From the NCBI RefSeq assembly GCF_000738775.1, contig NZ_JPOC01000015.1, positions 1 through 33,445 of the forward strand: a stretch of DNA of 33,445 nucleotides, given 5' to 3'. The notes beneath the pieces were generated by a model. The model did no database searches. It saw nothing but the letters and a program-made list of their open reading frames with translations, and was not told where the DNA came from. Numbering within the stretch: position 1 is the stretch's first letter; each line of letters opens with the position of its first letter. The stretch comes from Prescottella defluvii (GTDB lineage Bacteria; Actinomycetota; Actinomycetes; Mycobacteriales; Mycobacteriaceae). Of this stretch, positions 1 to 33,445 are shown one piece after another. The position numbers were made by a program, and so were the translations under genes.

Positions 1-16
1 CACCCCGATCGGGGTG
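1..16. terminator. Perfect 16-nt GC-rich palindrome, probable terminator
   Basis: The first 16 bases form a perfect palindrome (arms CACCCCGA/TCGGGGTG) that begins 8 nt beyond the stop codon of the minus-strand membrane gene at 24-692. It could fold into a short stem at the 3' end of that transcript. There is no clear U-tract, and the window edge hides the context to the left. Confidence 0.45.
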
Positions 17-23
17 AATCACA

Positions 24-692
24 TCAGTGCAATTCCTTCGGTAGTTCGGACGGATCGAGCAACACGAACTTGTTGTCCGCCGCGCGCACCGTCTCCGACA
101 TCGAGATGTTCTTGCGCAGCAGATTCCACTCGACGTCGTCGATACGGGCGGTGGCCTGCAGGATGACCTTGCTGTCGCGGGTGCCCCATTCGATCGGCAT
201 GAAACTCACCATCTGCCAGGTGTCACCGTTGCTGCGGGAACTGCGGTCGCCCAGGACCGCGACCGCCGGAATCTTCTTGCCCACGGTGTAGCCGCGGCCG
301 GGCAGGCCGCGGACGTTGCGGGCCGCGAGCGCGTAGTGCGGTTCGCCGGCGCCGGGCTTGGCGATGTCGAGCAGTGCGAGCAGCGTGTAGCCGCGCGGGT
401 GGATCGCCGACACCACCGCCGGCACCAGGTCGCCGTTGGCGTACAGGTCGTCGATGCTGCCGACGTGGCGCGGCGTCCACACCACCATCCACAGGGACGT
501 CACCGCGCACACCGCGAGGACCGCGCCGAGGATGTACGACCACGGCTCGCCCAGGACGAACAGTCCGGCGGCACCGGCGCCCAGGAGAACCGCCATCACC
601 GCGGCCGACCACTGCAGCCGTCGGAGATCGCTGAGCGTCTCGTTGACGGACTTGGCATGGGATTTGTCGACGGGGAACTCGAAGCGTCGCAC
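24..692 (-). CDS. Two-helix membrane protein, possibly DUF3239 family
   Basis: The product is 222 aa with a GTG start. It has a short basic N-terminus, two hydrophobic segments at about residues 28-48 and 52-72, and a soluble C-terminal domain of about 150 residues, probably cytoplasmic, rich in short beta-like stretches. The layout recalls the actinobacterial DUF3239 group, but I recognise it only tentatively and the function is unknown. It starts 12 nt after the stop codon of the XPB helicase gene on the same strand, so the two are probably cotranscribed. A 16-nt palindrome follows its stop codon. Confidence 0.7.
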   Translation of the reverse strand: MRRFEFPVDKSHAKSVNETLSDLRRLQWSAAVMAVLLGAGAAGLFVLGEPWSYILGAVLAVCAVTSLWMVVWTPRHVGSIDDLYANGDLVPAVVSAIHPRGYTLLALLDIAKPGAGEPHYALAARNVRGLPGRGYTVGKKIPAVAVLGDRSSRSNGDTWQMVSFMPIEWGTRDSKVILQATARIDDVEWNLLRKNISMSETVRAADNKFVLLDPSELPKELH

Positions 693-704
693 GGGGGTGA
701 AGTC

Positions 705-2363
705 CTATCCGATGGTCGGGCCGAGCAGGTCGTCGGCGTCCGTGATGCGGTACGCGTAGCCCTGTTCGGCGAGGAAGCGTTGACGGTGGGCGGCGTACTC
801 GGCGTCGAGCGTGTCCCGAGCGACCACCGAATAGAAGTGTGCCTGACCGCCGTCGTGCTTCGGCCGCAGGAGTCGGCCCAACCGCTGCGCCTCCTCCTGA
901 CGGGAGCCGAACGTGCCCGACACCTGCACCGCCACCGACGCCTCCGGCAGGTCGATCGAGAAGTTCGCGACCTTGCTGACCACGAGGGTTTGGATCTCGC
1001 CGTTGCGGAACTGGTCGAACAGGATCTCGCGTTCCTTGTTCCGCGTGGAACCCTGGATGACGGGGGCGCCGAGTTCCTCGCCGAGTTCCTCGAGCTGGTC
1101 CAGGTAGGCGCCGATCACCAGCGTCGGCGCACCGGGATGCCGGTCCAGGATCGACTTCACGACCGCGTGCTTGGTCCGGGCCGTCGAGCACAGCTTGTAG
1201 CGTTCCTCCGGTTCGGCCGTCGCGTACGCCATCCGCTCGGCGTCGGTGAGGGTCACCCGCACCTCGACGCAGTCGGCGGGGGCGATCCACCCCTGGGCCT
1301 CGATGTCCTTCCACGGGGCGTCGTACCGCTTGGGGCCGATCAGCGAGAACACGTCGCCCTCGCGGCCGTCCTCGCGGACGAGTGTCGCGGTGAGACCGAG
1401 GCGCCGACGGGACTGCAGGTCGGCGGTCATCCGGAACACCGGGGCGGGCAGCAGGTGCACCTCGTCGTAGATCACCAGGCCCCAGTCGCGGGAGTCGAAC
1501 AGCTCGAGGTGCTTGTACTCGCCCTTCGACTTGCGGGTGATCACCTGGTAGGTGGCGATGGTGACCGGGCGGATCTCCTTCTTCTCGCCCGAGTACTCGC
1601 CGATCTCCTCCTCGGTGAGCGACGTGCGCGCGATCAGTTCACGCTTCCACTGCCGGCCGGCGACGGTGTTGGTGACCAGGATCAGCGTCGTCGCCTTCGC
1701 CTTGGCCATCGCGGCCGCGCCGACCATCGTCTTGCCGGCGCCACAGGGCAGCACGACGACGCCGGAGCCGCCGGCCCAGAACGAGTCGGCCGCCATCTCC
1801 TGGTAGTCGCGCAGGTGCCAGTGCCCCTCCTCGAACGCGAGATCGATGGGGTGCGCCTCGCCGTCGACGTAACCGGCGAGGTCCTCGGCGGGCCAGCCGA
1901 TCTTGAGCAGCATCTGCTTGAGGTGGCCGCGCTCGCTGGGATGGACGATGACGGTGTCGTCGTCGACCTTCTCGCCCAGCATCGGCGCGATCTTCTTGTG
2001 CCGCATCACCTCGGTGAGCACCGCGCGGTCCAGGCTGACCAGCGTGAGGCCGTGGGCCGGGTTCTTCACCAGTTGCAGGCGGCCGTAGCGGGCCATGGTG
2101 TCGACGATGTCGACGAGCAGCGGTTGCGGCACCGCGAAGCGGGAGAAGTTCACGAGCGCGTCGACGACCTGCTCGGCGTCGTGCCCGGCGGCGCGGGCGT
2201 TCCACAGCGCGAGCGGGGTGATCCGGTAGGTGTGGACGTGCTCGGGGGCACGCTCGAGTTCGGCGAACGGGGCGATCGCCTGACGGGCGTCGTTCGCGCG
2301 CTCGTGATCGACCTCGAGCAGCAGTGTCTTGTCGGACTGGACGATCAGCGGGCCGTCGGTCAC
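705..2363 (-). CDS. xpb: DNA repair helicase XPB (superfamily 2)
   Basis: The 552-aa protein is a 3'-5' DNA helicase of the XPB/Ssl2 family (Rv0861c type in M. tuberculosis), thought to act in nucleotide excision repair. Walker A GAGKT lies at 208-212, the DEVH box at 300-303, motif III TAT at 325-327, the XPB-specific RED motif at 330-332, and motif VI QRLGRLLRP at 493-501. The first 180 residues form the damage-recognition-like N-terminal region of bacterial XPB. The GTG start at 2363 has a good AGGAGG ribosome site about 4 nt upstream. The helicase-associated protein encoded about 1.7 kb away (4104-6407) is the usual genomic companion. Length and motifs are complete. Confidence 0.96.
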   Translation of the reverse strand: MTDGPLIVQSDKTLLLEVDHERANDARQAIAPFAELERAPEHVHTYRITPLALWNARAAGHDAEQVVDALVNFSRFAVPQPLLVDIVDTMARYGRLQLVKNPAHGLTLVSLDRAVLTEVMRHKKIAPMLGEKVDDDTVIVHPSERGHLKQMLLKIGWPAEDLAGYVDGEAHPIDLAFEEGHWHLRDYQEMAADSFWAGGSGVVVLPCGAGKTMVGAAAMAKAKATTLILVTNTVAGRQWKRELIARTSLTEEEIGEYSGEKKEIRPVTIATYQVITRKSKGEYKHLELFDSRDWGLVIYDEVHLLPAPVFRMTADLQSRRRLGLTATLVREDGREGDVFSLIGPKRYDAPWKDIEAQGWIAPADCVEVRVTLTDAERMAYATAEPEERYKLCSTARTKHAVVKSILDRHPGAPTLVIGAYLDQLEELGEELGAPVIQGSTRNKEREILFDQFRNGEIQTLVVSKVANFSIDLPEASVAVQVSGTFGSRQEEAQRLGRLLRPKHDGGQAHFYSVVARDTLDAEYAAHRQRFLAEQGYAYRITDADDLLGPTIG

Positions 2364-2425
2364 GTGCGCCTCCTAGCAACGGTAACCAGACCATTGTCCA
2401 GACGACGGCGGTGTCCCGCCATGTA

Positions 2426-2489
2426 GGCCTGCGGCCCGTGCGCCTTTCCGGTGGCGGGATCGACCGGAAAGACGCACGGGCCGCAGGCC
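2426..2489. terminator. Long inverted repeat, probable terminator
   Basis: Two 27-nt arms (2426-2452 and 2463-2489) pair with a single mismatch around a 10-nt loop. The hairpin lies between the small-gene operon (last stop at 2500, minus) and the XPB start at 2363. It most likely ends the small-gene transcript and separates it from the helicase gene. It has the long, U-poor stem seen at several gene ends in this window. Confidence 0.75.
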
Positions 2490-2499
2490 CTGCCCGGGG

Positions 2500-2664
2500 T
2501 CAGCGCCCGGCGGTGAGAGATTTCTTGGTCTCCATCACCTGGACGAGCGCCTCGGAAATTCCGGCGCGATATCCGACATCCCGTTCGCTGTGCACAGCGG
2601 TGGTGTCGAGTTCGTTTTCCAGTCGCGCCTGAATTTTGTCCAGGGCGAGCAGGGTCCGCTTCAC
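2500..2664 (-). CDS. Small charged protein, 54 aa, third gene of a micro-operon
   Basis: This 54-aa frame starts at GTG 2664 with an AAGGA ribosome site 9 nt upstream and ends at TGA 2500. It is probably largely helical and has no membrane segment or signal. Residues 28-36 (ERDVGYRAG) followed by IS-EA resemble the segment SDGFRSGIAS-A of the 66-aa protein encoded just upstream, so the two may be diverged duplicates. It is the last gene of a three-gene minus-strand operon (gaps 12 and 20 nt) and is followed by a strong hairpin. The function is unknown. The call rests on ribosome site, spacing and codon use. Confidence 0.6.
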   Translation of the reverse strand: MKRTLLALDKIQARLENELDTTAVHSERDVGYRAGISEALVQVMETKKSLTAGR

Positions 2665-2684
2665 GGTAGGTGGTCCTTCACTTT

Positions 2685-2885
2685 TTATTCGTGCGTCGGT
2701 GGGAAAAGGAATCCGGAATGCTGGGCGCGTTCGTCGAGAACGAACAGTTTCGCCGACGCGATGCCGGACCGGAATCCGTCCGAGCGCGGCTCCGGCAGTG
2801 CGCCGTCGCCGAGCAGGCGATCCAGTTTGCGGTGCAGGTGGTCCAGAATGCCCGACGCGTCACGCGCCGGTGCCTCGCGAGTCAT
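2685..2885 (-). CDS. Small hypothetical protein, 66 aa
   Basis: The frame runs from ATG 2885, with GGAG about 7 nt upstream, to TAA 2685. The protein is hydrophilic with an N-terminal amphipathic stretch (HLHRKLDRLL) and a central SDGFRSGIAS motif that resembles part of the next protein (54 aa). It lacks transmembrane segments and recognisable domains. It is the middle gene of the operon 3023-2500, 12 nt after the basic 41-aa protein and 20 nt before the 54-aa one. No function can be assigned. Confidence 0.55.
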   Translation of the reverse strand: MTREAPARDASGILDHLHRKLDRLLGDGALPEPRSDGFRSGIASAKLFVLDERAQHSGFLFPPTHE

Positions 2886-2897
2886 GGAAGGGCTCCG

Positions 2898-3023
2898 TCA
2901 GTGGCGCTTACGCTTTTTGATGAACTCGTCGGCGTCGACGGCGCGGTTGCGCTTTTCCGCCCGCTTTTCCTTGATCGACTGTGCGGACTTCTTGAGGCTT
3001 TTTCCAGGTTTCTTCTCGGCCAT
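2898..3023 (-). CDS. Very small, highly basic protein, 41 aa
   Basis: ATG 3023 to TGA 2898 encodes 41 residues, of which about 17 are Lys or Arg, with a C-terminal KKRKRH tail. A purine-rich AGGAGCG ribosome site lies upstream. The composition suggests binding to nucleic acid or ribosomes, which is inference only. It opens the three-gene minus-strand operon and shares the 130-nt divergent intergenic region with the AraC-type regulator at 3154. Similar tiny Lys-rich proteins are common in Actinobacteria and often unannotated. Confidence 0.6.
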   Translation of the reverse strand: MAEKKPGKSLKKSAQSIKEKRAEKRNRAVDADEFIKKRKRH

Positions 3024-3153
3024 TGTCGCTCCTAATTCGAAGTGGCAATCACTCGATCGAGACCATACGTCATTTCCAGGAAAATGCCAGTCGTGCAGTT
3101 CGGGGTGCTTTTTCCGGTAGTGCCGGTCGCCGGTCCGGTGCGAGACTCGGGAT

Positions 3154-3567
3154 GTGACGACGTCGGTTCGAGTCCCCGAAAGTCTGCTACCGCACCTGCG
3201 CCGTGCCCGGGATCTCGCAGACCGGCACTACGCCGAACCGCTCGACCTCGACGCGCTTGCGGCATCGGCAGCGGTGTCGCGCTTCTACTTTCTCCGGTGC
3301 TTCGACGGCGTGTACGGCAAGACCCCCGGCGTCTACCTCGCCGAGCGGCGGATCGAACGCGCACAGGATCTGCTGCGCGCCACCAACCTCACCGTCACCG
3401 AGGTTTGCCACCTGGTGGGGTACACCAGCGTCGGGTCGTTCAGTGCCAAGTTCCGGCAGCTGGTGGGAACGACGCCGTCGGCGTACCAGGCGAAGTTCGC
3501 GGAGCTCGGGGCGCCGCGGATCCCCGGCTGCTGGGTGTTCATGCACGGGTTGAGCGACCGCGGCTGA
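3154..3567 (+). CDS. AraC-family transcriptional regulator, HTH domain only
   Basis: The 137-aa protein is essentially a bare AraC/XylS DNA-binding domain. The first helix-turn-helix is at about residues 28-52 (LDLDALAASAAVSRFYFLRC) and the second at about 76-100, followed by the family signature around FSAKFRQLVGTTPSAYQ. There is no effector-binding domain. The GTG start at 3154 opens the frame. The VOC (glyoxalase-fold) gene begins 88 nt downstream on the same strand. Such short AraC proteins are often paired with a VOC gene in Actinobacteria, so the regulator probably controls it; the ligand is unknown. Confidence 0.88.
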   Translation: MTTSVRVPESLLPHLRRARDLADRHYAEPLDLDALAASAAVSRFYFLRCFDGVYGKTPGVYLAERRIERAQDLLRATNLTVTEVCHLVGYTSVGSFSAKFRQLVGTTPSAYQAKFAELGAPRIPGCWVFMHGLSDRG

Positions 3568-3655
3568 ACACCGCAATTCTCGAGAAGCGGCCGCCCGGGT
3601 GAGCGGCATAGGTTTCGGGGTGACCGCACACGCCGACCACCCCGAGGGGATTTCG

Positions 3656-4087
3656 ATGATCACGAACGTTTCGCTCGTCACGCTGTGGGTGACCGATCAG
3701 GACGAGGCCAAGAGGTTCTACCTCGACACGCTGGGATTCGTCGAGGCCACCGACGTCTCGATGGGGGACGGGTTCCGGTGGCTGACGATCACGCACCCCG
3801 ACCACCCCGAGCTCGAGGTGACGCTGATGAAGCCGGGGCCGCCGCTCGACGCCGATATGGCCGAGGCGATCCGCCGGTCGCTCGCCGCCGGCACCATGAA
3901 CGGCTTCGGGCTCAGCACCACCGACTGCCACAAGACCTACGAGGAGCTGGTCGCCAAGGGGGTCCAGTTCACCCAGCCGCCGTCGGACCGCCCCTACGGC
4001 ATCGAGGCCGTGATGCGCGACAACTCCGGCAACTGGCTCGTCCTCGTGGAGCGTCGCGAGTACACGGGGGAGGAGTTCCCACACTGA
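3656..4087 (+). CDS. VOC (glyoxalase/bleomycin-resistance fold) protein
   Basis: The 143-aa product is a single VOC-superfamily domain built of two beta-alpha-beta-beta-beta modules. Module one includes VTLWVTDQDEAKRFYLDTLG; module two ends in VMRDNSGNWLVLVE, where the Glu matches a usual metal-ligand position. I chose ATG 3656 because GAGGGG lies 5 nt upstream; a longer frame from 3599 has no ribosome site. The substrate cannot be predicted: family members include glyoxalases, dioxygenases and resistance proteins. It is probably cotranscribed with the AraC-type regulator before it. Confidence 0.88.
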   Translation: MITNVSLVTLWVTDQDEAKRFYLDTLGFVEATDVSMGDGFRWLTITHPDHPELEVTLMKPGPPLDADMAEAIRRSLAAGTMNGFGLSTTDCHKTYEELVAKGVQFTQPPSDRPYGIEAVMRDNSGNWLVLVERREYTGEEFPH

Positions 4088-4103
4088 CCGGGCGCGGCGG
4101 CGG

Positions 4104-6407
4104 TCAGTCCACCAACGCGACGGACGTGATCCGGTGCAGCGTGAACCGGCGCACCTCACCGGTCGCCGAGTCGACCGCATCGAGCTGACCGCCGCCGACG
4201 CTGACCGGTTCCACGATGCGCTGCGACGCGATGCCCTGCGCGTCGACGTAGCCGATCGACACGCTGCGCCGCACCTGCGCGGCCGTCTGCAGCAGCGTCA
4301 TCGTCGCCGCGCTGGACGCCCGGGTGCCGTCGCTGCGCAGTCCGGCGCCGGTGGTGGCGGCGGCCCGGTCGCCGGCGCGCAGCGACCGCACCAGCGTCGC
4401 GAGCTGCTCGTCGGTGGGGACGGCGGGGGTACGCGGCCGCGGCACCCGGGCCGCCGGGACGCGGGCCCCGCGCGGGCGCAGGTCGACGATCGCGCCGGAC
4501 GAATCCTCCCCGGCCGGGGCGAACCCGGCCGCGCGCAGGTCGGTGAGCACCTCCTTGAGCGGCGCCTGCGAGATGACGACGGTGGGGGCCAGGGCCCGCA
4601 GCGCCAACTGCTCGGCGACGGGGGAGGCGAGGACCTCCGCGAGCAGCGCCGGGTCCTCGCAGCGGATGAACGACGCCGCGACCCCCGCCCGCAGCCGGCC
4701 GTGTCGGCGGGCGACGTCGTCGATGAGGTAGCTCAGCGACTGCGGCACCGGCGTCTTGGAACGGGTCGCGAACAGGGTCTGCAGTTCGGACGCGGACAGC
4801 CCCGCGTCGAGCGCCCGCCGGATGCTGTTCTCGCTGACCCGGTACATCGACGCCGCGCCCGCGGATTCGATGTCGGCGACGAGGGTGATCTGCTCGAGCA
4901 GGTCCGGGACCAGCGGCCCGGGGGCGACGACGGTGAGGTCGGCCTGCACCAGCACGTAGTCGATGGGCGCGGGCAGGGCGGCGTCCATCTCGGCCTCGGG
5001 GTCGCCGCCGTGCAGCAGCGCCTTGCCGGGGGAGCTGAGCACCCCGTGTGCCACCAGTCCGAGTGCGCGGGCCTCGTCGAGGGTCCGCTCCACCACGTGC
5101 GGGCCCAGCCGTCCGGCCCAGCGGGGACGACGCCACGCGAGCAGTCGGCTGGCCTCGGCCGCGGACACCGTCTTGCCGCTGCCGGCCTCGGCGAGCAGTT
5201 CCAGCAGCAGTCGGCGCTCCAGTGCCGCGCCGGGGGCCCGCACCTCCTCGGACAGCGCGGAGATGGGTTTGTCGGTGGCGTCGCGGCTGCCGATGATCCA
5301 CGGCCGCCGCGGCAGCGTCAGCCAGGCCCCGGCGAGGGTGGCCCAGCGTCGGGCGGTGCCCGCGTTGAGCCAGCCGTCCACGGCGACGGTGGGAGCCCAG
5401 TAGTCGTCGAGGTCGGTGTGCGGCGCGGGGTCGGGGGTGCCGCTCGCGATCAGCCCGGCGCCGGCGAGAAGTTCGAGCAGCAGGCCGAGGCGGGCCTCGT
5501 CGACGCCGGTCGACTTGGACAGCCGCCGCAACTCCCGCACGCCCAGGCCGCCGGCCTTGAGGGCGGGGGCCGGGGCGTCGCCGAGCGCGGCCACCAGGTC
5601 CTCGCAGTGCCGCACCAGTTCCAGGGCCTCACCGGCGGCGGCCGCGTTGACATCGGCGGGCTTCTGCTTGCGTCCGGTCAGCGGGGGCGGGGTGGGCGAC
5701 GCCGGATCGAAGACGGCCTCGCCGCGCAGCACCTGACCCACCTGGACGGGCAGTTCCACCGTCTCGGCGTCGATCCAGTGCAGCAGTCCGCGGGCGAGGA
5801 GTCGTTGGACCGGGCGGTCCGGGGACGTGCCGGGTGCGGCGTCGCGGGTGCGGCCGATCGGCGACGACCGGGCCAGGGTGCCCAGCAGGTCGCGTTCGGC
5901 CGGTTCGATGCCGTCGAGCGCGGCCCGGATCTCGTCCTCGGTCATCGCGTCGGATTCGGTGGTGATGCGGCCGATGCGCCACGGGATCGCGTCGGCGGCG
6001 GCCCGGACGATCCGCAACCGGTCGTCGTCGCCCCACACCAGGGCCAGGGCCCGCAGCCGGTCGAGCGCCTTGTCCACCGCCTTGCCGGGCACCCGGCCGG
6101 CGAGGGCGTCGTCGACGTGCCGACGGTCCACCGGCATCTGGTCGGCCTGCTCGAGCGCCAGCACCTCGAGCACGGTGAATTCGAGGGAGCCGAGGGTGTC
6201 GGCGGCCCGCATCACGGATGCGCGCTGCTCGGCGCGTCCGGCGAGGACGGCGGCCGTGGCGGGTGGCGGCACGGCGAGGTCCGGGCGCAGCCGCAACAGG
6301 TCGGTCAGTTCGGCGTCCTTGCGGGCGCTCAACCAGCCGGTCAGGGTCGGTGCTGCCACGGGGTTTGCGGTTTCCGGGGCGCCCTCGGTGCCATGCGTGG
6401 AGGTCAT
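4104..6407 (-). CDS. Helicase-associated protein, XPB partner (Helicase_C_3 type)
   Basis: The 767-aa protein resembles Rv0862c of M. tuberculosis, annotated as a helicase-associated protein with an XPB/Ssl2-like C-terminal domain. I see no Walker A or DEAD/DEVH motif, so it is not a helicase alone. The N-terminal half is made of winged-helix-like Ala/Leu/Arg-rich repeats; residues about 440-560 carry the conserved stretch with DYVLVQADLTVVAPGPL. The C-terminus has a WYL-like beta segment (RRSVSIGYVDAQGI). It likely works with the nearby XPB in DNA repair, inferred from conserved linkage. It lies divergent to the small gene at 6468. Confidence 0.85.
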   Translation of the reverse strand: MTSTHGTEGAPETANPVAAPTLTGWLSARKDAELTDLLRLRPDLAVPPPATAAVLAGRAEQRASVMRAADTLGSLEFTVLEVLALEQADQMPVDRRHVDDALAGRVPGKAVDKALDRLRALALVWGDDDRLRIVRAAADAIPWRIGRITTESDAMTEDEIRAALDGIEPAERDLLGTLARSSPIGRTRDAAPGTSPDRPVQRLLARGLLHWIDAETVELPVQVGQVLRGEAVFDPASPTPPPLTGRKQKPADVNAAAAGEALELVRHCEDLVAALGDAPAPALKAGGLGVRELRRLSKSTGVDEARLGLLLELLAGAGLIASGTPDPAPHTDLDDYWAPTVAVDGWLNAGTARRWATLAGAWLTLPRRPWIIGSRDATDKPISALSEEVRAPGAALERRLLLELLAEAGSGKTVSAAEASRLLAWRRPRWAGRLGPHVVERTLDEARALGLVAHGVLSSPGKALLHGGDPEAEMDAALPAPIDYVLVQADLTVVAPGPLVPDLLEQITLVADIESAGAASMYRVSENSIRRALDAGLSASELQTLFATRSKTPVPQSLSYLIDDVARRHGRLRAGVAASFIRCEDPALLAEVLASPVAEQLALRALAPTVVISQAPLKEVLTDLRAAGFAPAGEDSSGAIVDLRPRGARVPAARVPRPRTPAVPTDEQLATLVRSLRAGDRAAATTGAGLRSDGTRASSAATMTLLQTAAQVRRSVSIGYVDAQGIASQRIVEPVSVGGGQLDAVDSATGEVRRFTLHRITSVALVD

Positions 6408-6467
6408 CAGCTATGAGATTAGTGACCTGGGCTGTACCGCGGCGAACGCTCCTGTCAAAATGGGCGC

Positions 6468-6656
6468 GTGGCTAACAATTCGAAGAAGCGCTATGTCGAT
6501 CCAGGGTGGCCGGAAACTGCGGATGGAGATCACGCGGTGACCGAGTTGTCTTCCAGTCGTGCCGGCAATCTTTCGCCGTTCGGCGAGGAGACGGAATTCC
6601 CGCTTCCGGTGGACTCCCTGCCCTACGTGCACCCGCACACCGTGATCAACCGCTGA
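6468..6656 (+). CDS. Conserved small actinobacterial protein (Rv0863-like position)
   Basis: The 62-aa frame starts at GTG 6468 and ends just before a strong terminator. The sequence is hydrophilic with a basic start (ANNSKKRYVDPGWP) and a Pro-rich end (FPLPVDSLPYVHPHT), without membrane segments. Its place, divergent from the helicase-associated gene, matches Rv0863 of M. tuberculosis, though sequence identity was not tested. Only 60 nt separate the two starts, so their promoters overlap or the transcripts are near leaderless. Function unknown. Confidence 0.75.
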   Translation: MANNSKKRYVDPGWPETADGDHAVTELSSSRAGNLSPFGEETEFPLPVDSLPYVHPHTVINR

Positions 6657-6669
6657 CGCGCACACAGAA

Positions 6670-6704
6670 AAGTGGGCCCCTCGCCGATGGCGAGGGGCCC
6701 ACTT
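6670..6704. terminator. Perfect bidirectional terminator hairpin
   Basis: Two 16-nt arms (6670-6685, 6689-6704) pair perfectly across a 3-nt loop, with AAAA before the left arm on the plus strand giving a U-tract on minus-strand RNA. It lies between the converging ends of the 62-aa gene (stop 6656) and rpfA (stop 6724), so it can serve both. Confidence 0.88.
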
Positions 6705-6723
6705 CGTGTTCGGGGAGAGCGGA

Positions 6724-7347
6724 TCAGCTCTGCGACAGATTCGCCACGCCGGCGACGTCCCGCAGGTTCAGCTTGCTCAGGTCGATCGTCTTCGCGACGT
6801 CGTATGCGTCGAGGATCGGCTGGCCGATCTCGACACCGTGATCGTCGGCGGCGTCGATGAGCGCGTCGATCTGGTCGAAGACACCCTGCGCGGGGTGCAG
6901 CGGGGCGGCCGGGGTCTCGACGACCGGTGCGGGCGCGACGGCCTGCGGGGTCGCGGCGGGGGCATTGCGCTGCGTCGGCGCGCTGCTCAGGCCGAGCTTG
7001 GAGGAGCAGGACGGCCAGGCGCCCCAGCCCTGGTTGGCGAGCACGCGCTCGGCGACGACGATCTGCTGCTCGCGGGTGGCCTGGTTCGCGGTCGAGGCGA
7101 ACTCTCCGCCGCCGTGCGACTTCCAGGTGCTCGGGGAGAACTGCAGGCCACCGTGGTAGCCGTTGCCGGTGTTGATGCCCCAGTTGCCGCCGGCCTCGCA
7201 CTGCGCGAGCTTGTCCCAGTCGGAATCGGGGGCCGCGCTGGCGGTGCCGGCGAAGGCGACGCCGCCCACGCCCATGATGGCGCCGGTGACGGCGACCTTG
7301 GCTACGGTGCGGCCGGTGGTAGACGGCTTGCGATGACGTCCGCTCAT
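6724..7347 (-). CDS. rpfA: Resuscitation-promoting factor (RpfA-like), secreted muralytic enzyme
   Basis: The 207-aa protein has a Sec signal peptide (charged start, hydrophobic core 15-35, cleavage near ASA at 36-38) and an RPF domain at about 41-115. The domain, related to lysozyme and lytic transglycosylases, cleaves peptidoglycan and promotes exit from dormancy. Seen are the WDKLAQCEAGGNW motif with catalytic Glu51, the GGLQFSPSTW motif, and the family's paired Cys residues (50 and about 113). A Pro/Ala-rich linker leads to a C-terminal tail of about 55 residues lacking a LysM domain. ATG 7347 is preceded by GAGAGGA. A c-di-AMP riboswitch occupies the leader. Position matches Rv0867c. Confidence 0.95.
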   Translation of the reverse strand: MSGRHRKPSTTGRTVAKVAVTGAIMGVGGVAFAGTASAAPDSDWDKLAQCEAGGNWGINTGNGYHGGLQFSPSTWKSHGGGEFASTANQATREQQIVVAERVLANQGWGAWPSCSSKLGLSSAPTQRNAPAATPQAVAPAPVVETPAAPLHPAQGVFDQIDALIDAADDHGVEIGQPILDAYDVAKTIDLSKLNLRDVAGVANLSQS

Positions 7348-7365
7348 GTCGGTTGGTTCCTCTCC

Positions 7366-7540
7366 GCACGCGCCTGCGAGGTCAGCTGTCGGGTTCGGGC
7401 TGAGAGGTCGCCCGGCCTCGCCGCTCGTGGATGGAGCGGGTCTGGCTTCACCCCCAGGGAGATTGCTCTCCCGATGCCTACGGGGTGGTCCCCTGCGGGA
7501 CCTGTTCCCCGGAGGACCTTTGGGTCCCCCGTCCCCGTCC
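7366..7540 (-). promoter_or_regulatory. ydaO/yuaA-type c-di-AMP riboswitch controlling rpfA
   Basis: Read on the minus strand, the rpfA leader contains the conserved ydaO core: CCGGGGAACAGG near 7501-7512, GGGGGTGAAGCC near 7450, and the 3' signature GAACCCGACAGCTGACCTCG ending near 7378, then GCAGGCG. The class binds cyclic di-AMP and normally turns expression off when the ligand is high; in Actinobacteria it often precedes rpf and other cell-wall hydrolase genes. The aptamer ends only about 20 nt before the start codon. Exact 5' boundary is approximate. No SD-sequestering or terminator arm was worked out. Confidence 0.88.
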
Positions 7541-7833
7541 ATGGATGGTTCGTGGGTGTTCCGGACCCACTGGACGGGGTTTGGCGCGGCGGGCCCGGTG
7601 TGGCCGAGTTTCCGGCCGGACACGACGGTACGACGATCAGGCGGCAAACGTCACCGATTGATAACGCGGCGCGTCTTTGTGTTGCTCGACTGCGGAATTC
7701 GACGGAGACGGCTTAGCCCCAGCTAGTCGCGCCGAGGCGTCCTCGATCACGGTTCGACACCGCTCCGTTATCGGGACGTAATGTGAGTGAGATCACATCG
7801 GGAACGGGCGGTCTGTCCCACTTTGCGGAACGG
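7541..7833. other. Intergenic region upstream of the rpfA riboswitch
   Basis: About 290 nt separate the YccF gene (stop 7834) from the riboswitch. It must hold the rpfA promoter, reading leftwards. I see no open frame with coding character, no strong inverted repeat and no clear -10/-35 pair. The AT-richer patch near 7645-7690 is the likeliest promoter zone. Confidence 0.4.
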
Positions 7834-8238
7834 TCAGGCCGGCGCCCACTGCGCTTGATTGCGTCCGCCGACGTCCACGATCTCCTTGCCGAGCGGCATC
7901 AGCGAGACGGGAATCATCTTGAGGTTCGCGATCGCGAGGGGGATGCCGATGATCGTGATGGCCATCGCGATCGCGCTGACGACGTGGCCGATCGCGAGCC
8001 ACACGCCCGCGAGGATCAGCCAGATGACGTTGCCGATGAGCGATCCGACGCCGGCGGTGGGCTTGTCGACGACGGTCTTGCCGAACGGCCACAGCGCGTA
8101 CAGCCCGATCCGGAACGACGCGATCCCGAACGGGATCGTGATGATGAGGATGCACATGATCAGCCCGGCCAGGAAGTAGCCGAGTGCCAGCCACAGGCCG
8201 CCGAAGATCAGCCAGATGATGTTCAGCAGGATCCTCAT
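7834..8238 (-). CDS. YccF-domain inner-membrane protein (Rv0870c-like)
   Basis: The 134-aa protein consists of two tandem YccF modules: residues 5-60 (IIWLIFGGLWLALGY ... LWPFGKTVV) and 71-123 (VIWLILAGVWLAIGH ... LMPLGKEIV). Each has two hydrophobic segments, giving about four membrane helices. The internal duplication is plain by eye. ATG 8238 has AAAGGAA upstream. The function of YccF proteins is unsettled. It lies 45 nt after the small membrane gene at 8284 and may be cotranscribed with it. Its M. tuberculosis counterpart sits next to cspB, which here is about 9.5 kb away. Confidence 0.9.
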   Translation of the reverse strand: MRILLNIIWLIFGGLWLALGYFLAGLIMCILIITIPFGIASFRIGLYALWPFGKTVVDKPTAGVGSLIGNVIWLILAGVWLAIGHVVSAIAMAITIIGIPLAIANLKMIPVSLMPLGKEIVDVGGRNQAQWAPA

Positions 8239-8283
8239 GGTGTTCCTTTCGGTGGTCCTGTCGGTGGTCCCGGAGTCTCCGAC

Positions 8284-8523
8284 TCAGCGGCTGCGACGCC
8301 CGGAGCGGAGAGCGTAGGCGATCGCGAGCACGAATCCGAGCGGGCACGCGAGCGTGAGGAAGTACAGAACGAGGCCGGGTGCGCCCTCGGAGAGTGCATG
8401 GACGAAGAAGATGGCGATGATCGCCGCGAAGCCGATCAGGAAGCTGACGATGGCTGCGTAGAACAGTCCCTTGCCGGCCTGGTCGGGGGTATCAGTGTCG
8501 CTGCGGTTCGAATCGTTCGTCAC
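8284..8523 (-). CDS. Small two-helix membrane protein
   Basis: The 79-aa product (from GTG 8523) has an acidic, Asp-rich N-terminus, two hydrophobic segments at about 19-42 and 49-70, and an Arg-rich C-terminus (RSGRRSR), so both ends are probably cytoplasmic. A GTG at 8541 would add six residues; neither start has a clear ribosome site, so a leaderless message is possible. It is followed 45 nt later by the YccF gene and is divergent from the secreted-protein gene at 8639. No family was recognised. Confidence 0.65.
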   Translation of the reverse strand: MTNDSNRSDTDTPDQAGKGLFYAAIVSFLIGFAAIIAIFFVHALSEGAPGLVLYFLTLACPLGFVLAIAYALRSGRRSR

Positions 8524-8638
8524 AACACAACGGTAGGCCACCGGTGGCGGCGAGGTGCACGCGCTTCCGAAGTGGAGCGGGGGAGAATTATCACCGAATT
8601 GGACGCTTGATCACATTTGCTCCCCTAGGCTCCGCGCC

Positions 8639-9244
8639 ATGACTGCTTTCACTCGTATGTCCGGAGCCCTCGCGTGGCAGGGCAAGGTTCTGGGCGGCGT
8701 GCTGCTCGCGCTCTTCCTCGCGGCAGCCGCGGTGATCGCGGTCCCGTCCGTCGCTCGTGCCGACACCCCGGCCCCCACCGTCGAGTACTCGACCGACAAC
8801 GGTGCCACCTGGGGCGACGCCGACGTGATCGACTGGAATCCCGGTGAGCTGGTGCCCGGGCGGGTACTCGCCACCAGCTTCCAGATCCGCAACATCTCCG
8901 GTGTGGAGGGCGTCGTCGGCTTCTCGGTGGGCAACTACACGCTCACTCCCGGTATGACCGCCACCGCCCGCGTCGACATCGACGGCCAGATCGGCAACCC
9001 GGTCACGCTCACCGAAACCCGCACGGTGGCGCCGGGAACGAAGCTCGGCTCGGTCCATCTCGGAGCGAACGAGACCGCCGCGATCTCCCTGGTCGTCGGC
9101 ATGCCCGCGGACGCCGGCAACCAGACGCAGAACGGTGAGGCCAACCCGATGTGGTCCGTCGGCTTCACGCCCGGCCCCGGCGACGTCGCCACCGGCCCCC
9201 TCGGCTCTCTCGGCTCCCTTGGCGCCGGGAGCTTCGCCTCCTGA
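8639..9244 (+). CDS. Secreted protein with conventional Sec signal peptide
   Basis: The 201-aa protein begins at ATG 8639 with a long n-region, a hydrophobic core at about 18-36 and a VARA-D cleavage site near residue 41. The mature part is beta-rich, starting PAPTVEYSTDNGATW, with acidic and Thr-rich stretches and a Gly/Ser/Leu-rich tail (GPLGSLGSLGAG). It lacks the W-N/S-D-T-E-T SipW signature of the proteins at 11.6-14.8 kb. It is followed by a strong hairpin and then a SipW-type signal peptidase on the same strand. I infer a surface or matrix component; no family was recognised. Confidence 0.8.
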   Translation: MTAFTRMSGALAWQGKVLGGVLLALFLAAAAVIAVPSVARADTPAPTVEYSTDNGATWGDADVIDWNPGELVPGRVLATSFQIRNISGVEGVVGFSVGNYTLTPGMTATARVDIDGQIGNPVTLTETRTVAPGTKLGSVHLGANETAAISLVVGMPADAGNQTQNGEANPMWSVGFTPGPGDVATGPLGSLGSLGAGSFAS

Positions 9245-9270
9245 TCGAGCAGCGGGCCCGCTGACCCATC

Positions 9271-9325
9271 GAACGGGCGGTTATCCGACTCGGCACTCGG
9301 CCGATGGTCGGATAACCGCCCGTTC
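9271..9325. terminator. Perfect 19-bp stem, terminator
   Basis: Arms 9271-9289 and 9307-9325 pair perfectly around a 17-nt loop, 27 nt after the stop of the secreted-protein gene. It probably ends that transcript, so the signal peptidase at 9392 needs its own promoter in the roughly 65 nt that follow or depends on read-through. Confidence 0.85.
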
Positions 9326-9391
9326 GGTGTTGCACGGTCCAGTCAGTGGAATTACCGTCGGCGCCTTACCCGGCTAGTGATTGAGTTGAGC

Positions 9392-9952
9392 ATGGCAATT
9401 GATCGAAAGCGCACTAGCTCCGGCCGTTCCCGCGGTTGGGAGATCGCACTCAACGTCGGCGCGGTCGTCGGGCTGATCTGTGTGCTGGCGACGGTGGCGT
9501 CGTTGGTGTTCGGTATAAAGCCGCTGATCTTCCGGTCGGGGTCGATGTCGCCGGACATTCCGACTGGCGCGCTGGCGCTTTCGCGGACGACACCTGCCGG
9601 TGACCTCGCGATCGGTGACGTCGTGAGTGTGTTCAACGATCAGGGTACGAGGATCACGCATCGTGTCCACGAGATCGTTTCGCAGGACGGTGGTTCCGCC
9701 GTCCTGATCCTCAAGGGCGATGCCAACGAGCATGCCGACCTCATGCCGTACACGGTGGCGGAGGCCGATCGGATGTTCGCGAGCGTGCCGGTCCTTGGCT
9801 ACGTGGTGTCGTGGTTGTCGTCGCCGGTCGCTATTTTCCTGGGTGGCGTGCTTGCCGGTGGACTGCTGGTGCTGGCATTCGGGCCGGTGGCGCAGGCGCA
9901 GCGCAAGTTCGACGACTCCGATTCCGATTCCGATTCGGACGCCGAGTTGTGA
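9392..9952 (+). CDS. SipW/ER-type signal peptidase I (S26B), copy 1
   Basis: The 186-aa membrane protease has a first helix at about 17-42, the serine box FRSGSMSP (Ser51), the histidine box ITHRV (His90, in place of the Lys of ordinary bacterial LepB), and the GDANEHAD aspartate box at 109-116, followed by a second helix at about 136-164. The Ser-His arrangement defines the archaeal/ER/SipW class, which in Firmicutes matures biofilm-matrix proteins. The C-terminus is an unusual Ser-Asp alternating tail (DDSDSDSDSD). ATG 9392 is preferred; GTG 9377 is an alternative and neither has a strong ribosome site. Its likely clients are encoded nearby. Confidence 0.9.
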   Translation: MAIDRKRTSSGRSRGWEIALNVGAVVGLICVLATVASLVFGIKPLIFRSGSMSPDIPTGALALSRTTPAGDLAIGDVVSVFNDQGTRITHRVHEIVSQDGGSAVLILKGDANEHADLMPYTVAEADRMFASVPVLGYVVSWLSSPVAIFLGGVLAGGLLVLAFGPVAQAQRKFDDSDSDSDSDAEL

Positions 9953-9988
9953 CGGATGCACCGCACCGTCCTGGGCACAGTGCCTGAT

Positions 9989-10310
9989 CTACTGCGGTGG
10001 ACGGTGGAGGTGGTCCTCGCGACGCTTCGCTTCCCGTCGGGCACGTTCGTGTGAGAGTGCCCCGGCGACCAGTTCGCCCAGGTGGTGGCGATGGTTGACG
10101 CGGGGCGAGCGTCCCGGACTCCGTTGGGGCCATTCGGGTTTGTCAGCTTCCAGGGCCTTCGTGAACGAGCGCATGGCAGGCGTGGCAGGTCAGGCTCTCG
10201 TTGGCGCTGCCGCGTGCACCAACGCCTCCCGATTCGCAACCCACGTCGTCGGCGGCGCTCGCGCTCGTCGGGTGCGTCGCCGTCGGAGTGTAGGTGGGCC
10301 AGGAGACTAG
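9989..10310 (-). pseudogene. Probable relic of an HNH endonuclease gene
   Basis: No single open frame spans this stretch, yet successive minus-strand frames read like one decayed protein. One frame gives NESLTCHACHALVHEGP, resembling the C-terminal half of an HNH nuclease (Asn, Cys-x2-Cys, then His). A second continues WKLTNPNGPNGVRDARP and a third ends HHLGELVAGALSHERAR and a stop at 9989. Two frameshifts would be needed. It lies at the junction of the plus-strand and minus-strand halves of the secretion locus. Alternative: non-coding spacer with chance similarity. Confidence 0.4.
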
Positions 10311-10471
10311 GGGCGTCGTCGTCCGATGATGAGTATGCCGATCACCCCGATGGCCACGAATGCCACAGATGCGGGCTGCGCCCACCAGCCGATGAAGTAT
10401 CCGCCGACCCCGATGGCGCCGACGGTTCCGATCACGCCGACAGCGAGCAGGAGCGCTGCGATCACCGCCAC
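10307..10471 (-). CDS. Small two-helix membrane protein, 54 aa
   Basis: From GTG 10471, with AAGGGAG about 5 nt upstream, the frame encodes 54 residues: hydrophobic segment 1 (about 1-24), a turn containing YFIGWWAQP, hydrophobic segment 2 (about 32-48) and an Arg-rich end (GRRRP). The frame is open upstream to 10579, but that part overlaps the terminator hairpin and lacks a ribosome site. It is the last minus-strand gene of the secretion locus. No family recognised. Confidence 0.6.
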   Translation of the reverse strand: MAVIAALLLAVGVIGTVGAIGVGGYFIGWWAQPASVAFVAIGVIGILIIGRRRP

Positions 10472-10537
10472 GAGTGCTCCCTTCGATCGGCCGCGGTGCG
10501 GGACTGCGAGGAACGTAACGGGCGATGGCGAACGTAG

Positions 10538-10588
10538 TTCGGGCGGATGCCGGTCCCCGTCATGTGGGGAGGCCGGCATCCGCCCGAA
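10538..10588. terminator. Long inverted repeat ending the 12266-10604 transcript
   Basis: Arms 10538-10553 and 10573-10588 (16 nt each) pair perfectly, and an inner TCCCC/GGGGA pair (10554-10558 with 10566-10570) extends the stem after a 2-nt bulge. It lies 16 nt beyond the stop of the mucin-like exported protein. Confidence 0.82.
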
Positions 10589-10603
10589 TGTGCGTGAGTC
10601 TGA

Positions 10604-11623
10604 TCAGCTGATCGCGCAGGTGGCGGTATCCACGTAGTGGACGGCACCGTCACCGTCGGTGACCGCGAGGGTCCCGTCGCCGTTGTCGGTGATCTTTTCG
10701 GCGCCGTCAACCGTCGCACTGCACTGTTCGACGCCATCGGAGAGGACGGCAACGTTGTCGTCGGCCAACTCTGCGGTCAGTCCCTCACCCAGATCGACCT
10801 CACGGTCGGCTGCACCAGACGGACGCGTGGTCGTCGTGGTCGTGGTTGTCGGCTGTGTGGTGGTCGTGGTGACGGACGGTGTCTCGGTCGTGGACGTCGG
10901 TGCTTCTGTCGTGGTCGAAGGCGTAGACGTAGAAGGTGTTTCGGTCGTGGACGTCGGTGCTTCCGTCGTCGTCGTTGTCGCGCTCGGCGTTGATGTCACA
11001 TCGACCGGGTCAGGCCCGCCGAGGGGCCCGCCGCCTTCCTGTTGGATGGCAACTCGAGCTGATACACCGAATGGATCCCAAGTGGTCTGGTTTTCCCAGG
11101 CGTTGTTGGCCTGGCTGGGGGATGGGCCGTTCTCGCATTCGGTCCTGCTGCTGGTGAGGTCCTTGTACGAGATTGCGGTGTTGGCTCCCCTCCAGCCGGA
11201 AGACCTGGCGGGCCCGTTCAGCGTGTGCACGCGGGCGTACACGCTGGCCCGGGGGCTGGTTGTGCTGATCCCGTTGAGCGAAGTTGTGGTCTGGGCGGGG
11301 TACTCCCAGTAGAGCGATCCGTCTCCATGCACAAGTCGGACCACGTAGCCGGTCGCACCGGGGACCGCAGGCCAAGACAGGTTTGCGCGTCGACCAAGAA
11401 GGTTCAAGCCACCGCTCGTTGAGCAGTTGACTTGGGCCGTAAGTGGTGTCGGGAAGTAGTTGCCGGTCGCGAGCATCGAGACATTCGCGGTACCGGTGTC
11501 GGTGAGGCTGGCCTGTGTGCCTGCCGACTGGGCGAGTCCCAGCGCCACGACAACGACGCCGCCGATCGCGAGAGCGGAGCGTAGCGACAGCATCCGGGCA
11601 CGGAAGTTGCGAGTGTTAGCCAT
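10604..11623 (-). CDS. SipW-type exported protein with FN3-like domain and mucin-like Thr/Ser stalk
   Basis: The 339-aa protein starts at ATG 11623 (AGGAG upstream). The N-terminus has a basic region, a hydrophobic core at about 17-36, and a SipW-like junction (QASLTDTGTANVSMLATG). Residues about 75-150 resemble a fibronectin type III fold (LSWPAVPGATGYVVRL). Residues about 205-275 are Thr/Ser/Pro/Glu-rich, with units such as TTTEAPTSTTETPS, typical of extended, possibly glycosylated stalks. A C-terminal domain of about 70 residues has two Cys, likely disulfide-bonded. There is no LPXTG motif. It is 28 nt after the exported protein at 11652 and likely in its operon. Role inferred: surface adhesin or matrix protein. 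Confidence 0.85.
   Translation of the reverse strand: MANTRNFRARMLSLRSALAIGGVVVVALGLAQSAGTQASLTDTGTANVSMLATGNYFPTPLTAQVNCSTSGGLNLLGRRANLSWPAVPGATGYVVRLVHGDGSLYWEYPAQTTTSLNGISTTSPRASVYARVHTLNGPARSSGWRGANTAISYKDLTSSRTECENGPSPSQANNAWENQTTWDPFGVSARVAIQQEGGGPLGGPDPVDVTSTPSATTTTTEAPTSTTETPSTSTPSTTTEAPTSTTETPSVTTTTTQPTTTTTTTTRPSGAADREVDLGEGLTAELADDNVAVLSDGVEQCSATVDGAEKITDNGDGTLAVTDGDGAVHYVDTATCAIS
10878..10972 (-). repeat. In-frame 57-bp-spaced direct repeat in the stalk
   Basis: The 38-nt segments 10878-10915 and 10935-10972 differ at three positions and are offset by 57 bp (19 codons). They encode the repeated Thr/Ser/Glu/Pro stalk unit of the exported protein and could change copy number by slippage or recombination. 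Confidence 0.8.
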
Positions 11624-11651
11624 GTCAGTCTCCTAGAGGTTCGCCGCTGGC

Positions 11652-12266
11652 TTACGCGCCGCTCGGTACTTCGGTTGCTGTGAATTCGAATGCCGCACCG
11701 AGGTACTTCATTCGGGTGGTGTCCGGTGCGGTCGAACTCAAGGTGATCTGGAAGCACAGGTTCTCCGTGCCCTCGGCCTTGGTGAGGGTCCGTGACGGGA
11801 TCAGGTCAACCGGCGCGGCAGTCGACAGCGCCTTCGAGTCGATCAGGGTGCCGCCGCTGCATGTGGTGTTGTTGCTGCTTCCGCCGTCGTACACGGCGAC
11901 TGTGAGACTGCTCGCGAGGCCGGCGTCACCGTTCGCGGTAGCTTTCGCGACGTAGGCGAAGTCCACGGCGCCAGTGTTCTGAACCGGCAGCATCGCGGCG
12001 ACGCTGTTGCCCTTGAGTATGCTCGTCTTCTCCAGCGCGGTGAAGGCGTGGCTCGGGCGGTCGCCGTTCAACTTGAGCTGAATGGATCCCGTGCTGAAGA
12101 CGCCCGACGTCGCAGTCGCGCTGTTCGACCATGCCGCCATCGTGCCCACCGCGCCCAGTCCGAGGACCATCCCGAGGGACAGGACGGCACGCGTGCGGGT
12201 CCAGGCGCCATGACTAATACGTCCACGCATCTGCACTGCCCTGCGCTTTCCCTCGTGTGATGTCAT
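11652..12266 (-). CDS. Exported protein with SipW-type signal, TasA/camelysin-like
   Basis: The 204-aa protein has a long basic n-region, a hydrophobic core at about 29-45 and the junction AAWSNSATATSGVFSTGSIQLKLNG, typical of SipW-cleaved substrates where the W-S-D/N segment begins the mature part. The remaining about 155 residues are beta-rich with two Cys (about 136 and 171), as in TasA/camelysin-like proteins. ATG 12266 was taken as start; Met13 is an alternative. It probably has its own promoter, since a hairpin at 12406-12446 separates it from the operon upstream. The next gene follows after 28 nt. Confidence 0.85.
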   Translation of the reverse strand: MTSHEGKRRAVQMRGRISHGAWTRTRAVLSLGMVLGLGAVGTMAAWSNSATATSGVFSTGSIQLKLNGDRPSHAFTALEKTSILKGNSVAAMLPVQNTGAVDFAYVAKATANGDAGLASSLTVAVYDGGSSNNTTCSGGTLIDSKALSTAAPVDLIPSRTLTKAEGTENLCFQITLSSTAPDTTRMKYLGAAFEFTATEVPSGA

Positions 12267-12405
12267 TGTGTTGACCTACTTCGTTTCCGTCGTTCTGGTG
12301 CTGCCGCCCGCCAGCAGCGTGCTCGCCATACCTCTCGATAGTCGATCTACCGGCAACACGATGAGCTCCTTCACTTTCCGCTGATACACGAATTCCGTTT
12401 GGAAA

Positions 12406-12446
12406 TCAGGGCCGCCGAATGGGAGGGGGTCCGACGACGGCCCTGA
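12406..12446. terminator. Hairpin ending the signal peptidase operon
   Basis: Arms 12406-12417 and 12435-12446 (TCAGGGCC.../...GGCCCTGA) pair with one mismatch around a 17-nt loop, 22 nt beyond the stop of the lipoprotein gene (12468). The remaining stretch to 12267 probably holds the promoter of the exported-protein gene at 12266; I see no frame or further structure in it. Confidence 0.55.
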
Positions 12447-12467
12447 CGTTTGATGCGCGTGACCCGG

Positions 12468-13043
12468 TCAGGGGAGTACCTGTTCGAGGTGGACGCCGAT
12501 GTCTTGGAAGTTCGCTGCGGCCGACTGCCCGGCAGTGCCGGCCGTTTGCCGATCGAAGGTGAACGTCGCCGCAACCTCGACGGTTGCACCGTTGTGTGCT
12601 GTGGTGACGACGTTTCCGGTCGGCAGCGGCGACCCGTTGATGCTCGTCGTCACCTGCGGTACCAGTTTCGCGGTGAGCTGACCACCACTGGTGAAGGTCA
12701 CGGGGTCGGTCGTGAGTCGCGCCTTCAGGCCGTCGCCCGAGAGGGTGAGCTGGAAGCTGGCCTTGTAGATGAGGGCGTCACCCGGCACGATCCGGAAGGA
12801 AGCGGTGTCGATGGGCCCGTTCTGGTCGCTCCATACCGGTGCGGAGACCTGGGTGAGTGCGAGCTTGCCGGAAGTGTTTCCACCACCACCGATTTCCGTC
12901 GGCGGGGCGGTGGTCGTCGGCGCGGTGGTGGTGCCACCGCTGGAACTGCTACCGCCACCGAGGCTGCCGGTGTCGCAGCCTGCGGTGAACAACACGGAAG
13001 CGAGCGCCACCGCGGCAACTCCGCACTTCGTGAAGGCTTTCAT
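12468..13043 (-). CDS. Lipoprotein paralog of the RER_14450-type exported protein
   Basis: The 191-aa protein has a type II signal peptide with lipobox LFTAGC (Cys23), followed by a Gly/Ser/Thr/Pro linker to about residue 60. The rest aligns with the protein at 14264-14782: shared points are GKL near the start of the domain, F[KR]IVPGD[VA]L[VI]YKA in the middle, and matching beta-strand patterns to the end. So the same fold is anchored to the membrane as a lipoprotein instead of being a SipW substrate. Its ATG overlaps the signal peptidase stop by 4 nt (ATGA), implying translational coupling. I infer a membrane anchor or assembly base for the released paralog. Confidence 0.85.
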   Translation of the reverse strand: MKAFTKCGVAAVALASVLFTAGCDTGSLGGGSSSSGGTTTAPTTTAPPTEIGGGGNTSGKLALTQVSAPVWSDQNGPIDTASFRIVPGDALIYKASFQLTLSGDGLKARLTTDPVTFTSGGQLTAKLVPQVTTSINGSPLPTGNVVTTAHNGATVEVAATFTFDRQTAGTAGQSAAANFQDIGVHLEQVLP

Positions 13044-13726
13044 CGGACTAGTTCGTTCCCCTCGCTCGGGTTTTCGCGCAGGATCGGAGCACTCGACGCA
13101 TGAGGGTCGAACACTGGGATTTCAGTGGTGATAGCGGTGGAATCATCCTCCGCAGCAACGTCCTTCCGCTGGCGGCGTACTCGTGCCTTGTCGCGGACGG
13201 AGCCGACGAACATGACAACCGCATACGCCAACAGGCCGCCCACCACCACCGCAAGGAGCGCGGAACGCTGCTTGCCTGATATGAAGTTGTTGACGTAGCC
13301 GACGTACGGGACTGCGTACCAGACTTTTCCGCGGACCTGTCCGGGAACTACAGGTCGCTCGTCCGGTGCCCGGTTGGCGTCACCCTGCGTGGTGAACCGC
13401 AGCTCACCCTTCGCCGAGTACTGCACTGCGGTGATGCGGTGCGTGACGACATCGACCTTCCCGGATTCCCACTGGAACGTGATGGCGTCACCGACGCCGA
13501 GTGTTCCGGCGTCCACCGGCTTGACGACGACGAGCGTGCCCGGAGGATACGTCGGCTCCATCGACCCAGTAAGCACCGTGTACGGCGTCGACCCGGTGAC
13601 CCGGGGAATCACGATCGTCAATGCCAGGATGCCCACCATGACGATGAGCAGGAGCCACGACACGACCGACTTGACCCACCACCAGGCGGTGGTCGATTCA
13701 ACATCAGAGTCGTTGGCGTGGCTCAT
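13040..13726 (-). CDS. sipW: SipW/ER-type signal peptidase I (S26B), copy 2
   Basis: The 228-aa protease begins at ATG 13726. It has an N-terminal helix at about 15-40, the serine box TGSMEPT (Ser55), the histidine box VTHRI (His96), the QGDAN aspartate box (Asp116), a second helix at about 152-172 and a charged cytoplasmic tail of about 55 residues. His instead of Lys marks the SipW class. It starts 2 nt after one SipW-signal substrate and overlaps the lipoprotein gene by 4 nt, so it is the dedicated peptidase of this operon. It differs clearly from copy 1 at 9392, suggesting different clients. Confidence 0.94.
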   Translation of the reverse strand: MSHANDSDVESTTAWWWVKSVVSWLLLIVMVGILALTIVIPRVTGSTPYTVLTGSMEPTYPPGTLVVVKPVDAGTLGVGDAITFQWESGKVDVVTHRITAVQYSAKGELRFTTQGDANRAPDERPVVPGQVRGKVWYAVPYVGYVNNFISGKQRSALLAVVVGGLLAYAVVMFVGSVRDKARVRRQRKDVAAEDDSTAITTEIPVFDPHASSAPILRENPSEGNELVR

Positions 13727-13728
13727 GT

Positions 13729-14259
13729 TCAGACCTGGCTGGCGTCGAACGTGAACGTCGTGGTGGAACTGACACCCCCGGGTGCGCCCGCGCCGACCGT
13801 CCCGCGCAGGCACAGAACGGTGGTGGCATTCGGCTGCAGTGCGGGCTGTAGCGTGCTGGCAGCGCCGATCATGGGGCCGTCATACAGCGACGTGCCGGCA
13901 GGGTCACCAGCTGCCGTACAGGCAGTCTCGTTCGCGACTTGCCACACTTTGAGAGTCAGCGGAAGCGCCGTGTTCGACTGAGTGACACCGGCCAGCTTGT
14001 ACTGCATCGGTACGTTGCCAGTGTTCTTGACCGTCAACGGAGTCTGCGAGTACCCGCCGACAGCAAGGTCGGTCTTCCCGAACGAGTCGAGAGTGAAGGA
14101 CCCGGTGCCGACGCCGATGTCCAAAGTGCCGGCGGTGATCGTCGCGCCGGGAAGCGTCTCGGTGTCACTCCACAGGGCGCCGGTCTGCTGGGCCGAAAAG
14201 AAAATCAGCCCAACAGCCGGCACCGCTGCAAGTGCCCACCAACGGTGGTTCTTCGACAA
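13729..14259 (-). CDS. Exported protein with SipW-type signal peptide
   Basis: The 176-aa protein starts at TTG 14259, 4 nt after the previous stop. A basic start and hydrophobic core (8-26) lead to GALWSDTETLPGATITAGTL at 27-46, a near-textbook SipW-substrate signature and almost the same as in the gene upstream (AAWNDTETLDGGTITAGKL). The mature part is beta-rich with a TPLTVKNTGNVPMQYKL stretch typical of TasA/camelysin-like proteins, and two Cys. Gap to the signal peptidase start is 2 nt. Expected to be released or assembled on the surface. Confidence 0.9.
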   Translation of the reverse strand: MSKNHRWWALAAVPAVGLIFFSAQQTGALWSDTETLPGATITAGTLDIGVGTGSFTLDSFGKTDLAVGGYSQTPLTVKNTGNVPMQYKLAGVTQSNTALPLTLKVWQVANETACTAAGDPAGTSLYDGPMIGAASTLQPALQPNATTVLCLRGTVGAGAPGGVSSTTTFTFDASQV

Positions 14260-14263
14260 GGCT

Positions 14264-14782
14264 CTACTGCTGCTGGAGCTTCAGCTGAACGCCGTTGAGT
14301 GCCGCGGTAGCGCCCTGGGACGTCACGCCGTCGGTGTCAGCATCGAACGTGACCGTCGTCTCGACGGTCGCCGAGCGCGGCCCTGCCTGCGAGGAGATGA
14401 CGCCGGTGGCAGAATCGACGCCCGTAGCCGTGACAGTGGGAGTGCCCCAGGTCAACCCATCGAACGTGCCAGCGGTGCCCGGATCCAGAGTCAGTGTGGC
14501 GTTGAGGTTGGTGCCTTCTGCGATGAAGGTCGTGGTCGCCTTGTAGACCAAGACGTCGCCGGGGACGATCTTGAAGGTTTCGAGGTCGACCTCGTTGCCT
14601 TCGGTAGCTGCGTCCTCGTACCAGGTGCCGGTCGTGGTCCCGGTGAACTGCAGCTTTCCAGCGGTGATGGTGCCGCCGTCGAGGGTCTCGGTGTCGTTCC
14701 ACGCGGCGAAGGTGCCGGCACCACCGGCAAGGAGCAGTGCCGCGGCGCCGGCGGCGATTGCGCCCTTGGTCTTCTTGTTCAT
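14264..14782 (-). CDS. Alternate signal-mediated exported protein (RER_14450 family)
   Basis: The 172-aa protein starts at ATG 14782. Residues 1-26 form a Lys-rich start and Ala/Gly-rich core; residues 26-44 carry AAWNDTETLDGGTITAGKL, the SipW-cognate motif. The mature beta-rich domain contains FKIVPGDVLVYKA and matches what I know of the RER_14450 family first described in Rhodococcus. It has no Cys and many Thr, as expected of a fibre subunit. It is the first gene of the 14782-12468 operon, usually the most highly expressed position, so it may be the major subunit (inference). A small GC hairpin lies 22 nt upstream of the start. Confidence 0.9.
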   Translation of the reverse strand: MNKKTKGAIAAGAAALLLAGGAGTFAAWNDTETLDGGTITAGKLQFTGTTTGTWYEDAATEGNEVDLETFKIVPGDVLVYKATTTFIAEGTNLNATLTLDPGTAGTFDGLTWGTPTVTATGVDSATGVISSQAGPRSATVETTVTFDADTDGVTSQGATAALNGVQLKLQQQ

Positions 14783-15117
14783 GCGGGTGTTCTCGTTTCT
14801 TCTGGCCCCGCAAGCGGGGTCGTTACAAGGGGTGGTGCGTCGGCACTCAGACACTTGGACCAGTCAAAACTTTGTTTCACGCAAACACCTGGTCGGCGCT
14901 TGTCCGGCGCTGGCAGAACTGGTGGAGCAGGCGAACTGGTAGAACAGGACACAACCCCCGAGCTGCGCCGGAGTACTTTCTAGCACCCCGGGAGCCTCGT
15001 TGGGGGCGAAACTGGTCAATTGTCCAGTAGGGGATTTGCCCTGATCGGTTCAGCGGGATCGGAGGGTGCCGGTCAATGGTTCGGTTCAGTGCCGGCGCCC
15101 CACACGGAATCGGCTGC
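14783..15117 (-). promoter_or_regulatory. Leader and promoter region of the SipW operon
   Basis: This 335-nt gap lies between the ThDP enzyme gene (stop 15118) and the first SipW-operon gene. It contains a small hairpin (CCCCGC 14806-14811 with GCGGGG 14814-14819) just upstream of the ribosome site, four ACTGGT hexamers (14859-14864 on minus; 14918-14923, 14935-14940 and 15011-15016 on plus), a 17-nt tandem repeat (14916-14949), and an 18-nt near-palindrome at 15011-15028. A TTGACT at about 14862-14867 (minus) could be a -35 box, but I see no convincing -10 at the right spacing. Confidence 0.5.
14916..14949. repeat. Tandem 17-nt imperfect direct repeat
   Basis: The unit GAACTGGTGGAGCAGGC (14916-14932) is followed directly by a copy with three changes (14933-14949). 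Both contain ACTGGT. It lies upstream of the SipW operon, so it could be a paired regulator-binding site. Confidence 0.6.
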
Positions 15118-16758
15118 TCAGTGCCCCTTGAATGCCTCTGCCAGCCACCACGCGCCGCCGTCGGAACTCACCTTCGCGTCGATCAGGAGTGGCCGGGTTC
15201 GCGGACCCGCGATCCACTCGCGCACGGCGTCGAGATCGCCGGCCGATCGCACCGTCACGGCCTCGGCGCCGTAACCGCGTGCGATGGCGGCAATGTCGGT
15301 GTCCGGGAAGGTGACCGCCGAATGATCGGTGCCCGGGGCGTCGAAGTGGTGGACCTCCGCGCCGTACGCGCTGTCGTTGTAGACCACCAGCACCATCGGC
15401 AGGCCCAGACGCACCACGGTCTCCAACTCGGAAATCCCCATGAGGAAGCCGCCGTCGCCCAGCGCCGCGACGGGCAGCCGATCCGGCTGTGCCAGCGCCG
15501 TTCCGATCGCCGTGGCCAGGCCCAGCCCGATGGACTGGAATGCCTGCGTGAAGCAGAAACCGAACTCGTCCGGCACCGACAGATACGCGCTGGGATAGCC
15601 CATGAAGTTGCCGGAATCCACCGACACCGTCCGCTCCCGCGGCAGGATCGCGTCCAACTCCCGCGACAGCAGGCGCGGATCGATCGTCGTCCCGGTGGAC
15701 AGGTCGTCGAATGGCACGTCGTTCCAACGGACCTGCGCCGCAATGCGCGAGCGCACCTGCTCGGTGCGGTACCGGGTGCCGCCGTCACGCACCTGCTCGA
15801 GCGCGACGGCCGCGGTCTCCCGGCAGTCACCCAGCACGCCCAGGTCGATCGGCCGGTTCGCGCCCAACGCCGAATCCTCCACGTCCACCTGCACGACGGT
15901 GGCCTCGGCGCCGATGAGCGACCCGTGCCGCATCGTCCACATGTTCAACGCGCAACCCCAGCCGACGATCACGTCGGCGTCGGCGATCAGTTCCGCGGTG
16001 AGCGGACTCGAGAAGCCGCCGGAGATGCCGAGCGAGAACGGATCCCCCTCGAACAGGCCGTTGGCCACCGCCGATGTCGCGACCAGCGCGCCCACCTCCC
16101 GCGCGAGCGCCGCGATCTGCGGTCCGGCGTCGCGGGCGCCGCGCCCGGCGACGAACACCGGCCGCTGCGCCCGCTCCAGCACCGACACCAGCGCGTGCAG
16201 CGCGTCCGAGTCCGGGCGGGTCCGCCGCACCGGCGGCAGCAGCGGGATCGCCCATGACTCCGGCGCCGCCTGCTCCTGCACGTCCAGCGGCAGGCTCAGC
16301 ACCACCGTCCGACGCTCCCGCACCGCGGTCCGGTACGCGCGGACGGTGTCGGCCACCGCCGACGCCGCCGAATGCACCCGCTCGGCCACCGCACCGACAC
16401 TGCGCGCCAACGCGTCCTGGTCGATCCGGAAGTTCGACCGCACGGCCGCGCCCGCGGTGTCGGCGGTGAGCACGATCAGCGGGGTGCGGCTCTTCGCCGC
16501 TTCACCGATCCCCGTCAACGCATTGGTCAGCCCGCACCCCTGATGGGTGGTGACGATCGCCGGCAACTCCGACATCCGCGAGTACGCGTCGGCCATGGTC
16601 GCAGCCCCGCCCTCGTGCCGGGCCGCGACGAACGGCACCCCCGCCGCGATCAGGGCATTGGTGACCGCGAAGTTGCCGCTGCCCACCACCCCGAACGCGT
16701 GCCCCACCCCGAGATCGGCGAGGGTCCGCCCGACCTGCTGCGCGACGGTCCCGCTCAT
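15118..16758 (-). CDS. ThDP-dependent enzyme, acetolactate synthase/benzoylformate decarboxylase-like
   Basis: The 546-aa protein shows the three-domain layout of the ThDP 2-oxoacid decarboxylase/synthase family. The PYR domain has the cofactor-activating Glu49 ([17 protein letters not shown]), a central domain spans about 185-330, and the PP domain has the GDG motif at 434-436 with the matching Asn461 (VVYNDSAYG), which bind Mg2+ and diphosphate. The first domain contains [11 protein letters not shown], as in many family members. ATG 16758 overlaps the cyclase stop by 4 nt, so the two are coupled. The substrate is not evident: no small subunit gene is present, arguing against branched-chain amino-acid synthesis. 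Confidence 0.9.
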
Positions 16759-17531
16759 GCGCGCTCGACCAGCGCGAATACCCGGGCCGGGCTGCCGGTG
16801 CCACCGACGATCGGCAGCGGCGACGCCACCAGCACCGCGCCCACCGTCGGCAACCTGTCGACGTTGCGCAACTGCGTCAGGCCGTACTTGTCGTGACCCA
16901 ACAGGAAGTAGTGCGCCGGGAACATCGGGTCGAAACCACCCGCGATGCCCGCGTCGATGCCGACCGTCTCCACCCCGAACCCCGTGATGGGACTCGACTC
17001 GGCCAGCCACTTCGCCGCCGCCACCGACAGACCGGGAGTGTGCGGGCCGTCGGCGTCGGCGTTCGCGAACCGCACCGGATCGCCGCCACGCTCACCCCAC
17101 CCGGTGCGCATGATCAGCCACGCGCCGTCGGGAAGCGGACCGTTCTCCGCCTCCCACGCCTCGAGGTGCTCCACCTCGAGCACGAAATCGGGGTCCGCCT
17201 CCACCTCTGCGGTGACGTCGACGACCGCGACCGGCCCGATCAGCCGCTCCGGCGGAATCTGATCGACACTCGCACCGTCCCGGCCGGTGATCCAGTGCGT
17301 GGGCGCATCCAGATGCGTGCCGGTGTGCTCGCCGGTGTGCAGGTTGTTCCACGCCCACGCCGGGCCGTCCTCGTCGAAATTGCTGACCGTCTCCAGTCGC
17401 GCCGGAATGGTGTTCGCGAACGGTTCCGGCAGATGCAGCACCGGGGTGTCCGAACCGAGCGGAGCGGTGAGGTCGAGCACCTCGATGCTCTTGGAGCCGA
17501 TCTTGGTGAGCAGGTCGGTCAGCGTCGTCAC
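16755..17531 (-). CDS. Metal-dependent cyclase / amide hydrolase (kynurenine formamidase-isatin hydrolase fold)
   Basis: The 258-aa protein belongs to the cyclase family (PF04199 type). The metal-binding signature [11 protein letters not shown] is at 69-79 (His69, His73, Asp75, His79 as ligands). Members hydrolyse cyclic or N-acyl amides such as isatin and N-formylkynurenine, usually with Mn2+ or Zn2+. A later conserved stretch [10 protein letters not shown] fits the family. GTG 17531 is the first gene of the two-gene operon with the ThDP enzyme and lies divergent from the cold-shock gene. No tryptophan-pathway genes are visible in the window, so the substrate stays open. Confidence 0.9.
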
Positions 17532-17704
17532 GGTGGCGTCCTATCAGTCGTCGGAGGGGCCGGGCCCGTCGAGCGCCCGACCGTCCGCCCAGTATCGAGC
17601 ACGCCGTCGGAGAACAGACCGCCCGGTCACCCGTTCGGAGGGGCGTCGCCCACCGGGAAACGAGGATGCCCGGCCGCGAACCCGACGGGTACACTCGGCC
17701 ATTC

Positions 17705-17733
17705 ACGCGTCCCGCACTCCGAGCGGGGCGCGT
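17705..17733 (+). promoter_or_regulatory. Stem-loop followed by T-rich tract in the cspB leader
   Basis: ACGCGTCCCGC (17705-17715) pairs with GCGGGGCGCGT (17723-17733), one G-U pair, 7-nt loop, then TGTTTTG. A likely -10 box TACACT sits just upstream near 17691. The hairpin would lie near the 5' end of the cold-shock mRNA about 70 nt before the start, as an attenuator or RNA thermosensor-type element, or it may be a remnant terminator. Confidence 0.5.
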
Positions 17734-17801
17734 TGTTTTGCATGTATCCAACGCGCGCGCTCGGGCGACGAGTGCGGCAGGCAGATGAGCGGGTGAACAC
17801 G

Positions 17802-18215
17802 GTGCCTACCGGCAAGGTGAAGTGGTACGACGTCGAGAAGGGTTTCGGCTTCCTGTCCCAGGACGAGGGTGAGGACGTCTACGTCCGCGCGTCCGCGCTG
17901 CCCGAGGGCGTCGACGGTCTCAAGGCCGGTCAGCGCGTCGAGTTCGGCATGGCCGCCGGCCGCCGCGGACCGCAGGCGCTGAGCGTCAAGGTGCTCGATC
18001 CGGCGCCGACCGTGCGTCAGGGCGGCGGTGGACGCAAGGAACCCGTCGCGCGCAAGCACTCGCCCGACGAACTGCACGGCATGGTCGAGGACATGATCAC
18101 GCTGCTCGAGGCCACGATCCAGCCGGATCTGCGCAAGGGCAAGTACCCGGACCGCAAGACCGCGCAGCGGATCTCCGAGGTGGTCCGCGCCGTCGCGCGC
18201 GAACTCGACAGCTGA
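17802..18215 (+). CDS. cspB: Cold-shock domain protein with C-terminal extension (CspB type)
   Basis: The 137-aa protein has an N-terminal cold-shock domain (residues 1-66) with [16 protein letters not shown] (RNP1 KGFGFL) and DVYVRAS (RNP2), which binds single-stranded RNA or DNA. Unlike 67-aa CspA-type proteins it continues with a Gly/Arg linker and a helical domain (about 85-137, [15 protein letters not shown]) as in Rv0871. I chose GTG 17802 to match the mycobacterial start (PTGxVKWYD); GTG 17793 is possible. It is followed by a perfect palindrome. Long-form Csp proteins probably act as RNA chaperones; the role of the extension is unknown. Confidence 0.94.
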
Positions 18216-18257
18216 CGTCCGGCCACTGCCACGAGCAGTCCCCGACAGACGAGAACT

Positions 18258-18287
18258 GGCGCCTTCCGATGATCATCGGAAGGCGCC
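18258..18287. terminator. Perfect 30-nt palindrome, bidirectional terminator
   Basis: Bases 18258-18287 are a perfect 15+15 palindrome (GGCGCCTTCCGATGA and its complement), followed by CGTTCTTCTC. It lies between the converging cspB (stop 18215) and DUF2771 gene (stop 18309). Confidence 0.85.
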
Positions 18288-18308
18288 CGTTCTTCTCTGC
18301 CTCTGAGG

Positions 18309-18812
18309 TCAGGACGCGGACGGGGCGACCTGCCCGCCGCCGGGCAGCGGCATCGTCTGCAACGCCCACACCGGCGCCAACCCGCCCTGCGCGGGCAGCT
18401 GGATGATGGCGCTGATCAGCTGCTCACCCGGATTGCCGGGCACCGTCACCGCCCACGCCTCACCGGGCTTGTAGTCGCGGTAGCCCTCGAAGATCTCCCC
18501 GGTCATCGGGTTCCCGATCTGGACGTTCAGACGCCAGTCGGAGTCCGCGACCTCCTTCGGCAGCGACAGCTGCAGCGGGTATCCCTCGGGCACGTGCAGT
18601 TCGACGATCTCGAGGCCCTCGCACTGCAGCGTCGGGTCGCAGAAACCGGGAACGACGCTGGCGGTCTCCTGCTTGGAGTACGCGGTGATGGTCGGCAGCT
18701 TCTCCTCCGACTGACCGACGAGATAGGCGACTACCCCCGCGAGACCGGCCGCCGCGACCACAGCTAGGGCCGCGATCAGCGCGACAATCTTCTTCGTCCG
18801 GTCCTGCATCAT
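18309..18812 (-). CDS. DUF2771 membrane-anchored extracytoplasmic protein (Rv0875c-like)
   Basis: The 167-aa product has one N-terminal membrane anchor (about residues 8-32) and an extracytoplasmic beta-rich domain with two Cys (FCDPTLQCEGL at about 57-67) likely forming a disulfide. It matches the DUF2771 group found next to an MFS gene in mycobacteria; function unknown. I prefer ATG 18812; an ATG at 18848 would add 12 residues and overlap the preceding MFS gene, whose stop is at 18838. Cotranscription with that transporter is likely. Confidence 0.82.
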   Translation of the reverse strand: MMQDRTKKIVALIAALAVVAAAGLAGVVAYLVGQSEEKLPTITAYSKQETASVVPGFCDPTLQCEGLEIVELHVPEGYPLQLSLPKEVADSDWRLNVQIGNPMTGEIFEGYRDYKPGEAWAVTVPGNPGEQLISAIIQLPAQGGLAPVWALQTMPLPGGGQVAPSAS

Positions 18813-18837
18813 GGATGTCCGTTTCTCGTTCGGTGGA

Positions 18838-20559
18838 TCAGTCGGCACGAGGGCTGTGGCCGACAGTGGTCTCCTGGTTCACGTGCTCCGGGCGCTTGCC
18901 GCCCAGTCCCGGGAGCAGTGACGCGCCGCGGTACGTGAGGACGGTCTGCACCAGACCGATCGTAAGCACCACCGACACCACCGTGAAACCGATCCACAGT
19001 TCGGTGGGCAGCAGGACGCCCATCGCGCCGCCGATCACCCAGCTGAGCTGGAGGACCGTCTCGGACCGGCCGAAACCGGAGGCGATGGACTCTTCGGGCA
19101 GGTCCTGCTGCAGGGAGGCGTCCAACGACACCTTCGCCAGGGCGCTGGCCGCCGACGCCACGAGGGCCGCGAGCGCCGCGGTCAGCAGATTCCCGGTGAC
19201 CGCCGCGATGATCGCGACGACCGTCACCGCGATCGTGCAGCGCAGCACCATCGCCGCCGGACGCCCCAACTCCAGGCGGGCACCGGCGGCATTGCCGGCG
19301 AAATTGCCGATGCCGGCGGCCGCACCGACCAGGCCGAGCATTGCGGCCTGCATCAACGCCGCATGCTCGGTGCTGGCCTTCGCGACGAACGCGATGTACA
19401 GCGTCAGGAACCCGGTGAGCACCCGGATGGTGCCGTTGCCCCACAGTCCGGTCACCACCGTGCGGCCCAGCGGCTGGCGACGCTTGTCCGGTTTGACGCC
19501 CGCCATCGCGGACACGTCGATCAGTTCGGTGGGGGAGTCGTCGCCGTGGAAGGTCAGCTTCGCGGGCACCTCACCCTCGGTGACCTCCACCCACGCCGGG
19601 ATCCGCATGCTCAGGTACGCGCCGAACGCGGTGATGATCGCCGCCAACCACAGTGGCGCCGACGTGGACCCGGTGACCAGTGCCAGCGCGCCGGCCAGCG
19701 CACCCGCACCGATGGTGCCGCCGAGCAGGCCGAACACCGTCAGCCGCGAATTGACCCGCACCAGATCGATTTCCGGTGGCAGCACACGCGGCGTCACGGC
19801 GCTCTTGAGGACCGAGAACGATTTGCTGAGCACCATCATGCCCAGTGCACACGGGTACAGCGCCCAACTGTCGAAGTTGAAGACGAGGACCAGCGCCAGC
19901 ACCGTCCGCAGCGCGAACGACGACGCCAACGCGATCCGGCGGCCCCGCTGCAGACGGTCCAGCGCCGGACCGATCAGCGGCGCGATCACCGCGAACGGCG
20001 CGATCGTGATCAACAGGTACAGCGCGACCTTGGTCTTGTCCTCGCCGGTGGCCGCGGAGAAGAACAACGTGTTCGCCAACGCCACCGCGATCGCGGCGTC
20101 GGTCGCGAAGTTCGCCATCACCGCATACGTCAGCGCGGTGAGCCCGGACTTGTCGGCACCGTCCGCGGTCGCGGCCCGCCGGAACGTCGCAATGGACTTG
20201 TTGGTCAGCTCCCGGCTGCGCATCGCCGCGACGCGGGTGACCGTCAACTTCCGCGGCATCGGCCGCGGCTGCGGTGCCTCGACGTCGTCGTCCGGCACGT
20301 CCGCCTTGGAGAACTGCTTGGTCGACCGCTCCGGAGGCTCCGGCTCGCCCCGTCCGGGGCCCTGTCCGTTCGGCCCCGACGGGATGCGTTCGGTGGGCGC
20401 CGACCGGTCGACGGGATGCAGCGGCGGCAGCGGCGCACGCCGGGCGGTGGACCGTCGGGCGGGCGGATAGTTGTCGTAGCCGGGGTGTCGCCGGGGCGCG
20501 GGGTTACGCGGGTCCTGCCCACGCCGGTCGGCGTCGTGGGGTTCGCGAGGTCCGGTCAC
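18838..20559 (-). CDS. MFS transporter with long disordered N-terminus (Rv0876c-like)
   Basis: The product is about 573 aa from GTG 20559. The first about 135 residues are Pro/Arg/Asp-rich and lack hydrophobicity, a cytoplasmic tail unusual for MFS proteins. Then come about 11-12 membrane segments with an inter-helix loop RLQRGRRIALA resembling the MFS motif between helices 2 and 3. A central hydrophilic loop (about 330-375) divides the two halves. Substrate unknown. The DUF2771 gene follows immediately. A start at 20598 is also open but has no ribosome site. The gene is divergent from nothing; the glutaminyl cyclase lies upstream on the same strand 100 nt away. Confidence 0.87.
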   Translation of the reverse strand: MTGPREPHDADRRGQDPRNPAPRRHPGYDNYPPARRSTARRAPLPPLHPVDRSAPTERIPSGPNGQGPGRGEPEPPERSTKQFSKADVPDDDVEAPQPRPMPRKLTVTRVAAMRSRELTNKSIATFRRAATADGADKSGLTALTYAVMANFATDAAIAVALANTLFFSAATGEDKTKVALYLLITIAPFAVIAPLIGPALDRLQRGRRIALASSFALRTVLALVLVFNFDSWALYPCALGMMVLSKSFSVLKSAVTPRVLPPEIDLVRVNSRLTVFGLLGGTIGAGALAGALALVTGSTSAPLWLAAIITAFGAYLSMRIPAWVEVTEGEVPAKLTFHGDDSPTELIDVSAMAGVKPDKRRQPLGRTVVTGLWGNGTIRVLTGFLTLYIAFVAKASTEHAALMQAAMLGLVGAAAGIGNFAGNAAGARLELGRPAAMVLRCTIAVTVVAIIAAVTGNLLTAALAALVASAASALAKVSLDASLQQDLPEESIASGFGRSETVLQLSWVIGGAMGVLLPTELWIGFTVVSVVLTIGLVQTVLTYRGASLLPGLGGKRPEHVNQETTVGHSPRAD

Positions 20560-20660
20560 CCCCCAATTCTGTCCTAGTCCCCGGACATTGCACGACACGG
20601 GCGGTCTGTTCCTGCTCGTTCGGACGTGTCGACTGCGTCACGCCCGGCCCGGGTGCACCC

Positions 20661-21482
20661 TCAGTCGACGAACCGGACCTCGAACATGCGCGGCCACAGC
20701 TTCCCCGTCACCAGGAAACGGTCCGTGCCCGGAATCTGCGCGATGCCGTTCAGGACGTCGATGTCGGCGCTCGCTCCGGCTGGCAGGGCGGCGCGCAGCG
20801 CGGCGGCATCGATCCGGCCGACCGCAACCCCGGACGCGGGATCGATCCGCAGGATGGTGTCCGTCTGCCACACGTTCGCGTACACCGAACCGTCACTGGC
20901 GCATTCGAGTTCGTTGAGCTCATCGACCGGGCGGCCGTCGAGGGTGACCTCCACCGATCCCGTCGGCTCGAACGTCGCCGGATCGCGGAACGTCAGGGCG
21001 CCGGAGCCGTCGCTCATCACCAACCGGTCCGGCTGCGCACACAGCCCCCACCCCTCGCCGTCGTACCGGACCCGCCGCTCCTCGGCGAGGGTGCCGCGAT
21101 CGCGGGCGACGGCGACACCGTCCTTCCACGTGAGCTGCCACACCGTGTCGTCGACGACGGTGATGCCCTCCCCGAACATCGGTTGCGGCAGATCGGCGCG
21201 CGCCCGCTCGGCGCCGGTGTCCAACTCGGTGGCCCGCACCCACGACCGGCCCACCAGACCGGTGCTCTCGTACAGCGTGCCGTCGGAGATCTCGAGGCCC
21301 TGCGTGAACGCGTCCGGGTCGTGCGGAAGTTCGCGGACGATCTCCGGACGCAGCGACTGCGCTACCGTCACCTGCTCCGGTGGGGCGTCGTCGTCGGTGC
21401 CGGCGGAGCACCCGGCGAGCAGCGCAACCGCCACCACGGACGCTCCGACAACGACGGGATACGGGGTGCGACGCCGATTCAC
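20661..21482 (-). CDS. Lipoprotein glutaminyl-peptide cyclotransferase
   Basis: The 273-aa protein starts at GTG 21482. It has a lipoprotein signal with lipobox LLAGC (Cys25) and a beta-propeller domain of the plant/bacterial-type glutaminyl cyclase family, which forms pyroglutamate at protein N-termini. Family features seen are HDPDAFTQGLEI near residue 54, LYESTGLVGRSWVR, the WQLTWKDGVA blade and the closing NGIAQIP...FLVTGKLWP. It acts at the outer face of the membrane. It is divergent from the DUF3027 gene with only about 50 nt between starts. Confidence 0.92.
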   Translation of the reverse strand: MNRRRTPYPVVVGASVVAVALLAGCSAGTDDDAPPEQVTVAQSLRPEIVRELPHDPDAFTQGLEISDGTLYESTGLVGRSWVRATELDTGAERARADLPQPMFGEGITVVDDTVWQLTWKDGVAVARDRGTLAEERRVRYDGEGWGLCAQPDRLVMSDGSGALTFRDPATFEPTGSVEVTLDGRPVDELNELECASDGSVYANVWQTDTILRIDPASGVAVGRIDAAALRAALPAGASADIDVLNGIAQIPGTDRFLVTGKLWPRMFEVRFVD

Positions 21483-21533
21483 CGGACCAGCATGGCAGCC
21501 CGAACGCGCACGGGCAGGACCCAGTGCGGCAAG

Positions 21534-22340
21534 ATGGACATCGTGAGTGTTGCGTCGTCTCCACAGAGCGCCGTCGTGCGCCCCGTCCTGGCCGAAGCCG
21601 TCGAGCCCGCCCGAGCAGCACTGATCGCACTCGGTGAGGGTGGTGTGGGGAAGCACCTGGGCGTGACCGGCGAAGATTTCTGCGCTGCCACCCACCGGTT
21701 CGAGGCAGAGTTGCCGGGCTATCGCGGCTGGCAGTGGGCCGTCGTGGTCGCTGCCGCCCCCGATTCCGATCACGTGACGATCAGTGAACTGGCGCTGCTG
21801 CCGGGACCCGACGCCCTCGTCGCCCCCGACTGGCTGCCGTGGGATCGGCGGGTCCGTGCCGGCGACCTGTCGCCCGGCGACCTGCTGGCCCCGCCCGCCG
21901 ACGACGTCCGCCTGGTGCCGGGCTACGTCGCGACCGGCGACCCCGAGGTCGACGACGTCGCGCTCGAGATCGGCCTCGGCCGCAAGCAGGTCATGAGTCG
22001 CGAGGGCCGCCTGGACTGCGCCGAACGCTGGCACGACGGCGAGTTCGGCCCGGACTCGGAGATGGCGAAGGCCGCGCCGTCCACGTGCGACCTGTGCGGT
22101 TTCTACCTGCCGCTGTCCGGTTCGCTGCACGCGGCGTTCGGTGTGTGCGGAAACGAGATGGCCTCCGACGGGCACGTCGTGCACGCCGCCCACGGCTGCG
22201 GCGCACACTCCGACACGACCCTGCCGACCGGCGCCGGGACCCCGCGCTACGACGCGTACGACGACGCCGCCATCGAGGTCGTCGAGCTCGACCGGCCCGC
22301 CGATCCCGAGCCCCCGCTGGACCCGGCATCGAGCAACTGA
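21534..22340 (+). CDS. DUF3027 protein with Cys-rich zinc-binding-like C-terminus (Rv0877-like)
   Basis: The 268-aa soluble protein matches DUF3027, conserved in Actinobacteria. Its N-terminal half is mostly helical. Residues about 183-230 contain CDLCGFYLPL, FGVCGNEM and HGCGAHSD, a likely Cys4/His zinc site. ATG 21534 and GTG 21543 are both possible starts. The stop codon overlaps the proposed CTG start of the large ATPase gene, which suggests that the two act together. Function unknown. Confidence 0.88.
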   Translation: MDIVSVASSPQSAVVRPVLAEAVEPARAALIALGEGGVGKHLGVTGEDFCAATHRFEAELPGYRGWQWAVVVAAAPDSDHVTISELALLPGPDALVAPDWLPWDRRVRAGDLSPGDLLAPPADDVRLVPGYVATGDPEVDDVALEIGLGRKQVMSREGRLDCAERWHDGEFGPDSEMAKAAPSTCDLCGFYLPLSGSLHAAFGVCGNEMASDGHVVHAAHGCGAHSDTTLPTGAGTPRYDAYDDAAIEVVELDRPADPEPPLDPASSN

Positions 22341-25099
22341 CGGATCCGTTCGGCACCGCGGCGCTGCGCGAAGGGACGCTCCTCGCGTGGCGGAACTCGC
22401 CGACACGCCTGCGCGAGGACGCCGCCGCGGAAGCCGACCTGGTCCGCGCCGGCTACCGGGACCGGCTGCTCACCGAACTGGCGCAGAACGCCGCCGACGC
22501 CGCCGCGCGCGCCGGGATCCCCGGCACCCTGCGGGTCCGGCTGCACGACGACGTGCTGCGGATCGCGAACACCGGCGCCCCCCTCGACGTCGACGGCGTG
22601 CACGCGCTGGCCGCGCTCCGCGCCTCCGGCAAGACCGGCAGCGCATCCGGGATCGGACGGTTCGGTGTCGGATTCACCGCGGTCCGGTCCGTGAGCGACG
22701 AGGTGGAACTGCGCTCCACCAGCGGATCGCTGCTGTTCTCCGCCGCCCGCACCCGCGCCGCCGTCACCGAGGCGGGCCTGGACCTGCCCGCCGCCGGCGT
22801 CCCGGCACTGCGCCTGGTGTGGGCCACCGACGAGACGCCGCCGACCGGATTCGACACCGAGGTGGTGCTGCGGGTGCGGCCCGGGGTCGACGCCGCCGCC
22901 CTGCTCGCCGGATTCGCCGCCGAGGCCGTCGACCTGCTGCTGGAGCTCCCCGCGATCGCGACCATCGAGATCGGCGACACGGTGCTGCACCGCACCGAAC
23001 GCGACCTCGACGGCGAGCGTGCCGGGCTCACCGAGATCACCGTCGGCGACCGCACCTGGTGGCAGTACCGGACCGACACCGCCCGCTGGCTCGTCCCGGT
23101 GGTCGACGGCCGCGTCCGCCCCGTCACCGACGACGTCCTGCGCGCCCCCACCCGTTCCGACGAGGAATTGTCGATCCCGGCGCTGCTGATCGCCGACGTC
23201 GCGATGCAACCCGACCGCCGACGCGTCCTGCCCGGCACGCCGCTGACCGGAGTGGCCCACGGCTACGCGCGGTTCGTCGCGGCGATCCCGCGCGACCAGC
23301 GCCCGAACCTGGTGCCGCAGCCCGGATTCGCGCGCAGTGAGGTGGACGCGACGCTCCGCGAGGACCTGCTCCGCGAACTCCGCACCCAGCCGTGGGTGCC
23401 CGCCGCCCGCACCGCGGCGGACCCGGACGCCGCCGACCTCGTCCCCACCCGGGCGACCGTGATCCCCGGACTGACCGAGGCCCTCGCCGACGCCCTCGCC
23501 GACGCCGTGCCCGACCTGGTCGACCCGCAGCTGTCGGGTCCGCGGCACGCCCCGGCCCTGGCGGCGGTGGACACGCACCGGATGGGCCTGGCGCGCATCG
23601 CGGAACTGTTGGGCGGCCAGCACCGGGAGCCGTCCTGGTGGCGCGCCCTCTACGACGCGCTCGAGCCGCTGGTGGTCGACGCCCTCGCCGTCGAAGAGCT
23701 TGCCGCCGTTCCGGTTCCGCTCGCCGACGGCCGTACCGTCACCGGCCCGCGCACCACCGTCGTGGGCACCGACCTGGGACACGCGCTGGACGCCGCCGTC
23801 GGGGCCCTGGACTGGGTCCGACTGGTGCATCCGGACGCCGCCCACCCGCTGCTGGACCGGTTGGGAGCCGCGCGGGCGACCGCCGGGGACCTGCTGTCCG
23901 ATCCCGCGCTGCGCGCCCGCATCGAGGACCTCGACTACGACGATCCCACCGCCGCAACCGAATTGGCGACCGCGGTGCTCTCGTTGGTCGGACTCGCGGC
24001 CCCGGACACCCAGCCGGGCTGGCTGGGTGAGCTGCCGCTGCCCGACAGCGACGGCGAACTGGTGCCCGCCGACGAACTGCTGCTGCCCGGCGCCCCGCTC
24101 GCCGACGTGCTCGACGACGACTCGCTGTTCGGCACCGTCGACACCGCCCTCGTCGAGCGGGTGGGGGAGGAACCGCTGCGCGCGCTCGGCGTCGGCTGGG
24201 GTTTCACGGTGATGCGCGCCGAACTGCCCACCGGCCCCGAACACGACCTCGACGACGAGCCCCGCTGGTGGGACACCCTCACCGACGACCCGGAGACGCT
24301 GATCGCGGTGCGGGACCTGGACCTGGTCGACCCCGCGCGATGGTCGCAGGCACTGACCCTGCTCGCCGCGGACCCGGCCACCGCCGCCACGCTCACCGAC
24401 CGCGACGGCTACACCGCGTGGTGGCTGCGCACCCACGCCGAGATCGACGGACGACGCCTCGGCCAGCTCCGCGCCCCCGACGACGACACCTTCGCCGGAC
24501 TGCTCGACGCCCTCGACCACCCGGCCGCACCCGCGCTGGCCGCCGCGCTCGCACCGGCCACCGTCGACGACACCGGACTGGCCGGGGTGCTGCTCGACCG
24601 CCTCGCCGACCCGCAGCGCACCGCCACCCCCGACGTCGTGACCCGCACCCACCGGTTGCTGGCGGAGGCCGCCGACCGCGGCGTGCTCGACCTCGACGAC
24701 CTGAACCTGCCGGCCGGGGTGCGCAGCCTCGCCGGCACCGTCGCCGATCCCGACGTCGCGCTGGTGCTCGACCGCGGCCACCTCGGCGCCGTCGTCCCAC
24801 CCGAACGCCTGGTGCTCGGCGGGTTGGACACCGCGCCGGCCCTCGCGGACCTGCTGGACCTGCCGCTCGCGTCGGCCGCCGTCCACGCGCAGGTGCTCGG
24901 GGACGGCGAACCCAGCACGTGGGACCGGGAACCGGGCGCGGTGCTCGCGTGCACGGTGCTGGGGCTGCCGCTGCCGAGTGGAACCGTCGTCGTGCACGAC
25001 GACCTCGTCGTCCGGCTCGGCGGTGCCCTCGACGGCGACGTCGCCGTCGCCTGGTGGGTGGACGACGACGGCCGGACCCACTGCCGACGCCGTCCGTGA
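22337..25099 (+). CDS. Large sacsin N-terminal/Hsp90-type ATPase
   Basis: The 920-aa protein has a GHKL ATPase fold at its N-terminus: N-box ELAQNAADAA (47-56), ANTGAPL (77-83) in place of the usual DxGxG, and glycine loop GIGRFGVGF (105-113). This matches the sacsin N-terminal ATPase-like family, related to Hsp90. The rest is a long Ala/Leu/Asp-rich solenoid without known domains. No ATG, GTG or TTG lies near the natural N-terminus: the conserved TDPFGTAAL follows a CTG at 22337 that overlaps the DUF3027 stop as CTGA, so CTG is the probable start. The open frame extends upstream only as shadow of DUF3027. A chaperone-like role is inference. Confidence 0.85.
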   Translation: MTDPFGTAALREGTLLAWRNSPTRLREDAAAEADLVRAGYRDRLLTELAQNAADAAARAGIPGTLRVRLHDDVLRIANTGAPLDVDGVHALAALRASGKTGSASGIGRFGVGFTAVRSVSDEVELRSTSGSLLFSAARTRAAVTEAGLDLPAAGVPALRLVWATDETPPTGFDTEVVLRVRPGVDAAALLAGFAAEAVDLLLELPAIATIEIGDTVLHRTERDLDGERAGLTEITVGDRTWWQYRTDTARWLVPVVDGRVRPVTDDVLRAPTRSDEELSIPALLIADVAMQPDRRRVLPGTPLTGVAHGYARFVAAIPRDQRPNLVPQPGFARSEVDATLREDLLRELRTQPWVPAARTAADPDAADLVPTRATVIPGLTEALADALADAVPDLVDPQLSGPRHAPALAAVDTHRMGLARIAELLGGQHREPSWWRALYDALEPLVVDALAVEELAAVPVPLADGRTVTGPRTTVVGTDLGHALDAAVGALDWVRLVHPDAAHPLLDRLGAARATAGDLLSDPALRARIEDLDYDDPTAATELATAVLSLVGLAAPDTQPGWLGELPLPDSDGELVPADELLLPGAPLADVLDDDSLFGTVDTALVERVGEEPLRALGVGWGFTVMRAELPTGPEHDLDDEPRWWDTLTDDPETLIAVRDLDLVDPARWSQALTLLAADPATAATLTDRDGYTAWWLRTHAEIDGRRLGQLRAPDDDTFAGLLDALDHPAAPALAAALAPATVDDTGLAGVLLDRLADPQRTATPDVVTRTHRLLAEAADRGVLDLDDLNLPAGVRSLAGTVADPDVALVLDRGHLGAVVPPERLVLGGLDTAPALADLLDLPLASAAVHAQVLGDGEPSTWDREPGAVLACTVLGLPLPSGTVVVHDDLVVRLGGALDGDVAVAWWVDDDGRTHCRRRP

Positions 25100-25109
25100 G
25101 GGGAGAGTC

Positions 25110-25664
25110 ATGTCGTTCGATCAGTCGGTGCTGGACTGGATGCTCGACATCCGCACCCCGGCACTCACCGACGCCGTCACCGTCGTCACCAACAGCGGCG
25201 GCACGGTCGCGGCGTTCGTCATCTCCGCCGTCGTGACGATCACGCTGCTGTATCGCCGCTACACGGCCGAGGCCGTCATGGTCGCCGGCGCAATGCTCTC
25301 CGGCTGGGCCGCGATGAGCCTGCTCAAACTTTTGTTCGGGCGGCCACGGCCGCCGCTGCCCGAGCGTCTGGTGATGCTCGAGAGCTACTCGTTCCCGTCC
25401 GGGCACGCGATGATGTCCGCGATCCTCGCGTGCGTGCTCGGCGCGGTGGTGGTGCGGATCGTCGCCCCCGGCGTCGGACGGATCCTGCTGCTGGCACTGC
25501 TCGCGTGCTACACCCTCGCCGTCGGGCTCTCGCGGGTGTATCTGGGCGCACACTGGCTCACCGACGTGCTCGCCGGGTGGACGTTCGGTGTGGCGTGGGC
25601 CGCACTGTGGGTGTGGGCGATCAGCCGCCGGACGGCACGATCGACACGCACGAATTCCGTGTGA
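25110..25664 (+). CDS. PAP2-family membrane phosphatase
   Basis: The 184-aa integral membrane protein carries all three PAP2 motifs: KLLFGRPRPP (73-82), SFPSGH (94-99, catalytic His99) and SRVYLGAHWLTDVLAG (141-156, nucleophile His148). It has about five membrane helices. The family dephosphorylates lipid phosphates such as phosphatidate, undecaprenyl diphosphate or decaprenyl-linked precursors. ATG 25110 has GGGGAGA upstream and lies 10 nt after the ATPase gene, so it is probably in the DUF3027-ATPase operon. Exact substrate unknown. Confidence 0.92.
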   Translation: MSFDQSVLDWMLDIRTPALTDAVTVVTNSGGTVAAFVISAVVTITLLYRRYTAEAVMVAGAMLSGWAAMSLLKLLFGRPRPPLPERLVMLESYSFPSGHAMMSAILACVLGAVVVRIVAPGVGRILLLALLACYTLAVGLSRVYLGAHWLTDVLAGWTFGVAWAALWVWAISRRTARSTRTNSV

Positions 25665-25709
25665 AATCCCTCACCGGGCGCATCGGGTGACGGCCGCGCC
25701 GTCCAGCGC

Positions 25710-25958
25710 TCAGAGCAGGCCGCGCTGCGCGCCCCGACTGCCGCGACGCGCGGCCCGCCGCTGAACGAGGAACAACGCGAATCCCAGGAGGCCCAGGGCG
25801 GTTCCGGCGAGACAGACCGGAAGTGCGTCGCTCCAGCGGTCACCTCCCAGCAGCACCACGACGGTCGCCACGACCCACGCCGCCGTCCCCACCACGAGCA
25901 CCGGACGGGGGTCGGAGAGCCGGGTCAGCAGCGTCGGCGTGCTATGGATTTCGGTCAC
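25710..25958 (-). CDS. DUF2530 small membrane protein (Rv0879c-like)
   Basis: The 82-aa protein has two membrane segments at about 19-38 and 45-65, then a basic tail (QRRAARRGSRGAQRG). It fits DUF2530, which in mycobacteria sits near the MarR gene found here at 27566. It is convergent with the PAP2 gene (46-nt gap) and divergent from the purine permease (82-nt gap). Function unknown. Confidence 0.82.
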   Translation of the reverse strand: MTEIHSTPTLLTRLSDPRPVLVVGTAAWVVATVVVLLGGDRWSDALPVCLAGTALGLLGFALFLVQRRAARRGSRGAQRGLL

Positions 25959-26039
25959 ACGATTAAGTTACCCGTGGTCCGGTGCCCTAATCTGCCAGGT
26001 GCGAAACCCCACCTCCCGGCGATTGGACCGAAACTCGAC

Positions 26040-27530
26040 ATGGCGGTTACCGAGAAAACCCCCGAGCCCACGCGGCCGTCGGCGCCCTCACGGATGCTCG
26101 ACACCTACTTCAAGATCACTGAGCGTGGCTCGACCATCAGCACCGAGGTCCGCGGCGGCCTGGTCACGTTCGTGGCCATGGCGTACATCATCGTCCTCAA
26201 CCCGCTGATCCTCGGTAGCTTCTCGGCCGACGACGCCTCCGCCAAGACCGACGTGCTCGGCAACATCCTGCCGGTCAGTCAGGTCGCCGCCGTCACCGCG
26301 CTTGTCGCGGGTCTGATGAGCATCGCCTTCGGCATCATCGCGAACTATCCGTTCGGTATCGCCGCCGGTCTGGGAATCAACAGCCTCCTCGCCGTGTCGA
26401 TCGCGCCGCAGGTCACCTGGCCGGAGGCGATGGGTCTGGTCGTCATCGACGGCATCATCATCGTCGCGCTCGCCGTGACCGGTTTCCGCACCGCCGTCTT
26501 CAACGCGATCCCGCGGGAACTCAAGGCCGCGATCGCCGCCGGCATCGGCATGTTCATCGCGTTCATCGGCCTGGTCGATGCCGGCTTCGTGCGCCGCATC
26601 CCCGACGCCGCCGGCACGTCCGTCCCCGTCGGCCTCGGCATCAACGGCTCGATCGGTGCCTGGCCGACCGTGGTCTTCGTCTTCGGTGTCCTGCTCATGG
26701 GCATCCTCGTGGTCCGCAAGGTTCGCGGCGGCCTGCTGATCGGCATCGTCGTCACCACCGTGCTCGCCGCGATCATCGAGGCCGTCTTCGACGTCGGCGC
26801 CTCCAAGGGCGTCGACCCCAAGGGCTGGAACCTCAGCGTGCCCGTGGTGCCCGACGTCATCGCGCAGCTGCCCGACCTGAGCCTCGTCGGCGACGTCAGC
26901 ATCTTCGGCGCCTTCACCCGCATCGGTGTCCTCGCCGCCAGCCTCCTGGTCTTCACCCTGGTCCTCGCCAACTTCTTCGACGCGATGGGCACCATGACCG
27001 GCCTCGGCAAGGAAGCCGGGCTCACCGACAAGAACGACAACCTGCCCGGCGTCGGCAAGGCCCTCGTCGTCGAGGGTGCCGGCGCGATCGTCGGCGGCGG
27101 CGCGTCCGCGTCGTCGAACACCGTGTTCGTCGAGTCCGCCTCCGGCATCGCCGAAGGCGCCCGCACCGGCCTCGCCAACGTCATCACCGGCGTGCTGTTC
27201 CTCGCCGCGATGTTCCTCACGCCGCTGTACGCGGTGGTCCCCATCGAGGCGGCCGCCCCGGCCCTCGTCGTGGTGGGCGCGTTGATGATCGGGCAGGTGC
27301 GCGACATCGACTTCGGCAAGTTCTCGGTCGCGCTCCCCGCGTTCCTCACGATCGTCACCATGCCGTTCACGTACTCCATCGCCAACGGCATCGGCATCGG
27401 CTTCATCTCCTACGTCGTCCTCGCGGCCGCCGGCGGCAACGCCAAGAAGGTGCACCCGCTGCTGTGGTTCGTCGCGGCACTGTTCGTCGCGTACTTCGCG
27501 GTCGGCCCGATCACCGACGCCGTTACGTGA
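26040..27530 (+). CDS. NCS2 purine permease, AzgA type
   Basis: The 496-aa protein is an integral membrane transporter of the AzgA branch of the NCS2 family, importing adenine, guanine or hypoxanthine with protons. Seen are the family stretch [20 protein letters not shown] at 38-57, the [11 protein letters not shown] motif, the helix-8 segment [12 protein letters not shown], and the [13 protein letters not shown] motif near the substrate site, as well as about 12-14 membrane segments. Start ATG 26040. No purine riboswitch was recognised in the 82-nt leader. The MarR gene follows 35 nt downstream. Confidence 0.94.
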
Positions 27531-27565
27531 TTGGCGGGGCGCGAGTTCCCGTATTGTTCAGTTCT

Positions 27566-27997
27566 GTGACATCGGATACTCGCGCCCTGGCCAGCGACCT
27601 GTCGTTAGCGGTTGTGCGTCTCGCACGTCAGCTGCGGGGACGGCGCGCAGAAGCCCAGGTTTCGCTGACGCAACTGTCGGCGCTCGCCACCCTCGCCTCC
27701 GAGGGCTCGATGACGCCGGGCGCGTTGGCCGCTCGTGAGAAGGTCCAGCCGCCGTCGATGACCCGGGTCATCGCATCGCTCGCCGACCTCGGACTCGTCG
27801 ATCGCACACCGCATCCCACCGACGGCCGCCAGATCATCGTCTCGCTCTCGGACTCCGGCCACGCCCTCATCGAGGGGGAGACCCAGGCGCGCGAGGCGTG
27901 GATGACCGAGAAGCTGTCGGGCCTCGCCGACGACGAGATCGACACCCTGCGCAACGCCGTCACGATCATCTCCGACCTGGTCGCCGACAAAGGCTGA
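27566..27997 (+). CDS. MarR-family transcriptional regulator (Rv0880-like)
   Basis: The 143-aa protein has a winged helix-turn-helix: helices at about 35-75 ([20 protein letters not shown]), recognition helix [18 protein letters not shown], and the wing [17 protein letters not shown], flanked by dimerisation helices. GTG 27566 is the best start. There is a TATTGT box only about 10-15 nt upstream, so the message may be leaderless with its own promoter. Its position corresponds to Rv0880 of M. tuberculosis. Targets unknown; the flanking transporters are candidates. Confidence 0.92.
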
Positions 27998-28067
27998 ACG
28001 CCCTCCGAAGACCCGGTCACCGGGACCGGCCCTTCGCGCGCCGCCGGACTGTCGACAAGATCGCAGT

Positions 28068-29312
28068 GTGTCAACCGATTCCGCGCCGCCCACCATGTTC
28101 GGGGCTCTGCGCTCGCGCAACTACCGGTACTTCGTCACCGGACAGGCCGTGTCGCTGGTCGGCACCTGGATGCAGCGGATCGCGCAGGACTGGCTGGTCC
28201 TGACCCTTTCCGGCGGTGACGGATTCGCCGTCGGCGTCGTGATGGCCCTGCAGTTCGGCCCCACCCTGTTCCTGTCGATGTACGGCGGCGTGCTCGCCGA
28301 CCGTTACGACAAGCGGCGCATCCTGATGACGTCCCTGGTCGCGATGGGCGCGTTCGGCCTGATCCTCGGACTGCTCGACGTCGGTGGCGTGGTGCAACTG
28401 TGGCACGTCTACGTGCTGTCGTTCGCGCTGGGCTGCGTGACCGCACTGGAAACGCCTGTCCGCCAGTCGTTCACCATCGAGATGGTGGGCCCCGACCGAC
28501 TCGCGAACGCAATCGCGTTGAACTCCATGATGTTCAACGCCGCCCGCATCGTCGGCCCGGCGATCTCCGGCGTGCTGATCACATGGATCGGCACCGGGCC
28601 CGTCTTCCTCGTCAACGCCGCGTCCTTCGTCGCGGTGTTCGCCTCGCTCGCCTGGATGCGGGAAGGCGAACTCACCCGCTCGACGCCCGCGCCGCGCGCC
28701 AAAGGACAGGTGCGGGAGGGCTTCCGGTACGTGCGGACCCGAGCCGACCTCACCGTCATCCTCCTCACCGTCTTCGTCGTCTCTACCTTCGGGCTCAACT
28801 TCTCACTCACCCTTGCGGTCCTGGCCCGCAACACCTTCGACAAGGGCGCCGACGCCTTCGGCCTGCTCTCCACGATGCTCGCGATAGGCATGCTGGCCGG
28901 CGCCACTCTCGCCGCCCGGAGACTGTCGACCCCGACCGTCCACTGGTGTCTCGGCGCCGCCGTCGGATTCGGCATCCTCGAGACCGTCGTCGGCCTCGTC
29001 CCGTCCTACCTCGCCGTCGCCCTCCTGCTCATCCCGACCGGCGCCCTCGTCCTCACCTTCTCCACCGCGGCGATGAGCATCCTGCAGATGTCGGTGCCGT
29101 CCGAGATGCGGGGCCGGGTGATGGGGATGTACATGCTCGCGTTCCTCGGCGGAACCCCACTGGGCGGACCGCTGCTGGGTTGGCTCGCCGACGCGGTCGA
29201 CCCGCGCGCCCCACTCGTCGTCGGCGGACTGATCTCGCTCGCTGCGGGCCTGACCGCCGCACTCTACGTCCGGCGCGGGGCGGCCTTCGACCGCGCCGGG
29301 AAGATCGTGTAG
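28068..29312 (+). CDS. MFS exporter of the EntS/MFS_3 type
   Basis: The 414-aa protein has about 12 membrane helices with the N-terminal RSRNYRYFVTGQAVSLVGTWMQ stretch split here as RSRNYRYF and SLVGTWMQRIAQDWLVL, typical of MFS_3 (enterobactin-exporter-like) proteins, and the loop GVLADRYDKRRIL (MFS motif A) at about 74-86. Likely substrate: siderophore, drug or metabolite, outward. GTG 28068 starts 70 nt after the MarR gene, suggesting possible MarR control. Its 3' end overlaps the convergent membrane gene by 49 nt. Confidence 0.9.
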   Translation: MSTDSAPPTMFGALRSRNYRYFVTGQAVSLVGTWMQRIAQDWLVLTLSGGDGFAVGVVMALQFGPTLFLSMYGGVLADRYDKRRILMTSLVAMGAFGLILGLLDVGGVVQLWHVYVLSFALGCVTALETPVRQSFTIEMVGPDRLANAIALNSMMFNAARIVGPAISGVLITWIGTGPVFLVNAASFVAVFASLAWMREGELTRSTPAPRAKGQVREGFRYVRTRADLTVILLTVFVVSTFGLNFSLTLAVLARNTFDKGADAFGLLSTMLAIGMLAGATLAARRLSTPTVHWCLGAAVGFGILETVVGLVPSYLAVALLLIPTGALVLTFSTAAMSILQMSVPSEMRGRVMGMYMLAFLGGTPLGGPLLGWLADAVDPRAPLVVGGLISLAAGLTAALYVRRGAAFDRAGKIV

Positions 29313-29815
29313 CTCAGCGCGATGACGCCCCAGATTCCGAGTAGGACGGTGAGGGCGTCGATCCAGTCGGACAGGGCTGCGGTGCGACTCGGGTCGTCGA
29401 CCATCGTGATCGCCGCGGTCAGCAGTCCGCACGAGATACCCCACGCGATCACGGCCTTCCCGAACTCGATCCACTCGCGGATCGCCCGGCCTGCGCCGTG
29501 CCGCGGCGGCTTCACCGGGGCCGGACCGTCCGCGAACCGATGCGCGAACCGGACGTCGGCCCAGCGGATGATGCTGTGCCCGAACGCCACCGAGAAGCCG
29601 ATGTAGGCGGCCGCCAGGCCGTGACTCCACGATGCGGTACTGCCGCCGCGCAGGTCGATCGTGGTGGCGACGAGGAGGACGAGGTCGACCAGCGGCGCCC
29701 CGACCAGCAGTGCGGCACCCAGCCCGGGGCGGCGCAGCAGGTAGCGCGCGACGAGGCCGGCGCCGAGGAACACCCAGAAGAGGATCTCGCACAGGACGAT
29801 CAGTTGCACGATCAT
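29264..29815 (-). CDS. Multi-pass membrane protein of unknown function
   Basis: The 183-aa protein has about five hydrophobic segments (5-25, 33-52, 66-84, 120-138, 150-170) and a basic loop (FAHRFADGPAPVKPPRHG). It is divergent from the TetR gene at 29886, with two palindromic sites in the 70-nt gap, so TetR very probably controls it. Its end overlaps the MFS gene tail by 49 nt on the opposite strand. I do not recognise a function. Confidence 0.85.
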   Translation of the reverse strand: MIVQLIVLCEILFWVFLGAGLVARYLLRRPGLGAALLVGAPLVDLVLLVATTIDLRGGSTASWSHGLAAAYIGFSVAFGHSIIRWADVRFAHRFADGPAPVKPPRHGAGRAIREWIEFGKAVIAWGISCGLLTAAITMVDDPSRTAALSDWIDALTVLLGIWGVIALSYTIFPARSKAAPRRT

Positions 29816-29834
29816 GCCCGACCTCGTTTCTGGT

Positions 29835-29876
29835 ACGACTGTGTTAGCAGTTCGAAAGCTAGCACAGTCGTGCTAG
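29835..29876. promoter_or_regulatory. Palindromic operator for the divergent TetR regulator
   Basis: ACGACTGTGTTAGC (29835-29848) and GCTAGCACAGTCGT (29858-29871) form a 14-bp inverted repeat with one mismatch and 9-nt spacing. A second palindrome, CTAGCAC-AGTC-GTGCTAG (29859-29876), overlaps the right arm. The site lies in the 70-nt divergent region 10 nt upstream of the TetR start, ideal for control of both genes. Confidence 0.85.
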
Positions 29877-29885
29877 TTTTGCGAC

Positions 29886-30491
29886 GTGGTGAAGAGACCG
29901 AGTCCCGAGCGCAGACGTGAGGAGATCGCCGACGCCGTGCTGCGCGTGATCCGCCGCGACGGCATCGGCGCAGCCAGCGTGCGCACCGTCGCAGACGAAG
30001 CCGGCATGTCCACCGGGTCGCTCCGGCACTTCTTCGGCACCCAGTCCGAACTGCTGCTCTTCGCGATGGATCTCGTCACCAGGCGGGTCTACGACCGCAT
30101 CGCCGGGATCGAGTTCAGCGGGGATCTGCGGGCCGACGTACGCGTTCTGGCGGAGCAGTTCGTCCCCCTCGACGACGATCGTCGCGGCGAGATGGAGGTG
30201 TGGCAGGCGTTCACCGTCGCCGCCCGGATCGACCCCACGCTCGCCGAGGTACGCGACCGGTCCGACCTTGCGGTGTACCACGGCTTCCTGGGGACCACCC
30301 GGGCGCTCGCCGAGGCCGGGGTGCTCCCGGCGTCCGCGGCCGAGATCGAGGCGATGCGGATCCACGCCCTGGTGGACGGTCTCGCGGCACACGGCCTCAA
30401 CCATCCGCACCGGATCGGGCCCACGCAGATCCGCGCCGTCCTCGACGCGCACTTCGATGCGCTGTTCGCGGCGGGCGGGAGCGCCCGCTAA
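29886..30491 (+). CDS. TetR-family transcriptional regulator
   Basis: The 201-aa protein has an N-terminal helix-turn-helix (about 9-55: RRREEIADAVLRVIRRDG, then VRTVADEAGMSTGSLRHFF) and a ligand-binding C-terminal domain of the BetI-like type (MEVWQAFTVAARIDP; MRIHALVDGLAAHGL). GTG 29886 begins next to palindromic operators, consistent with autoregulation and repression of the divergent membrane-protein gene. The effector is unknown. Confidence 0.93.
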   Translation: MVKRPSPERRREEIADAVLRVIRRDGIGAASVRTVADEAGMSTGSLRHFFGTQSELLLFAMDLVTRRVYDRIAGIEFSGDLRADVRVLAEQFVPLDDDRRGEMEVWQAFTVAARIDPTLAEVRDRSDLAVYHGFLGTTRALAEAGVLPASAAEIEAMRIHALVDGLAAHGLNHPHRIGPTQIRAVLDAHFDALFAAGGSAR

Positions 30492-30522
30492 CCGCCGATC
30501 ACCCATGCGGCACGATGGATCC

Positions 30523-31329
30523 GTGGTTCACGTCATCGACATCGCAGACCCCGCCGACCCCCGGTTGGACGACTTCCGAGACCTCAACTCGTCGGATCGC
30601 CGGCCCGACCTGCCCGGAGGTAAGGGCCTGGTGATCGCCGAGGGCGTCCTGGTGGTGCAGCGGATGCTCGTGTCCCGCTTCACGCCGAGCGGACTGCTGG
30701 GCGTGGACCGTCGGCTGCGCGAGTTGTCCGACGACCTCGACGGCGTGGACGTGCCGTACTACCGGACCACCGCCGACGTCATGGCTCAGGTGGTGGGCTT
30801 CCACCTCAACCGCGGGGTGCTCGCCGCCGCGCACCGCCCGCCCGAACTCGATGTCGAGGACGTACTGCGCGATGCGCGCACGGTCGCGGTACTCGAGGGC
30901 GTCAACGACCACGAGAACATCGGCTCGATGTTCCGCAACGCGGCCGGCCTGGGCGTGGACGCGATCCTGTTCGGCGCGGCGGTGGCGGACCCGCTGTACC
31001 GCCGCGCGGTGCGGGTGTCGATGGGGCACGCGCTGCGGGTCCCGTTCGCGCAGGTTCCGGAGTGGCCGCGAGGTTTGAACATCCTGCGTGACAGGGGATT
31101 TCAGCTGATCTCGCTCACCCCCAACCCGTCCGCGCCGACGCTGGCCGAGGCCATGACCGGCGAGAAGGTCGCGCTCCTGCTCGGCGCGGAGGGCCCGGGC
31201 CTGACCGAAGATGCCATGCGCGCCACCGACGTCCGCGCCCGCATCCCGATGGCCGCGGGCACCGACTCGCTCAACGTCGCCACCGCTGCGGCGATGGCGT
31301 TCTACGAGCGCATCCGGACCGGCTCGTGA
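30523..31329 (+). CDS. TrmH/SpoU-family RNA 2'-O-methyltransferase (Rv0881-like)
   Basis: The 268-aa protein is a SPOUT methyltransferase using S-adenosylmethionine to methylate ribose in rRNA or tRNA. The three knot motifs are NIGSMFRNA (132-140), LLLGAEGPGL (218-227) and SLNVATAAA (249-257). The N-terminal region (about 1-105) is the substrate-binding extension. GTG 30523 is the start, 31 nt after the TetR gene. Its stop overlaps the DUF2537 gene by GTGA. The exact RNA target is not predictable. Confidence 0.94.
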   Translation: MVHVIDIADPADPRLDDFRDLNSSDRRPDLPGGKGLVIAEGVLVVQRMLVSRFTPSGLLGVDRRLRELSDDLDGVDVPYYRTTADVMAQVVGFHLNRGVLAAAHRPPELDVEDVLRDARTVAVLEGVNDHENIGSMFRNAAGLGVDAILFGAAVADPLYRRAVRVSMGHALRVPFAQVPEWPRGLNILRDRGFQLISLTPNPSAPTLAEAMTGEKVALLLGAEGPGLTEDAMRATDVRARIPMAAGTDSLNVATAAAMAFYERIRTGS

Positions 31330-31604
31330 CCGCGGCCCCGGCGTCGCCGCCCACCCCGTGGGGAACCGGACTGCTGGTCAGCGCCTTCGCGGCACTCGTG
31401 ACGCTCGTCGGCGTGGTGGCCTTCGGTACCTCGCTGGCGCACATCCACGTGCTGCTCGCGCTCGGCTTCAACCTGGTGGCCGTCGGCGGCGCCGCCCCCA
31501 CCGTGTGGCGCTGGAGGCACCGACCGGTATGGCGCTGGGTCGTGTACGGCCTCGCCGCTGGAGTGGTAATCGGATGGGCCGCTTTGCTTTTCGGAGCCCT
31601 CTGA
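31326..31604 (+). CDS. DUF2537 small membrane protein (Rv0882-like)
   Basis: The 92-aa protein has three hydrophobic segments (about 13-36, 40-58 and 70-90) with a basic loop WRWRHRPVWRW. GTG 31326 overlaps the methyltransferase stop as GTGA, so translation is coupled. It matches Rv0882 by position and by DUF2537 features; function unknown. The end is 6 nt from the convergent DUF6928-like gene. Confidence 0.85.
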   Translation: MTAAPASPPTPWGTGLLVSAFAALVTLVGVVAFGTSLAHIHVLLALGFNLVAVGGAAPTVWRWRHRPVWRWVVYGLAAGVVIGWAALLFGAL

Positions 31605-31610
31605 AGGAAG

Positions 31611-32396
31611 TCAGTGACCGCGGCGGAACAGGCGGGCCAGCAGCGACGGCTTCCGCGGCGCCTGCTCGTGCTCGACCTCCCGATCCTGCGTTCGGGCCGG
31701 CGCCTGGTCCCGGGCGGTCTCGGCGTCCCGCGCGATGTCGCGCTCGGCGACGACTCGGAGCACCGACTCGGGGATCTGCCCGGGCGGGTACACCGCGAAC
31801 CGGGAAACCGTGATCGACGACGGATCCAAGTCGTCGCCCAGCCACGCCCGGGGCGCCGCCTCCGCGAACTCGCCGGGATTGAACGGCAGCGTCTGCGGAT
31901 CGGGCAGCACATCCAGGGACGGCCGCACCGGATGCTCCCCGGCCCAGAACGGACGCTCCCACACCTGGGGCAGACCCAGGTCCTCCACGATGTGAGCCGG
32001 TGTCGCACTGAACGATCGCTGCAGTTCACCGCGGTCCCAGTGCGCGAACGCACCCCACGAACCGGCCTTCGTCACCGGACTCGACGAGCACAGGTACGTG
32101 TGGCGGAATCCCGTCGGATCGATCCAGTGCTCGACCAGCGACGACGGCACCGGCGGCAGGGACTCGCCGGTGCGGACGACGACCACCCCGGGATACCACC
32201 CGGCGAGCACCTCGCCGGTCTCCGGCCTCGTGGCGTCCGAGAGCGGTTCGTCGCCGAGATACGACACCTCGAGTCCCGGATGCAACTGCCCGACGAGTGC
32301 GCGGGCGGCGTCCCGATCCGGTTCGGCGTCACGCAGAACCGTGGCGGGCTCGGCGGCGTCGACGTACCAGATGGTGGATGCGTTGACCCCCGGCAC
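31611..32396 (-). CDS. DUF6928-like soluble protein downstream of sepH
   Basis: The product is about 261 aa from GTG 32396 (VPGVNASTIWYVDAAEPA). A TTG at 32399 or GTG 32447, which overlaps sepH, are alternatives. It is mixed alpha/beta with Trp-rich stretches (SSPVTKAGSWGAFAHW, WERPFWAGEHP) and a basic C-terminal tail (KPSLLARLFRRGH) that could be an amphipathic membrane-binding helix. It resembles the DUF6928 group of Actinobacteria. It starts 5 nt after the sepH stop and is likely cotranscribed. Function unknown. Confidence 0.8.
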   Translation of the reverse strand: MPGVNASTIWYVDAAEPATVLRDAEPDRDAARALVGQLHPGLEVSYLGDEPLSDATRPETGEVLAGWYPGVVVVRTGESLPPVPSSLVEHWIDPTGFRHTYLCSSSPVTKAGSWGAFAHWDRGELQRSFSATPAHIVEDLGLPQVWERPFWAGEHPVRPSLDVLPDPQTLPFNPGEFAEAAPRAWLGDDLDPSSITVSRFAVYPPGQIPESVLRVVAERDIARDAETARDQAPARTQDREVEHEQAPRKPSLLARLFRRGH

Positions 32397-32401
32397 CAAC
32401 G

Positions 32402-33286
32402 TCAGCCGCGCCCGTTGCTCCGAACGCCCAGCAGAACGTCGTCCCACGACGGCAACGCCGGCTTACCGCGCTTGTCCTTGCCGTTGGTGTGCTGGGGCGC
32501 GGTCCTCGGCTCGTCGTGATCGGCCGCGTCGACGGGCTCCGGTACATCGACCGGCTCCGCCGACTCTTCGTCGATATCGTTGTCCGCCAAGATGATCGGC
32601 GACTCTTCGACGGGCGCCTCGTGGTCGTGGTAGTGGTCCGGCTCCATGTCGGCGGGACCGTAGATGCCGTCGCTGGGGACGGGTGTCAGCCCGCGCAGCG
32701 GACGACCGAAATCGGGGTCGACGAGCTGGATGGCGGCGTCGTCGAGGGAATTGATGGTCCCGCCGTGCGCGTCGGGCTGGTAGCGCCAGTGCGCGGCGTT
32801 GGTGGTGCATCCGGCCTGCCACTGCAGCTGGGCCACCCAGTAACCGTCCTCGTCCTTCCACGCGTCCCACGTCGCGGCGTCGAGGTCGTGGCCCCGAGCG
32901 CGGAACGCCTGCGCAACGATCTCGGCCAGCGTGTCCACCGCGGGGCCGTCCGGCCGGACCGGGTGACCGGCCTGGGCCATCTCCGCCGCGCGACTGCGCT
33001 CGAGGAGTACCGGATGCGCGTAGCGCTCCACCTTGGAGTGCGGAATGCCCGCCTGCTCGGCGACCTGCTCGATGGATGCGCCGGCGCGGATACGGGCCTG
33101 GATCTCTCGCGGGCGAAGCTGACTGTCCGTCTCGATCTCGATCTGGCCGAGTCGAGCGATGTCTCCGCGGGAGGCCGCACGGAGTTTGTCGTCGGCGGGG
33201 AGTCGGAACTTCTCGCCGGTGTCCGGGTCAGAACACACCACGTGCGCGCCGCCAGGTTCGAGACCGATCACTCGCAGCTCTCGCAC
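32402..33286 (-). CDS. sepH: Septation protein SepH (Rv0883c-like)
   Basis: The 294-aa protein is the actinobacterial cell-division regulator SepH, which stimulates FtsZ assembly. The N-terminal DUF3071 region begins VRELRVIGLEPGGAHVVC, followed by a helix-turn-helix-like stretch at about 66-95 (IRAGASIEQVAEQAGI). Residues about 110-175 are a second conserved block (TWDAWKDEDGYWVAQLQW), then an acidic, disordered Asp/Glu/Pro-rich segment and a conserved C-terminal PSWDDVLLGVR. GTG 33286 has a strong GAGGAGG site 4-5 nt upstream; earlier in-frame starts to 33319 lack one. Confidence 0.95.
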   Translation of the reverse strand: MRELRVIGLEPGGAHVVCSDPDTGEKFRLPADDKLRAASRGDIARLGQIEIETDSQLRPREIQARIRAGASIEQVAEQAGIPHSKVERYAHPVLLERSRAAEMAQAGHPVRPDGPAVDTLAEIVAQAFRARGHDLDAATWDAWKDEDGYWVAQLQWQAGCTTNAAHWRYQPDAHGGTINSLDDAAIQLVDPDFGRPLRGLTPVPSDGIYGPADMEPDHYHDHEAPVEESPIILADNDIDEESAEPVDVPEPVDAADHDEPRTAPQHTNGKDKRGKPALPSWDDVLLGVRSNGRG

Positions 33287-33395
33287 ACTGTCCTCCTCGT
33301 CGCGCCGTCTCGCGATCACGCCGCAATCGACTGTAATTCATCTGTGACCAGTGTGCAGGAAAGACACGCGTGTGAATCATTTTCCTCGCGTTTCG

Positions 33396-33443
33396 CGCAC
33401 TTGTCGTCGCGCCGCGGGGGCGTGGGGCGCGACGACAAGTGCG
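33396..33443. terminator. 18-bp perfect stem at right edge, terminator
   Basis: CGCACTTGTCGTCGCGCC (33396-33413) pairs perfectly with 33426-33443 across a 12-nt GC-rich loop. It lies upstream of sepH and probably ends the next gene beyond the window edge, whose identity is not visible. Confidence 0.82.
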
Positions 33444-33445
33444 GG

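Follow-up and report, generated by a model that had tools for sequence, protein, structure and literature searches.

The DNA analysed here, referred to as the window, is a stretch of 33,445 nucleotides from Prescottella defluvii; the Prescottella host, an actinobacterium from soil, belongs to the Rhodococcus equi group. Eight genes make up the locus. On the minus strand, gene H (14264..14782; 172 aa) encodes the putative main fibre subunit, a member of the TIGR04089 family with a SipW-type signal, and G (13729..14259; 176 aa, TTG start) a candidate second type of subunit. They are followed by F (13040..13726; 228 aa), the first of two ER-type signal peptidases, and by E (12468..13043; 191 aa), a putative lipoprotein with a TIGR04089 body and without the SipW junction. 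Further along the same strand lie D (11652..12266; 204 aa), a possible camelysin/TasA-like subunit with a SipW-type signal, and C (10604..11623; 339 aa), a Thr-rich exported protein. The plus strand carries B (9392..9952; 186 aa), the second ER-type signal peptidase, here separate from C, and A (8639..9244; 201 aa), a conventionally secreted protein that is often a neighbour of the locus. In the window sequence, H, G, F and E form a tight run, joined in turn by a 4-base gap, a 2-base gap and an ATGA overlap, and 28 bases separate D from C. A scan for promoters found none.

The SipW-style junctions read AAWNDT in H, ALWSDT in G, AAWSNS in D and ASLTDT in C, the last being the loosest of the four. 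A preliminary description of this DNA had assigned W-(N/S)-D-T or related junctions to the four exported proteins, a fair wording: three have the W, and C has ASLTDT. It had also correctly placed a lipoprotein paralogue (E) and a conventionally secreted protein (A) beside them. The sequence of A begins with a Sec-like signal ending in ARA-D; no HMM was matched over cut-off in the curated HMM and Pfam scans, and a homologue is present at 25 of the 43 loci carrying B.

The two ER-type signal peptidases were likewise found where they had been described, on opposite strands, with open reading frames and translations that match their coordinates. Both pass TIGR02228 (cut-off 51.85 bits), B with 58.0 bits and F with 103.1 bits. 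The Bacillus SipW equivalog NF046067 is passed by neither (62.7 and 98.6 bits for B and F, against a bound of 190 bits), and Pfam Peptidase_S26 is matched over its cut-off by F (29.1 bits) and under it by B (15.4 bits). In the peptidase tree B and F form two separate groups, the B group with an SH-aLRT value of 100. All 17 aligned B-type peptidases keep Ser and His at their positions, and the F protein of the window has the motifs GSM and THR. Both residues occur in 67/67 tree rows, a count that is circular for Ser because the rows were excised by the Ser motif; the excising pattern passed over L043, L048, L077 and L092. With a loose pattern and no row filter, both motifs were present in 35 of 37 B ORFs and 65 of 95 F ORFs. 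At L024/L061, B and F lie in two pieces. Plasmid-borne spread was considered and rejected: the 28 plasmid records matched by F are all below 60% identity and cover 21-53% of the protein, and two plasmid neighbourhoods are annotated without such a locus.

Searches with TIGR04088 and TIGR04089 bore out the SipW-type assignment of the four exported proteins in part. H (34.8 bits) and D (29.8 bits) scored over the TIGR04088 cut-off, G and C did not, and the result that would have spoken against the preliminary description, a lack of any SipW-signal match among the four, did not arise; TIGR04089, the family of alternate-type signal peptide proteins (cut-off 60 bits), was passed by H with 161.1 bits and also by the lipoprotein E, with 75.2 bits over residues 36-188. 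No curated HMM was matched by G over its cut-off, and none at all by the window's C in the curated HMM and Pfam scans. H and D are the only TIGR04088 places in the window's genome; in a control set of 14 genomes, matches were found in Bacillus subtilis and Haloferax. The junction residue W28 of H is W in 55 of 58 homologues and F in the other 3, and 49 of the 58 match TIGR04088 at E 0.01. G, which is kept near F in relatives, aligns with D and its relatives; the junction W is present in 42/42 members of the joint D/G alignment, 21 of which match TIGR04088 at E 0.01. Comparison of H with D/G by hhalign gave a probability of 96.6 for an alignment that covers the signal, the first strand and some of the body. 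As to a viral origin, two scans of H against viral_contigs yielded no confirmed relative.

The only Pfam family matched by D/G was PF12389 (camelysin), found in 13 of the 42 members at E 0.01 (best 1.3e-6), the D protein of the window giving no match at that threshold; BsaA was found in two members and TasA (NF046066) in one. When the D/G profile was run against the PDB, TasA chains 5of1 (E 0.12) and 8aur (E 0.16) were recovered, weak matches that are not significant alone, the 5of1 alignment being colinear at both ends. FAP74 (0.0012) and an Ig chain (0.046) outscored TasA in this search, and AbpX was a very weak match (E 1.2). The H profile recovered no TasA, and of the 58 H members two matched camelysin, a level that unrelated families also reached in the same scan. 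The D/G matches weakly suggest that some subunits are distantly TasA/camelysin-like. Since camelysin is named as a metallo-endopeptidase, its match would also suit exported proteins that remain unpolymerised, each acting on its own at the surface or after secretion (as a camelysin-like enzyme, a coat protein or an adhesion protein) and sharing a special export route. We consider this unlikely: the set is inherited together, its order is largely kept in relatives, and the lipoprotein copy of a subunit keeps the body, as would suit a partner in assembly.

That copy is protein E. Its Cys23 is found in 11/11 aligned E sequences; the motif in the window, FTAGC, falls outside the strict lipobox pattern. 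E groups in the tree with the SipW-type subunit copies, and 9 of the 11 invariant residues of the H body are kept in all 11 sequences, W28 in none. The gene is absent from 3 of the 14 genus genomes, in one case at a contig end. As a subunit body without a junction, E could be an acceptor-only membrane base, held by its lipid at one end of a fibre. A kept body and a lost junction would equally fit a protein that captures subunits at the membrane to block early polymerisation, whether as decoy, chaperone or terminator, and Bacillus TapA is given as an initiator or chaperone in the available text of PMC10151520. Nothing speaks directly against such a role, base and terminator alike needing a lipid-anchored acceptor; we rate its probability as low and retain the base as our working assignment.

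In many relatives B and C form a single polypeptide, which in most cases also has a third hydrophobic segment and a SipW-style junction; in the window the two are split and lie on opposite strands. Fusion was counted for 18 of 31 B domains (L101 being scored as split solely because its contig ends), and of the 101 strong B places, 67 have an open frame of at least 480 aa. C is homologous to the C-terminal part of these peptidase-fused ORFs and is a separate exported protein in other genomes as well as in the window. Profile-profile comparison of the C junction gave 86.4 with D/G and 85.8 with H, the E, A, B-TM1 and F-TM1 controls reaching at most 0.7; the segments in this profile were chosen by a motif pattern from 21 of 34 C proteins, a choice that favours a match, and leave out 9 of the 34 without the pattern together with L026, L060, L065 and L103. 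When a plain HMM built on the N-terminus of D/G was run, one of the 34 C proteins scored higher than the best shuffled control, and the C of the window was missed; the profile-profile test is the stronger of the two. An fn3 domain appeared in one of nine fused proteins scanned, under cut-off, hence it is not claimed for the window's C. These sequences suggest that the second peptidase probably cuts protein C, to which it is fused in many relatives. Were the fusion junction left uncut, the product would be one membrane protein with C as a tethered receptor or cofactor bringing substrates to B. The frequency of fusion lends this some appeal and we hold it to be a minor but real possibility, against which stand the junction that C usually has of its own beside the third hydrophobic segment and its occurrence as a separate exported protein.

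A survey of 251 genomes from the GTDB family found a TIGR04089 gene over cut-off in 82, and these same 82, and no others, carry a strong B-type peptidase, the bound for a strong match (1e-50) having been chosen after the table was seen, within a gap between 1.7e-51 and 3.7e-48. The two genes lie at most 6 kb apart in 79 of the 82. An over-cut-off TIGR04089 gene is present in 13 of the 14 genus genomes, and thus the locus is not a product of chance; in Rhodococcus erythropolis the whole set is present (locus L109), E included and with B fused to C. Averaged over 6-11 sequences of each protein, identity within the genus was 0.33 for C, 0.41 for H, 0.49 for D, 0.56 for G, 0.60 for B, 0.67 for F, 0.69 for E and 0.71 for A, a gradient in keeping with a tip and shaft that are exposed and a base and machinery that are conserved.

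The preliminary description had envisaged a fibre locus with its own maturation machinery. What stands is a SipW-type locus of two arms that has peptidases of its own, is kept as a conserved unit and includes some subunits that appear distantly TasA/camelysin-like; the fibre itself we infer. New to that reading are the two peptidase groups, the frequent B-C fusion and the lipoprotein as a junction-less copy of a subunit. Gene content, largely conserved order, co-occurrence, the loss and retention of residues and the B-C fusions are observed. From sequence, we lean towards a TasA-like system of surface filaments in Actinomycetes, SipW-dependent and with two maturation arms, in which a putative donor-strand fibre would stand on a lipid-anchored base; the template is the TasA mechanism as given in the available text of PMC9674648 and PMC10151520. 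Arm 1 would consist of H, G and peptidase F. Arm 2 would comprise D, peptidase B, protein C (in many relatives a single polypeptide with B) and also E. Judging from their motifs, H, G, D and C would be Sec-exported, with F or B cleaving them two residues ahead of the junction W (L in C). The ordinary signal peptidase of Escherichia coli cuts poorly with an aromatic residue at that place. Having a junction and a strand-like start on a different body, C could be a donor-only adhesive tip capping the fibre end opposite E. The mycolate outer membrane, which the fibre would have to cross, weighs against the model. We are doubtful of its fullest form, a complete donor-strand kit for a Gram-positive bacterium with such a membrane, having C as donor-only tip, H, G and D as donor-plus-acceptor shaft and E as acceptor-only lipid base, B being made as a polyprotein together with the tip that it cuts and each peptidase thereby delivering its own first subunit. 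If the general model is true, about one third (82/251) of the sampled family genomes carry an unstudied matrix-fibre system, a donor-strand filament is anchored in a new way, by a subunit copy made as a lipoprotein, and a signal peptidase is fused to its probable substrate; it would become testable by what means bacteria with a mycolate envelope assemble and retain a fibre without sortase.

As regards sortase-assembled pili, the eight locus proteins have no LPXTG-like motif and no sortase family among their HMM matches. RER_14450-type loci are represented by the sequence families TIGR04088, TIGR04089 and TIGR02228; H and E pass the second and B and F the third. The RER_14450 family takes its name from Rhodococcus. 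The literature matches listed included no experiment on the actinobacterial system. Like tapA-sipW-tasA of Bacillus subtilis, the locus has an ER-type signal peptidase adjoining exported subunits with SipW-type signals, its substrates being predicted from their junctions, and D/G is weakly and colinearly similar to TasA. Unlike it, the locus has two peptidase groups instead of one, a subunit copy that is a putative lipoprotein, a main subunit of the TIGR04089 family and a peptidase that is in many cases joined to a protein with a SipW-style junction. No TapA family is among the HMM matches of the eight proteins, in libraries that may or may not hold a TapA model. If the cut is placed alike, W, F or L stands here where TasA has its P2' Phe (available text of PMC10269814). 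The sipW-tasA / calY system of Bacillus cereus with CapP offers a likeness in using one SipW for several TasA-like proteins plus an extra assembly protein; unlike the present locus it has one SipW named, and the word lipoprotein is absent from its main text as available (PMC13082335). The very weak PDB match of D/G to AbpX is a link to the archaeal threads and bundling pili. According to the available text of PMC9715654, which mentions neither a pair of dedicated peptidases nor a lipid base, their beta-sandwich subunits are joined by donor strands, the arrangement proposed here.

The window is contig 15 of a 5.13-Mb genome, and its eight genes of interest lie on both strands. Gene H (14264-14782, minus strand) encodes an exported protein with a SipW-style junction that passed the models for alternate-type signal peptide proteins (TIGR04089, 161.1 bits) and for the SipW-type signal (TIGR04088). 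As read from the sequence, it is tightly packed with three further minus-strand genes, separated by gaps of 4 and 2 bases and then by an ATGA overlap. These are G (13729-14259), a second exported protein whose best TIGR04089 match has an E-value of only 0.029; F (13040-13726), an ER-type signal peptidase (TIGR02228, 103.1 bits); and E (12468-13043), a putative lipoprotein with a subunit body that passed TIGR04089 over residues 36-188 (75.2 bits). The same strand carries D (11652-12266), an exported protein passing TIGR04088, and C (10604-11623), an exported protein with no HMM match over cut-off. On the plus strand lie B (9392-9952), another ER-type signal peptidase (TIGR02228, 58.0 bits), and A (8639-9244), a conventionally secreted protein also lacking a match over cut-off. 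A 23-base inverted repeat (96%; 9267-9289/9307-9329), possibly a terminator, is found directly after A, before B; one of 21 bases (90%; 10538-10558/10568-10588) lies past C and could terminate transcription both ways. A resuscitation-promoting-factor-like transglycosylase gene (6724-7647, minus strand) is located left of the locus.

The preliminary description had presented this region as a two-armed SipW locus that would build a surface fibre or matrix. The locus itself proved real, conserved across relatives and more structured than that description had it; the fibre is putative, and likely. In the closest named relative, Prescottella agglutinans, H is 85% identical, which places the window in the Rhodococcus equi group. 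TIGR04089 matched in all 14 genus genomes, over cut-off in 13, and an E-type copy was present in 11 (G009 and G013 are without E; G011 stops at a contig end). Gene order was read from the genus loci L023-L037 together with the top 80 among 165 named loci, with HMMs built from genus members themselves; the 95 loci with any match are a redundant set that includes the window. A B-type peptidase occurred in 43 of the 95, and these 43 carried D (43), H (43), G (42), F (42) and A (25). The 52 loci without B included 49 from Micrococcales, with an F-type peptidase in 51. Where B is present the common order is H G F D B(-C), E coming next in Prescottella and R. erythropolis. In Rhodococcus/Prescottella, A adjoins the locus and runs on the other strand; in Gordonia and Dietzia it precedes H. 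An alternative layout, H1 D B-C H2 G F, was found in R. maanshanensis, oryzae, triatomae, xishaensis and RD6.2, and likewise in R. tukisamuensis, whose H2, called E by the HMM, was relabelled for the body tree because it has no lipobox and an H-type signal. Two genus genomes harbour a second, divergent copy that lacks E and has the order H G F D B-C (L026, L033, L084), L084 being that of P. equi DSM 20307. Elsewhere, G117 (C1:2197377-2211852) contains ten TIGR04089 matches, three of them equal-scoring and spaced 3,226 bases, as tandem subunit-gene copies. The MAG contig L103, assigned to 'Candidatus Avipropionibacterium', carries an H protein that clusters tightly with that of Dietzia, which may reflect binning contamination.

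B and TIGR04089 were also compared in the GTDB family sample of 251 genomes. TIGR04089 matched in 88, over cut-off in 82; the B profile matched in 109 at 1e-18 and in 82 at 1e-50 or better, a bound for strong B chosen post hoc with the table already seen. The two sets of 82 are the same genomes. In 79 of these, no more than 6 kb separates the best B place from one of the TIGR04089 places compared; in two the places are on different contigs, and in G221 B is 8.4 kb from the places compared, with a weaker match, also over cut-off, roughly 1.9 kb away. In a sample drawn from the class, B matched at 1e-18 in 24 of 246 genomes. On a quick tree of domains excised by motif pattern, 31 B and 36 F domains fell on opposite sides of a single branch (SH-aLRT 100). 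The Ser and His are invariant across a 17-row B alignment; a loose pattern with no motif filter found both motifs together in 35/37 B and 65/95 F ORFs.

In many relatives the B frame continues, with no stop, into a C-like protein. The main genus loci are fused in five genomes (G003, G005, G007, G008, G013), split in seven including the window, broken in G002 and not covered in G011; additional genus loci in G003 and G009 are fused. Among its 31 B domains the peptidase tree has 18 fused and 13 split forms; L101 was scored split for the sole reason that its contig ends, and L096 was scored fused on a short tail lacking a junction; the long ORFs of L043, L048, L077 and L092 were missed by the excision pattern and stand outside the 31. 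The state changes five times on this tree, four changes being forced by starred branches. Family-wide, 67 of the 101 places with a strong B, spread over 59 of the 82 genomes, show a stop-to-stop frame of at least 480 aa, which served as a proxy for fusion. Of the distant loci in the class sample, the seven best all have B beside D, and in six a junction was recognized by eye past the peptidase (L123 is without). A crude hydropathy scan, rough in that it gives three segments (two adjoining) in the window's split B and none in G, was applied to 20 fused ORFs: 17 have three hydrophobic segments, and L037, L041 and L057 have two. No clear junction coincides with the third segment of L043, L048 or L077. 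Given the usual topology, the junction and the active site would share one face of the membrane. B of the window ends in an Asp-Ser run at the position of the L028 linker, and C comes directly after D; the window carries a split form of B-C.

Within the set, C varies most, with a mean identity of 0.33 over 8 sequences. A plain HMM of the D/G N-terminus was mostly negative against C proteins and left the window's C unmatched; L113 matched at 7.7e-5, compared with 0.12 for the best of the shuffled controls. In profile-profile comparison, the C junction region, represented by 21 of 34 C proteins chosen by motif pattern, matched the D/G N-terminus with a probability of 86.4 (E 4.7e-6) and H with 85.8, against 0.7 or less for the controls, namely E, A and the initial membrane segment of each of the peptidases B and F.

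In a 55-row tree built from the body alone, from which the H proteins of L027 and L082 had been removed, the 13 E proteins formed one group (98/92), and E grouped with six H2 copies retaining the SipW signal (95/86). Cys23 is present in 11/11 aligned E, and a strict lipobox pattern found no match in the window's E (FTAGC), in L027 or in others starting late in the ORF. When 16 H and 11 E were aligned together, nine of the 11 invariant H residues from W54 onward are retained in every E, with L93 in 9/11 and N92 in 2/11; the junction residue W28 occurs in 0/11 and A26 in 1/11. Since most body invariants are retained and W28/A26 largely absent, E is a body without junction. The body tree being unrooted, we infer that the direction was junction loss in E.

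No mention of RER_14450, 'alternate-type signal peptide' or 'alternate signal-mediated exported' was found in the open-licence literature; 'SipW-dependent-type signal peptide' occurs there in Bacillus papers. Among the matches listed from the broader open-licence literature no title concerned this actinobacterial system, which says little. Folds were compared at the level of sequence profiles: against structures, the D/G profile matched TasA 5of1 (E 0.12), 8aur (E 0.16) and AbpX (E 1.2), all of them outranked by FAP74 (E 0.0012) and by an Ig chain (E 0.046). PF12389 is the sole Pfam family for D/G (13/42 members), and in H (2/58) its frequency equals that of unrelated families. TasA was absent among the H-profile matches; hhalign of H with D/G gave a probability of 96.6.

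The N-terminal strand of each TasA subunit is passed to the next (PMC9674648), TapA initiates TasA assembly (PMC10151520) and an aromatic P2' residue hinders the E. coli signal peptidase (PMC10269814). The junction column holds W in 55/58 and F in 3/58 H proteins, and W in 42/42 D/G proteins; were the window's proteins cut as TasA is, the residue at that position would be W in H, G and D and L in C. Drawing on the TasA mechanism and these residues, we propose a model in which H, G and D would form the shaft, C a possible tip and E a possible lipid base.
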